Positions 1 to 58,604 of a stretch of DNA of 58,604 nt are shown here, piece after piece. A program made the translations under genes and the position numbers. Source of the stretch: Pseudomonadota bacterium. Its GTDB lineage: Bacteria; Pseudomonadota; Alphaproteobacteria; Rickettsiales; RGZB01. Numbering within the stretch: the stretch's first letter is position 1; every line of letters begins with the position of its first letter. The DNA is taken from positions 1 through 58,604 of the forward strand of contig RGZB01000009.1 in NCBI GenBank assembly GCA_010031735.1, given 5' to 3'. The notes below the pieces were generated by a model, which saw nothing but the letters and a program-made list of their open reading frames with translations, ran no database searches and was not told the DNA's origin.

Positions 1-283
1 TGTATTTTTCCGTATCGCCGCGCGCTTCGATCCATTCCTCACGCAGTTTCGCAAGGCCACGGGTGATGTCGATATGCGCGTTCGTATCGGAATAGACACC
101 CGACGTATCATAGACACGAACCGGGGGTTCTTTCGCCTCCGGAGCGAGGGTGATCTCCCGCATCGCCACCTTCACGCCCTTAAAGCGCGGGCTTTCCACA
201 AAAATCTTGCGGCTGGCAGGAAGCGGGCCCGTCGTCACGGTGAAGTTCGGGTCGGTCACTTTTGCAGGGGTATTCTTGGTCAT
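1..283 (-). CDS. thiC: Phosphomethylpyrimidine synthase ThiC, N-terminal part (gene runs off the window start)
   Basis: Reverse-strand reading from ATG at 283: [118 protein letters not shown] and [11 protein letters not shown] are ThiC N-terminal motifs. Not in the ORF track because it is truncated. Confidence 0.9.
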
Positions 284-424
284 GGAAAGCCTCGTAAACC
301 TTAGGTAAATCGCTAAAAACAGGGGGGTACTCTAGCATAGTTTTTCGCTGCAACAACCCCAATTGATTGGGGGCGTGCGCTCAGGCCTTAATAAAATCTT
401 AACCTTTTGTTGTTAGGCTTAAAA

Positions 425-1186
425 ATGGAGCAATGTATGGCCAAACAAAAATTTACGCCGAGCGTTTCTATCGACAGTACGGGCATCCATATCAAGGACT
501 TGGGCCCAAGTCTGAAACCGCGCGAGGCGAGTTTCCCGTTATCGAAGCCGGACCGGCAATTCATCCTCGATGTGCAGGATGCGCTCGCCGCCGGCTACCT
601 CCTGGTGAAGATCGAATACGAAGGCGCGATCCTGCCGTTTCCGCAAAGTGATGCGCGCGCGCCGAAATTCCCGGTCGCCGGCGCGATGCCGGATGGCCGT
701 TTCTCCCGCAGTGGGATCAGCATCGCACGCACGGGCGACCCGAAATCCGACCCGCGCCTGACCGATGGTACAGGGTACCGACCGATGGAGCCGATCACGG
801 CGGATGAACCCGTGCTCAAAATATTCGCAGGGAACCTGCCGCACCACCCCAAAGGTGCATTCGAACGCTTGAAGGCGCTCAAAGGTGCAACGCTCATGCC
901 GTGGGACGATGCTTCGCGGCCGATCGTGGGCACTGAGACCACACCGACCTATTTCGGCTTTGGTACACCCAAGGAAAAAGACGTGATGATGGCGGGCTAT
1001 ACCAACTCGGTGGGTTTTCGAGGTCGTGACGCATTGATGATCGCGCAGATCCTTTACCAAGTGGGCCTGGCGCAGGCGGCAGACGGCGTGCCGGAAGACA
1101 AACGGGTGAAGGTGCAGGGTTTTGACATGGCCGCGCAGGTGCAGTCGATGACGGAAGTCGTACGTGCCGGCATTGTGCGCACGTAA
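425..1186 (+). CDS. Hypothetical protein (start could be 407, 425 or 437)
   Basis: Long ORF with alphaproteobacterial-type codon use; no family recognised. Confidence 0.6.
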   Translation: MEQCMAKQKFTPSVSIDSTGIHIKDLGPSLKPREASFPLSKPDRQFILDVQDALAAGYLLVKIEYEGAILPFPQSDARAPKFPVAGAMPDGRFSRSGISIARTGDPKSDPRLTDGTGYRPMEPITADEPVLKIFAGNLPHHPKGAFERLKALKGATLMPWDDASRPIVGTETTPTYFGFGTPKEKDVMMAGYTNSVGFRGRDALMIAQILYQVGLAQAADGVPEDKRVKVQGFDMAAQVQSMTEVVRAGIVRT

Positions 1187-1246
1187 ACATCGATATCCTA
1201 TAAGAAATTCTGGTATCGTTCTGTAGGCGTGGTAGAATAGGTGTCC

Positions 1247-2188
1247 ATGCGACGTAAGACACTCAATAAAGCGCTCAACACCTGCATGGAATGCTTCCTC
1301 AAAGCCGCAAGAAGCATGATGCGCCACGATGGCGTGGAACATGCGGGCTATCTAGCATTCCTTGGGCTTCTTTCGTTCTTCCCTTTCCTGATTTTCTTCG
1401 TCTCGATCACCGGTCTTCTCGGCCAATCGAAGATGGGCGATCAGTTGGTTATCTTACTCACCGAACATCTGCCGCATGATTTCGTGGCGGCACTCCTGCC
1501 GCGCATCGAAGAGATCGTCTCGGGCCCGCCGCAGGGTATCTTCACCTTCGCGATCTTGGCGACCATCTGGACCGCTTCTTCCGCCGTTGAGGGAACCCGC
1601 ACGATACTGAACCGCGCATACCATGTCTCGACCCCGCCGGCGTATGTGATGCGCCGCTTGCTCTCGATCGTGCAATTCATCGGCCTGACGCTCGGTATCT
1701 TCATCGCGATGGCGGTGCTAATCTTCGCACCGGTGGTGGTGCATGGTGTTAGCAAGTTCTTGCATATCGAAGCGATCATCACGCCGATCTGGAATACGAT
1801 ACGTGTCGGTTTTTCCGGTCTCCTGCTGGCGTTCATGGTGTCGCTTTCCTATTACTGGCTGCCGAATATCAATCAAACATGGAAGCGGGTGCTGCCGGGC
1901 ACCTTCATGGTGCTCGTCGGTTGGATGCTGATGGCGGTCGGCTTCTCCATCTACCTCAAGAATTTCGCGCAGGTGAACGTGGTATACGGAAGCTTGCAGG
2001 GTATCATCATCGCGATCCTCTTTTTCTATCTCGTGGCCGTGATCTATATCTACGGCGCGGAATTCAATTACCAGGTGGAGCATATGCGCGGACACCGCAT
2101 CGAAGAGAAAGAGGAAGATCCGCAAGGCAAGGTTGTAGTGAAAACCACGGTCAAAACCATCAAGAAGAAGCGTATCCGTAAAACATGA
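1247..2188 (+). CDS. YihY/virulence factor BrkB family membrane protein
   Basis: Multi-TM protein with MMRHDGVEHAGYLAFLGLLSFFPFLIFFVSITG and WTASSAVEGTRTILNRAYHV, typical of the YihY/BrkB family. Confidence 0.85.
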   Translation: MRRKTLNKALNTCMECFLKAARSMMRHDGVEHAGYLAFLGLLSFFPFLIFFVSITGLLGQSKMGDQLVILLTEHLPHDFVAALLPRIEEIVSGPPQGIFTFAILATIWTASSAVEGTRTILNRAYHVSTPPAYVMRRLLSIVQFIGLTLGIFIAMAVLIFAPVVVHGVSKFLHIEAIITPIWNTIRVGFSGLLLAFMVSLSYYWLPNINQTWKRVLPGTFMVLVGWMLMAVGFSIYLKNFAQVNVVYGSLQGIIIAILFFYLVAVIYIYGAEFNYQVEHMRGHRIEEKEEDPQGKVVVKTTVKTIKKKRIRKT

Positions 2189-3129
2189 CGAGCGCCCACG
2201 CCACCGCAGAATATTTCAAATTCCGCCTCATGCTGTTCTACCTAAGCCGTTTCAAGAACCAGAGCAGGATGATCTTCGTGCCGAAGCCGCCGGTGCTCGT
2301 CTGGCCGCCCGAGCCGATGGCGATGACCGAGGATTTTGCTGAAGTGACGCAGCACACACTCACGACGGAAGATGGGGTGAAGCTCATCGCTGAAGTGCTG
2401 CCGCCGAAATACAAGGATGCCCCGTTCTATCTCTGCTTCCACGGCAATACCGGGAACTGGACGGCGAAGCTGACGGAGGGTACGCGCCTGTTCGGGTGGG
2501 GATACCGCTTGAACGTGCTGCGCGAGATCAGGGCGTCGGGTGCCGGTTTTGTGGCGATGCATTTGCGAGGCTACGGGCTTTCGGCGGTGGAATCGCCTTC
2601 CGCAAAACCTTCCGAGACCGGGTTCAACCGCGACATCGCGGCACTGGTTTCGTGGGTGCTGGAGCAGAATATCGCGGAAGCACACCCAATCATCTGCTTC
2701 GGCGAATCACTCGGTGCGTATAGTGCCTGCAAAGCCGCGCAGCTGATGCAGGAGCGGCGCGTGAATCCCGTGCAGGTAGGAATCGTTGCCCCGTTCTTCA
2801 GCCTCGCGCAGAAAGCGCTCGATATCATGAAGCGGATGGGGCTCGATACGGAGGCGCTGGATACCGAGGCGTTACTCAAGACCATCACACCGAAGCTCAA
2901 ACACCGCTTCGAGATTGGTACAGCAGCAGCGTCGCTCTCGGGTAAAACACTCCTGACCGTGATCACGCCGGAGAAGGATATCGTGACACCACCCTACCAC
3001 GGCGAGAAGATCGCGGCACTCGCGACCGCCCGCAGGGGAGAGGCCACACGCGCGATCAGGATCCCCTCAGGACACACCGATTGGGATGCCAAGCAAGTCA
3101 TCGAAATCCTGCAGAAACAACGAGGATAG
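2185..3129 (+). CDS. Alpha/beta hydrolase
   Basis: FYLCFHGNTGNWT, nucleophile elbow GESLGAYSA, C-terminal SGHTDWD; ATGA overlap with the preceding gene. Confidence 0.75.
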   Translation: MTSAHATAEYFKFRLMLFYLSRFKNQSRMIFVPKPPVLVWPPEPMAMTEDFAEVTQHTLTTEDGVKLIAEVLPPKYKDAPFYLCFHGNTGNWTAKLTEGTRLFGWGYRLNVLREIRASGAGFVAMHLRGYGLSAVESPSAKPSETGFNRDIAALVSWVLEQNIAEAHPIICFGESLGAYSACKAAQLMQERRVNPVQVGIVAPFFSLAQKALDIMKRMGLDTEALDTEALLKTITPKLKHRFEIGTAAASLSGKTLLTVITPEKDIVTPPYHGEKIAALATARRGEATRAIRIPSGHTDWDAKQVIEILQKQRG

Positions 3130-3131
3130 GA

Positions 3132-3998
3132 ATGCTGAAGAAAACATTGGCGGTTCTTGGTCGTCTTAGCGGCCTTAGCGGCAAAAGCATGAAAGCCAAA
3201 TGCACGGCGGTATTTTTACGACTTGCGGTTACCTATCTCTTGCTTCTGCTTGGTCTGACGATGATGCAGCGGGAAATGCTTTACCATCCGACGCACGATA
3301 TGAAACCGCCCAAAGCCTACCAACTGTCGATGGACGAGGTGCATTTCAGGGCAGAGGACAGCACGCTCCTCACGGCATGGTATCACCCCCCACGCGAAGG
3401 GCAGAAAGTGATCGTCTATTTCCACGGTAACGCACTGCACTTAGGCGCACGGCATAAAAAATTCAGGACGTATATGAACGGTGGCTTCGGACTACTTGCA
3501 CTGAGCTACCGTGGTTTTGGTACGAGCGAAGGAACGCCTACCGAAAAGGGACTCTATGAAGATGCGCGCGCGGCGGTACACTATGTCATCTCTTCCGGTG
3601 TGCCGGAGAAGGATATCGTGCTCTACGGCGAATCGCTCGGCACGGGGGTGGCGACACAAATGGCGACCGAATTCCCACACGTGGCGGCATTGGTGCTCGA
3701 GGCACCGTACACGTCTGTCGTGAACCGTGCGCAGGAACTGTTCTTCTATATCCCGGTATCGCTCGTGCTGCAGGACCGCTTTGACTCGATCGACAAGATG
3801 CCGAATGTAAAAGTGCCGGTGCTGTTTTTCCATGGCGAGGCGGATGCGGTGATCCCGATCGAGCACGGTAAGGCACTCTACGCGGTGTGTACCGCGCCGA
3901 AAGAAGCAAAATATTTCCCGGGTATCCACCATACGGATTTCCCATGGCAGCAATTGGCAGCCGATATGCAGACGTTCTTGAAGAAATACGACCGCTGA
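3132..3998 (+). CDS. Alpha/beta hydrolase, Bem46/YfhR-like, N-terminal membrane anchor
   Basis: VIVYFHGNA, YRGFGTSEGTPTEKGLYEDA, nucleophile elbow YGESLGTGVA, HGEADAVIPIEHG, HHTDF. Confidence 0.85.
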   Translation: MLKKTLAVLGRLSGLSGKSMKAKCTAVFLRLAVTYLLLLLGLTMMQREMLYHPTHDMKPPKAYQLSMDEVHFRAEDSTLLTAWYHPPREGQKVIVYFHGNALHLGARHKKFRTYMNGGFGLLALSYRGFGTSEGTPTEKGLYEDARAAVHYVISSGVPEKDIVLYGESLGTGVATQMATEFPHVAALVLEAPYTSVVNRAQELFFYIPVSLVLQDRFDSIDKMPNVKVPVLFFHGEADAVIPIEHGKALYAVCTAPKEAKYFPGIHHTDFPWQQLAADMQTFLKKYDR

Positions 3999-4001
3999 GA
4001 G

Positions 4002-4751
4002 TTACGAACCGGCGAGATCGATACTGTTCTTCAGTTCCATGATGATCTTCTGGAGGTGGCTGATCCTGGCGGAGTCGGCCGGGATGGGCTCGCCGCATTT
4101 GGCGACCACGCGGCGGCGGAAACTGCGCGGGAACATGCCGAAGCGCGAGCCACTGTATTTCTTGCTCATGATACTGCCCCACAGGCCTTTGAGCGCTACC
4201 GGATAGACGGTCGCGGGATATTTCTCGAGTATCCATTCGATGCCGAAACGGAAACGGTTCATGTTGCCGGTAAGCGTCAGCTTGCCCTCCGGGAACAGAC
4301 AGATGCATTCGCCGTTCTCGAGCGCTTCCTTGATCTTCTCGAGTGCGACCGCCACGGCTTCTCGGTTGGAGTCGATCGGGATCGCGCGGTTCAGTTTCAT
4401 GAAATAATGCACGCCCGGCTGGCGGTAGATCTTTTCGTAGATTACGTAACGGATGCGGCGGTTCAGGCCAGTGTTGATGACGAGCCCGTCCATGTAGGAC
4501 ACGTGGTTGCTGATGATGATGGCGGGACCCGTCTGCGGGATGTGCTCGAAGCCTTCGTAACGCACACGGTAGAGCGCACGCACCAGGATTTTCGACGCAT
4601 GGTAATAGAACGGTTCCGGGTTTTTCAGCAAGCCGAACAGACGAGAGAACAAAGACGGTTTCTTCGCGGGGCTTGGGGGTTGATCAGGAGAGGAAAGCGG
4701 CATCGCACATTCACCTTTATGCATCAAAGTGTAGCAAGATTTGGCCAGCAC
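4002..4751 (-). CDS. 1-acyl-sn-glycerol-3-phosphate acyltransferase (PlsC-like)
   Basis: NHVSYMDGL (HX4D-type motif) and CLFPEGKLTLTG motif. Confidence 0.85.
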   Translation of the reverse strand: MLAKSCYTLMHKGECAMPLSSPDQPPSPAKKPSLFSRLFGLLKNPEPFYYHASKILVRALYRVRYEGFEHIPQTGPAIIISNHVSYMDGLVINTGLNRRIRYVIYEKIYRQPGVHYFMKLNRAIPIDSNREAVAVALEKIKEALENGECICLFPEGKLTLTGNMNRFRFGIEWILEKYPATVYPVALKGLWGSIMSKKYSGSRFGMFPRSFRRRVVAKCGEPIPADSARISHLQKIIMELKNSIDLAGS

Positions 4752-4803
4752 GCCAACGATTTTGCGGATTTTAAGGCCTCTCGCATGATTATACTTAACA
4801 AGC

Positions 4804-5598
4804 GTGACAAAGCTGACATACTACCAGGAGATGAGACAGACCTTGATACAGCTTGTATGCGCGGTTGCGCTGCTTATGGTGGGCGCACCCGTATCGCACG
4901 CCAAAGAAGCGACCTTGCCGCGTCCGATATTGGTGGAGCTTTATACCTCACAAGGCTGCATCTCCTGCCCGCCTGCCGATAAACTTCTCGGCGAGATGAG
5001 TGAGAATCCCGACCTTTTGGTGCTTTCCTTCCACGTGGATTATTGGAACAAGAACGGCTGGGAAGATCCTTTCTCCAGCAGTGAGAACACCGAACGCCAG
5101 AAACATTATAGCGAAGATACGGGCTTGTTCGCCTCTATCTACACCCCCCAGGTGATCGTCGACGGGGTGCATAAAGCGATCGGCTCGCGCGAGAAGGAAC
5201 TCGCGGCGCTTATCAAGAATGCCGCAGGCGAGATGATTGCGGTGCCACTTACGATACGGAAAGAAAAGAACTGGGTCGTGCGGGCAGGGGAGGCGCCGGA
5301 GTCGCTCAAAGATGCCCATGCGGAAGTGCTGGTGGTGGGATTCGATAAGGTGCACCGTACCAATATCGAGGACGGAGAAAACAAAGGCAGCACGATCGAT
5401 AATTTCCATGTCGTGCGGTGGATGCAGGTGATCGGTGAGTGGGATGGGAAACCGCATCAATATAATGTGATGGATCAGGGCAAACCGGCGACCGAATTCT
5501 ACGCCGTTATCCTGCAGGAAATGGGCCAGAAACGCATATTCGGCGTAGGTTTCGATCCCAGCTATCCACCGACATATTCCGATACTTCAGCACGTTAA
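4804..5598 (+). CDS. DUF1223 family protein (thioredoxin-like fold, secreted)
   Basis: Signal peptide; VELYTSQGCISCPPADKLLGEM and LSFHVDYWNKNGWEDPFSS are typical of DUF1223. Confidence 0.85.
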   Translation: MTKLTYYQEMRQTLIQLVCAVALLMVGAPVSHAKEATLPRPILVELYTSQGCISCPPADKLLGEMSENPDLLVLSFHVDYWNKNGWEDPFSSSENTERQKHYSEDTGLFASIYTPQVIVDGVHKAIGSREKELAALIKNAAGEMIAVPLTIRKEKNWVVRAGEAPESLKDAHAEVLVVGFDKVHRTNIEDGENKGSTIDNFHVVRWMQVIGEWDGKPHQYNVMDQGKPATEFYAVILQEMGQKRIFGVGFDPSYPPTYSDTSAR

Positions 5599-5711
5599 GC
5601 AAAGTTGTTAACAGCCCATAAAAACGCCTAGGGTGTGCCTGCAAAAAGCCGTGACAAAACAGGGGGCTGGGTGCATACTTGTGGTACAGGTTTTCACTTA
5701 GGGTGCTTGCC

Positions 5712-6119
5712 ATGGATTACTCCAAATTACCCATCTACCAGATGATGCAGCAGCAGTTGAAATATGATTCGACGCGCCAGACGGTGCTGGCGAAGAACAT
5801 CGCCAATGTGGATACCCCTGGCTACGTGCCCTCGGATGTGAAAGCCCCGAACTTCTCGGAAATATTGAAACACAAAACCCAGGGCAGGCTTGCCATGGCG
5901 GTGACGCAGCCCGGACATCTCGGCACTTCGACCGATGCGAAAGGCAATCTACGCATCGTCAAAGATAAGGTGACCGAACGTTCGCCGAACGGTAACGCTG
6001 TATCACTCGATGACCAGATGCTGAAGATGCAGGAGAACTCGAGCGACTACCAAAGTACCACGACGCTATACCGCAAGATGAGCGGTATGTTCCGTATCGC
6101 ACTCGGAGAAAGCAATTAG
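5712..6119 (+). CDS. flgB: Flagellar basal-body rod protein FlgB
   Basis: VLAKNIANVDTPGYVPSDV; followed by flgC and fliE. Confidence 0.9.
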   Translation: MDYSKLPIYQMMQQQLKYDSTRQTVLAKNIANVDTPGYVPSDVKAPNFSEILKHKTQGRLAMAVTQPGHLGTSTDAKGNLRIVKDKVTERSPNGNAVSLDDQMLKMQENSSDYQSTTTLYRKMSGMFRIALGESN

Positions 6120-6126
6120 GTAGGTT

Positions 6127-6537
6127 ATGCCAGATATCAAAGATTCGATCACGATCGCCGGTGCTGGCATGAAAGCCCAAAGCACCCGTATGCGTATCGC
6201 GGCCGAGAATATCGCCAACGCCGACTCCACTGCGAGCACGCCGGGCGGTGACCCTTATCGCCGCAAGACCGTAACGTTCAAGAATACGCTTGATAAGGAA
6301 CTGGGTCTGAAAACCGTGAAAGTGAGCAAGGTCGGCACCGATCCTTCCGAGTTCTTAAGCGAATACAACCCGACGCATCCGGCAGCTGACAGCGATGGGT
6401 ATGTCAAGCGCCCGAACATCAACGTGCAGATCGAGCAAGCCGATGTGAAGGAAGCGCAGCGTAGTTACGAGGCAAACCTTTCCGTGATCGATGTGTCGCG
6501 CAGCATGGTAAGCCGTACACTGGAACTGATGAGATAG
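6127..6537 (+). CDS. flgC: Flagellar basal-body rod protein FlgC
   Basis: AGMKAQSTRMRIAAENIANADST and C-terminal YEANLSVIDVSRSMVSRTLELMR. Confidence 0.92.
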   Translation: MPDIKDSITIAGAGMKAQSTRMRIAAENIANADSTASTPGGDPYRRKTVTFKNTLDKELGLKTVKVSKVGTDPSEFLSEYNPTHPAADSDGYVKRPNINVQIEQADVKEAQRSYEANLSVIDVSRSMVSRTLELMR

Positions 6538-6547
6538 GATATAAGCC

Positions 6548-6859
6548 ATGGTCGATAACGTAAAACTCAATAGTGCAACCAGTGCATACCAGCAGGCGCT
6601 CACCCGCGGTATCAGTGGTTCCGGTGCGGAGAATGGCGATAGCGTAGACTTCGGTAATCTCGTCGGGAATGTGCTCGGCGATGCCGTGAGCGCCGTCAAA
6701 AAAGGTGAAGTGACCGGTGCGCGCTCACTCCTGAAGCAAACCGGCGTGGATGATCTCGCACTCGCCGTCAGCAATGCAGAGCTGACACTGAAGACCGTCA
6801 TGGCGATCCGTGACCGCGTGATCAACGCGTACCAAGACATCATCAAGATGCCGATCTAG
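6548..6859 (+). CDS. fliE: Flagellar hook-basal body complex protein FliE
   Basis: Size, position after flgC, and the C-terminal motif LTLKTVMAIRDRVINAYQDIIKMPI. Confidence 0.9.
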   Translation: MVDNVKLNSATSAYQQALTRGISGSGAENGDSVDFGNLVGNVLGDAVSAVKKGEVTGARSLLKQTGVDDLALAVSNAELTLKTVMAIRDRVINAYQDIIKMPI

Positions 6860-6979
6860 TGCGGTTAGCCTAGAGATTCCGACACATCGCTTTCCCTTTT
6901 TCATCGCGCTATACAAAGCGGATAAAACGCGCTACAACCAACGTGGGAATAGACTTCAATGTTGGGAAAGGATTCAGCG

Positions 6980-7246
6980 ATGGATACCGTTGCAATCATG
7001 GATATCGGCCGTGAGGCGATTTGGGTGATGATCAAAGTCTCCTTGCCGCTCATGTTGGTGGCGATGGTGATCGGTCTTGCGATCTCGCTGTTCCAGGCGC
7101 TGACACAGATCCAGGAATCCACGCTTTCATTCGTGCCGAAAATCGTGGCGGTGTTCCTCTCCATGATCCTGTTCATGCCCTTCATGTTCTCCGTGCTTAA
7201 AACCTTCACGGAAGGCCTTGCCCAACATATCGTCGGGATAGAGTGA
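6980..7246 (+). CDS. fliQ: Flagellar biosynthesis protein FliQ
   Basis: MDTVAIMDIGREAIWVMIKVSLPLMLVAMVIGLAISLFQALTQIQESTLSFVPKI. Confidence 0.92.
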   Translation: MDTVAIMDIGREAIWVMIKVSLPLMLVAMVIGLAISLFQALTQIQESTLSFVPKIVAVFLSMILFMPFMFSVLKTFTEGLAQHIVGIE

Positions 7247-7253
7247 ACCTCTT

Positions 7254-8018
7254 ATGCTGGCACAATTTGCCGCATCCACCGTCTTTGATTTCTTCCTGAT
7301 TTTCTGCCGGGTCGGCAGTCTTTTCATGCTGATGCCCGGTATCGGCGAGATTTACGTGCCACCCCGTATCCGCCTGACCTTCGCACTCTCGGTCACGCTC
7401 ATCCTGATGCCGGTGATCGGTACCAAACTCCCTGCACCGGGCGCCGATGTGATTCACACGACCGTGCTGGTACTGGGCGAGGTGACCGTCGGTATCTTCA
7501 TCGGGATGCTTGCGCGCATCATCCAAAGTACCCTCCACATCGCGGGTATGATCATCGCGTTCCAGTCGAGCCTGGCTTCGGCAATCCTGTTCGATATCAC
7601 GCAAGGTTCGCAAGGTTCGGTCGTGGGTACGTTCATGACGCTGCTGGGCATCACCGTGTTCTTCACGAGCAACCTGCACCACGTGATGTTGATGGGGCTC
7701 TTTAATAGTTATGATGTATTTGCCCCGGGAAAATTCCCGCCGATCGGGGATATGGCAGAGATGGCACCGACGATGTTATCGGATAGTTTCCGTATCGCGA
7801 TCGGTATCTCGGCGCCGCTGATCGTGGTGGGGGTGCTCTTGTATCTCTCTGCGGGTCTGATGTCGCGCCTGATGCCGCAGATGCAGGTATTCTTCATCTT
7901 GGTGCCGATCCAGGTGCTCGGGAGCTTCTACATCCTGATGCTGACGCTGTCGGCCGGGATGGTCTGGTACCTCGAGCACTTCGAAGGTGCGCTCAACGAG
8001 TTGTTCGTACTGAACTAG
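7254..8018 (+). CDS. fliR: Flagellar biosynthesis protein FliR
   Basis: Multi-TM protein following fliQ; GEVTVGIFIGMLARI and IAGMIIAFQSSLASA are FliR-like. Confidence 0.9.
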   Translation: MLAQFAASTVFDFFLIFCRVGSLFMLMPGIGEIYVPPRIRLTFALSVTLILMPVIGTKLPAPGADVIHTTVLVLGEVTVGIFIGMLARIIQSTLHIAGMIIAFQSSLASAILFDITQGSQGSVVGTFMTLLGITVFFTSNLHHVMLMGLFNSYDVFAPGKFPPIGDMAEMAPTMLSDSFRIAIGISAPLIVVGVLLYLSAGLMSRLMPQMQVFFILVPIQVLGSFYILMLTLSAGMVWYLEHFEGALNELFVLN

Positions 8019-8731
8019 AAACCGATGGCGCGCAGCCAGTCCTTCAAGAACCAGCGGGCACATTGCTCTAGGCGGTCCGCCATCACTTCACGCTGGCGTT
8101 CGAGGTTCTTTAGATCGACACCGGGTGTCTCTTTGACTTCTTTGCGTGATTTATCGCACTCGAACCAACCGGCGAGATCGTCTTTCGTGACCTGCGGGTG
8201 GAACTGGATGCCGAGCACGTTGTTGTTGTAGCTGAAGGCCTGGTTCGGGCAGAGCTCGGTCGAGGCCAGCAGTGTTGCACCTTTCGGCAGATCGAACGTA
8301 TCGCCATGCCAGTGCAGCACACGGGTATGGTTGAAATGGCGGAGCGAACTTTTCTCTCCTTCGGCGGTCATGGTGATATCGCGGAAGCCGATTTCTTTAT
8401 GCGGTGCCGGATAGATATCCGAGCCAAGGGCTTTGGCGATCAGTTGTGCACCTAGACTGATGCCGAGCACCGGCTTTTTCTGTTTGATGCGCTCTTTGAT
8501 GACCTTGATCTCTTCTTTGATGAACGGGTAGCGATCCTGGTCGTTCGCGCACATAGGGCCACCCAGGATTACCAGGAGGTCTGCATTGAGACTGACCGGG
8601 GAATAGATGATGTCATCTTCCGCTTCTAAGAATTGGACGTTGAAATTCTCCTGCTTGAGCACGGCATGGAACGAACCCAGATCGCGGATAGCAGCGTGAC
8701 GGATGACGATTACTTTTTTCATTACTATCAA
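8015..8731 (-). CDS. Class I glutamine amidotransferase-like protein
   Basis: LLVILGGPMCANDQ, KPVLGISLGAQLIAKALG (Ser in place of the usual nucleophile Cys), LGIQFHPQVT. Confidence 0.8.
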   Translation of the reverse strand: MIVMKKVIVIRHAAIRDLGSFHAVLKQENFNVQFLEAEDDIIYSPVSLNADLLVILGGPMCANDQDRYPFIKEEIKVIKERIKQKKPVLGISLGAQLIAKALGSDIYPAPHKEIGFRDITMTAEGEKSSLRHFNHTRVLHWHGDTFDLPKGATLLASTELCPNQAFSYNNNVLGIQFHPQVTKDDLAGWFECDKSRKEVKETPGVDLKNLERQREVMADRLEQCARWFLKDWLRAIGF

Positions 8732-8896
8732 TAGGTTAGATTAATATGTGCCGCGGCTTCAAAGTGGCTCTCAAGCTGCGATCGAGGATGGGAGCATACA
8801 TGAAAAACAGTCTATTCTCAATATATTATGAGAATTAACCGTTCATTAAGTTTTCTTTGGTACTCTTAGGAAACCATTACACTCGAGGGGGAGAAA

Positions 8897-10498
8897 GTGG
8901 TTAAGGGAGCCTACAACGTACTCATACATACGGGCGGTACTTTCAGCATGGGCTATGATGAGCGCCATGCCTTGACGCCGTTATATGATGTGCGTCTTGA
9001 GATCCTCGCCATGAAGATCCTGGAGCTTCGCATGCCCGCGGAGATGGAGCGTGGCTTCCTCGACCAGCTGGTGGCAAGCCGCGAACTCATCCTCGAGATG
9101 AAAGCGCTCGGCAAAGAGAAACAACTCAAATCCAAGATCACCGCGAAGCTCGATGATATCGCCGGCCAACTTTCGTTGGTGACGGGGGGCGATATCGATA
9201 TCGTCGCCGTCATGCAGGAATACCGTATCCATTCGAAGATCGAACAACCGTATGTGATCGACAGCATCGATTTCGATTACGGGGAGCATCTGGCGAAGTT
9301 ACGCACGCCGGTATTTGCGGCACTCGAAAAAGGCATGACGGCGATCGTCATTCTCGGCTCCGATACCATCGAATATGTGGCACCGCTACTCTCGAAAGAA
9401 GCGAAACAGAAAGGCCTGCTCGATAACGGCACCATTCTGTTCGTGACCTCGATGCTTTCTTTCGCGGACCATCCCGCACATGTCGCACGTCTATTGCAGG
9501 CGGCGCTTGAGGTTTCGTCGAACCATATACCGGGTGCTTACGCGCTTTCGGCGCGTGACGAAGCGGCGGACTGTGTGCATGTACATGATGTCACGCATGG
9601 GTTTGCGAAGATATCGACGTCGATCGTCAATCTGTTCCGTAGTACGGAACCGGTCGGCATCGTCAGCCAAAGCGAAGGGTTCCAGGCGAACCCGCTGCGC
9701 AATATCACCGGTGAACATAACGCGATCTTCATGCAGGGCACGCGTGCACCTGTCGCGCCACCGATGGTGCTGAAAGAAGACCTGATGCAAGCGGTGCATT
9801 ACCTTGAAACCTCGCATGACGAGCATGTGTTGTTCGATGTCGACCACTGGCCAGAATACCATGAATCGGATACGCGCCAGCTGATGGCCCTGATACGGGA
9901 GCGCAAAGCGGCAGGCCGTCTCACGCTCTTCATCAATCCATTGGTCTTTGATATCGAAAGCGACCGCGTGAGTTCGCGCTTCAACGATAGCGCATGGACG
10001 GATCACAAATTTATGCAAGCGGTACGCGCTGCGGGCGGAGCAACCGCTTCAGAGATCACCGTCAACGATGCATACGGTGAGATGCTGCTGTTCGTGGGTG
10101 AGGCGGCTAAAGGCAAGAAGCTGAACGGGATGCCGACGGGCGATAAAACGACACTTTCGACGACACCGCTACTGCTGCATTACGTGGCGGATCACACCAT
10201 GATGACGCATGCGCTGAAGCGTGCAGGCAGCTTCACCAGCCAGATTGAGCTGTATAACATTCCGGGTGGGGTGATGCCTTCGAGCCTGGTGCCCATTCTT
10301 GAGACGTTAGGCCACAAGGGCGTGAAGGTGCTTTCGGGCTTTGAGATCGATAAGAAAACCTATCCGACCCTGGATGATTACAAACTACAGACGATGAATG
10401 AAAAAGCAGTGAAGCGCAATAAGCTCAATTATGCGGCAGCGCGTGCGTTCTTAACGTTTGCGCCCAAACAGGCGATCCGCCAGATCACCAGCCATTAA
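8897..10498 (+). CDS. Asparaginase/glutaminase-superfamily protein, divergent and extended
   Basis: N-terminal VLIHTGGTFSMG and GMTAIVILGSDTIEYVAPLLS; 533 aa. Confidence 0.65.
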   Translation: MVKGAYNVLIHTGGTFSMGYDERHALTPLYDVRLEILAMKILELRMPAEMERGFLDQLVASRELILEMKALGKEKQLKSKITAKLDDIAGQLSLVTGGDIDIVAVMQEYRIHSKIEQPYVIDSIDFDYGEHLAKLRTPVFAALEKGMTAIVILGSDTIEYVAPLLSKEAKQKGLLDNGTILFVTSMLSFADHPAHVARLLQAALEVSSNHIPGAYALSARDEAADCVHVHDVTHGFAKISTSIVNLFRSTEPVGIVSQSEGFQANPLRNITGEHNAIFMQGTRAPVAPPMVLKEDLMQAVHYLETSHDEHVLFDVDHWPEYHESDTRQLMALIRERKAAGRLTLFINPLVFDIESDRVSSRFNDSAWTDHKFMQAVRAAGGATASEITVNDAYGEMLLFVGEAAKGKKLNGMPTGDKTTLSTTPLLLHYVADHTMMTHALKRAGSFTSQIELYNIPGGVMPSSLVPILETLGHKGVKVLSGFEIDKKTYPTLDDYKLQTMNEKAVKRNKLNYAAARAFLTFAPKQAIRQITSH

Positions 10499-11169
10499 TC
10501 CTTGATACCACGCACAATCGAATAGCCCGTCGGACGGCCGATCGGGTCGACGGTGATGGTGAGGCGTTTTTTCTCGCCCGAGGATTTCGTGAGCAGGAAC
10601 GGCACACGCACCGCTTTGCAATCCATGATCGCTTTCAGGAGTTTGTCCTTATCCTGCTTTTTGATACCGTTCTCGGAGAGCAGGCGTTTCAAATCATCCG
10701 TATGCTCGGTGAAAGACGCGAAGATATTGCAGAAATTGGTATCGCAATACACCACGGTCTTGTCTGCATTCGCGATCAGGCAGAACTCGGTGTTCACACG
10801 CATCGAGCTTGCGAAGATGAGCGACTGGAATTCGGTTTCATGGATGATGTGATGGATCTTGTAGATCAGCACGCTCGCGAAGATCACCAGACCCGAGCTG
10901 ATCAGGCCGATCGAGAAGAGTGCCGCCACCAGTTCTGCGGTAGAATACACTTCCGTCACGTCTGCGATTTTGTAACCCACGTGGATGACGATGATGATGA
11001 TCGCAAAGAGCAGTGCGACGAAGGAGAAAACCACCTGTTTCGGAGGCATGCCATGGGTGCGCAGCTTGAAATCCTGCCGGCTGCCCTGCATCAGGCTCTG
11101 TTTGTCGCTGCGGTCAATAAAACGTTTATACATCATAGACATATTTCCTTCGCGGTTGCCTTTATTCAT
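10495..11169 (-). CDS. Membrane protein with two TM segments and a probable C-terminal PAS-like domain
   Basis: Two hydrophobic segments followed by LIANADKTVVYCDTNFCNIF...LLTKSSGEKKRLTITVDPIGRPTGYSIVRGIKD. Confidence 0.55.
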   Translation of the reverse strand: MNKGNREGNMSMMYKRFIDRSDKQSLMQGSRQDFKLRTHGMPPKQVVFSFVALLFAIIIIVIHVGYKIADVTEVYSTAELVAALFSIGLISSGLVIFASVLIYKIHHIIHETEFQSLIFASSMRVNTEFCLIANADKTVVYCDTNFCNIFASFTEHTDDLKRLLSENGIKKQDKDKLLKAIMDCKAVRVPFLLTKSSGEKKRLTITVDPIGRPTGYSIVRGIKD

Positions 11170-11288
11170 ACGCTAGTCCGGCAAGAACGTCAAATCTAAG
11201 CCATAAAAAACAGGCTATACCGCTATTTATTGAGAACGTGTAGCAAATCTGCCCCGCCTATCCAGGAAGTGCAGGGGAATGGCCATCC

Positions 11289-11747
11289 TTAGCGTTTGAT
11301 CGCCTTGAGCTCACCCGGTTTGCGAAGCATCTTATCGACTTCACCCACGTGCATCTCTTCCTGACTGATCATCGTACGTGCATATTCTTCGACCATCACG
11401 GAAGCACCCTCGGAAAGGGTCAGGAGTTTCTTGTAAAGATCGAGTGTCTCGAGTTCGTGTTTCAGTGACTCACGCAGGATATCGCCGACATCGTGTTTAT
11501 GCGATTCGAGCAGGTGGCCGATGCCGAGGGATGGGTGACCACCGAAATGCGTGATGAGTTCGCCTGCTTCTTGGGCATGTTTCATCGATTCGTCTGCCTG
11601 CTCACGCAGCCACGATACGATCGGGATGCGGTTGTAGCCGTAGACCATGAGTGAATAGTGGATATAACGCACCACGCCGGCAAGTTCTGCCTCCAGGATC
11701 TCGTTTAAGATCGCGATTGCTTTTTTCTCATCGAATTTCTTGGTCAT
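11289..11747 (-). CDS. Bacterioferritin/ferritin-like protein
   Basis: LNEILEAELAGVVRYIHYSLMVYG...REQADESMKHAQEAGELITHFGGHPSL...SQEEMHVGEVDKMLRKPGE. Confidence 0.85.
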   Translation of the reverse strand: MTKKFDEKKAIAILNEILEAELAGVVRYIHYSLMVYGYNRIPIVSWLREQADESMKHAQEAGELITHFGGHPSLGIGHLLESHKHDVGDILRESLKHELETLDLYKKLLTLSEGASVMVEEYARTMISQEEMHVGEVDKMLRKPGELKAIKR

Positions 11748-11830
11748 GACCGATCCCTTCTAAGAATGTATTCATGAAAGCATTCTAAACATGGGTCTTC
11801 GAAAGTATAGTATTTTCAAGGGCCGGATTT

Positions 11831-12460
11831 TTATTCGTGGGAGATTTTGATTTTTTCCTGGATGGAATCTTCGAGCGATTTTTGGTCATGGCGGAACCAT
11901 GCAACGGCTGCAGCCGGGTCTGCATCCCTACTGCTGAATTTATAATCCTTATACGGGATGCGGGAGTCGCGCCAGTCATGGGGGAGGACCCCGGACTTCG
12001 TTAACATCGCGAGATGGTGCATGTATTCATCGGTCGAGGGGTTCTTCGCTTCTTTACTCCATACGATCGCAACCTGTACGCCGCAGAGATTGTTAAAAAG
12101 ATCTTTCATGATTTCCGCGGTCCAGTCCCGCGTGTCGGAAGGTTGGGTATAATACTCCAGCCATTCATTGAAGATGCCGAGTTTGTAGACCCATTCTTTG
12201 CTGGTTTCTTCACCGAGTCCGATGCCCCTCAACAGGAAAAAGACCTTCCCCGCAGCAAACGCATGTTTTGCGGTATTGCTTTGGTTGATGGTAAGCCCCA
12301 CATCGGCTGCGGCGCTACGAGCATGGCGGTCTATCCAATAATCGACGCCGTAGAGTAAGAAAACCCCGAGGGCGGCAAAAACGAAGGTGCCCAGCAAGAA
12401 ACGCAAGGGGAACGGTATTTGGATATGTCTATGCATCGGCCGCTTATAGCAGAAACGCAC
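11831..12460 (-). CDS. Hypothetical membrane-anchored protein
   Basis: 209-aa ORF with one N-terminal TM segment; no family recognised. Confidence 0.5.
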   Translation of the reverse strand: MRFCYKRPMHRHIQIPFPLRFLLGTFVFAALGVFLLYGVDYWIDRHARSAAADVGLTINQSNTAKHAFAAGKVFFLLRGIGLGEETSKEWVYKLGIFNEWLEYYTQPSDTRDWTAEIMKDLFNNLCGVQVAIVWSKEAKNPSTDEYMHHLAMLTKSGVLPHDWRDSRIPYKDYKFSSRDADPAAAVAWFRHDQKSLEDSIQEKIKISHE

Positions 12461-12585
12461 AATTAGTTAAAATACATATTAAATCGTCATTAATTCATAT
12501 TTAACAGTAGCTTACCGAAAACCCACTTGTACAGGCAACGGCGACATGGTACGCTCGGGGTATGAAATATGCATAGGAGCAGGGT

Positions 12586-12846
12586 ATGAATACGAAGAAG
12601 AAATCCACGAAAAAGAATAAAAAACACAAGCGCATCAGCCGTGCACATCTGGCATTCCGTCTCGTGGTGGTGATGCTGATCGCAGGTATTTTCTTTATGC
12701 CGGGCTCACCGGTGGGTCCGAGCGAGGCTGTGGCAGCCGGCAGTCCGGAAATCCCGGATATCCTGCTTCCGGTGCTTATCGTTGCGACGGCTACGTTGTT
12801 CTACACCGTGCGCAAACATATCCTTGCCAAAGTGACGATTCAGTAA
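12586..12846 (+). CDS. Small protein: signal peptide plus PEIPD-TM-basic tail (candidate exosortase substrate)
   Basis: RBS-like aggagcagggt upstream of ATG; MNTKKKSTKKNKKHKR...VVVMLIAGIFFMPG...AVAAGSPEIPDILLPVLIVATATLFYTVRKHILAKVTIQ. Confidence 0.6.
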   Translation: MNTKKKSTKKNKKHKRISRAHLAFRLVVVMLIAGIFFMPGSPVGPSEAVAAGSPEIPDILLPVLIVATATLFYTVRKHILAKVTIQ

Positions 12847-12853
12847 TTCTTCT

Positions 12854-13840
12854 CTAACGCTTACGGCGGTTTTTCTTTCGCGCCCTCACGCTAGTGACGT
12901 TCGGTTGCTTCCGTGTGGGCGTTTTTTTATGTACGGGTTCACGAACGAACGTCTTTGCGGCAAGCACGTACATACCGGTCATGAAAATGCCAAAGGCGGC
13001 CAGGTAAATCACCCATCCGATATTCGAGTGGAATAAATCGATCAGCCGTGCGCTCGCATCGGTGTAGCCCACATGCCGGATGAAAAGCATATATGAAAAG
13101 ATACGCAGCACATTCATCAGGAACATATAGACGAAACCGGTGGCGTAGAGTTCGGTGAGGCTCCAACGGGAGAAGATGCGCCAGTCGATCAGCAAGATGA
13201 GTGCGAGTAGATAGTAGAAAAGAAAGATGCCTTCCAGGCCGCTGCATTCCGGCAGGATCTTCATCGTGAATTCCGGCAGTTTCACAAACACCCCGGGCTT
13301 ATCGGTGGTCGCACTCCAGCTCGTGGTGTGGATACCGCCGGCGCGGAGGAGGGTGCGGATACCGACCGCCGTCGCGTTCGATAACGCCTCCCATAAGAGT
13401 GACTTTGCAAAGAAATAGATCTTGTCGAGAGAGGCAGCAAAGAGTGCCACCGCCGTAAGCCGGCAGTGTTCTGATGCGCGGAGTAAAGCGATACGCGGAG
13501 GGATAAAAGCGAAGGTGCAAAGAACCGCAATAAAAAGCGAGATCGCGATGTAGGCATAGCGGCCATGGTGCATGAAGAAATACGGGGCGAGGACCAATAA
13601 GGCCACTGCCAGGAAAATAAAATGCGGTTGGAGTGCGAGTGAAAAGGGTTTCTGCCGTTCGATCGCTTGCACCCATAATACATGCATGAAGGTGATCGAG
13701 AGCATGCGCATAGGCCCAAGGAACGAGAGACTACCCGTACTTTGCAGGCCAACGACGAGAGCGGCAATCACGCCGGGTGCTGCAATCAGGGCTAGTCGTG
13801 AGAATCCCTTCGCTTCCGAAACATACTTCATGTGATGCAT
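12854..13840 (-). CDS. Exosortase/archaeosortase-family transmembrane transpeptidase-like protein
   Basis: Multi-TM protein with ECSGLEGIFLF (Cys), MNVLRIFSY (Arg) and LFHSNIGWVIY (His), in the order and spacing of the exosortase Cys-Arg-His motifs. Confidence 0.75.
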   Translation of the reverse strand: MHHMKYVSEAKGFSRLALIAAPGVIAALVVGLQSTGSLSFLGPMRMLSITFMHVLWVQAIERQKPFSLALQPHFIFLAVALLVLAPYFFMHHGRYAYIAISLFIAVLCTFAFIPPRIALLRASEHCRLTAVALFAASLDKIYFFAKSLLWEALSNATAVGIRTLLRAGGIHTTSWSATTDKPGVFVKLPEFTMKILPECSGLEGIFLFYYLLALILLIDWRIFSRWSLTELYATGFVYMFLMNVLRIFSYMLFIRHVGYTDASARLIDLFHSNIGWVIYLAAFGIFMTGMYVLAAKTFVREPVHKKTPTRKQPNVTSVRARKKNRRKR

Positions 13841-13893
13841 CCGCTCATATTCTGTTACGACAGAGTATTACCAGAGCATGCATGGTTTGTGAA

Positions 13894-14304
13894 TTATTTT
13901 GCCTGCAACAAGGTTTCTATACATTCACTACCGGACTTATCCGGTACAAGCGATGACGCGAAATCCTTCATACCATCCAATAACTCCTTGCGGACATTCT
14001 TGTCTTTGATGGCAGAAAATCGGGAGACAAAATCAGCGACAGCAAAGAGGCCATTATCAAAAAGGTAGTGATTGATGAACTTCGATTTCGGATCCTGATA
14101 GAAATCCATCTCGACAGCCCAGTAGAGCAACTCTTCTTTCGCATCGTTCAGAATCTCTTTCATTTTTTCCAAGCCTTCATGGTTGGAGCGCGCAATCAGC
14201 AGATTAAGGCAGCGGATGGCATAAACCATCGCGTCGTCCTGATTCTTTTTGGAAAGCGTTTCATCGCGGAGTTCTTTTGTGCTTAATTCTTTCTTCTGAT
14301 TCAT
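13894..14304 (-). CDS. Hypothetical protein
   Basis: 136-aa ORF preceded by an FNR/DNR-type box at 14373-14386. Confidence 0.5.
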   Translation of the reverse strand: MNQKKELSTKELRDETLSKKNQDDAMVYAIRCLNLLIARSNHEGLEKMKEILNDAKEELLYWAVEMDFYQDPKSKFINHYLFDNGLFAVADFVSRFSAIKDKNVRKELLDGMKDFASSLVPDKSGSECIETLLQAK

Positions 14305-14372
14305 TGCGAGTCTTTCTATTGTTTAGTTGGCGGACATGTAAACAATAGTTACTTATTTTTTATCGGAAGTAA

Positions 14373-14386
14373 TTGACCGAAATCAA
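14373..14386. promoter_or_regulatory. Candidate FNR/DNR-type box TTGACCGAAATCAA
   Basis: Near-consensus TTGAt-N4-aTCAA, 68 bp upstream of the 13894-14304 gene start. Confidence 0.5.
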
Positions 14387-14412
14387 GCTACGCTTTTGAC
14401 AAATATTTATGG

Positions 14413-15162
14413 TTAACTCGATTTCTTATGAAGCAGTCCGGTGACAACTGCTTTGTGCGTGCTGCATGTTTCTAAGGAGGAGCAATGGCTACAGACCGAT
14501 TGCTCGATCAACGCACTATCCGCGAAAGAGATGGTATTGCCCTTTATCCCGATGCCATATGATTTTAATTTTTTTAGCGTGCGGGAAAATGTTTCCGGCT
14601 CGATTCCAAGGCGTGAAGCAATGAGTGATTTACTGTAAGGCAGTGTGAAACCCTTCGGGTCGAAGTTATGAAGTACGCAGAGGCGTTGAAGGAAACAACC
14701 GAGCTGTTGTGCCGTGTCCATCGTCGATTTGTGTTCGACTTCGAGTTCCATCATGTGGATATATTGGGAAAGCGAAGAAAGGATATTCAGCGCGACCGTC
14801 GGGTTCTGAGCAATCGATTTCAGCCATGCCGCTGGGAATTCCAGCACCACCGAATCTTCGACAGCAAGTGCACTGACCATGTGGATTTTATGTACCTGCT
14901 GTAGGATCTCTGTCTTGCCGATGGTCTTTCCCTGGATGACAATGTCCTGCGTGACTTCTTTGCCATCCGTTGTGCCGCGCACGAGTTGCATTGCACCAGA
15001 ACAAACAACATAGAAGTGCGTTACGGGTTCGCCGCAGTGGAATAGGTAACTACCTTTGGGATAATGGCGTTCGATGCCACTGCTGATAAGTGCTTTCTTC
15101 TCCTCGTCCTTGAGGCCAGCAAGCAACGGTAATTTATCAAGCGAGTAAGTTGTGTACGGCAT
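14413..15162 (-). CDS. Crp/Fnr-family transcriptional regulator
   Basis: Cyclic-nucleotide-binding-like N-terminus (YPKGSYLFHCGEPVTHFYVVCSGAMQL) and HTH SKSLIASRLGIEPETFSRTLKKL; C-terminal CSHCSSLETC. Confidence 0.88.
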   Translation of the reverse strand: MPYTTYSLDKLPLLAGLKDEEKKALISSGIERHYPKGSYLFHCGEPVTHFYVVCSGAMQLVRGTTDGKEVTQDIVIQGKTIGKTEILQQVHKIHMVSALAVEDSVVLEFPAAWLKSIAQNPTVALNILSSLSQYIHMMELEVEHKSTMDTAQQLGCFLQRLCVLHNFDPKGFTLPYSKSLIASRLGIEPETFSRTLKKLKSYGIGIKGNTISFADSALIEQSVCSHCSSLETCSTHKAVVTGLLHKKSS

Positions 15163-15283
15163 GACTTAAAAATGTCCATTCACCTTAGAAATTTCCACCG
15201 GAAGTTATCGCGTTGCTTCGAGAAAACCACCCAAGGTTGCTTTATTGCGTAAATTTACACCTAATGCGATTATTTACGCTGAA

Positions 15284-15297
15284 TTGACCGGAGTCAA
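15284..15297. promoter_or_regulatory. Candidate FNR/DNR-type box TTGACCGGAGTCAA (perfect TTGAC-N4-GTCAA)
   Basis: Perfect dyad in the divergent intergenic region between the Crp/Fnr gene and the XRE gene. Confidence 0.5.
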
Positions 15298-15395
15298 GTC
15301 AGATTGCCAGTTTTGTCTGTAACCTAGGCTGAGACTAAAAAAATGTAACTATCGTAACCTATAAATCCTTACAGAATCTGTTTAAATCATAGGCC

Positions 15396-15623
15396 ATGAA
15401 AGATCAGACCTCCAGAATCATCTCCCAAGTCGCTAAGCGTTTTAAAGAGTTGCGTAAGGCAAACGGCCTCTCCCACGCAAGGCTTGCGGAGCGTGCAAAA
15501 GTGACCCGTCCGGCGCTAAGTCATATCGAGAGTGGTAAACGTAAGCCATCGCTGCAGATGGCGCTGAAAATCGCACAAGCACTCGGTGTCAGACTTAGCG
15601 ACGTTCTCAAGGATGTAGAGTAA
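15396..15623 (+). CDS. XRE-family HTH transcriptional regulator
   Basis: RFKELRKANGLSHARLAERAKVTRPALSHIESGKRKPSLQMALKIAQALGVRLSDVL. Confidence 0.85.
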   Translation: MKDQTSRIISQVAKRFKELRKANGLSHARLAERAKVTRPALSHIESGKRKPSLQMALKIAQALGVRLSDVLKDVE

Positions 15624-15641
15624 CGCTCTACGATTTCCACA

Positions 15642-16049
15642 TCATATACAGGTGAATGCCACCGGCACCTGTATATCCGGGTGCAGGCTTTTATGCACCG
15701 GGCAGCTGTGTGCCGCATCCTCCAATTTTTGCTTATGTTCCAGCGAGAGCGTATGCGGAACATGGATATTCACTTTGAGTGCTGCGATGCGACGGATAGG
15801 GCTACTGACCATTTCTTTTTCGACATGGACGGTAGCGCCTTCGATATTCACGCCGAGTTTATTGGCCGCGATACCCATCACGGTCAGCATGCAGGTACCA
15901 AGAGCGGTTGCGACGAGATCGGTGGGTGAGAAACTTTCCCCACGGCCCATATTATCTTTCGGCGCATCGGTCTCAAGACGCACGCCGGAAGGCCCGTGCG
16001 TTGCCGTGCAATGGAGTTGTCCCTGATATTTGATATCGATCGCGACCAT
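15642..16049 (-). CDS. OsmC family protein
   Basis: FSPTDLVATALGTCMLTVMGIAA and C-terminal CPVHKSLHPDIQVPV. Confidence 0.88.
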   Translation of the reverse strand: MVAIDIKYQGQLHCTATHGPSGVRLETDAPKDNMGRGESFSPTDLVATALGTCMLTVMGIAANKLGVNIEGATVHVEKEMVSSPIRRIAALKVNIHVPHTLSLEHKQKLEDAAHSCPVHKSLHPDIQVPVAFTCI

Positions 16050-16148
16050 AGGAATACCTGCGTAAGTAGTGAATATTTTTAGCTATATACTCGACGCACG
16101 CGTTTGTATAGTTTTTAAGATGTTAAACGACAATGCGCAGGTGATGGT

Positions 16149-17357
16149 ATGAAACGTTTCTTTAAGGTGATGCTGATTCTCTCGGTGTTTGGTGTCTGTT
16201 CGGTTCTTGCGCTCTGCGCATTACCCCTGGCCGGTGTCTACTTCGTTTCCAAGGATAAGGATGTCAAAGAATTTACCAAGAATCTCGATGACAAAGAAAA
16301 AACCCGCGCTGCCGTGGAAGCGGGGGTCGATGCCGTGATGAAAAAGCCGGCAGTGCAGGAAGTCGTGACGAAAGTCGCGGACGGTCTCGCCAATTCCAGC
16401 CACATCGACTACATCAACTACCTGCCCGAATACGATATCATCACTTTCTCCGTCTCGCCGGACGCGATGGATATGAACGGTGTATCACTCGGGATCTACA
16501 GTGAGTCAGACCAAAATAAACCGCTTTATACCGTCGCGCTGCAGCCGATGGGGGATATCCCTCAGCCGGCCGTGGTGATGATGGATAAGAGCGATTCTTT
16601 CATGCGTGATGTCACCGGGGTGGACCGTGTGACGAGCGAGAATCCGACCCCTGTATTCCAGAAGTTCACGCGTGTATTCAGCGCGAGCATGGCGGGTATT
16701 CCAGCGGGGCGCTATCAGATGAAACTCGAGAACGCACAGAATGTGCCAGGCAATTATTTCACCAACTTTACCGTGCCGGAGCGTCAGCCAGTGTTGAAGA
16801 TCGTGCCGATCACCACAGAGCCGATCAATGCGACGGTGGGTGGTACGTTCGATTATAGTTTTTCGATCGAGAATACGGGTGCCGTGCCTGCGAAAAATGT
16901 CTCGATTCTGGTATACGTGCAGAACCAGCGCTTCCAAGGAAGCAATCCGGCTGGGGCGGTGCGCCAGGAAGGGGACAAGACCTTCATCACGTTTGCAGAG
17001 ATCCCGGCAAAAGGAAGACTGCCGGTGACGGTACAGTTCCATGCGATCGCGGCGGATGAATCGATGTTCTTCGAAGTGATGCCCGAGAATGCAGGCTTAC
17101 TCCATCCGAATGAACGCAAACCGGTGATGGGGAGTCGCATCGGGAAGATCACAGGCCAAGCAGTAACGCCGCAGAATGAAGATCCGTCGACAACGCTCGT
17201 CATCAAACGCTCGGATTTCTGCCATGCGAAACATGGTGCGGACGAAGCAGCGGTCAAAGACTGCACCAAAGAGCAGGCGAAGCTTGATTTCCCGTGTTTA
17301 AAGAAACCGACAGCGCAAGAGCAGAAAGATTGTATCGCCGGGATTTACGGACAGTAG
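16149..17357 (+). CDS. Hypothetical exported/membrane-anchored protein with a possible CARDB-like segment
   Basis: N-terminal hydrophobic segment; FSIENTGAVPAKNVSILVYVQNQRF resembles CARDB/Ig-like repeats. Confidence 0.55.
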   Translation: MKRFFKVMLILSVFGVCSVLALCALPLAGVYFVSKDKDVKEFTKNLDDKEKTRAAVEAGVDAVMKKPAVQEVVTKVADGLANSSHIDYINYLPEYDIITFSVSPDAMDMNGVSLGIYSESDQNKPLYTVALQPMGDIPQPAVVMMDKSDSFMRDVTGVDRVTSENPTPVFQKFTRVFSASMAGIPAGRYQMKLENAQNVPGNYFTNFTVPERQPVLKIVPITTEPINATVGGTFDYSFSIENTGAVPAKNVSILVYVQNQRFQGSNPAGAVRQEGDKTFITFAEIPAKGRLPVTVQFHAIAADESMFFEVMPENAGLLHPNERKPVMGSRIGKITGQAVTPQNEDPSTTLVIKRSDFCHAKHGADEAAVKDCTKEQAKLDFPCLKKPTAQEQKDCIAGIYGQ

Positions 17358-17734
17358 CTACTGCCTCGGCGGCGGGGTTTTTATCCCAGCCGCCGGGGTA
17401 TCACGGGTGCTTGCGGTCCAATCTTTACCGGTAGCCACACCGTTTGCCTGTAATGCCTCGGCCACGGCAAATCGCTTATTCACGTCGCGGTCCAGCGCTT
17501 CTTTCATTATCGCGAAGGCTTCTGCACGTGCAGGGCAATCGCTTTGCCTCCTTCAACTATAGTTGGAACCCGGATGATGTGCCGCCAGATGATAAACCGA
17601 AACGTAAGCGTACACGCGAACCCACTACGTACCTAGAAAACAACGAGGGGAAGGCCCAGTGAAGGACGCTTCCCCTCGATTAGTTGCCGGATGCATCAGA
17701 TGCGGGCGCACCGTTGCATCAGCGACTAATTCCT

Positions 17735-18283
17735 TTAGCGTTTGATCTTAGAGATTTTCGTGCCTTCCAGGCTGACACCGGCCATCAGACCTTGCTGGCC
17801 GAAGATGAAGGCATACGCATCTTCTTTCAGTGCGGTGGTAGAAAGGTTTTTCGCTACACCTTCATTCACCACTACGACCGTCGGGCCAACACCGATTTCC
17901 CAGCCTTTGCTGTCTTTCAGGTATTTCACGGCTTTGTCCGTCATGAGATAGACGACATAGCTATAGGATTGGCCACCCGCTTGCAGACCCCAGGAAGCAG
18001 TGACAGAGTTATAGTAATCATCTACGACACCATCTTTTTGCAGCACACCTTCACCGTAACCACCGCCGAAGATCAAACCTGCCTTCACGATGTTCGGGAA
18101 GATGAGTACGGCTTTTGCCTGACTCGCGACATGCTTCGCAGTCGGATTGGAATTCTCAAGATTAGTGAGGGATTTTTTGGCATCTTTGTCCAGGTCTTTT
18201 GCATCGGCAGCTAAAACCTGACTGCTGATGACTAGTGCAAAAACCATGACGATTACGCTGAAAATCTTTTGTGCATGTACCAT
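17735..18283 (-). CDS. SYLF-domain (YSC84-like) lipid-binding protein, secreted
   Basis: MVHAQKIFSVIVMVFALVISSQVLA signal peptide; VLIFPNIVKAGLIFGGGYGEGVL...DDYYNSVTASWGLQAGGQSYSYVVYLMT. Confidence 0.88.
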   Translation of the reverse strand: MVHAQKIFSVIVMVFALVISSQVLAADAKDLDKDAKKSLTNLENSNPTAKHVASQAKAVLIFPNIVKAGLIFGGGYGEGVLQKDGVVDDYYNSVTASWGLQAGGQSYSYVVYLMTDKAVKYLKDSKGWEIGVGPTVVVVNEGVAKNLSTTALKEDAYAFIFGQQGLMAGVSLEGTKISKIKR

Positions 18284-18512
18284 TGTTCTTCTCCTGTTAT
18301 GTAGGGCGAAGATGTACTGCCTTGCACATAAAGAATATATGCGGCTTTCGTCTTTGCTGCAGCAGGCGTGGATAAATACCATGATATATATCTGTATTTG
18401 CTTAATATTTCCGGCTCTATCGGAATTGAGCCAGACGTGAAGCAGAAAGCAGGCCACGAAGGCTATATCTAGCATGTACTTGCCCGTAACCCCTTACCCC
18501 TTGGAGAATGAT

Positions 18513-18902
18513 ATGTCTACGAATCGTGTGATCCTCACTCTTGCTGCATGTGCCATGATGGCTGCGGCCACGGGTGCAAGCGCTGGGGAACCGTATTGCC
18601 GCGAGTATACACAGAACGTCAAGGTCGGCAGCGGTGTGCATCAGGGTTACGGCACGGCATGCATGCAACCGGATGGTTCATGGAAACTCTACCCGAACGA
18701 TGGGGAGCAAGCAGAACAACCGTCTGTCGTGAACATCATCAATTCAGAACCTGCTCCGGCGCCAACGGTCACGTATATTGTGAGAGACCATTATTACGCT
18801 CCTCCGCGCCCGGTGAACTACATCGTCTTCGGCAACTATCACCACAGCCCGGTGCATAGTTACTGGCACGACGGCTGGTATGGCCATCATCATTATTACT
18901 AG
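18513..18902 (+). CDS. Small secreted protein with His/Tyr-rich C-terminus
   Basis: RBS ttggag upstream; signal peptide; CREYTQNVKVGSGVHQGYGTACMQPDGSWKL followed by a His/Tyr/Pro-rich tail. Confidence 0.65.
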   Translation: MSTNRVILTLAACAMMAAATGASAGEPYCREYTQNVKVGSGVHQGYGTACMQPDGSWKLYPNDGEQAEQPSVVNIINSEPAPAPTVTYIVRDHYYAPPRPVNYIVFGNYHHSPVHSYWHDGWYGHHHYY

Positions 18903-19092
18903 CTGATGCCGCTTCGGGTAACGGCTTAGAAAATGCGTAAGGCGTTTATAGCGTCTCACATTACGCTTCTCCTACCTATGCCGATACCTCCCGTAGCACG
19001 TTTCTCTGTTAGAGGAAGCGCGTGATAGGTACTCGGATCTTTATGCTTTTGCACCTGTCGGCAAGAATGTAGGAGAGGGAGCAAATGGTTCA

Positions 19093-19122
19093 CCTCCGGG
19101 AAAGCATCTGCTTTCCCGGAGG
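19093..19122. repeat. 14-bp perfect inverted repeat CCTCCGGGAAAGCA-TC-TGCTTTCCCGGAGG
   Basis: Read directly; lies just past the 3' end of the hemerythrin-like gene (minus strand). No following T tract. Confidence 0.7.
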
Positions 19123-19135
19123 AAGTAAAAGCAGA

Positions 19136-19777
19136 CTAGGCGTGAGAGTGTTTTCTATTTTCTTTGGGTGCTTTGGATTTGGTTTGGCTGTAGACATGGG
19201 CTTTCCCCGTACCATTGCCACGCGCTTTCTTCGCCTTGCTTTTGCCCTTTCTGGCTGCCTTTGCAGGCGAGTCCACCAGTCTGGTTTTTTTGATCATTCG
19301 GGCTTCATCACTAGGCGGAATGCCGTTCTTCTTTAATTCCGATTTCATGGCCAGCATGCTTTGCCCCAAAGCCTCGAAGTCAACATCCAGGCTGCGTGCT
19401 TTGGGAAGCATTTTACCTTCTTCCTCCTTGATATGGTGGCGGATATTTTCAGCGAGCACGATGAACTTCGCTTCCCAGTGATCATCATTGGCAGGAATAT
19501 TCTCCAATTCCGCGATCAGGAGTTTTGCGACGTGATGCTCCTCATCAGCCTCATTCATGATTTTATTCTCGAGCTCTTTACGAACCGTAAGATAGAAAAT
19601 CTTTTCTTCGATCTCCGCGTGGATCTTGAGTTCATAAATCGCTTGCGCCGCCAGTCTCTTTTTCTCACTTAAAGTACTGGCATTCTCAAACTTATCGAAA
19701 ATGTCCTTCACCTTATCGTGATCGGCTTTCAGAATGTTAATCGCATCGTCCTTCGATGCAGTGAGTGACTCGAACAT
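19136..19777 (-). CDS. Hemerythrin (HHE) domain protein with a Lys-rich C-terminal tail
   Basis: AINILKADHDKVKDIFDKFE...HAEIEEKIFYLTVRKE...DEEHHVAKLLIAEL...IRHHIKEEEGKMLP. Confidence 0.85.
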   Translation of the reverse strand: MFESLTASKDDAINILKADHDKVKDIFDKFENASTLSEKKRLAAQAIYELKIHAEIEEKIFYLTVRKELENKIMNEADEEHHVAKLLIAELENIPANDDHWEAKFIVLAENIRHHIKEEEGKMLPKARSLDVDFEALGQSMLAMKSELKKNGIPPSDEARMIKKTRLVDSPAKAARKGKSKAKKARGNGTGKAHVYSQTKSKAPKENRKHSHA

Positions 19778-19909
19778 AGGATACCTCCATTGATTACAAT
19801 GGATAAATCCCTATAGCAGTTGCGATAATCTAGCCATGTACATGAACAGACGCCTGCATTCATTTTATATAAATGCCGAGATAGATGCTTGGAGGTATAG
19901 CAGGGAGTT

Positions 19910-19954
19910 TGGTGGAGCTAATCGGGATCGAACCGACGACCTCTTGCATGCCAT
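19910..19954. repeat. Left 45-bp direct repeat (attachment-site copy; displaced 3' part of tRNA-Ala)
   Basis: tggtggagctaatcgggatcgaaccgacgacctcttgcatgccat, identical to 30326-30370. Confidence 0.92.
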
Positions 19955-20084
19955 ATAGAAATTCGGCCTATTTGCTGAAATCACCCTAGGTCTCTCTATA
20001 GATATTTATTTATATATTACAGTATATTATACAAAACTTGCTTTTTATTGACATCTCTGGGTAGCTATGCGAAATTCCGCATGT

Positions 20085-20104
20085 TGGTACCTATATGGTA
20101 CCTA
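20085..20104. repeat. Left terminal double motif TGGTACCTATATGGTACCTA
   Basis: 19/20 identical to 30258-30277. Confidence 0.75.
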
Positions 20105-20120
20105 AACTATATGGGTTACT

Positions 20121-21275
20121 ATGCCAAACGTTACAAAACGCCTCGTTGATAGTCTTGAACCACAAGAGAAAGACTATGTTATTTGGGATGATAAAATCAA
20201 AGGATTTGGAATTAAAGTCACTCCCAAAGGCAGAAAAGTTTATATCTTCAAATATCGCAATAAAGCTAACGTGCAGCATAAGCCTGCAATAGGGAAGCAC
20301 GGTAATATTACTTGTGAGCAGGCACGGGAAATAGCACAAAAATGGTCATTCTCAATAAGCCAGGACAATGACCCAATGGTAGAGCGACATAAAGCCAAAG
20401 AATCTCCCAAAATGCAGGAAATATGTGATCGCTTCCTTAAGGAGCATTCGGAAGTAAAAAAGAAACCAACCAGTATTGCAATGGATAATATACTGATTGA
20501 AAAGTTCATTAAACCGAAAATCGGTAATCTTAAAGTTGCTGTTGTAACCAAAAATGATATTGCGGAATTACATAGCAGTATGAAAGATACTCCTATACAA
20601 GCTAATCGGACAGTAGGCCTACTCTCAAAGATATTTAATCTTGCAGAAACATGGGGATTTCGACCAGAATTTTCAAACCCTACCCGTGGCATTCAGAAAT
20701 ACCCAGAAAAGAGCCGGGAGCGCTTCCTTGATACCAAGGAGGTTAATACATTGCTAGATGTATTGGCAAAGGCAGAAAAAAATGAAAGTGAATCTAAGCA
20801 TGTCATTGCTCTATTTAAGCTACTATTATTGACAGGTGCACGCTTACGGGAAATCAAGGATGCAAAATGGGAATGGGTGGATATTAAAAATAAGAAATTA
20901 ATTTTGCCTGATAGCAAAACCGGAAAGCGAGTAATTCAATTATCGGATTCAGCAATAAAGGTACTTAAGAAAATCCCTATAAAGAAAAATAATCCATATC
21001 TCATTGTAGGTGAAGTAGAGGGGCAGCATCTTATTAATGCACGAAAACCTTGGATACGCATATGTAAGGCGGCAAAATTGGAAAATGTAAGAATCCATGA
21101 TTTACGACACACCTATGCAGCTATGTGTATAGAATCGGGGCTCTCACTCTACAGTACAGGAAAGTTATTAGGACATTCACGCGCACGTACTACCGACCGT
21201 TATGCACATCTAGCAGAAGATCCGCTGCGGCTGGCGGCAGAACAAGTAGGAAAGAAATTTAAGGGGATAAAGTGA
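20121..21275 (+). CDS. Tyrosine-type integrase, P4-like (DUF4102-type N-terminus)
   Basis: N-terminus DYVIWDDKIKGFGIKVTPKGRKVYIFKYR; catalytic-region motifs LTGARLREIKDAKWEWVD, HDLRHTYAAMCIESG, GHSRARTTDRYAHL. Confidence 0.92.
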   Translation: MPNVTKRLVDSLEPQEKDYVIWDDKIKGFGIKVTPKGRKVYIFKYRNKANVQHKPAIGKHGNITCEQAREIAQKWSFSISQDNDPMVERHKAKESPKMQEICDRFLKEHSEVKKKPTSIAMDNILIEKFIKPKIGNLKVAVVTKNDIAELHSSMKDTPIQANRTVGLLSKIFNLAETWGFRPEFSNPTRGIQKYPEKSRERFLDTKEVNTLLDVLAKAEKNESESKHVIALFKLLLLTGARLREIKDAKWEWVDIKNKKLILPDSKTGKRVIQLSDSAIKVLKKIPIKKNNPYLIVGEVEGQHLINARKPWIRICKAAKLENVRIHDLRHTYAAMCIESGLSLYSTGKLLGHSRARTTDRYAHLAEDPLRLAAEQVGKKFKGIK

Positions 21276-22120
21276 CAGAGAAATTTTCACCTGTTTTATT
21301 GGAAGTCGTGAATGAAGGCCTAGAATTATACAAAAAAGGGTTTTCTCCATTTGATACCTATAAAGGCATAAGACACAAAATCTTTCAGGTTTTTGAAAAG
21401 GATTTGGGTTCAAAGAAATCGACAGTAATTGCCGATTATGAGAAAGATTTTAACATTATAAAAGACGCAAAATTTATCCATGCCTCTTACTTAGATAATT
21501 TATTATTGTCTCTAAAACTAAAGCGTCATGAACTTCTAACAAAAGAAAAGGTAAATCTCGATATTGTAGATCAATATCTCCGGCCCAAAAAAGGGGAACA
21601 GCAAAATAGTTTCATAGCTATTGTAAAAGCCATTTTAATAAAGAGGCTTCACGATTATGGCTCCAGTTATAATTCCGCTTTTAGACTAGCAACAGACATG
21701 TTGGGAGGAAGTCAGAGAGATGCCGCTGAGCACTATTATCAACTTTCAAAGTTGAATATGTGGAAGTGGGTAATGGAAGAACTCTCACTTATTGATGCCA
21801 TGATTATTATGGTTATTGATAAAGCCAACAAGCCTTGGCGTATAGCCAAAGAAGATTTGGAAAAAGAAAATAGAAATGCCAAAAAAGCTATTCAAGGCGC
21901 ATATACAGCCTATGAGAAGTTTGTCAGCACTACAGGAAAGTATTTCTTTCCAAAAGTTTCAGAGCATATTAAAAAATATGATGATCCTATTATAAAACTT
22001 ATCATTACCTCGGAAGAACTGCCAAAATATAAGTCAGATACTCTTTCTTTTAATGAGATTGAAACAATAAAGATAATGGGCGTGTATTTTCATAAATATC
22101 TTTTGCCCATCAAAATGTAA
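21272..22120 (+). CDS. Hypothetical protein overlapping the integrase stop (GTGA)
   Basis: 282-aa ORF with a GTG start inside the integrase stop; no family recognised. Confidence 0.6.
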   Translation: MTEKFSPVLLEVVNEGLELYKKGFSPFDTYKGIRHKIFQVFEKDLGSKKSTVIADYEKDFNIIKDAKFIHASYLDNLLLSLKLKRHELLTKEKVNLDIVDQYLRPKKGEQQNSFIAIVKAILIKRLHDYGSSYNSAFRLATDMLGGSQRDAAEHYYQLSKLNMWKWVMEELSLIDAMIIMVIDKANKPWRIAKEDLEKENRNAKKAIQGAYTAYEKFVSTTGKYFFPKVSEHIKKYDDPIIKLIITSEELPKYKSDTLSFNEIETIKIMGVYFHKYLLPIKM

Positions 22121-22262
22121 TTTTTACCCTACGCAAACCTCCTGTGCGTAACGTCCAGCCCTTCTGCCTATCGTTATTTCTTTTTTAAGCTGTGCAATCA
22201 TCTCCTTGTACCTATTCAGAGTGTTCTGAGTAGACACTTAAATCTAACAAGGAGACTTATAT

Positions 22263-22469
22263 ATGAAAGAATATCTAACACCTACGGAACTTGCAGAACT
22301 TTGGGGCATCTCGGAGAATACGCTTAGGAAATGGCGATGGGAAGGTAAAGGCCCGCGTTATGTAAAGCTGGGTGAGCGCGTAGTATATCGCCGCAACGAT
22401 ATAGACGCTTATGCCTCTGCTAATATCTATACCTCCACCTCTGATAATGGAGCTGGATATGTCCAATAA
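22263..22469 (+). CDS. AlpA/excisionase-type HTH protein
   Basis: EYLTPTELAELWGISENTLRKWRWEGKGPRYVKLGERVVYRRNDIDAYASA; RBS caaggag. Confidence 0.85.
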   Translation: MKEYLTPTELAELWGISENTLRKWRWEGKGPRYVKLGERVVYRRNDIDAYASANIYTSTSDNGAGYVQ

Positions 22470-22755
22470 GAAACTTGATTTTCATTCAATCAATAATGCT
22501 GCCGTTGCCAACATCTACATTGTGATCGCCCACCTCGGATTACAAGGAAGAACGCAGGGAAATTGGTTTACCGCGCTTAATCCAAAGCGAGACGATAAAA
22601 AACCTGGTTCCTTCGTCATAAACTTAAGGACAGGAAAATGGAAAGATTATGCGCTAGCAGATGCTTACGGTGACTTGATAGCTTTAGTCGCCTACATAAA
22701 GGACTATTCGCAGAAACACGCCGCAGAAGAATTAGCAAGAATTCTGGGAGTATAA
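22459..22755 (+). CDS. Small primase-N-terminus-like protein (CHC2-type fold remnant without visible zinc ligands)
   Basis: WFTALNPKRDDKKPGSFVINLRTGKWKDYALADAYGDLIALVAYIKDYSQKHAAEELARILG resembles the N-terminal domain of phage/plasmid primases; overlaps the AlpA gene end. Confidence 0.6.
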   Translation: MSNKKLDFHSINNAAVANIYIVIAHLGLQGRTQGNWFTALNPKRDDKKPGSFVINLRTGKWKDYALADAYGDLIALVAYIKDYSQKHAAEELARILGV

Positions 22756-22756
22756 T

Positions 22757-24571
22757 ATGGAAAAAACTTCTGTAATAGCGCAACAGCCAATGGTGGGCTG
22801 CACTCTGGAAGAGTATTCTGAGTGTAAAAAGATACCCGCAGAGTTCCTGAAATCTATCCATATATCTGATTCACAAAGACAAGGTGTTGCAAAAGTCAAA
22901 ATGCAATATCTCGCAATAGATAAAACGGTGGTTGCCACGCGGGAAAGAATAAGTCTAAACGGAGAGGATAGATTTAGATGGCAAAAAGGCGACAAACCGT
23001 GCTTGTACGGATTATGGAGACTACCTCAATATACCAGTGATTATATAATCCTGTGTGAAGGAGAAAGTGACTGCCAAACGCTTTGGTATAATGAACTTCC
23101 GGCTATAGGCATACCAGGCGCTACTAATTGGAATGAAGCGCGGGACAACCAGAACCTTGAAAGGTTTAATACGTTATATGTCATTTACGAGCAGGATTCA
23201 GGTGCAGAAGCATTAGTAAAGTGCCTAGAGAGGTCATCACTAAAAAATAAGATTAAACTGGTTTCGTTGGGCGGTCACAAAGACCCTAGCGGCCTTTACA
23301 TATCTTCACCAGAAAACTTCCTACGAACTTTTGAGCAAGCATTAACAGAATCCGTACCTTTTAGGGAGTTTCTAGCCGGAAAGATAAAGAAAGAGGCAGA
23401 AGCAGCCTGGAAGCTATGTGAAAAGCTGGCAACAGCACCTAACATTCTTGATTACTTTGAGATGGAACTGGAAAATCTGGATTTTGTAGGGCAGGTAAAA
23501 GAAGCAAAAATAATCTATCTCGCCCTTATTAGCCGCTTTCTTGACAGGCCAATATCTATTGCGGTGAAAGGGCAAAGTAGCGGTGGCAAATCCTTTCTGG
23601 TTGAGACGGTTTTATCTTTCTTCACGAAAACTGCCTTCTACTCCCTAACTACCATGTCAGAGAAAGCCATGATTTACAGCCAGGAGAATTTTAGCCATAG
23701 ATTTATAGTTATCTATGAGGCCAGCGGCTTAAAAAGCGAAATGGCATCGTATCTCATACGATCATTATTGAGTGAAGGAAAAATCGAATATGAGTTTGTA
23801 GAAAGAACCGTAAAAGGCACTTTCCCTAAAAAGATTTGTAAGGAAGGGCCTACAGGACTGATTGTTACCACAACAGAAATTAAGCTACATCCAGAAAATG
23901 AAACGCGAATGTTCTCTCTTACCATCAATGATACGCCGGAACAGACTAAAAATATCTTTAATGCCATAGCCAGCACTGCGAAAGGCATCAAGAAACAGTG
24001 TAATAGAGAAGCGTGGCAGGCATTGCAGCAATGGTTAGAAACTTGCGAGAATAAGGTTATTGTTCCTTATGCTGATAAGATTGCCGAATTGATGCCTGCG
24101 GCTGCAATCCGACTAAGAAGGGATATAAAGTTATTATTTAACCTTGTGAAAGCCAGTGCAATCCTACATCAGAAAAACAGACAGATTAACAGTAACGGTG
24201 AAATTGAAGCCTCTATTGAAGACTATAAAATCGTCCATGAATTAATATCGGACATTATAGCAGAGCAAATAGAAGCCACGGTATCTAAAACAGTCATCGA
24301 AACAACAGATACAGTTAAAAGAGTGCTTCATACTAAAGGTGAAGAGGAAAGATACGCTACGCTTGCCGAGGTATCAGAAGAACTAAAACTTGATAAGAGT
24401 ACCGTTTCCCGCCGTTTGAAAGTTGCTACGGAAGGCGGCTACATCGAAAGGATAGATAATAATAAGCGTGGTAGTATTGCAAAATATGTTTTAGGCAATG
24501 CAATACCGAAAAGCGAAGCAATCCTGCCTACTCCCGAACAGGTGTTGCAGTGTTGTACGAATAATAAATAA
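22757..24571 (+). CDS. Toprim-ATPase replication protein (primase-helicase-like) with C-terminal wHTH
   Basis: Toprim-like YIILCEGESDCQTLWYNELPAIGIPGATNW and VIYEQDSGAEA; Walker A GQSSGGKSFLV; C-terminal YATLAEVSEELKLDKSTVSRRLKVATEGGYIERI. Confidence 0.75.
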   Translation: MEKTSVIAQQPMVGCTLEEYSECKKIPAEFLKSIHISDSQRQGVAKVKMQYLAIDKTVVATRERISLNGEDRFRWQKGDKPCLYGLWRLPQYTSDYIILCEGESDCQTLWYNELPAIGIPGATNWNEARDNQNLERFNTLYVIYEQDSGAEALVKCLERSSLKNKIKLVSLGGHKDPSGLYISSPENFLRTFEQALTESVPFREFLAGKIKKEAEAAWKLCEKLATAPNILDYFEMELENLDFVGQVKEAKIIYLALISRFLDRPISIAVKGQSSGGKSFLVETVLSFFTKTAFYSLTTMSEKAMIYSQENFSHRFIVIYEASGLKSEMASYLIRSLLSEGKIEYEFVERTVKGTFPKKICKEGPTGLIVTTTEIKLHPENETRMFSLTINDTPEQTKNIFNAIASTAKGIKKQCNREAWQALQQWLETCENKVIVPYADKIAELMPAAAIRLRRDIKLLFNLVKASAILHQKNRQINSNGEIEASIEDYKIVHELISDIIAEQIEATVSKTVIETTDTVKRVLHTKGEEERYATLAEVSEELKLDKSTVSRRLKVATEGGYIERIDNNKRGSIAKYVLGNAIPKSEAILPTPEQVLQCCTNNK

Positions 24572-24700
24572 TATCATTCTGAATTTATTTTTGATGTATC
24601 GAACTATCAGGATATGCCAGGAAATCTGCGGATATTCCTAATCTCTAATTATTGCCATAACATTATTTTTTGTTACTCTTTAAGCAAAGGAGATAACAAT

Positions 24701-25021
24701 ATGAATCAAAAAATAACAGGATTAGCTGCATTAACATCGCTTTTTCCAGCAGCACTTCTGCTTGCAATTCCTCTTCTATTAATGGCAGACGAAAAGAAAG
24801 AAGAAAAGGAACCGGAGAATAAGCCAAAGAGTATGGTGTCAAAAATTCCTGTACCTACAGCACTACCCTCCAAGCCTATTATTCATACCACCCTGCGGCG
24901 TGGTGACTGCTTTCTATGTCCTGATACAGGCATTATGCTACAAGTAAGAGCAAAAGGAAGAAGACGGAAAAGTAAGGTTCCCCCTCTATCGTCTATAAGG
25001 AATGTACTATCTTCCGTGTAA
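24701..25021 (+). CDS. Small hypothetical membrane-associated protein
   Basis: RBS aaaggag upstream of ATG 24701; one hydrophobic segment then a charged tail; 3' end overlaps the convergent gene. Confidence 0.5.
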   Translation: MNQKITGLAALTSLFPAALLLAIPLLLMADEKKEEKEPENKPKSMVSKIPVPTALPSKPIIHTTLRRGDCFLCPDTGIMLQVRAKGRRRKSKVPPLSSIRNVLSSV

Positions 25022-25910
25022 GGTTATCTTGAATTGGCTCTACCAGAACAAACTCAGTCATTATCTTTTCCAGGGCTTTATGATTGTCTAAGGATGAAAT
25101 AATCTTATCAATAGGCTCTATATGTAAAATGCCATAACGAGAGTAATAAATTCCAATTCTTTTAATCTCGATATCTTTAATTAATTTTGGCTTTTTCCTA
25201 TATTTAGATTTTTCTAATATTTCTATTAATTCCATTTCTTTTGAGAAGATATTTGGCTTATTTATTCCGCCAATTTTAGAAAGATAATAATAACCAATTA
25301 ATTGCTTCCAAAAATAACTATTACTTCTTCCATTTTTTACCGTCTTTATTTCTATTAGCGTATCGTCGATAATTAGATCACAATCTGCACACCGTACGGC
25401 TGTTTCCAGAGTATTAAAATCGGGGTTTAAAATAATATACTTATTAGGCTGGAATTTCTTTATATCTACTATTGATATTAGTTTTTCTAATTCTTCTACC
25501 ACTCCGCGCGGAACGCGACCTAAATGTTTAACCACACCACAACGAGTGAACGCTTCTAATTGCGCCAGGGTATAACAGGCCCTGAATAGTTTTTTATCAA
25601 ATTTGCCTTCCTTGAAATATCTTTTGATTTCCTTCTCTGCATCTTCAAAAGCATAACGGTAATGACCGCCAAGATATTGCCCTATTTGCAAATGCCATTT
25701 TGTTTTTGAATGTTTGGAATATTCCCTAAATAAATAGCATCGAAGCAATAAATCAAAAGCGATACCTATTAATGCAAAATGAACTGTAGTAGAGGGAACC
25801 AGGGCAACTTGATTTACAATGGGATTTTTAGGAATGCTAATTAGTTGGGCAATAGTTCTGGATACCTCTTTCTGTTTTATAAATTGCGTAAGAGTAGGTC
25901 TTATCAGCAT
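24993..25910 (-). CDS. Probable PD-(D/E)XK nuclease (RecB-like core)
   Basis: CDLIIDDTLIEIKTVKNGRSNSYFWKQLIGYYYLS matches D...ExK followed by QxxxYY. Confidence 0.65.
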   Translation of the reverse strand: MLIRPTLTQFIKQKEVSRTIAQLISIPKNPIVNQVALVPSTTVHFALIGIAFDLLLRCYLFREYSKHSKTKWHLQIGQYLGGHYRYAFEDAEKEIKRYFKEGKFDKKLFRACYTLAQLEAFTRCGVVKHLGRVPRGVVEELEKLISIVDIKKFQPNKYIILNPDFNTLETAVRCADCDLIIDDTLIEIKTVKNGRSNSYFWKQLIGYYYLSKIGGINKPNIFSKEMELIEILEKSKYRKKPKLIKDIEIKRIGIYYSRYGILHIEPIDKIISSLDNHKALEKIMTEFVLVEPIQDNLTRKIVHSL

Positions 25911-25931
25911 GGAAACCCCAATCCAATAAAG

Positions 25932-25953
25932 GGCAAGGTTATTAAACCTTGCC
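25932..25953. terminator. 9-bp stem hairpin GGCAAGGTT-ATTA-AACCTTGCC (possible terminator or operator)
   Basis: Perfect 9-bp stem with a 4-nt loop; read on the minus strand it is followed by CTTTATT. Confidence 0.4.
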
Positions 25954-25978
25954 TAAAAAGTGATGATTTTTTGGATTT

Positions 25979-26118
25979 GGCTACCTAATGGTAGCCGGGA
26001 GTTTACAAGTCGTCGCTAGACGACCGCGGCAATCTTTGGCCGCGAGGCTTGGACATAATTGCCGCCTCCCGGCCATAAAGGACGGAAAGCGGCATCAAAT
26101 AACGGTTGATGCCAACCG
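25979..26118. ncRNA. Candidate structured RNA / regulatory module (strand undetermined)
   Basis: Stems: GGCTACC/GGTAGCC 25979-25996; GCCGGGAG 25994-26001 with CTCCCGGC 26066-26073; GTCGTC/GACGAC 26009-26024; GCGGCAAT 26026-26033 with ATTGCCGC 26058-26065; GGCATCAA 26091-26098 with TTGATGCC 26106-26113; alternative CGGTTG/CAACCG 26103-26118. Confidence 0.45.
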
Positions 26119-26264
26119 CTAGCGAACGAGGTTGTAAAGCCCCAGAACAGAACATCTGTCCCGCAGAAAATATATGGGATTGAGTAAAAGAGCGCAAGGT
26201 AAACTAAAAAACTAGGAATTGCCCGATATTTACACTAGCTTATGGCCAGTTTGGTGGAGAAAAG

Positions 26265-29200
26265 ATGGAAAATCTAAATTTTCCTACATTTGATATAGTT
26301 GAAGCCCAAAAACGCGGAAATTTATTAATTTTCTGCGGAGCAGGAGTATCTGCTAAAGCAGGGCTACCTAGTTTCAAGAAATTGGTTTCAGAACTTATCA
26401 TAAGGCTGACTGGCTTTAACGAAATTGATAAGAATCCTAAAGATATAAGAAGTTATATTGATAAGAACCATCGGCATATTCACACCCTATTCTTTGAAAG
26501 AAAATATGATAGAGCGCTGTCGGCCTTAGAAGAGCATTTATCTTCAAAAGAGGTACTAGGAATCCTTAATCAAAAAAGAGAATCTGCAAGAAAAAAGATT
26601 GTTGATTGTATTATTGAACTTTTTAATGAACCAACGGCAAAGAATCTCGAGCGTCACAAGCAAATACTCCGAATTGGACATCATAACAATAACTTAAGAA
26701 TCTTAACCACAAATTTTGATAACTTATTTGAATGTGCACTAGACGAGTTAAAAAGAAACGATACAGAATTTAAAAATATAGACTGTAATTTTTATCATGC
26801 TCCTCTGTTACCCGCAGCAAGACACGACCGCTGGTCAGGTATAATTAAGCTACACGGGACATTAAAGGAAGACCTAACAAGAGGAGAAATAGTAGTAACA
26901 GCGGGGGATTTTGGAAGAGCATATCTTTCAGAGCGCTGGGCAGCAAAACTTGTTGTAGATTTATTTAAGTATTTCCATGTTTTGTTTATTGGATACAGTT
27001 TAGATGATCCAATTTTAAGATATATCATAGATGCTTATTCAGTTGATAAGTACCATGACAAGCAGTTGAAACATGCTCACATACTACTGCCTAACAGCGA
27101 TTCTGAGGAGTTAGAATTTAAATTCTATGGTAGCCAAATTACCGTACACACGTACGATCCATCAGATGAATTTCACTCTGGTTTTGATACTACAATAAAT
27201 TATTGGGTAGATAGCTATATCGGTGGCGCTACAAAACAGAAAAGTAGAATTATATCTTTAGCAAAAAGTTTCTCTGAGGGTGAGCCTCTAGAAGATGAAA
27301 TAAAACGACTAATTCCTGATCTGCAAACTTCTTTAGAAGCAGTTAAGTATTTTTGCCAATCAAATCCAAGTGTTAAGTGGATTCCCTATCTGGACGAAGC
27401 AAATCTTCTAGTTGCTTACAAGGGTCAGCCTGTCGAAAGGTTGGTATATGATAGAGAAGAAGAAAAGCACACGCCATTCATTATTCCTTTAGTTAGCACT
27501 CGCTGGCAGTATGCTTCTACTGCTTCTTCTGAAGGAGGTCTTCATTTTTCTTCATGGTTAGCAAAGAATATAGATAAAATAGAGGTGATAGATTGGATTT
27601 TACAGAAGGGAGGTCATCTGCACCCCCAACTCCGGTCAGTAATTGAGCATGAATTATGGGTGGGGGGAGATAATAGACAAGGAAGAGAAACTCCCTATAG
27701 GGAACTTCTTAATGTTTTATTGTCACTTGATCATTCTACAGAGGAATTTGATTCTGTTAGCAATTACAGATTTAAAGATGATTTAGAAAAAGCAATCCCT
27801 TTAGAATCTAGTCTTTCCGATAATTTCTTAAAACAAAGAATACTCAAAAGCTTTAGACCTATTATTGATGTTAAAAGAAAAAGTCTTAGTAGTGCGCTAG
27901 AGTTTCGTAAAAAACTCTATGAAAATCTTCCAGAAAAAAGCGATCTTAGTACTGTAATTCGGGGCTGTTACAGAGATTTGTTTGAGATTTATTCAACATC
28001 CATTTATGAGCATGAACAAAAAGAGATACTACAAATAATAAAAAGATCGCAGGTGCTATTGGCTGACCTAGCAGAAGAGGCATACGAACTATTAAAACAA
28101 ACCTTTGATATACTAAGTATTATAGAAACAAGTCATTATACTTACATAGATCGTGTATCCATCGCAGAGGATAGTGAAAATCAAAACTTCGCCTCATGGA
28201 ATGTTCTAGTGGATTTCGTCAGGGATAGCTTAGACGCATTGTTACTACGTAATCCTGATAAAGCCCTTCTACAAATATCCTTAATGCTCGAAAGAGGAAC
28301 TTGTGGATGTGAAAATCCTACAGAAAAAGAAGAAAAATGTTATCCAATACTCGCACGCATAGCACTTTATGCTTTAGCTAAGGCTCCTATTTCTGCGGAT
28401 AAGAAAATCAGAATAGCTTGGCCGTATCAAAAATGCTGGCTTTTTGAATTGGAGACGCAAAAAGAATCTTCAGATTTCCTTAAAGCAATATGGAATGAGC
28501 TTCATAGCATCTGGCAAATTCGCCTATCTAGAGCGATTATTGCGGGCTCACCAAGACTTAGAAAAAAGAAAGATGAGGAAGGCTTACGGATTAAGGAACT
28601 TAGCATTTTGAATAGAATTAAATGGGTTAAGGAGATAGCAAGTAATAATTTGCCAGACTTTATAGAAGAAAAATACAAAGCCCTATCAGTGGTTTTTCCA
28701 GATCATATTAATGATCAATTAGTTGATAGGCCCATTATGTGGAGAAGTGGTTTTGGACCGCACTATAGTCAAACTGAATCTTATGATCGCTTTAAAGAAT
28801 TTACATTAGAGGAACATATCTCTTTCCTCAAATCTAATGATAACAATAAAACAGAAAACAGATTTGATGATAGATACAATAATGCAAGGGAATTATGGCA
28901 AGAGTTCTCCCAGCGCAACCCAGAAGAAGCTGTTAGAGTACTTAAACTCTTAGCAGAGAACAAGAACTACAGCCCTATCGCTTGGGAAGGTGCATTAAGA
29001 GGATTTGAGGAACCATATTTAGGTGAAAAAGAATTCCAACCAACAAATAACAAAAAAAGAAAAGCAAACGACTGGAAAAATATTTTATCTTTGTTGCTGC
29101 AAGTGCCAGCGGATTCATTGCTCACATTTATAGAGTATGCTTCTGGCGCTCTTTACGGAGTTACTAAAGCTGACGAATTAATAGATTTTGAGTCAGATTT

Positions 29201-30251
29201 ATTTATAAATCTTTGGCAAAGAATCATGCCGATTGCAAAATCTCAAAAAAGATATGAACACGGTGATTTGTTACATCAAGCGATAAATCATCCCTTCGGT
29301 AAGCTTACAGAAGCCCTCTTTAGTTTTATGTGGGCAAAAAGTCAGGGCAAGAGAAGCGATATTTCTCGCTCGTTTACTCCTTATTTTGATGCACTGCTCG
29401 AGGAAGGAGAATCGGTTATTTATGCTAAAACAATCTTAGCTGAATATCTTTACTATTCTTATTTATTCTTACCTGAATGGACAGAGACAAATATCATTCC
29501 TTTATTTGATTGGGAAAATGAGACTTTAGCCAATCAGTATTGGTTAGCTTTCATGTATCGTCCTGCACTATCTAAAGAATTAACTGAAAAAGTAAAAGGC
29601 TTTCTTATTCAATCCTTTCAGTCAAACAGACTGGCTTTCTTTGAGCGCTATGGGGCGAGGAGGAATCTAGTTCATATGGCAACTAATTTAATGCTTGATG
29701 GTACCTTTAACGAAGGAGAAGCTAAGATTATTCTCTCAGCCTTAAATCCATCAGATAAAGCTGATATAATTTTTTATCTTGAAGGCAGTATTAACTCTGA
29801 AACCGATATAGAGAAGAAAAATGCCAAATGGGAAAAGTATAGAGATTGGTTATTAAAATACGCCCCTTTATATCCATTCAGTACACCAGAACCCTCATCG
29901 GCTCTAACAGGCTTACTGCTTGTTTTAGATACTAATATTGTAAATAGAGACTGGCCTTCCATAAAAAGGATTATTGGACCTATATCCAATGATTTGTGGC
30001 TTACATACAGAAAACTCACTGCCAAAGGTAGAAAAGAGGATAATAACCAAGCCGCCCCTCATCCACTGTGGAATAATCCTGATCTTATTGTGGATATAAT
30101 AAACCATATAACCCCCGATGAGATTAGCCGATCTTCTATGGCAGTAAATAATCTTGGGGAAATTTTAACCAGTATAGAATCGGAATTAAGCAATTATGCC
30201 AAAGACAGTAGATATATTAGACTCAAAAATATTCATACCAAACTCGAATAG
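26265..30251 (+). CDS. SIR2-domain protein, 1328 aa, putative NADase-type anti-phage effector
   Basis: LLIFCGAGVSAKAGLPSFKKLV, LTTNFDNLFE, IKLHGTLKED, LFIGYSLDDPILRYII match the SIR2 Rossmann core; followed by ~1000 aa of unassigned mostly helical sequence. Confidence 0.85.
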   Translation: MENLNFPTFDIVEAQKRGNLLIFCGAGVSAKAGLPSFKKLVSELIIRLTGFNEIDKNPKDIRSYIDKNHRHIHTLFFERKYDRALSALEEHLSSKEVLGILNQKRESARKKIVDCIIELFNEPTAKNLERHKQILRIGHHNNNLRILTTNFDNLFECALDELKRNDTEFKNIDCNFYHAPLLPAARHDRWSGIIKLHGTLKEDLTRGEIVVTAGDFGRAYLSERWAAKLVVDLFKYFHVLFIGYSLDDPILRYIIDAYSVDKYHDKQLKHAHILLPNSDSEELEFKFYGSQITVHTYDPSDEFHSGFDTTINYWVDSYIGGATKQKSRIISLAKSFSEGEPLEDEIKRLIPDLQTSLEAVKYFCQSNPSVKWIPYLDEANLLVAYKGQPVERLVYDREEEKHTPFIIPLVSTRWQYASTASSEGGLHFSSWLAKNIDKIEVIDWILQKGGHLHPQLRSVIEHELWVGGDNRQGRETPYRELLNVLLSLDHSTEEFDSVSNYRFKDDLEKAIPLESSLSDNFLKQRILKSFRPIIDVKRKSLSSALEFRKKLYENLPEKSDLSTVIRGCYRDLFEIYSTSIYEHEQKEILQIIKRSQVLLADLAEEAYELLKQTFDILSIIETSHYTYIDRVSIAEDSENQNFASWNVLVDFVRDSLDALLLRNPDKALLQISLMLERGTCGCENPTEKEEKCYPILARIALYALAKAPISADKKIRIAWPYQKCWLFELETQKESSDFLKAIWNELHSIWQIRLSRAIIAGSPRLRKKKDEEGLRIKELSILNRIKWVKEIASNNLPDFIEEKYKALSVVFPDHINDQLVDRPIMWRSGFGPHYSQTESYDRFKEFTLEEHISFLKSNDNNKTENRFDDRYNNARELWQEFSQRNPEEAVRVLKLLAENKNYSPIAWEGALRGFEEPYLGEKEFQPTNNKKRKANDWKNILSLLLQVPADSLLTFIEYASGALYGVTKADELIDFESDLFINLWQRIMPIAKSQKRYEHGDLLHQAINHPFGKLTEALFSFMWAKSQGKRSDISRSFTPYFDALLEEGESVIYAKTILAEYLYYSYLFLPEWTETNIIPLFDWENETLANQYWLAFMYRPALSKELTEKVKGFLIQSFQSNRLAFFERYGARRNLVHMATNLMLDGTFNEGEAKIILSALNPSDKADIIFYLEGSINSETDIEKKNAKWEKYRDWLLKYAPLYPFSTPEPSSALTGLLLVLDTNIVNRDWPSIKRIIGPISNDLWLTYRKLTAKGRKEDNNQAAPHPLWNNPDLIVDIINHITPDEISRSSMAVNNLGEILTSIESELSNYAKDSRYIRLKNIHTKLE

Positions 30252-30257
30252 GAAATC

Positions 30258-30277
30258 TGGTACCTATGTGGTACCTA
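30258..30277. repeat. Right terminal double motif TGGTACCTATGTGGTACCTA
   Basis: 19/20 identical to 20085-20104. Confidence 0.75.
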
Positions 30278-30325
30278 CAAGATACTATAAGTTTGCAGGG
30301 ATTTAATCTAACCTATTGAAAAATA

Positions 30326-30401
<76 letters not shown>

Positions 30402-30463
30402 ACGAACGAGAGAAGAACGGTAAATTAGTGCGAAAACCTGCTCTAGGCAAGGCTCAAATGATA

Positions 30464-31423
30464 TTACGCCGCTGCTTCGCCGTGGCCTTCCAGGAACTTC
30501 TGTGCTTCAAGTGCGGCCATGCAACCGGTGCCGGCGGCGGTAACCGCCTGACGGAAGATCTTGTCCTGCACGTCGCCTGCGGCGAAGATGCCTGGGACAT
30601 CGGTTTTCGTGGTGCCCGGTTTGGTAAGTATATAGCCTTCCTCATCCAGTTTGATGCCGGTGCCTTTGAAGATATCCGTGTTCGGCTTATGGCCGATCGC
30701 CACGAAGATACCATCCACTTTGATCTCGGTGATCGTGCCGGTATTCACGTCTTTGATCTTCGCACCGGTGACGTTCAGCGGATTTTCTGTGCCCAGCACT
30801 TCCTCCAGCGCGTGGTTCCAGATGACCTTCACCTTCGGATTCTCGAACAGGCGCTTCTGGCCGATCTTTTCCGCACGGAGCGAATCACGGCGGTGCATGA
30901 GCGTTACTTTGCTTGCGAGTTTGGTGAGATAGAGCGCTTCTTCGACCGCCGAGTTGCCACCGCCAATCACCAACACTTCTTTGTTCTTGAAGAAGAAACC
31001 ATCGCAGGTCGCGCAGCCGGAAACACCATAGCCGGAGAACTTCTTCTCGCTCGGCAGACCCAGCCACTTCGCTTGCGCGCCGGTGGAGATGATGATGCTA
31101 TCGGCGATATACGTGTCGCCCGAATCACCGGTCAAGACGAACGGGCGCTTCGACGTATCCACTTTCGTGATGAGGTCGGAGATCATGCGTGTGCCGACAT
31201 GTTCGGCCTGTTTCGTCATTTGTTCCATGAGCCACGGGCCTTGGATCGGATCCGCGAAGCCGGGGAAATTCTCCACATCGGTCGTGATCGTCATCTGACC
31301 ACCCGGCTGCATGCCTTGAACCAGGATCGGTTCGAGTGCGGCGCGTGCGGCATAGATAGCGGCGGTCAGGCCCGCAGGGCCGGAACCGACAACGATGACT
31401 TTGGTACGATGGGTCTTTGACAT
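30464..31423 (-). CDS. trxB: Thioredoxin reductase
   Basis: VVGSGPAGLTAAIYAARA, GCATCDGFFFKNKEVLVIGGGNSAVEEALYL, GIFAAGDVQDKIFRQAVTAAGTGCMAALEA. Confidence 0.95.
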   Translation of the reverse strand: MSKTHRTKVIVVGSGPAGLTAAIYAARAALEPILVQGMQPGGQMTITTDVENFPGFADPIQGPWLMEQMTKQAEHVGTRMISDLITKVDTSKRPFVLTGDSGDTYIADSIIISTGAQAKWLGLPSEKKFSGYGVSGCATCDGFFFKNKEVLVIGGGNSAVEEALYLTKLASKVTLMHRRDSLRAEKIGQKRLFENPKVKVIWNHALEEVLGTENPLNVTGAKIKDVNTGTITEIKVDGIFVAIGHKPNTDIFKGTGIKLDEEGYILTKPGTTKTDVPGIFAAGDVQDKIFRQAVTAAGTGCMAALEAQKFLEGHGEAAA

Positions 31424-31437
31424 AGGGGGTATTCCCT

Positions 31438-31463
31438 CCGGGGTCCGGCGAACCAGACCCCGG
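31438..31463. promoter_or_regulatory. 8-bp stem hairpin CCGGGGTC/GACCCCGG between the peroxiredoxin and trxB genes
   Basis: Read directly; no T tract, so terminator or attenuator function is unproven. Confidence 0.35.
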
Positions 31464-31474
31464 GAAGTTGGTAA

Positions 31475-32077
31475 TTAGAGTTTCTTCGCGTTGTCTTTGA
31501 GGTAGGAAGCAACGCCCGCAGCGTTCGCTTTCATGCCTTTATCGCCTTTGTTCCAGCCAGCCGGGCAGACTTCGCCGTTCTGTTGGAAGAAGGTGAGGGC
31601 GTCGACCATGCGGAGCGCTTCGTCGATGTTGCGGCCGAGCGGCAGATCGTTCACCACCTGGTGGCGCACGGTGAAATCCTGGTCGATCAGGAAGGTGCCG
31701 CGGAACGCGATCTCGTTATTGAGCAGCACGTCGTAATCCGCTGCGATTTGTTTGTTGAGGTCGGCAACGAGCGGGAATTTCACTTGGCCGATACCGCCTT
31801 TGTTGATCTCGGTGTTCTTCCACGCGATGTGCGTGAAGTGCGAATCGACCGACACGCCGATCACTTTCGCTTTGCGCGAAGTGAATTCGCTCAAGCGGTT
31901 GTCGAATGCGATGATCTCAGAAGGGCACACGAAGGTAAAATCGAGCGGATAGAAGAACAGTACGCCGATAGAACCTTTGAGATAGCTCTTAAGGTTGAAT
32001 TTTTCTTCGATGGAATTGTCTGCCATCACCGCGCGGGCGGTGAAATCCGGGGCTGGTTTACCTACGAGTACGCTCAT
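31475..32077 (-). CDS. 2-Cys peroxiredoxin (AhpC/TSA)
   Basis: FFYPLDFTFVCPSEIIAF and GEVCPAGWNKGDKGMK. Confidence 0.93.
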   Translation of the reverse strand: MSVLVGKPAPDFTARAVMADNSIEEKFNLKSYLKGSIGVLFFYPLDFTFVCPSEIIAFDNRLSEFTSRKAKVIGVSVDSHFTHIAWKNTEINKGGIGQVKFPLVADLNKQIAADYDVLLNNEIAFRGTFLIDQDFTVRHQVVNDLPLGRNIDEALRMVDALTFFQQNGEVCPAGWNKGDKGMKANAAGVASYLKDNAKKL

Positions 32078-32169
32078 GATTTTCTCCTGAATGTGTTGAT
32101 ATAATAGCATATAGGCGAACAAAGCCGCCTGCGCAAGGGCAAGCTTGGGTCCAGCGCTAAAAAAGGGGC

Positions 32170-33174
32170 TTATTTTACGGGAAAAAATAAGGTCTTTATA
32201 CGTCTGGCGATCGCTAGCGAGGGATTCAGCGTTTCGCTCGGCGGGTTGAATTGGCCTTGCTGGACGCGCGGCAGGTTCTCAGGTGTCAGCGGCAGGGCGT
32301 ATCCCTTATCGAACAGCAGCTTATGGAGACGCTGGTGTTTCTTCGCCGATAAATCTTTCGGCGAATAGATGAGCACGGGTTTACCGACGCTGCAGGCTTC
32401 CGTGCACATGGAAAGCGAATCCCCTGTGACGACGATGGCATCGGCGAGTGCAAGAAATGCGATATACGGATTCATGCGATTATTCGCCTTGCGCCAATCG
32501 TGGAAATAGAACGGTGCCGTGATCTGGCGTTTTAACACGCGTTCGGATTCGTCGCTGGTGCGACGCGAGGTACTGATGAGCAGGCTTGCATCCATGCTGA
32601 TGGCGAGCATCGAAGCCATCTGTGCGACCTCAGATGCATGCTCCGGCGTGAAATCGCGCTTACGCGTACTGCCGCCGATGAGTAAGGCTACATACGGCTT
32701 CTTCACTTCGGAAAGCGTTTTTTCCCACATCTTGCCTTCACGTTCTAAGATATCTTCGTTGAGGCGGTGGGGAGCGCCCGGTACGCGGACGATATTGCGG
32801 TTCAAATGGACGCGGTCATGTTCCGGCACGACGATCATATCGACACCGTAGGTCGGGAAACCCGGCCACATGATCTGGACGATACGGCTATTACCGCGGC
32901 TTTGGCTCTTGATATAGCGTGCGATGGGTGCTGCGCGGCGGCCTGCGGAAATCACCAAATCCGGCCATGGTGCCTCCAATCTATCGCTTTTGGCGGCATC
33001 CAGACGTGAAAGCGCATTAAGGCTCAGGAAATTCGGCAGGTTCGCACTGGGGCTATAAGCGATACGTTTGACAGCGTAAGGAAGTTCGAGCGCTTCGGCT
33101 ACACCGAGCGCTTGGTTGCTATTGCCTGGCCGGTCGTCGCATAAAACCCATATCTGAGGAGGTGTATTCTTCAC
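32170..33174 (-). CDS. ELM1/GtrOC1-family putative glycosyltransferase-like protein
   Basis: IWVLCDDRPGNSNQALGVAEAL, VISAGRRAAPIARYIK, IVVTGDSLSMCTEACSVGKPVLIY are typical of the ELM1 family. Confidence 0.85.
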   Translation of the reverse strand: MKNTPPQIWVLCDDRPGNSNQALGVAEALELPYAVKRIAYSPSANLPNFLSLNALSRLDAAKSDRLEAPWPDLVISAGRRAAPIARYIKSQSRGNSRIVQIMWPGFPTYGVDMIVVPEHDRVHLNRNIVRVPGAPHRLNEDILEREGKMWEKTLSEVKKPYVALLIGGSTRKRDFTPEHASEVAQMASMLAISMDASLLISTSRRTSDESERVLKRQITAPFYFHDWRKANNRMNPYIAFLALADAIVVTGDSLSMCTEACSVGKPVLIYSPKDLSAKKHQRLHKLLFDKGYALPLTPENLPRVQQGQFNPPSETLNPSLAIARRIKTLFFPVK

Positions 33175-33235
33175 GCTAAATACTTAGCAAATGCGCGGGA
33201 TTGCGTATAGTAGAAAATAGATGCGCGCTACTCAA

Positions 33236-33724
33236 CTACGCGTGATGATCGCCAAACTTCACTGCAACGATTTCATAGTAGCGCAGCCCGCCGGGCGTAG
33301 AAACCTCTACGGAGTCCCCTTGTTTTTTACCGATCAGCGCACGTGCGATCGGGGAGGCGATGGAGACCTGGCGGTTCTCGAGATTGGCTTCGTATTCACC
33401 CACGATCTGGTATTTGACGGCCACTTCGGTGTCTTCATCCACCAGATGCACCCAGGCACCGAACACCACCGTGCTGCCGGAGAGTTTATTGACGTCGATC
33501 ACTTCTGCGCGGGAAACTTTATCTTCCAGCTCTAAAATACGGCCTTCGATGAAGCTCTGTTTCTCACGTGCAGCGTGGTACTCCGCATTCTCCGAAAGAT
33601 CGCCATGCGCACGCGCCTCTGCGATCGCCTCGATGACTGCAGGACGTTGCACCGTTTTCAGGTCTTTCAATTCCGCTTCCATTTTACGGAAAGCGTTGAG
33701 CGTTATCGGAAAGCGTTCCGCCAT
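33236..33724 (-). CDS. greA: Transcription elongation factor GreA
   Basis: LKDLKTVQRPAVIEAIAEARAHGDLSENAEYHAAREKQSFIEGRI; SPIARALIGKKQGDSVEV. Confidence 0.95.
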   Translation of the reverse strand: MAERFPITLNAFRKMEAELKDLKTVQRPAVIEAIAEARAHGDLSENAEYHAAREKQSFIEGRILELEDKVSRAEVIDVNKLSGSTVVFGAWVHLVDEDTEVAVKYQIVGEYEANLENRQVSIASPIARALIGKKQGDSVEVSTPGGLRYYEIVAVKFGDHHA

Positions 33725-33888
33725 AAAACCACTGTATTTTTAAGATGAAGCGAATTCTTATAAAGTGCCGAGGTAAACTTGGCAAGTAAAATCAAAATAT
33801 GCATATATATCAGTATATTAATTGGCTTTAATACTATCTTAACCGAGTCTTGATACACTGAGAAACGATAATCAGAAAAGGGTTTATT

Positions 33889-35349
33889 ATGGCATTGCAG
33901 AAAATCAATGAAATTGATTCGGGAAAACTCAGTAATTTACTGGAGCGTCTCGAGGTATTTGCCAATGACATCTCAACTGCCGGTACGGTGGCACATGACG
34001 AGCCCAATAATCGTATAGTGATAGAGTTCCCGGTGGATAATTTCGAGACGGTCGTATGCGATGAGGTGATGGGAGATCTTACCATTGCGTATGAGCATAA
34101 TGCTCCAACCAATGCAGTCTTCGAGGCGGGGGATACGGGTGGTGTACACCGTATCGTGATTACGGAACTCGATATCGGACTCATGATCAAAGAAGTGGAT
34201 GCACATGAAGCTGGCACCGTGGTCAGTCCGCCGAAAGCGAGCCCACTGCGGGATATAACCGAGGATGATCGTGCGATCGCAGAATCGCTCCGGTTCGTGA
34301 ATCTTCTGCCGGAAGTACAGATGCGTGCGGAAGCAAAGCTCAGCCGTAAAGGTCGCGGGATGACAGAACTGTCCGATGTGCCATTGCCCGCATGGAAGTG
34401 GGTGCCGGCCGATCCGGATAACGGCGACAGCAAAGGGTATTTCGCATTACCGCTCAAAGTCCCGAGTTCGTATCTGGACAGGGAAAGCGCCCACGCTTTG
34501 CAGATTAAGCTGAACGATGCCGTAGGCAATGAAACATTCGGCGAAGGCCACCTCTTTTTCAGCATCGTTTCTCCGGGTGGTTCTCCGCAGGCGATGAATT
34601 ATGAGGTGAGACTGGAGAAGGTCTCGACCGACTTGCCCGAGATGACCAAGCGTATCGCTGATGCAAGGGGTGTGTTCCGTGACTGGGCAGATGATGTCTG
34701 GAGCCAGGTAAAACTTTACCGCAACGATCCGGACGAGGATGTGACACAAGCACCGCCGGATCCGGACTGGCTGAAACAGGAAGAGAAGTTAGCTGGCTTC
34801 AAAGCGAAGGTCAAAGCGCGCGAGGTGGATTTGATCCAACGCACGACCTATGACGATGAATCGCCCAACGTACAGGAATGGATCGGGGAAACAACCAACG
34901 TATTACGCGGTGAGGGTTACTGGGCGAATACACAATTGCTGGATGATGCAAAACGACGTCTGCGGGGTGTGCCGGTAGGCGAGATGTATGCGACACTCAA
35001 GACGCTCTATGACGAGCGCGGGTATGATTTAAGACAAGAACAATTGACCAGTTTATTTGGTTATATCGCGGAAGCAGCGATCGTGGAGGCATTCCGTCAG
35101 CGACCGGAGGGACAGAATCCCATTGAATTCTTGGTAGGGTATGTCGAGGCGGGCGGTCCGCTGCCGCATAGCAGTTGGTCGCTTAAATGGGTCAAGAAAA
35201 TGGACAAGATGCAGGCGGATTATGAAAAGAAACTCAGCACTGAGGTCGTCAAAGACGAGCTTGGGTATTTCACCAATATCGGGATGGCGAACGAATTCAT
35301 CAAGAGCCTGCAGGCCGCAGATAAAACACGCGGCGCTCGCGGAGTCTAA
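33889..35349 (+). CDS. Hypothetical protein, 486 aa
   Basis: Long coding ORF; no family recognised. Confidence 0.65.
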   Translation: MALQKINEIDSGKLSNLLERLEVFANDISTAGTVAHDEPNNRIVIEFPVDNFETVVCDEVMGDLTIAYEHNAPTNAVFEAGDTGGVHRIVITELDIGLMIKEVDAHEAGTVVSPPKASPLRDITEDDRAIAESLRFVNLLPEVQMRAEAKLSRKGRGMTELSDVPLPAWKWVPADPDNGDSKGYFALPLKVPSSYLDRESAHALQIKLNDAVGNETFGEGHLFFSIVSPGGSPQAMNYEVRLEKVSTDLPEMTKRIADARGVFRDWADDVWSQVKLYRNDPDEDVTQAPPDPDWLKQEEKLAGFKAKVKAREVDLIQRTTYDDESPNVQEWIGETTNVLRGEGYWANTQLLDDAKRRLRGVPVGEMYATLKTLYDERGYDLRQEQLTSLFGYIAEAAIVEAFRQRPEGQNPIEFLVGYVEAGGPLPHSSWSLKWVKKMDKMQADYEKKLSTEVVKDELGYFTNIGMANEFIKSLQAADKTRGARGV

Positions 35350-35351
35350 AC

Positions 35352-38300
35352 TTACTTGAAATAACTCTGCAGCGGGTGGACTTCGATCGATTTGTCACTC
35401 TTCACCTGGCGGATGGCTTTGACCATCGCGACCGCGCCCGTTGCCGTCGTGGTATACGGGATCTTCTGGATGAGTGCGGTGCGGCGGATGCTGAAGCTAT
35501 CCTGAATCGACTTGATGCCTTCTGTGGTGTTAATCACCAGCTGGACCTTGCCCTCTTTCATGCGGCCGACGATATGATCGCCGCCTTCATATACTTTATT
35601 GATGGTCTCGACCTCGATGCCGTGGCTTTGCAGATAGTCCGCCGTACCTTTGGTCGCGATGATATTGAAGCCGGTCTCTTTCAGTGTATTCGCGACGAAC
35701 AGGATGGCCTCTTTGTCATCGTCCTTCACCGAGATGAATACGGTGCCCGACAGCGGAAGCGTGCTGCCGCTCGCGATCTGTGATTTCGCGAAGGCGCTTG
35801 CGAAGTTACGGTCGATGCCCATCACCTCGCCGGTCGATTTCATTTCCGGCCCCAATATCACATCGACGCCGTCGAAACGTGCGAATGGGAACACGGCTTC
35901 CTTCACGGCGACATGATGGACATCCGCCATGCGTTTCTCGGTTTGTTTGATCGCTTTGAAGCCAGAGAGTTTCTCACCTGCCATGACGCGGGCTGCGATT
36001 TTCGCTACCGCCAGGCCGGTTGCTTTCGCTACGAACGGCACGGTGCGTGAAGAGCGTGGGTTCACCTCAAGGATATAGATATCACCGTCTTTCACGGCAT
36101 ATTGCACGTTCATAAGGCCGACGACCTTCAAGGCTTTCGCGAGTTTCACGGTTTGTTCCTTGATCTCTTCGATCACTTCTTTCGGCAGGCTATACGGCGG
36201 CAGTGCGCACGCCGAGTCGCCGGAATGGATGCCCGCTTCTTCGATATGTTCCATGACACCGGTGACATACACATCCGTGCCGTCCGCGATCGCATCGACA
36301 TCGACCTCGGTCGCGTGATAGAGGAAGCTATCCAAGAGCAGCGGGCCGTTCTCGAAGAACTCACGCACGTCATCAAGGTAGTTGGTGAGTTGTTCGGCAT
36401 CATGGACGATCGCCATCGCGCGGCCACCAAGCACGTAAGACGGACGCACGACGACCGGGAAGCCGATATCCTTCGCATGCCTCTTCACTTCGTCTTCCGT
36501 GTGGCAGATGAAGTTCTTCGGTTGCTTGAGACCCAGTTTATGCAGCAGCTGCTGGAAACGTTCGCGGTCTTCGGCGAGGTCGATCGCGTCGTGGCTGGTG
36601 CCGAGGAGATTAATCTTCTCGGATTCAAGCGCACGTGCGAGTTTGAGCGGGGTCTGCCCGCCGAACTGGACGTTCACGCCTTTGACTTTCCCTTTTTTCT
36701 CTTCCACGCGGATGATCTCGATCACATCTTCTTCGGTGAGCGGTTCGAAATACAGACGGTCCGAAGTGTCGTAGTCGGTGGAGACGGTTTCCGGATTGCA
36801 GTTCACCATGATGGTCTCATAGCCCGCTTCTTTGAGGGCATACGCTGCGTGCACGCAGGCATAATCGAACTCGATGCCCTGGCCGATGCGGTTAGGCCCG
36901 GAACCCAGGATCACCGTTTTGGTCTTGGTGGAGACATCGGCTTCGCACTCTTCGCCCCAATAGGTCGAATACATATAAGGGGTTGCGGATTTGAATTCGG
37001 CAGCACAGGTATCGACGCGCTTATAGACCGGGCGCACGCCGAGATCATGGCGAAGCGTACGGATCTCTTTTTCGGTTTTGCCGGTGAGTTTCGCGATACG
37101 GCGGTCGGAGAATCCGGATTGTTTGATGTGGCGGAGTTCATCGGCCGTCATCGTGTTGATATCGGCTTTCTTGATCTCTTTTTCTTCGGCGACGATCTCT
37201 CCGATCTGTTCTAAGAACCACGGATCGAAAGCGGTGATATCCTGGATCTCTTTTAAGCTCATGCCTTCACGGAAAGCTTGTGCGATCTGCAGCAGACGGT
37301 CCGGCGTTTGTTTCGCAAGCGCGTCTTTGAGCGGTAGGGTGGTTTTGATATCATCCAAGCCGGTTTTACCGGTTTCCATGGAGCGGAGCGCTTTTTGGAG
37401 CGATTCCTTGAAAGTGCCACCGATCGCCATCACTTCGCCGACGGATTTCATCGCGCTCGAGAGCACCGGATCAGCGCCCGGGAATTTCTCGAACGTGAAG
37501 CGCGGGATTTTCGTCACCACATAATCGATGGAGGGTTCGAAGGAAGCCGGCGTTGCTTTCGTGCAATCGTTCATGATCTCGTCGAGCGTGTAGCCGATCG
37601 CGAGTTTCGCTGCCACTTTCGCGATCGGGAAGCCGGTCGCTTTCGAAGCGAGTGCGGAGGAGCGCGATACACGCGGGTTCATCTCGATCACGACCATGCG
37701 GCCGTCTTTCGGATTGATGGCGAACTGCACGTTCGAGCCGCCGGTCTCGACACCGATCTCGCGGAGCACGGCAAGCGATGCATCGCGCATGATCTGGTAT
37801 TCTTTATCGGTCAGGGTGAGTGCCGGAGCGATGGTGATGGAGTCGCCGGTGTGGACACCCATCGGGTCGACGTTCTCGATGGAGCAGACGATGATGCAGT
37901 TGTCGTTCTTGTCGCGGACGACTTCCATCTCGTATTCTTTCCAACCGATCAGCGATTCGTCGATCAGCACCTGCGTAGTGGGGGAAGCATCCAGGCCCGA
38001 CTCCACGATACGTTCGAATTCTTCCATCGTGCGGGCGACACCGCCACCCGAACCGCCGAGCGTGAAGGAGGGGCGGATGATGGCAGGGAGACCCGTTTTC
38101 TTGACCGCTTCGCGCGCTTCTTCGAGTGTGTGGACGACGGCGTTACGCGGGACTTCCAGGCCGATCTTCGCCATTGCGATATTGAAGCGGCTGCGGCTTT
38201 CGGCTTTATCGATCGCATCAACCGACGCGCCGATCAGTTTCACGTTATGTTTCTCGAGTACGCCGTTTTTATTGAGTGCGAGGGCGCAGTTGAGTGCGGT

Positions 38301-38579
38301 CTGTCCACCCATGGTCGGAAGGAGTGCGTCCGGTTTTTCTTTCTCGATGATCTTTGCCACGAGTTCCGGCGTGATCGGCTCGATGTAGGTGGCGTCGGCC
38401 AGTTCCGGATCGGTCATGATCGTCGCGGGATTCGAATTCACCAGGATGACGCGGTAGCCTTCTTCTTTCAGCGCCTTACATGCCTGCGTACCGGAATAAT
38501 CGAACTCACAGGCCTGGCCGATGACGATAGGGCCGGCGCCGATGATAAGGATGGACTTGATATCAGTACGTTTTGGCAT
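35352..38579 (-). CDS. carB: Carbamoyl-phosphate synthase large subunit
   Basis: [37 protein letters not shown]; duplicated ATP-grasp domains; 1075 aa. Confidence 0.97.
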
Positions 38580-38580
38580 G

Positions 38581-39381
38581 TCAGATCACCGTCGGTTTTT
38601 CGGTCGTGGTTTCGGATTTTTTATCCTGCTTCACTTCCGGTGCTTTAGGGTTTGCATCGGTTTTCGGTTTATTCAGTTCCGGATCGCGTGAGGTTTTCGG
38701 CGTCGGGTTCACCGGTGCTTTCGGCTCGTTGGATTCTTTGATATCGACAGAAGAAGCATCAGGCGATGCGGCTTTATCGCTGCTTGTAGGCACTTCCGGC
38801 TCACCCGTCGGGGCATCGTCCGGGAAACCCGGGTCTTTCCATTCCTGCACGGGTTCGTCTTCCGGCTCCAGGTTCACGGTCGCATCGAATTTGATGATCT
38901 CGGTGTGGACATTCGAAGGGATCTTCCGCATATCGAGGTAGAAGTTCTGGCCACGGAACTCTGTGATGATGTAATCCGCGATCCGTTCCTTGATCAGGAT
39001 ATAGATGACGGCGGTACCAACCCCACGGTCGCCCCAGGTGGCTTGCACCGGGCTATCGACCGGGCAATATTCGAACACCATGTTGACGGCGTTCTGGTCG
39101 TCGAAGAGGTTATAGCCCTGCTCATCCGGTGTACCCGCCCAGGTGCACAGCACTTTATCGTTGAAGAACAGGCCACGCTTGGCCAGGAACATCGGTGCTT
39201 CGCCCTGGAAATCCGGTTTGGTGAAGAGTTCGATGAGCTCCCCTTTATAGCCAGAGATCTGCAGGTATTTCTTACCATGCTGTAGAGGATAGACGTATCC
39301 CGCGCAGGATTGCGCATTCGCCTGGGTGCCGATCATGAACATCATCGCCGCCCAGAGGAAGAGGGAGAGGATACGCATCAT
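38581..39381 (-). CDS. Hypothetical secreted protein inserted between carA and carB
   Basis: Signal peptide ([24 protein letters not shown]); Pro/Lys/Glu-rich low-complexity C-terminus; overlaps the carA stop by 4 bp. Confidence 0.7.
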
Positions 39382-40589
39382 CGTGCGACCTCTTTCTTCG
39401 CTTTGGCGGCGACAGGATTCTCTTTCATCAGATCGACGAAACGCTCGAAGAGATAATGCGTATCCTGCGGGCCGGGGGAGGCTTCCGGGTGGCCTTGCAC
39501 CGAGAAGACCGGGCTGTTCTTCACGCGGATGCCTTGCACCGTTTGGTCGAAGAGCGAGATGTGTGTGACGATGACATCCGAAGGCAGACCCTTCGGCGAT
39601 ATCGCGAAGCCGTGGTTCTGGCTGGTGATCTCCACCTTGCCGGTCTCTAAATCTTTCACCGGATGGTTGGCACCGTGGTGGCCTTGTTTCATCTTCTCGG
39701 TTTTGCAGCCGAGTGCGATACCGAGCATCTGATGTCCTAAGCAGATGCCCAGCATCGGGATATTGGAATCGAGTAAATCTTTGATCACCGGGATGGAGTA
39801 TTTACCCGTCGCGGCCGGATCGCCCGGACCGTTCGATAAGAAGACGCCGTCCGGATTGTACGCGAGGATGTCTTTCGCGCTGGTGTTCGCAGGCACGACC
39901 GTGATGCGGCAACCGGCACTCGCCAGGCAGCGCAGGATATTCAGTTTTACGCCATAATCGATAGCGACGACATGGAACGGTGCTTTGGTCTCTTTCACGA
40001 AACCTTTGCCGAGTGCCCAGCGTTTTTCGTTCCACTCATACGGCGCTTTGGTGCTGACTTTCGCCGCAAGCTCCATGCCCACCATGGAAGGATGCGCTTT
40101 TAATTGTTTCTTCACCGCTTCGATATCGATCGCGTTTTTGGAATCGAACACGATGGCGGCATTCTGTGCACCATGGTCGCGGATGTGAGCGGTAAGCGCG
40201 CGCGTATCGACGCCGCTGATGCCGGTGAGGTTATTCTTGATGAGCCAGTCGTTCAAATGCTGACTGCTCCTGAAGTTCGAAGGGTTCGTGATCGGTGCAC
40301 GGATGACCAAGCCGTTCGCATACACTTGCTTCGCCTCGGTATCCTCCACGTTGGTGCCGACGTTGCCGATGTGCGGGAAGGTGAAGGTGACGATCTGGCC
40401 GGCGTACGACGGGTCGGTCAGGATCTCCTGGTAGCCGGTGATGGCGGTGTTGAAACAGATCTCTGCGAGCGTGGTGCCTTCTTTACCAATACCAAAACCG
40501 GAAAACGTCTTGCCATCTGCAAGTATCAAAACCGCATTTTTCTTGGCCGCAAGGGGCCGTGCAGGCGTGCCGGAGTGTGGTTCAGCCAT
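39378..40589 (-). CDS. carA: Carbamoyl-phosphate synthase small subunit
   Basis: ILADGKTFSGFGIGKEGTTLAEICFNTAITGYQEILTDPSYAGQIV; GATase PMLGICLGHQMLG. Confidence 0.96.
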   Translation of the reverse strand: MAEPHSGTPARPLAAKKNAVLILADGKTFSGFGIGKEGTTLAEICFNTAITGYQEILTDPSYAGQIVTFTFPHIGNVGTNVEDTEAKQVYANGLVIRAPITNPSNFRSSQHLNDWLIKNNLTGISGVDTRALTAHIRDHGAQNAAIVFDSKNAIDIEAVKKQLKAHPSMVGMELAAKVSTKAPYEWNEKRWALGKGFVKETKAPFHVVAIDYGVKLNILRCLASAGCRITVVPANTSAKDILAYNPDGVFLSNGPGDPAATGKYSIPVIKDLLDSNIPMLGICLGHQMLGIALGCKTEKMKQGHHGANHPVKDLETGKVEITSQNHGFAISPKGLPSDVIVTHISLFDQTVQGIRVKNSPVFSVQGHPEASPGPQDTHYLFERFVDLMKENPVAAKAKKEVAR

Positions 40590-40820
40590 TTAGCGCTCTT
40601 CTTCGTATGGGGAGTCTGTTTTGAGGCCGTAAACTAGGCCAATGGAACCGAACTGTCAATATGGAATTTTACGGAGATTTGCTAGGGGTGGAGGTGGTAT
40701 CGGTGTATCCCGGTTTCAGTGCAATTTTTTTCTCCCGGAATCCCTTCTAAAATCCTTGCTTATCTCAAGCGTCATGATACAAGTATCCGCGACTTCATTT
40801 TTTGACGAGACAAGACAATT

Positions 40821-41567
40821 ATGGCAGATAAATTGGCAGTGCCCACCGCGAATGTGGCGGCAACCAAAATGGCAGGCAGTGTAACGCAGTCGGCACCGGA
40901 TTTAAGCATCCTAGGCATGTTCAATCACGCGGATATCGTTGGTAAAGGCGTCATGATGATGCTGATTTTCGCCTCTTTCTGGTGCTGGGCGATCATTTTC
41001 GAGAAAATCACCACCTACCGCTCTGTACGTTCGCGCACCGAAGCCTTTGAGAAATCCTTCTGGTCGGGCGAGCTTCTGGAACAACTTTATGACCGTATCA
41101 AGAATGCAGCGGATCACCCAATGGCGCTGATCTTCGTCGCGGCGATGCACGAATGGAAAATGCAGGACCCGCGTGCCCAAGGCCGTGAGCTGAAAGTCGG
41201 TATCAAAGAACGTATCTTCCAGGCAATGACGCTCGTCAGGAACCAGGAAATGGATAAACTCGAGAAGAACATCAGCTTCCTGGCTACGGTCGGTTCCACC
41301 GCGACCTTCATCGGTCTTTTCGGTACCGTTTGGGGTATCATGAAAAGCTTCCAGTCGATCGCAGCGATGCAGAATGCTTCGCTCGCAGTGGTAGCGCCCG
41401 GCATTGCGGAGGCACTCCTCGCCACGGCCGTTGGCTTGTTTGCGGCAGTCCCGGCGGTGATCTTCTACAATAAATTCGTCGGCGACCTCGGTAACATCTC
41501 GAACAAACTCGATGATTTCTCGAGCGAATTCGGTGCGATCCTGTCCCGTGAACTAGATAAATATTAG
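40821..41567 (+). CDS. tolQ: Tol-Pal system protein TolQ
   Basis: TVGSTATFIGLFGTVWGIMKSFQSIAAMQNASLAVVAPGIAEALLATAVGLFAAVPAVIFYN; followed by tolR. Confidence 0.93.
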   Translation: MADKLAVPTANVAATKMAGSVTQSAPDLSILGMFNHADIVGKGVMMMLIFASFWCWAIIFEKITTYRSVRSRTEAFEKSFWSGELLEQLYDRIKNAADHPMALIFVAAMHEWKMQDPRAQGRELKVGIKERIFQAMTLVRNQEMDKLEKNISFLATVGSTATFIGLFGTVWGIMKSFQSIAAMQNASLAVVAPGIAEALLATAVGLFAAVPAVIFYNKFVGDLGNISNKLDDFSSEFGAILSRELDKY

Positions 41568-41575
41568 GATAACCG

Positions 41576-42049
41576 ATGGGCGCGAACGCTAGCACACAGA
41601 TGGGTGTCGGAAGCCGGATGGGCCGCCGGCCCGGACGCACGGGTTCGAACCGTCGCGTCATGGGTGAGATCAACGTCACCCCGTTCGTGGACGTGATGCT
41701 GGTGCTTCTTGTGATCTTCATGGTGACCGCACCGCTCGTGACTTCCGGTGTGCAGGTCGATCTGCCGGAAACCTCCTCGGCACAAGTCGAAGGGCAGGAC
41801 GAACCGCTCTCTATCTCTGTAAAGAAGGATGGCTCGGTATACCTGCAGGAAACACGCATCAAGACCGAAGAGATCGCCCCGCGCCTCAAAGCCATCGTGG
41901 GTGAAAAGAAAGAGACGCGCATTTTCGTTTATGGCGATAAGAACGTGGATTATGGCCGCGTGATGCAGGTGGTGAGTCTCATCAACGAAGCAGGTTTTAC
42001 CAAAGTGGCGTTCATCACCGATAGCGCTGGCGCACCAGGGGGGCAATAG
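41576..42049 (+). CDS. tolR: Tol-Pal system protein TolR (ExbD/TolR family)
   Basis: MGEINVTPFVDVMLVLLVIFMVTAPLVTSGVQVDLPE. Confidence 0.93.
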   Translation: MGANASTQMGVGSRMGRRPGRTGSNRRVMGEINVTPFVDVMLVLLVIFMVTAPLVTSGVQVDLPETSSAQVEGQDEPLSISVKKDGSVYLQETRIKTEEIAPRLKAIVGEKKETRIFVYGDKNVDYGRVMQVVSLINEAGFTKVAFITDSAGAPGGQ

Positions 42050-42927
42050 TGCCGAGCTTCCCGCCGGACAATCCTAAAACCGGCACAGGCCAGGCTCTCC
42101 GTGCGCTGGGCAAAGGTTTGCTCGGCCAACAGAAGCGTCTGGCGGCGAAATTCCCCGGTCCTTTTTATTCGTTCTGGCTGCACTTCACGCTTTTCCTGAT
42201 GATCATCATCACGCCGGTAACGTGCTCGCGCAAGGCGCCGGAGATCAAGGTCATCACGGTAGAGTTGCTCCCGGTATCTGCCGTTACCAACGTGAAACCG
42301 AAAGCCTCGCCGGAACCCAAACCCGAGCCCAAGCCTGAGCCTGTGAAAAAGCCGGAGCCGAAGCCCGTGAAAAAGCCGGAGAAGAAGCCCGACGTGAAAC
42401 CGGTGAAAAAACCAGAAATCAAAGACCCGGAGAAAAAGCCGGAGAAGAAGAAAGATAAAGATAAGAAGAAACCAAAAGAGGATCTCGATTTCGATTCGGT
42501 CTTAAAGAGCGTCGAGAAAATGGAGAAGACACCGGCCAAGAAAAAAGGCGAGAAAGACGATAAGGCGCCGACGGTGGTGAAGAACGACAGCGATTACGAT
42601 CCGAACAAGCCGCTTTCGGTGACAGAAGTGGAGGCGATCATCGGGCAGATCTCGAAATGTTGGAGTGTGCCGGCTGGCGCACGCGATGCGGGCACGATGG
42701 CGGTCGCACTCCATATGATGCTGAAAGAGGACGGTACGGTGACAAGCGTCGATATCGTGGATGTCGGACGTTATAACGCGCCCGACCAAGCGATCTACCG
42801 TGCTTCAGCCGATGCGGCGAAACGCGCGGTGATCAAATGCAGCCCGCTCAAGGGACTTCCGGTCGAGAAATATAACAGCTGGAAAGAGATGGAACTGAAC
42901 TTCGATCCGCGTGAACTGATCTTCTAG
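42049..42927 (+). CDS. tolA: TolA-like cell-envelope protein
   Basis: TM segment, Pro/Lys/Glu spacer (PKPEPKPEPVKKPEPKPVKKPEKK), C-terminal ISKCWSVPAGARDAGTMAVALHMMLKEDGTV; ATG/stop overlap with tolR. Confidence 0.85.
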   Translation: MPSFPPDNPKTGTGQALRALGKGLLGQQKRLAAKFPGPFYSFWLHFTLFLMIIITPVTCSRKAPEIKVITVELLPVSAVTNVKPKASPEPKPEPKPEPVKKPEPKPVKKPEKKPDVKPVKKPEIKDPEKKPEKKKDKDKKKPKEDLDFDSVLKSVEKMEKTPAKKKGEKDDKAPTVVKNDSDYDPNKPLSVTEVEAIIGQISKCWSVPAGARDAGTMAVALHMMLKEDGTVTSVDIVDVGRYNAPDQAIYRASADAAKRAVIKCSPLKGLPVEKYNSWKEMELNFDPRELIF

Positions 42928-44069
42928 GAGGCATCACCCTCCGTAGGTGGCTTCGGCGGCTGTGGCTTCTCTAATGTACGGGCATTACCCCCACTCGTCG
43001 GATTGACCCGTGCTTCCGGGTTGCCGATTGTAAGCGGCGTTTTGCCGGTTCTCTCGACCCAGCTCGTGCCACTCGAAACGGACATACCGGTATTGTAACC
43101 ATCCGTCGGCATCGTGATACTTTCCGCAGCCAGTACCGATTCACTGCCAAGCGTTGTGGCGGCAGCTGCCGTACGTAGCTCATATTGGTTAAGAAAATCA
43201 AATGCCATGCCAGCATCGAATACCCTGCCTGTGATGCCCGGCACTTGAAAACGCAGATCCGGTTCAAGGCGCGGTGCATTCATGGCATTATTGATAAACG
43301 TATTGAGTTCGGGACACTTGGTGATACCATCCACTGCCATGTAGACGGAGTAAGCATCACTCGTTACCCGACCGTCTTCCGCACCCGTTACGCGGTCCGC
43401 GGGCGTTACTACAGCGAAATATTTCGTATCGGTATCGGGTTGCCCTATAAAATGCGATGCCAAGACGATGTCACGGTCCACGACGACGTTCACCTCATTG
43501 AAGCGCAAATCGCCACGTTTTTCTGTATCGAAAGAAGGAGTCAGGTTTAATTGCAAAACCTGACTGAATAATTTTTTGATCTCCTCCTCATTGTATCCAA
43601 GCGCGATCAGACCACCGGTCAAACGTTCGCGCGCTCTGTCGACGAACTCCGCGCTGCCACTATAGGTGACGATATTGATGCGCATATTGAATTCCGCCTG
43701 CTCTTGAGAGAGGCGTACACGCGAATCCGGCTGTCCATCCAGCCCTTTTGTTTTCTTGCTCGCCAAGTCGAGCAGCTTATCCACCAATGCATCGGCCGGA
43801 TCGGGTATCGTGCCCTCGTCGCCACCTCCCTTTTGCGGGTGGACATACACCGCCCGCATAAGCGGGCTCTGATTTTCATCTAAACGTTCGCAGATATTGT
43901 CTGTTAATTTAAGAACCTGATCGCGACGACTTCGGGCATCCGGATGTTTCCAAGAATGGTGGAAAATACCAATAGTCGTGTTGGTGATAATTTCGCCCAC
44001 AGCAATGCGATCACCCGTGACGGGGTCGCGAAACAAAACGGTAGGTCTCTCGGCTGGTTGTTTTCCCAT
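42924..44069 (-). CDS. Hypothetical protein between tolA and tolB (opposite strand)
   Basis: 381-aa ORF; overlaps the tolA 3' end by 4 bp; no family recognised. Confidence 0.6.
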   Translation of the reverse strand: MGKQPAERPTVLFRDPVTGDRIAVGEIITNTTIGIFHHSWKHPDARSRRDQVLKLTDNICERLDENQSPLMRAVYVHPQKGGGDEGTIPDPADALVDKLLDLASKKTKGLDGQPDSRVRLSQEQAEFNMRINIVTYSGSAEFVDRARERLTGGLIALGYNEEEIKKLFSQVLQLNLTPSFDTEKRGDLRFNEVNVVVDRDIVLASHFIGQPDTDTKYFAVVTPADRVTGAEDGRVTSDAYSVYMAVDGITKCPELNTFINNAMNAPRLEPDLRFQVPGITGRVFDAGMAFDFLNQYELRTAAAATTLGSESVLAAESITMPTDGYNTGMSVSSGTSWVERTGKTPLTIGNPEARVNPTSGGNARTLEKPQPPKPPTEGDAS

Positions 44070-44159
44070 GACATCCCTTCAGAATCATGCTATTTAGCTT
44101 TCTCTATCTTAACGGAAAAAACTTACTAATTTATTAACATCCCTGCGAGCGCCGCCACT

Positions 44160-45473
44160 GTGAAAAAATCATTATTTATCATTGTCTTATCACTCATCTA
44201 TTTTGCATCTTCCCCGGCACATGCTGTATTGAAAGTCGATATCACCCGCGGGCAGATGAACCCGATGCCGATCGCACTCGATAATTTCACGGGCGATGCG
44301 GTCGGTTCCGAAATCGTAAGCGTGGTATCGGCGGACTTGGAACGCTCGGGTCTTTTCCGCCCGATCGACCAGAATGCTTTCATCCAACGCAATGTCGGTG
44401 TCGAAGCGACGCCGCGCTTTGCGGACTGGCGTAAGATCAATGCACAGGCAGTCGTGACCGGAAGCATCACCCCGGCAGCGGGTGGTAAAGTGACCGTCGC
44501 ATTCCGCCTGTGGGACGTGCTCTCTGAAAAACAATTCGCCGGCAAGACGTTCTCCACCGATCCGGCAAACTGGCGCCGTGTCGCGCACATGGTTTCGGAT
44601 GAAATCTATTCCCGCCTGACCGGTGAGGGTGCGTATTTCGATAGCCGCATCGTGTATGTCGCTGAAGAAGACCGCGGTGCACGCAAAGTGCGGTCACACC
44701 GTCTTGCGATGATGGATCAGGACGGCGCCAACCAAGTCTACTTAAGCGATGGCATGGACATGGTGCTCTCGCCACGCTTCTCCCCGACGCAGCAGAAAAT
44801 CATTTACATGGGCTACCATGGCCGTATCCCTGCGGTGTATCTCTACGATATCGAGAGTGGACGTGAGACGCTGATCGGTAACTTCAAAGGCATGTCGTTC
44901 GCGCCGCGCTTCTCTCCGGATGGTCAGAAAGCGGTGATGTCCGTTTCGGAAGATGGCAACATCGAAGTGTACGAACTCGATCTGAATTCCCGTACGGCGA
45001 CGCGACTTACGCGCCATCCGGGCATCGATACTTCCCCATCCTATTCTCCGGATGGCAGCAAGATCGTGTTCAACTCGGATCGTGGTGGTCCGCAGCAACT
45101 CTATATCATGAACCGTGATGGTAGCGGCGTGAAGCGCATCAGTTTCGGCAAAGGCCGTTACGGCACGCCGGTGTGGTCACCGCGTGGTGACTATATCGCG
45201 TTCACCAAACAGACAGGTGGCAGCTTCCATATCGGCGTGATGCGTCCGGATGGCAGCGGCGAGCGCTTGCTCACCGAAAGTTATTTCGATGAAGCGCCAA
45301 CCTGGTCGCCCAACGGCCGTGTACTGGTATTCACCCGCAAAGACAAAGGCAGCCGTGGCCGTGAAGGTGTCAGCCGCCTCTTCTCGGTGGACCTGACCGG
45401 CTATAACGAACGTGTCGTGAAAACCAGTGGTGAGGCTTCGGATCCGGCATGGTCACCACTCTTATCGAAATAA
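44160..45473 (+). CDS. tolB: Tol-Pal system beta-propeller protein TolB
   Basis: Signal peptide and repeated SPDG propeller blades (FSPDGQKAVMSVSEDGNIEVYELDL, YSPDGSKIVFNSDRGG). GTG start. Confidence 0.93.
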   Translation: MKKSLFIIVLSLIYFASSPAHAVLKVDITRGQMNPMPIALDNFTGDAVGSEIVSVVSADLERSGLFRPIDQNAFIQRNVGVEATPRFADWRKINAQAVVTGSITPAAGGKVTVAFRLWDVLSEKQFAGKTFSTDPANWRRVAHMVSDEIYSRLTGEGAYFDSRIVYVAEEDRGARKVRSHRLAMMDQDGANQVYLSDGMDMVLSPRFSPTQQKIIYMGYHGRIPAVYLYDIESGRETLIGNFKGMSFAPRFSPDGQKAVMSVSEDGNIEVYELDLNSRTATRLTRHPGIDTSPSYSPDGSKIVFNSDRGGPQQLYIMNRDGSGVKRISFGKGRYGTPVWSPRGDYIAFTKQTGGSFHIGVMRPDGSGERLLTESYFDEAPTWSPNGRVLVFTRKDKGSRGREGVSRLFSVDLTGYNERVVKTSGEASDPAWSPLLSK

Positions 45474-45492
45474 AGATAAATACACTTAACGC

Positions 45493-46299
45493 ATGAAAAA
45501 AGTCGTTGTTGTCATTCCGGTATACAACGACCAGGCCGGCCTGGAGCTGAGCCTGCAATCCTTATTGCCTGAAAAGGATTTATTTGACGTGCTCGTACTT
45601 GATGATGGCAGTACGGTGCCGGCCGATATATCTAAATTCCCGGAACTTTCCATCCATCTTGAACGCCTGGCAGTGAACACAAAGCTCACCGGAGCGCTGA
45701 ACCGGAGCCTTCTCTATGCGCAGGAAAAAGGGTATGCCTACATCGCGCGGCTTGATGCAGGCGATCGTGCCATCAATGGCCGTTTCCGCAAACAGATCGA
45801 TTATCTAGACAGCCATCCCGACATCTCGGTGTTGGGTAGCTGGGTGTATTTCATCACGAGTACTACGGGGCAAGTGCGTGAGGTCATCCACCCGCATACC
45901 TGGCAGGAACTGAAGAAAATGATGCATTATGCATGCTATGTGTATCACCCGGCAGTGATGATGCGAACAGAGGCGACAACGCGTGCCGGTACCTATGATG
46001 CACGGTTCTTTCCCGCCGACGATTATGAGTACTGGCTGCGCATGCTGGATATGGGTATGAAAATCGAACTCTATCCTGAAATCCTGATCGAGTATATCCG
46101 AACGCTCGAGTCGCTCGGTGCAAAGCAAGGACGTGAGCAACTGAAAGCGGCCCTTCGTGTAAAACTGAAGCATTTTGATTTCTTCACGATGTGGAGTTAT
46201 CTCGGTATCGTGAATTCACTCGAAGACCTGTATCCAAGGTTATTTCCGATACGCGGTCTTAAGCGTCTGGCCAAAAAGTTGATTGGTTTCCGGTTCTAA
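45493..46299 (+). CDS. Family 2 glycosyltransferase
   Basis: VVVIPVYNDQAGLELSLQSLLPEKDLFDVLVLDDGST and ARLDAGDRA. Confidence 0.88.
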   Translation: MKKVVVVIPVYNDQAGLELSLQSLLPEKDLFDVLVLDDGSTVPADISKFPELSIHLERLAVNTKLTGALNRSLLYAQEKGYAYIARLDAGDRAINGRFRKQIDYLDSHPDISVLGSWVYFITSTTGQVREVIHPHTWQELKKMMHYACYVYHPAVMMRTEATTRAGTYDARFFPADDYEYWLRMLDMGMKIELYPEILIEYIRTLESLGAKQGREQLKAALRVKLKHFDFFTMWSYLGIVNSLEDLYPRLFPIRGLKRLAKKLIGFRF

Positions 46300-47141
46300 A
46301 CGTCTTTATCCCATACGATGAGATAGCCGCGGTATAGGTCTTTTGCCGCCTCGGTATTCATACCATGATAGAGATGTTTGAGCGGCACCCAATACCACGG
46401 ATGTTTATGTGCGGCGGTATCAAGTACGAGCACAGAATCCGATTCTTCATCATAAGCGCCAATGGTGGAATAATGTCCCTTCGCGGTGAGCCCCATCACC
46501 TTGCCATGGAAATTCGCGATCATGATCTTATCCGATGTTTTCATCAGTTGTTTGATGGTATCGCGGAAGTAAGGCAGTGCTTTATCCGGCGCTTCACTGG
46601 CATAGAACATGCTGGTTTCCGCGCCATGCAAATTCAGTATTTTTTCGACTTCATGCAGGTTGAGACCCGGATCGTAATCCTCTTCCGGTAACGGATAATC
46701 CTTCGGCAGCATGCTAGGTGCGATATCGACTTTGCGTTTCACCTTCTCGGTTTTGGGATTGAGCAGGGTGAGTTGGGAATAGAGCTTATAGTGGATCTTC
46801 TCGCCCGTGGGTGCATCGAAATCGAAGCCGGCCTGGTTTGGCACACGGTTGTGATCGACACGCAGTGCATTGAGCGTGGTTACCATCGCGGCAACGCTGC
46901 AGAAGAAGGGATTGATCTGTGGTTGATACAGATGGGCAAGGGCAAAGAACGGTTCACGGTATTTCGAACGCGCGAGCATTTTGATGCCCTCTTCACTGTT
47001 CCATTCGATGATGACCACGCGCTTCCTGAGTGAAAAGGATGCGACGGAATAGCTGCCGTATTGCTCGGGGAAATATTTCTGCGCAAGGCGGCGTGCCCTG
47101 CGTTTTAATAATTTCGAATTAACCTTTATCCATTTGTTCAT
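46296..47141 (-). CDS. Phytochelatin synthase-like papain-fold protein
   Basis: [25 protein letters not shown] (Cys), [45 protein letters not shown] (His/Asp), RGYLIV. Confidence 0.82.
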
Positions 47142-48178
47142 CGTGTGACAGCCTTCGGGTCGAGTGGCCAACGGGCGCGGGGTACGAAATCGAGCGCATC
47201 CGCTTCATGATTCTGCAAGCGCTCGAGACCGACCCATGCGATCATGGCCGCATTATCGGTGCATAGATTAAGCGGTGGTGCGGTAAATTCAAGACCGTTA
47301 CGTTCGGAGAGTGCTTCCAGTGTGGCGCGGATCGCTTTATTGGCGGCCACGCCACCCGAAACCACGAGCCTACGATTTTCGGGACATAGCTTTTTCACCT
47401 CCGCGATGGCGTTCATCAGGCGGTTTTCGATGATATCGGTGACCGCTTGTTGGAAGGAGGCACAGATATCGGCCACTTGTTGGTCGGTGAGTGGGGCTTT
47501 CTCTTCGAGCTGCTGCTTGGTGCGGAGTACGGCTGTTTTCAGGCCCGCGAGCGAGAAATCGCAGTGCGGACGATCGATCAGTGGGCGGGGAAATTGAAAG
47601 GCTTTAGGGTTGCCATCCAAGGCACGCTTCTCGACCTCAGGGCCCCCCGGGTAAGGGATATTAAGCATCTTCGCCACTTTATCGAAGGCTTCGCCGATCG
47701 CATCGTCGATCGTGGTGCCGATCCGCGTGTAATTGCCGATGCCACGCACGAGCAAGATCTGGCAATGCCCGCCGGAAACGAGCAGAAGTAAGAAAGGAAA
47801 GGCGATATGGTGCGTGAGGCGGGCGGTCAAAGCGTGTCCTTCCAGATGATTCACCGCGATACAGGGCTTGTTTGCAGCAGAGGCGATACCCTTCGCGGTC
47901 ATCACGCCGACGATCAGGCCGCCAATGAGGCCTGGCCCGGCGGTGACGGCAATACCATCGATATCCTTCATCGTGAATTTGCATTCTTGGAGCGCTTCAT
48001 GCGTCAGGCGCTCGAGATGGTGGATGTGCGCGCGTGCCGCGATCTCCGGCACCACCCCGCCAAAAGGTGCATGATCCGCCGTTTGTGAGAGGATTTTCTG
48101 CGCAAGGATACGACGATCGCTGTCGACGATAGCGACCGCGGTTTCATCGCAGCTGGTTTCGATTCCAAGAACGCGCAT
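47138..48178 (-). CDS. tsaD: tRNA N6-adenosine threonylcarbamoyltransferase TsaD
   Basis: [48 protein letters not shown]. Confidence 0.96.
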
Positions 48179-48226
48179 ATTTTAGCTAAACATCCGTGAA
48201 GTTATGTCGTATAACCTACCATAATC

Positions 48227-49195
48227 ATGAAGAAGACTGAAACAATAAACACGTCGCATGGTGGCAACTGTCCTGCAAAAATCCGTATCGGAACGCGGGC
48301 AAGCCGTCTTGCCGTGGCACAAGCACAGGAAGTGAAGAACCGCCTGCTCGGTGCATTCCCGGAACTTACCCAGACCCAGATCGAGATCATCAAGATCGAG
48401 ACCACGGGCGATCGTATCCAAGACCGGCACCTGGCCGAAATCGGTGGAAAAGGACTGTTTACCAAAGAAATCGAGGAAGGCTTGCAATCGGGTGCGATCG
48501 ATATCGCGGTGCATTCGATGAAGGATATGCCGGCAGAATTCCCGGAAGGACTCATCATACCCTGTATCTTAGAGCGCGAAGATGCACGTGACGCCTTCCT
48601 TTCCCATAAGGTAAAGAACTGCATGGAACTGCCGAAGGGTGCAGTGGTGGGTACTTCCTCGGTGCGCAGGCAATCGCAGCTCTTAAGCGCACGCCCAGAC
48701 CTGAAAGTGGTGCAATTTCGGGGTAATGTCATTACCCGTTTAGAGAAACTGAAGCGCGGCGATGTCGATGCGACATTCCTTGCGGTGGCAGGCCTGAAAC
48801 GTATCGAGATGGCGGATGCGATCACGAGCGTGGTCGATCCGAAAACCATGATTCCGGCGGTGGCGCAAGGTGCCATCGGGGTGGAATGCCTATCAAAGCA
48901 CGGGCACCTGCTGAAAGTGCTCGATAAAATCAACCATGCGCCATCGTTTGACCGTGTAACGGCAGAACGTGCATTTCTGCAGGAACTCGGTGGTTCATGC
49001 ACGACCCCGATGGGTTGTTTGGCGGAAATCCAAGGGAATACGATGACGATCCATGCCATGGTGGCCGCGGTCGATGGCAGCGAGATACACCGTGCGGTGC
49101 GTAGCGGCAAAGTATCCGATGCGATCGCCATGGGCCGCGATCTTGGCCAGGAATTGAAGAAAAAAGGTGGGCATGTGCTCACCTGGAAGCGCTAG
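48227..49195 (+). CDS. hemC: Porphobilinogen deaminase (hydroxymethylbilane synthase)
   Basis: IRIGTRASRLAVAQAQEVKNRL; IAVHSMKDMPAEFPEGL; GGSCTTPMGCLAEI. Confidence 0.96.
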   Translation: MKKTETINTSHGGNCPAKIRIGTRASRLAVAQAQEVKNRLLGAFPELTQTQIEIIKIETTGDRIQDRHLAEIGGKGLFTKEIEEGLQSGAIDIAVHSMKDMPAEFPEGLIIPCILEREDARDAFLSHKVKNCMELPKGAVVGTSSVRRQSQLLSARPDLKVVQFRGNVITRLEKLKRGDVDATFLAVAGLKRIEMADAITSVVDPKTMIPAVAQGAIGVECLSKHGHLLKVLDKINHAPSFDRVTAERAFLQELGGSCTTPMGCLAEIQGNTMTIHAMVAAVDGSEIHRAVRSGKVSDAIAMGRDLGQELKKKGGHVLTWKR

Positions 49196-49196
49196 C

Positions 49197-49967
49197 ATGC
49201 TCGAAAACGGCACGCTATTCGCAAAACGTATACGCGTGCTGGTGACACGGCCGGAACAGGATGCGCAACGGCTGGTGGAATCCTTGAAAAAACGCGGTGT
49301 AGAAGTGCTGCTGGAGCCCCTTCTTACCATCGAGCCGCAACAGGGTGCCAAACCGAAGATCATGGCGGAGATCCTCCGCAGGCCGCAGGCGATTCTGCTG
49401 ACGTCCTCGAATGGGGTGCGGGCACTCGCACGCTTCACCGATGAACGCAATCTCCCCGTGATCACGGTCGGCACCATCTCGAGACAGGAAGCAGAACGCT
49501 TAGGGTTCAAGCAGGTGAGTGCCGGTGGCGGCGATGTGGATGCACTCGTGAAATACGTAGCGGAACACTGCAAGCCGGATGCGGGCTTCCTGCTGCATGT
49601 TGCAGGAAGTGTCGTAGCCGGTGACCTCTCGGGTGCACTGGAAGAGAAGGGGTTCGATGTACACCGCGTGACGGCGTACCGCGCCGAGCCAGTCAATCAT
49701 TTAAGTGAGCGCACGAAGGCCGCGATCATCAATACGGAACTCGATGCCATAATGTTCTATTCTCCGCGTACGGCGAAAGTATTCGATGCGCTGATGAAAG
49801 CGGAAAGACTGGAATACCTGGCGCGGAACATCACGATGGTCGCGATCAGTAAGAATGTGCTGTCCGCACTTTCGTGGCGGCAGGTGCAGGTGGCAGCGGA
49901 GCCCTCGAACGATGCGATGCTGAAGTTGATTGATATGCTCCGTTCCGATAATGTAACGAGCGAATAA
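49197..49967 (+). CDS. hemD: Uroporphyrinogen-III synthase
   Basis: VLVTRPEQDAQRLVESLKKRGVEVLLEPLLTIEP; AILLTSSNGVRALA; directly after hemC. Confidence 0.88.
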   Translation: MLENGTLFAKRIRVLVTRPEQDAQRLVESLKKRGVEVLLEPLLTIEPQQGAKPKIMAEILRRPQAILLTSSNGVRALARFTDERNLPVITVGTISRQEAERLGFKQVSAGGGDVDALVKYVAEHCKPDAGFLLHVAGSVVAGDLSGALEEKGFDVHRVTAYRAEPVNHLSERTKAAIINTELDAIMFYSPRTAKVFDALMKAERLEYLARNITMVAISKNVLSALSWRQVQVAAEPSNDAMLKLIDMLRSDNVTSE

Positions 49968-49982
49968 AACCCAGGAAACGTT

Positions 49983-51047
49983 ATGGCAGTCAAAGAAGAG
50001 ACCATCATCGAATACGGACCGGCGGGCGAGAAGAAAAAATCTTCGGCGACGGCGTTGCTTCTGATCGCGGTGCTGCTCTTCAGCTGGGCAGGCATCTTCG
50101 CAGCTGCATATTACTTCTGGTATCTGCCGAACCATTCGACGGTGAAAGCAGACGGCGCACTCGGTAACGAACTTCGTATTGCGCAGCTCGAACAGCAATT
50201 ACAGGAAGTGCACCGCCAGCTTGCTGCGCAGAAAAATGATAGTGCGGTAACCGGAGTTGAGGAGAAGGTGGGCGGGCTTGAATCACGCATCTCTTCGCTT
50301 GAGGCTTCGGAACTCGCGCAGAAAAAAGAAATGCATTCTACCGCCATCATCGCGCTTCTCGCGGTGCAAGACCGCGTGGCGGATGGCGAACCCTATTCCG
50401 TAGAGATGGAAGCCTTATCCACCATGCTTGCGAAAGATAACGCCGCGAAGCCGATGCTCGAAGTGCTCGATGCCCATTCGGAGGAAGGCACCAAAACGCT
50501 TGAACAACTGCGCAGCAGTTTTGCCAACGTCGCACGGGATGTGATGCAGGCGGAATACCGTGATGCGGATAGTGTTGGCGCGCGTATCAAGCGCAGCCTT
50601 GCAAAACTCGTGGTGATACGCAAGATCGATGGCACCGGCAATGAGCGCGATAACGCGCTTGCCGGTGCAGAAGTGGCACTGAAGCAGGCAGACCTCGATG
50701 CAGCGTTGCAATCGCTTTCCGCGCTCAAAGATAAAGAGAAGGACGCCGCTGCGGCATGGATGGAATCGGCAAAAGCCACGTTCGAAGTACAGGAAGCACT
50801 CCGCAACCTCAGTGTGCGCCTGCGTGACCAGGTGATCGGTGTTGAAACCACGGCAAAAGAAGAACCGCCAGCAGAAGTGGTGTTACCCGCATCGCTCGGC
50901 GAAGTACCCGCTGATGCAAAGCCAGTAGCGGATGCTGCATCGAGCAAAGAAGATAAAAATAAAACGGCTGAGCCTGCCAAGAAACCTGGTAAGGCTTCTT
51001 CGAAACCGGCAGCCAAGAACGCCGTGAAAAAAGAAGCGGCACCATGA
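49983..51047 (+). CDS. Mitofilin/Mic60-like inner-membrane protein (COG4223 type)
   Basis: N-terminal TM, coiled coil, helical C-terminus; lies between hemD and HemY-like genes, the usual alphaproteobacterial Mic60 context. Confidence 0.68.
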   Translation: MAVKEETIIEYGPAGEKKKSSATALLLIAVLLFSWAGIFAAAYYFWYLPNHSTVKADGALGNELRIAQLEQQLQEVHRQLAAQKNDSAVTGVEEKVGGLESRISSLEASELAQKKEMHSTAIIALLAVQDRVADGEPYSVEMEALSTMLAKDNAAKPMLEVLDAHSEEGTKTLEQLRSSFANVARDVMQAEYRDADSVGARIKRSLAKLVVIRKIDGTGNERDNALAGAEVALKQADLDAALQSLSALKDKEKDAAAAWMESAKATFEVQEALRNLSVRLRDQVIGVETTAKEEPPAEVVLPASLGEVPADAKPVADAASSKEDKNKTAEPAKKPGKASSKPAAKNAVKKEAAP

Positions 51048-52429
51048 TACGCACCTTACTCTTCTTAAGTGCTGTCGCATTACTCTCGCTGGTTGCTGCA
51101 TGGATGGTGCAGAATGACGGCATGATTACAGCGGACTGGATGGGCTACCATATCGAGGCGAGTGTGGCGGCGGTCAGTTTCATACTTCTTTTGGCGGTGG
51201 TTGGCTTGGTGGTGGCGTTCTTTGCGCTCCGGCATACCGTGCGTGCACCGTCACGCTTCCTGCAGATATTCCGTTCGCAAAATGTGACGGAAAAGGGGCT
51301 CCATCAACTGACCCTGACCGTGGCAGCACTGGCCGAGGGCGATACAAAGAAAGCACTCGCATGCGCGGCGAAAGCGGAACGTTTATTGGATGACCAACCG
51401 CTTGCGACCTTATTCGCCGCTGAAGCCGCGCGCCGCGCAGGCTATGCCGATGAAGCAGAGCATAAATTCACCGAACTCCTCGGCCATAAAACCACCGAAT
51501 TCCTGGGGCTCAAAGGCCTGCTTGCAGAAGCCACACGTCGTGGGGATACCAAAGAAGCACTCGTGATCGCACGTAAAGCACAGCAACGCTTCCCTCGTGC
51601 GACAGGTTTACTGCCGCTTGTGATTGCCATGTACAAGCAGGGACAGCAATGGTCGGAAATGCTGCGTGCACTGGATACACTTGAGAAACCCTATGGATTC
51701 TTCAGCCGCCAGAAACGCCCGAACCATTCGATCCATATCCGTAAAGAGCAGGCGCTCGGATGGTTGATGCGTGGTCGCCAGCTGATGCAGGAGCAACGTA
51801 AAGACGATGCGATTTCGGCCTTCAAGGATGCCCATAACCTGCAACCCGAATGGCTGCCGGCGACGTTGGCGTTACTCGATGCATACATGGAAAAAGGTCA
51901 TCTGATGCAGGCGGGACGCATGATCCGCGATGCATGGCGCAAAACCCCGCACACCGAACTCGCACGCCGCTTCTTCCGTTTGCACGACAAGACGCCTGCA
52001 AAGAAACTCTATAAATTATCCGAACAGCTGGTAAGCAAAAACCCGCACCATTTTGAAAGCCACCGGTTACTTGCGGACGCGGCACTGGAGGCAGAATTCT
52101 TCAAAGAAGCACGCACGCAGCTGAAACTCGCACTTGAAGAGCGCGAAACCACAAGCCTTTGCAATCTGATGGCAGAGTTAGAAGAGAAGGAAGGCAACCG
52201 TGAGGAAGCAGACCGCTGGCGCAAGCGCGCAAGTAACAGCTATATGGACGCGACATGGATCTGCCATGCCTGCGGGCACCATTATAATGCGTGGGATTAC
52301 CATTGCAGCGCGTGCGATGAGACCGAGACCATCGAATGGGAGAACAGCCACCGCATCCTGCCTGGCAGCAGCATGAAGTATCAGGCCGTTGCCAAAGCAA
52401 GCGATAAGCCCATCTGGGAAGAAGTCTAG
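51044..52429 (+). CDS. HemY-like TPR protein with C-terminal zinc ribbon
   Basis: N-terminal two-TM HemY-type region, TPR-like repeats, C-terminal WICHACGHHYNAWDYHCSACDETETIEWE. Confidence 0.83.
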   Translation: MIRTLLFLSAVALLSLVAAWMVQNDGMITADWMGYHIEASVAAVSFILLLAVVGLVVAFFALRHTVRAPSRFLQIFRSQNVTEKGLHQLTLTVAALAEGDTKKALACAAKAERLLDDQPLATLFAAEAARRAGYADEAEHKFTELLGHKTTEFLGLKGLLAEATRRGDTKEALVIARKAQQRFPRATGLLPLVIAMYKQGQQWSEMLRALDTLEKPYGFFSRQKRPNHSIHIRKEQALGWLMRGRQLMQEQRKDDAISAFKDAHNLQPEWLPATLALLDAYMEKGHLMQAGRMIRDAWRKTPHTELARRFFRLHDKTPAKKLYKLSEQLVSKNPHHFESHRLLADAALEAEFFKEARTQLKLALEERETTSLCNLMAELEEKEGNREEADRWRKRASNSYMDATWICHACGHHYNAWDYHCSACDETETIEWENSHRILPGSSMKYQAVAKASDKPIWEEV

Positions 52430-52466
52430 CTTCCCCACCACCGTTATGTCTACTAGCGGAGGCTAA

Positions 52467-52889
52467 TCAGAACTCGAAGCGGAACTGCATACCGAGCGAT
52501 TTTGCGCGCTGGTCTGCACCAAAGGAAAAGTACCCACGTTTAAACGTTTCGTTCTGTTTACCTTCGAACATCGACGTCTCAGCCATGTATCTACCCTTAT
52601 CGCGCTTGAGCAGGAACATACGATCATCTTCCGTGCTTGGTGTCTCATTCCTCAGATACACCGCGCCGAACTGTTTATCGGATTGATAAAGTGCAGTCTC
52701 GCTTGGGCGTTCTGCGGTACTGTAAGCCGCACGCTTCACTTCGTCTGAATCGACATATTCCATTGTATTGCATCCTGCCAAAGCCATGAGGCCCGCCAAA
52801 ATGCTGGTTAGTCGAAGCCTTAGACTATTTCTAATCAGGCCATAGACCATACCTATTACCTCCAGTTTTCCAGTATAGCACAAACCCAT
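52467..52889 (-). CDS. Small putative lipoprotein
   Basis: Lipobox-like LMALAGCNTMEY. Confidence 0.5.
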   Translation of the reverse strand: MGLCYTGKLEVIGMVYGLIRNSLRLRLTSILAGLMALAGCNTMEYVDSDEVKRAAYSTAERPSETALYQSDKQFGAVYLRNETPSTEDDRMFLLKRDKGRYMAETSMFEGKQNETFKRGYFSFGADQRAKSLGMQFRFEF

Positions 52890-53073
52890 AAAAATTCACT
52901 ATGATTCGCTGTCACAGCGGGTTTGGAGGGCATAATGATGCATTGCACGGAGGCCATTCGTAAGCCAAAAACAACCGCTTAGACGATAATAAATATTTCC
53001 ATGTTGCGTGAATTCGTATAACCTCTTGTTATTCGATAAGATTTTCAACAAGCTATTGGTATTTAGGGGTTAT

Positions 53074-53409
53074 ATGGGCCTAGAAGACAAACAATGTATC
53101 GCATGCCGCGGCGATGTAGAGCCACTTTCCATAAAAGAGGCCACAGTATTCCTCCCGCAGGTTCCGGGCTGGGAAATCGTGGAAAAAGGCGCCAAAATCA
53201 CACGCCGTTTTACATTCAATAACTGGAAAAAAGCAATGGAACTCGTGCGCCGGATCGACGTGATCGCAGAAGCGGAAAAGCACCATCCGGATGTGAGTTT
53301 TGGCTGGGGATATTGTGCAGTGACGGTGCAAACGCACGCGATCGGCGGGCTGCACGAAAATGATTTTATTCTTGCCGCAAAAATCAACCGCGCCGCAGAA
53401 GGAATATAG
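53074..53409 (+). CDS. 4a-hydroxytetrahydrobiopterin (pterin-4a-carbinolamine) dehydratase
   Basis: VPGWEIVEKGAKITRRFTFNNWKKAMELVRRIDVIAEAEKHHPDVSFGWGYCAVTVQTHAIGGLHENDF. Confidence 0.92.
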   Translation: MGLEDKQCIACRGDVEPLSIKEATVFLPQVPGWEIVEKGAKITRRFTFNNWKKAMELVRRIDVIAEAEKHHPDVSFGWGYCAVTVQTHAIGGLHENDFILAAKINRAAEGI

Positions 53410-53410
53410 A

Positions 53411-53977
53411 ATGGTGACGAAACTGATCCCTATCGATAAGCCAGGGTTCGATGTCGATCTCGATATTCGCTACGCGACGGACAATAACTTTACCGGCAAA
53501 CCGATTTACTCACGTCCGGGAAGTTACCTGCACCCGGAAGCAGCGAAAGCACTCCAATGGGCAATCGAGCTCGCAGCACTGCAGGGCTTACGTTTCAAGA
53601 TATTCGACACGTTCCGCCCGCGTGAAGCACAAGTCGCGCTCTTCAACCATACGCCAGATCCGAATTTCATCTCGCATCCGGATACGGGCTCGGTGCCGCA
53701 CTGCCGTGGGGTGGCGGTTGACCTGACGTTGATCGATAAGAAAGGCAAGGAACTGGATATGGGTACGGATTTCGATGCCTTCACACCGCTCTCTTTCCAT
53801 GGCAGCAGGGATGTCTCGCTCGAAGCGCAGAAGAATCGCTACTTACTGATGGGTATCATGACGACGGCAGGCTGGGATTTCTACCGCAACGAATGGTGGC
53901 ACTACCAGCTCTTCAAGCCGCGCGAATTCGAGATACTGACGGATGAGCTGGCTGGCACGAAGATGATGCCGAAATAG
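53411..53977 (+). CDS. D-alanyl-D-alanine dipeptidase (VanX/DdpX family)
   Basis: DLDIRYATDNNFTGKPIY; FDTFRPREAQ; SVPHCRGVAVDLTLID; NEWWHYQLF. Confidence 0.92.
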   Translation: MVTKLIPIDKPGFDVDLDIRYATDNNFTGKPIYSRPGSYLHPEAAKALQWAIELAALQGLRFKIFDTFRPREAQVALFNHTPDPNFISHPDTGSVPHCRGVAVDLTLIDKKGKELDMGTDFDAFTPLSFHGSRDVSLEAQKNRYLLMGIMTTAGWDFYRNEWWHYQLFKPREFEILTDELAGTKMMPK

Positions 53978-54010
53978 AATGCGACCCTCACCTTGGCAAG
54001 GTGATGACCA

Positions 54011-54640
54011 TCAGTGGTTGCAGGAATCCGAATGCACGTGGCCGTGATCATGGCCGCCTTCGCTGAACTCGCCACCTTCCGGTACCGCTTCGACGGCGAT
54101 CACTTCCGGTACATAATGTTTCAGCATGTTCTCGATCCCTTGCTTCAAGGTTGCTGTAGAGCTTGGGCAACCCGAGCACGCACCGTGCAATTCTAGGCGC
54201 ACCACGCCATTCTCGAAGCCACGATAGACGATATCGCCGCCATCTTCCGCGACCGCCGGGCGCACGCGGGTGTCGATCAATTCTTTGATTTGTTTCACGA
54301 GGTCGGAGTCGTTTTCGTTGATGGTATTATGGGCAGAGAATTTCGCATCCTTATCCGCTTTCATGAGCGGCAGGCCTGCAACGAAATGTTCCATGATGGT
54401 TGTGAGGATAACCGGTTTGATGAGCGGCCAATCGGCATCTTCTTTTTTGGTGACGGTGATGAAGTCCGAACCATAAAACACGCGCGCGACATCCGAGATG
54501 TTGAATAACGCTTCGGCCAGCGGCGAGGCATGCGACGCTTCTTCGTTCGCGAAATCGGCAGTGCCACCCGGCATCACTTCCACCCCCGGGATGAATTTGA
54601 GCGTGTTCGGATTCGGCGTCGATTCAGTTTGTATAAACAT
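54011..54640 (-). CDS. NifU-family Fe-S scaffold protein (Nfu)
   Basis: MFIQTESTPNPNTLKFIPG; DTRVRPAVAEDGGDIVYRGFENGVVRLELHGACSGCPSSTATLKQGIENMLKHYVPEV; His-rich C-terminus. Confidence 0.95.
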   Translation of the reverse strand: MFIQTESTPNPNTLKFIPGVEVMPGGTADFANEEASHASPLAEALFNISDVARVFYGSDFITVTKKEDADWPLIKPVILTTIMEHFVAGLPLMKADKDAKFSAHNTINENDSDLVKQIKELIDTRVRPAVAEDGGDIVYRGFENGVVRLELHGACSGCPSSTATLKQGIENMLKHYVPEVIAVEAVPEGGEFSEGGHDHGHVHSDSCNH

Positions 54641-54730
54641 GATGGTCTCGTTTTATAATGTCATGGATTTGTGAGGGCTGGTAAGGGAAGTTATAGAATA
54701 ACCCAGTTAATTAGTCAAGATTAACCGGCG

Positions 54731-55864
54731 CTATATTTTCAACAGTTTTCCCTTGTCGAGATAGCTGCTACAGCCGAGGCGTTTGGCCTCGGTTCTCGGG
54801 TTAGCACTGGCAAAACCCTGCACTACTTTCGTGCCCTTCCTGCGAAGTGCAGCAATGTCTTTCGCAGGCGTGCCAATCGGTGCGTAGACACTGTCGGTCT
54901 CCTTCGCTTTCGGCAGGATACGGAGTACGTTATTCAGGATGATGGTGAAGCCGGTTGCCGGCTCATCGCCACCTGACGCGCGGATGAGATAGCGCCCACC
55001 ACGACCGAGTTCATTCGTGTTCGCGCTCGAGAAAAGCGCGAAGCTGATGCCGGTGTGGAATTCGAACCCACGGCGCTCGAGCACATCGACCGTGATCGAG
55101 GTAGTGGGGAGTTGCGTTTCAAGCAGGCCAATAAGGTTTTCCAGTTCACGCACGAGTTTCTTCGCACGTTCCGGCAGTTTGATGCGCGCAAGTTCTTTGA
55201 GCGCGCTGGTGCTATCCCCCGCACATTCTACGAGTGCAAGGAGTGTTTTCCCGATATCGCCGCCGCGGCCAAGCGTGTCATAATCTTTCTTCGCGATAGC
55301 AGCGAGGAGTGCTTTCTGCTGCGATTTCTTCGTGACCGATTCCAACAGCACAAGCGGCAGGGATGGGAGACTTAAATCCACATGGATATCTTCAACACCG
55401 AGCGCTTCCAAACTTTGTGCGGCGAGTGTAATCGCTTCTGCATCGGCCGCTGCATCGCTCACACCAATTAATTCAGCCCCCACCTGCGTGATAGCGCGAT
55501 CCGCGAATAATCCCTCGCCCTGAACGCGGAAGACTTCCCCGGCGTAAGAAAGACGGAGTGGGCGTGGTTCATCCGCGATACGAGTGGCGGCGATACGCGC
55601 GATCTGGAGTGTCATGTCGGCACGCAGCGCCATCATATGACGTGAACCCGGGTCGAGCAGGCGGAAGCTTTGTGCTTTCATGCCCTGGCCTTCGCCGGTG
55701 AGTAACGAATGTTCGAATTCCACCATCGGCGGCTTCACCTGGCGGTAGCCATAACACGAGAACTGTTCAAGCAGCTTGGCGATCGCGTAGGATTCTTGCT
55801 CCGCCTCACTGAGGAGGGAATCGCGAAATCCAGCCGGAAGTAATGTATTCTGTTTCTTTTTCAT
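54731..55864 (-). CDS. hisZ: ATP phosphoribosyltransferase regulatory subunit HisZ
   Basis: Class II aaRS-like: LLPAGFRDSLLSEAEQE; YRQVKPPMVEFEHSL; LRADMTLQIARIAATR. Confidence 0.85.
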   Translation of the reverse strand: MKKKQNTLLPAGFRDSLLSEAEQESYAIAKLLEQFSCYGYRQVKPPMVEFEHSLLTGEGQGMKAQSFRLLDPGSRHMMALRADMTLQIARIAATRIADEPRPLRLSYAGEVFRVQGEGLFADRAITQVGAELIGVSDAAADAEAITLAAQSLEALGVEDIHVDLSLPSLPLVLLESVTKKSQQKALLAAIAKKDYDTLGRGGDIGKTLLALVECAGDSTSALKELARIKLPERAKKLVRELENLIGLLETQLPTTSITVDVLERRGFEFHTGISFALFSSANTNELGRGGRYLIRASGGDEPATGFTIILNNVLRILPKAKETDSVYAPIGTPAKDIAALRRKGTKVVQGFASANPRTEAKRLGCSSYLDKGKLLKI

Positions 55865-56094
55865 GGCTCGGTTCTACCCGTTTGATCGCACGCTGTAAAC
55901 GGAAGAAATGAAAAAAACCTATATCCCAGCATATTAGTCGGCTACTGCAAAAAACCATTATTTATGAAGGGGTTTTTTAGAAAATCGGCAGGCACTATGT
56001 CCGGTTTTTATTGAAATCCAGAATCGCTTACCTATATAATCTACACATGCGGCAAGTCCATTAGGAATCCCGCGTTTATATAGGAGAATGAAAT

Positions 56095-56808
56095 ATGTCT
56101 GAATTTATGAAACGGAATACGAGCGTGCGCGCACAGGCAGTGGATACTGGCTATGATGTGGGCCTGCGCGCTTATATGCTGCAGGTGTTCAATTACATGG
56201 GCGCCGCGCTTGCGATCAGCGGTGTCACCGCTTTTGCGACCGCAAGCTCTGAAGCGCTGATGCAGGCGATTTTCGGCACGCCGCTCGCATGGGTGGTGAT
56301 GCTCGCTCCGATTGGCTTCGTGATGTTCTTCGGCATGAAGATACAGACGATGACGGTGCAGACCGCACGCACCACCTTCTTCGCCTTCGCGGTGATGATG
56401 GGTCTTTCGCTTGCGACGCTTTTTGTCGCCTATACGGGACACAGCATCGCGCGTGTGTTCTTCATCACGGCGTCCGTATTCGGTGCGATGAGCCTGTACG
56501 GTTATACGACGAAGAAAGATCTGACGGGTATGGGCAGCTTCCTGATTATGGGGCTGATCGGTATCCTGATCGCATCGCTGGTGAATATCTTCATGAAAAG
56601 CACCGGTCTTGAATTCGCGATCTCGTTCCTGGGCGTACTGATCTTTACGGGTCTGACCGCCTTTGACGTGCAGCGCATTAAAAATACCTATGATTTCGTG
56701 AGCTCCGACCATGTCGGCAAAGCCGCGATTATGGGTGCACTGACGCTCTATATGGACTTCATCAACCTCTTCCTGATGCTGATGAAATTCTTCGGCGATC
56801 GTCGCTAA
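56095..56808 (+). CDS. Bax inhibitor-1/YccA family membrane protein
   Basis: Seven hydrophobic segments; LRAYMLQVFNYMGAALAISGVTA; VLIFTGLTAFDVQRIKN; ALTLYMDFINLFLMLMKFFGDRR. Confidence 0.92.
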   Translation: MSEFMKRNTSVRAQAVDTGYDVGLRAYMLQVFNYMGAALAISGVTAFATASSEALMQAIFGTPLAWVVMLAPIGFVMFFGMKIQTMTVQTARTTFFAFAVMMGLSLATLFVAYTGHSIARVFFITASVFGAMSLYGYTTKKDLTGMGSFLIMGLIGILIASLVNIFMKSTGLEFAISFLGVLIFTGLTAFDVQRIKNTYDFVSSDHVGKAAIMGALTLYMDFINLFLMLMKFFGDRR

Positions 56809-56830
56809 TCGAAGCGATAAGGGCATAAGC

Positions 56831-56862
56831 AAACACCCGGCCTTAAAAGCCGGGTGTTTTTT
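56831..56862 (+). terminator. Intrinsic terminator after the Bax inhibitor-1 gene
   Basis: ACACCCGGC-CTTAAAA-GCCGGGTGT followed by TTTTT. Confidence 0.9.
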
Positions 56863-56913
56863 CATGAAAGTATGCTTGTTTTTGAGGGAATAATTCCTTA
56901 CATCTAAACAGGT

Positions 56914-57258
56914 ATGGCAGATTTGGAAAACCCGATCGATAGCGCGAAGGCGCGGCTTAAAGCAGCACTACTCCGGTTAGAGGAAGTGGTAGAAAAGCGC
57001 GTGCGCGATGCGGAAATCCGGGCAGCGCAGGCGGAAGAGCATTCCGGCACGAAAGAAATCGCCTCTTTGAAGAATCAAATAGCTGCGGTACAGAAAGAAC
57101 TCGTGCATCACCGCAACGAGACCCAGAAACTGCAACAGCTCTTGGGTGAAGAGCAGGAACGCGCCTCCGGCATCAAGAATGCGAACCAGATGGTGAACAA
57201 CCGTTTGGACGACGTGATCTTGAGTTTACGCGAAGTGCTCGAGAACCAGGGGATATAG
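56914..57258 (+). CDS. Small coiled-coil protein upstream of zapA (DUF4164-like)
   Basis: Heptad-rich 114-aa ORF directly upstream of zapA. Confidence 0.65.
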   Translation: MADLENPIDSAKARLKAALLRLEEVVEKRVRDAEIRAAQAEEHSGTKEIASLKNQIAAVQKELVHHRNETQKLQQLLGEEQERASGIKNANQMVNNRLDDVILSLREVLENQGI

Positions 57259-57591
57259 ATGCCAAACGTGGATATCACCATCGGTAAACGTACGTTCCAG
57301 CTGTCCTGTGAAGAGGGGCAGGAACCGCGCCTTAAAATGCTTGCAGGACACATTACCGACCGTATCAAGGAAATCGCTGCCTTCGCTGACAGCAGCAACG
57401 AAACCGTGCTGCTCGCCATGGCTTCCCTTATGATGCAGGATGAATTGCTGGAAGCCGAGAAACAGGGGGCCAAGAAGGCCGCTACCGCACCCGTTCCGCC
57501 CACAGAAGATGTAAACGCCGCGGTTGCAGACGCCATCAACACGGTGGCGGAGTATATCGAGAATATCACCGCCCGTTTCGAGAAACGTTAA
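57259..57591 (+). CDS. zapA: Cell division protein ZapA
   Basis: VDITIGKRTFQLSCEEGQEPRLKMLAGHITDRIKEI. Confidence 0.85.
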   Translation: MPNVDITIGKRTFQLSCEEGQEPRLKMLAGHITDRIKEIAAFADSSNETVLLAMASLMMQDELLEAEKQGAKKAATAPVPPTEDVNAAVADAINTVAEYIENITARFEKR

Positions 57592-58465
57592 TCCCTATTT
57601 TCAGCAGTAGCCGTTTGACGAGCTGTTTGGTTCTTGGCGGCCATGCGAACAATCTAAAAAGTAGAGGGTGCTTGCGTATGAAAGTTGCACTCGTCCAGGT
57701 CAGATTGCGTGGGATCACGAAATTCCCGAATTCATCCCGGTAGGCAGAAAAGGACACCCCTTTGAAGTGGTAGATGAACGCGTCGGTTCGGCATACCTTC
57801 TCTTCCGGTATCCGTTTGCAGAGCTCACTTTCGTTATGGATGTTGGTATAGGAGGGATTGAAGAGTATGCCTTCCCGGAGCCTGTACGCCAACACCTTCC
57901 GGTTCATGCCGAAAAAGTAGCCATTGATAAAAGGGAGTGATTTTTCGGGTTGGGTGCAATGGGATTTTACCCAATCCTGCACCTGTTGGTAATTGCGAGG
58001 GTTGGCGATGTCGATCGGGCAGTCATAATATGCTTCCATAGCCTGTAAGGGTTGGTGCCCTGCACCGTGTAAACTCGTGATAGGACCTACGATAATATGG
58101 CGTCCGAGCGATTCTATCAGGGGTTCCAGTGCGCCTTCCGGGATCAGGATATCATTATTGACGATGAAGAGCAGGCGGTAATGCGGGTTCTTTTCGAATT
58201 CGCCGTAAGCGCGGTTCCAAGAATCGGTAAGCCCTTGCGGCTTCTCTTTGGTGATGCAGCGGATGCCATTCGTGCGGCAATAACCTTCGGTGCCATCTGT
58301 CGAAGCATCGTCGATGACCAATATATCAAGTTTTGGGTAAGAAACTGTTTTTCTGAGAGAATCAACCGTATTTCTGGTGTAGGGCAGATGATTCGCGGTA
58401 GTGATAACAAACAGTATTTCATTTTGCATGTGCCCTTTATAAAAGAGTACGATGAAATATACCAT
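57566..58465 (-). CDS. Family 2 glycosyltransferase (start could be 58429)
   Basis: VITTANHLPYTRNTVDSLRKTV...DILVIDDASTDGT; LLFIVNNDILIPEGAL. Confidence 0.85.
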   Translation of the reverse strand: MVYFIVLFYKGHMQNEILFVITTANHLPYTRNTVDSLRKTVSYPKLDILVIDDASTDGTEGYCRTNGIRCITKEKPQGLTDSWNRAYGEFEKNPHYRLLFIVNNDILIPEGALEPLIESLGRHIIVGPITSLHGAGHQPLQAMEAYYDCPIDIANPRNYQQVQDWVKSHCTQPEKSLPFINGYFFGMNRKVLAYRLREGILFNPSYTNIHNESELCKRIPEEKVCRTDAFIYHFKGVSFSAYRDEFGNFVIPRNLTWTSATFIRKHPLLFRLFAWPPRTKQLVKRLLLKIGINVSRNGR

Positions 58466-58604
58466 GGTTTAAGTGATTTTTCGCCGAAATCCACGTGTTT
58501 TAGCCACATAGAGGATTGCTTTTTTCTATGAAATGGCCTAGATTACGAACTTGGAATGGGAACTGCGGTTTCGCGTTAGACATATATTTCCCTTGAGCCA
58601 CAAT

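Follow-up and report, generated by a model that had tools for sequence, protein, structure and literature searches.

A probable two-gene sorting system that pairs an exosortase with a very small substrate

We analysed a 58,604-nucleotide stretch of DNA (the window) from a member of the Rickettsiales (contig RGZB01000009.1 of assembly GCA_010031735.1), in which an exosortase gene faces a very short ORF. We consider it probable that the two genes form a dedicated protein-sorting system, composed of an exosortase and a single, very small substrate. This reading had been proposed in an initial annotation of the DNA, and it is supported here by a search for similar sorting tails, by comparison with named exosortase families and by the recurrence of the pairing, with cleavage of the small protein inferred. 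That the same two genes are paired in distant bacteria suggests a genuine sorting system of one enzyme and one target, as yet without a name. The chemistry of bacterial exosortases is hard to study because these enzymes mostly serve many, largely unrelated targets. If the system is dedicated, a compact enzyme with a single target of about 60–140 residues, sometimes apparently part of the same polypeptide, would offer a minimal model in which to locate the cleavage site and identify the acceptor. The range of exosortase products would then also include mini-proteins and peptides.

An exosortase convergent with a small candidate substrate

The exosortase gene (12854..13840, minus strand) encodes a multi-helix membrane protein of 328 aa that matches the signature models TIGR04178 (34.1 bits; cut-off 23) and PF09721 (Exosortase_EpsH; 26.2 bits; cut-off 25.7). 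With both models above cut-off, the protein is by sequence a member of the exosortase/archaeosortase superfamily. The ECSGLEG, NVLRI and FHSNIGW motifs initially read from this ORF are present exactly at 12854-13840 (minus strand). The assigned catalytic-triad residues Cys199 (13244-13246), Arg246 (13103-13105) and His271 (13028-13030), all on the minus strand, are unchanged across alignments of five and of nine enzymes. An AlphaFold2 model of the protein is helical and of moderate confidence (mean pLDDT 76.8, pTM 0.72), and no match was found in the PDB either by sequence or by the fold of this model. The comparison with named Xrt families that had been recommended at the outset gave no Xrt/Art model near its cut-off, and the relatives that we scanned reached no named family cut-off either. 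By these models the enzyme is a member of an unnamed exosortase group.

The stop codons of the exosortase gene and of the candidate substrate ORF (12586..12846, plus strand; 86 aa) lie 7 bp apart in convergent orientation, exactly as first described. An AGGAG ribosome-binding site can be read at 12575..12579 (plus strand), 6 nt 5' of the ATG of the small ORF. The GC contents at codon positions 1/2/3 are 0.53/0.39/0.63 in the small ORF and 0.53/0.41/0.65 in the exosortase gene, and neighbouring genes are alike. No family library gave an above-cut-off match to the small protein, and the PEP-CTERM model PF07589 does not match it. By sequence and hydropathy, however, the protein combines a signal peptide-like N-terminal part with a tripartite motif-helix-basic tail. 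The tail that had been pointed out, SPEIPD-ILLPVLIVATATLFYTV-RKHILAK, was recovered with the motif-TM-basic layout as a tail profile match, GSPEIPD-ILLPVLIVATATLFYTV-RKHILAK, at 12739..12831 (plus strand). We dropped 'PEF-CTERM' as a label for this tail, as no such model matched. At the other end, the Lys-rich, signal peptide-like N-terminus with a hydrophobic segment and AVAA stands as described; the signal peptide is called from the AXA pattern alone.

Pfam-matched neighbours within ~6 kb of the pair are FliR, glutamine amidotransferase, asparaginase-like, ferritin-like, Crp/Fnr, HTH, OsmC and Ysc84 genes. No exopolysaccharide gene is among them, in line with the earlier remark that no polysaccharide operon is adjacent. 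Scans of the pair for promoters and terminators performed no better than on shuffled sequence. Elsewhere in the window, positions 20121-30401 have a GC content of ~0.36-0.41 against 0.5-0.56 and are bounded by a tyrosine integrase gene and a tRNA-Ala. This segment encodes a 1328-aa SIR2 protein matching Dsr1 defence models (E 1.9e-103) and probably represents a defence island that has integrated here.

A single exosortase and a single strong tail match found in the genome

We searched the organism's own genome assembly (2.38 Mb in 251 contigs) for further enzymes and targets. A protein search and a TIGR04178 search each found one exosortase. As the initial annotation had advised, we also looked for PEIPD-TM-basic tails elsewhere in the genome, using a profile of nine tails that includes the window's own. 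There was one strong match, which was the window's tail (E 1.8e-13), and the next match had an E of 0.6. Because the profile contains the window's tail, a second target with a similar tail should have shown up, whereas a dissimilar one would not. The genome has one strong tail match, but other targets could have escaped notice, since divergent tails lie beyond the profile and the assembly is broken into many contigs. PF07589 detected no PEP-CTERM protein above cut-off across the genome. An exosortase of a known family with many targets had been named beforehand as the outcome that would speak against a dedicated system; we found instead an enzyme below every named family cut-off, as the sole exosortase detected, and a single strong tail match.

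The pairing recurs in relatives

Direct protein searches of 59 genomes of the same order returned no other match to the enzyme at E <= 0.001 and weak matches only to the small ORF, none of them a convincing homologue. Because these searches yielded little, we turned to profiles. The TIGR04178 cut-off was exceeded in 9 of 378 genomes of the order. Four short enzymes from three of these genomes (G266, G269 and two in G275) align with the window exosortase at 27-30% identity and keep the invariant Cys, Arg and His. Adjacent to each is one small ORF with a hydrophobic N-terminus and a PE[LM][PS]-helix-basic tail. Among these alphaproteobacterial loci only the enzyme and the small protein recur, apart from a glycosyltransferase-like gene at the two loci of G275, a genome in which each of the two enzymes has its own tail type. 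When 395 genomes were sampled from the class, a short-type match was present in the window's own genome only, with three other matches of ~540 aa; we treated the long exosortases (~520-580 aa) of this order and class as a separate group and did not pursue them with the short ones.

At all four Bdellovibrionota-type loci (L052-L055) the exosortase gene is immediately followed by one for a small protein with a signal peptide, a Cys-rich stretch and a VPELPSWFGPFFLAT tail with a basic end. In the order to which one of these loci belongs, 13 of 16 genomes gave a match, and when 293 genomes were sampled across the phylum, the only 11 that matched all came from that same order. A small lipoprotein-like gene lies divergently, just upstream of the exosortase, on the minus strand at each locus (L052:180-458, L053:4020-4280, L054:798-1070 and L055:1089-1376). 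We found no relevant literature on exosortases with Bdellovibrio or with Cys-rich mini-proteins.

More distant loci, from the order in which 13 of 16 genomes matched, show the pairing in several arrangements. Convergent partners of 125 aa occur at L093 and L094, where FPKN/VPKN replaces PE, and others of 105 aa and 79 aa at L098 and at L103, the latter with an enzyme truncated by the contig end. Divergent partners are found at L105 (130 aa) and in genome G772 at L109, whose 58-aa protein with the motif APEIPTN is the shortest partner found. At L108 and L110, partners of 138 aa and 135 aa lie a few kb from the enzyme. No partner was seen at L111 (within 9.4 kb) or at L112 and L118, both near contig ends. 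Where an intact enzyme has a separate partner, 14 of the 16 partners carry the PE motif. Clustering of neighbouring genes in search of a shared third component showed only a glycosyltransferase-like gene recurring across phyla, at three loci. Individual loci have other neighbours: a sulfatase-family gene, which might modify an anchor, lies just upstream of a small PELPGG protein at L117 (6493-7581) and L113 (2563-3744), and in G772 a GDSL-like hydrolase gene (L109:3163-4272) overlaps with the last part of the exosortase gene.

In genome G773, enzyme and substrate apparently form one chain. Two diverged ORFs of 497 and 504 aa on separate contigs (L096:1462-2955, plus strand; L101:919-2433, minus strand) have an exosortase domain above the TIGR04178 cut-off and a Cys-rich, basic-tailed C-terminal domain; the exosortase domain is followed by a further helix, a Cys-rich segment, a hydrophobic stretch and basic residues at the very end. 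Their motif is PQFLEGW or PQFPEGW, not PE[ILMV][PS].

Our searches turned up nothing close to the window's pair, whose relatives stand at 26-33% identity, and the conservation is therefore of type only. At that level the small ORF is conserved with the enzyme, being adjacent in 4/4 alphaproteobacterial and 4/4 Bdellovibrionota-type relatives and encoded nearby in most of the more distant ones; a small ORF not conserved with the enzyme had been the second outcome named beforehand as speaking against a dedicated system.

Background of the detector and co-variation

We assessed how often such partners are called using a strict detector (50-150 aa, a basic then hydrophobic N-terminus, and a PE motif with helix and basic end). 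Of its 11 matches across the 297 kb of loci examined, 10 lay at exosortases; 82.7 kb of unrelated loci gave none. Because it misses the pairs of L052-L055 and those with VPKN/FPKN, the detector is conservative. Tail HMMs built without the window copy gave the window's tail 16.7 bits when 8 tails were used and 21.2 bits with 14, corresponding to E values of 0.011 and 0.0006 in a search space set notionally at 40,000 ORFs; since few ORFs adjoin the enzyme, the values there are far smaller. Leave-one-out models recovered all five tails from the alphaproteobacterial loci, with scores of 9-33 bits, and failed to reach divergent tails.

Distances between tails track those between enzymes: r was 0.90 over 16 pairs, 0.59 over the 12 that are non-redundant (a value reached in none of 10,000 permutations) and 0.73 over the five alphaproteobacterial pairs (p 0.03), although this correlation is confounded by phylogeny. 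In both tail and enzyme, one pair of G275 (G275a), and not the other (G275b), clusters with that of G266.

Alternative explanations

The observed pairing could also arise if the small protein were a subunit with two helices, accessory or regulatory to an exosortase whose targets lie elsewhere in the genome. Consistent with such a role, the small protein is always encoded near the enzyme, and in three cases (the window, G772 and G269) its two hydrophobic segments are barely separated. However, the segment between the signal peptide and the tail varies from none through Thr-rich to one with 4-13 Cys while the PE-helix-basic layout is kept, as for sorting signals, and the tail profile and PF07589 turned up no further tail in the own genome. 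We therefore regard a subunit as unlikely, if the most credible of the alternatives. Less credible still is ordinary PEP-CTERM sorting, with further targets missed in the fragmented assembly or lying beyond the reach of the profile. The 251 contigs and the failure of the tail model on divergent tails leave room for such targets, and PEP-CTERM genomes mostly hold several of them, with a median of eight per genome (PMC1569441). Against this, a given exosortase acts on targets with a common tail, and no paralogous tail scored with a profile that contains the window's; in relatives, too, there is one neighbouring target per enzyme.

Finally, the 86-aa ORF could have arisen by chance or be the remnant of a gene, as might be suspected from the lack of above-cut-off family library matches and of a convincing homologue in the 59 same-order genomes. 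The ribosome site, the codon composition, the score of the left-out tail, the detector background and the recurrent adjacency all argue against this explanation, which we consider very improbable. A dedicated pair of exosortase and small substrate thus remains our preferred reading.

Proposed mechanism and product

By analogy with the models for PEP-CTERM sorting (PMC1569441) and for archaeosortase (PMC7157517), we infer a scheme of export, cleavage and transfer for the dedicated pair. The small protein would be exported by means of its signal peptide-like N-terminus, and its C-terminal helix would keep it in the inner membrane, the PE motif lying on the outer side. Cys199 of the exosortase, helped by Arg246 and His271, would then attack near this motif. 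The helix and basic end would be removed and the new C-terminus handed to an acceptor, which could be a lipid, a sugar-lipid or water.

The initial annotation had emphasised that almost nothing lies between signal peptide and sorting motif, so that the processed product would be a very short peptide. This is the case in the window, where about 2-5 residues separate the candidate AXA sites from the PE motif, but most relatives have ~40-75, often Cys-rich. Measured between AXA sites that are pattern matches, not predictions of a trained program, and the PE motif, the span is 7-11 residues in G772, 6-12 in G269, 14-25 in G275b, 31 in G769b and mostly ~40-76 in the Cys-rich partners. Because most relatives carry a Cys-rich mini-domain, the near-empty product of the window is the extreme of a series. 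In relatives the product would be a mini-protein of ~40-75 residues that is in most cases rich in Cys. For the small protein of the window, the distance of ~12-15 residues from the end of the hydrophobic core to the AXA sites is long, and the N-terminal helix may therefore escape cleavage. The window product would be a short peptide, unless the uncut N-terminal helix serves as an anchor. There is an outside chance that the exosortase makes a ribosomal lipopeptide, with both ends of the precursor removed and a few residues joined to a lipid or glycan; if so, a protein-sorting enzyme would be making a signal or envelope component.

Comparison with known systems

The closest known system is the exosortase/PEP-CTERM (EpsH) system (PMC1569441), likewise a multi-helix enzyme with invariant Cys, Arg and His acting on targets that have an N-terminal signal peptide and a C-terminal motif-helix-basic tail. 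By analogy, the window pair and EpsH/PEP-CTERM likely use the same chemistry. This type of pair differs in its motif, PE[ILMV][PS] instead of PEP, in the single adjacent target of each enzyme where PEP-CTERM genomes have a median of eight, in the lack of an adjacent exopolysaccharide locus and in the size of its targets (58-138 aa). The named Xrt/Art families (ArtC, XrtW, XrtD, XrtO, XrtX, XrtK and XrtH) show weak similarity in the catalytic region, but the window enzyme falls far below their cut-offs (ArtC, 26.7 against 100; XrtW, 20.5 against 425). In the model proposed for ArtA of Haloferax, the active-site Cys takes up the new C-terminus, which then passes to a lipid amine (PMC7157517); unlike the window enzyme, ArtA is archaeal and has several large targets.

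A sorting enzyme with a single target in the genome has been termed a 'dedicated system' (PMC3237569). In the case of rhombosortase with a single GlyGly-CTERM target (PMC3237569), the enzyme adjoins its sole target in the genome, much as the exosortase here adjoins its candidate target, although rhombosortase is an unrelated rhomboid protease that uses a GlyGly motif, and mini-protein targets and apparent enzyme-target fusions are features of the present pairs. Dedicated sorting has already been described (PMC3237569), and it is the mini-protein targets, together with the apparent fusion, that set this probable dedicated system apart.
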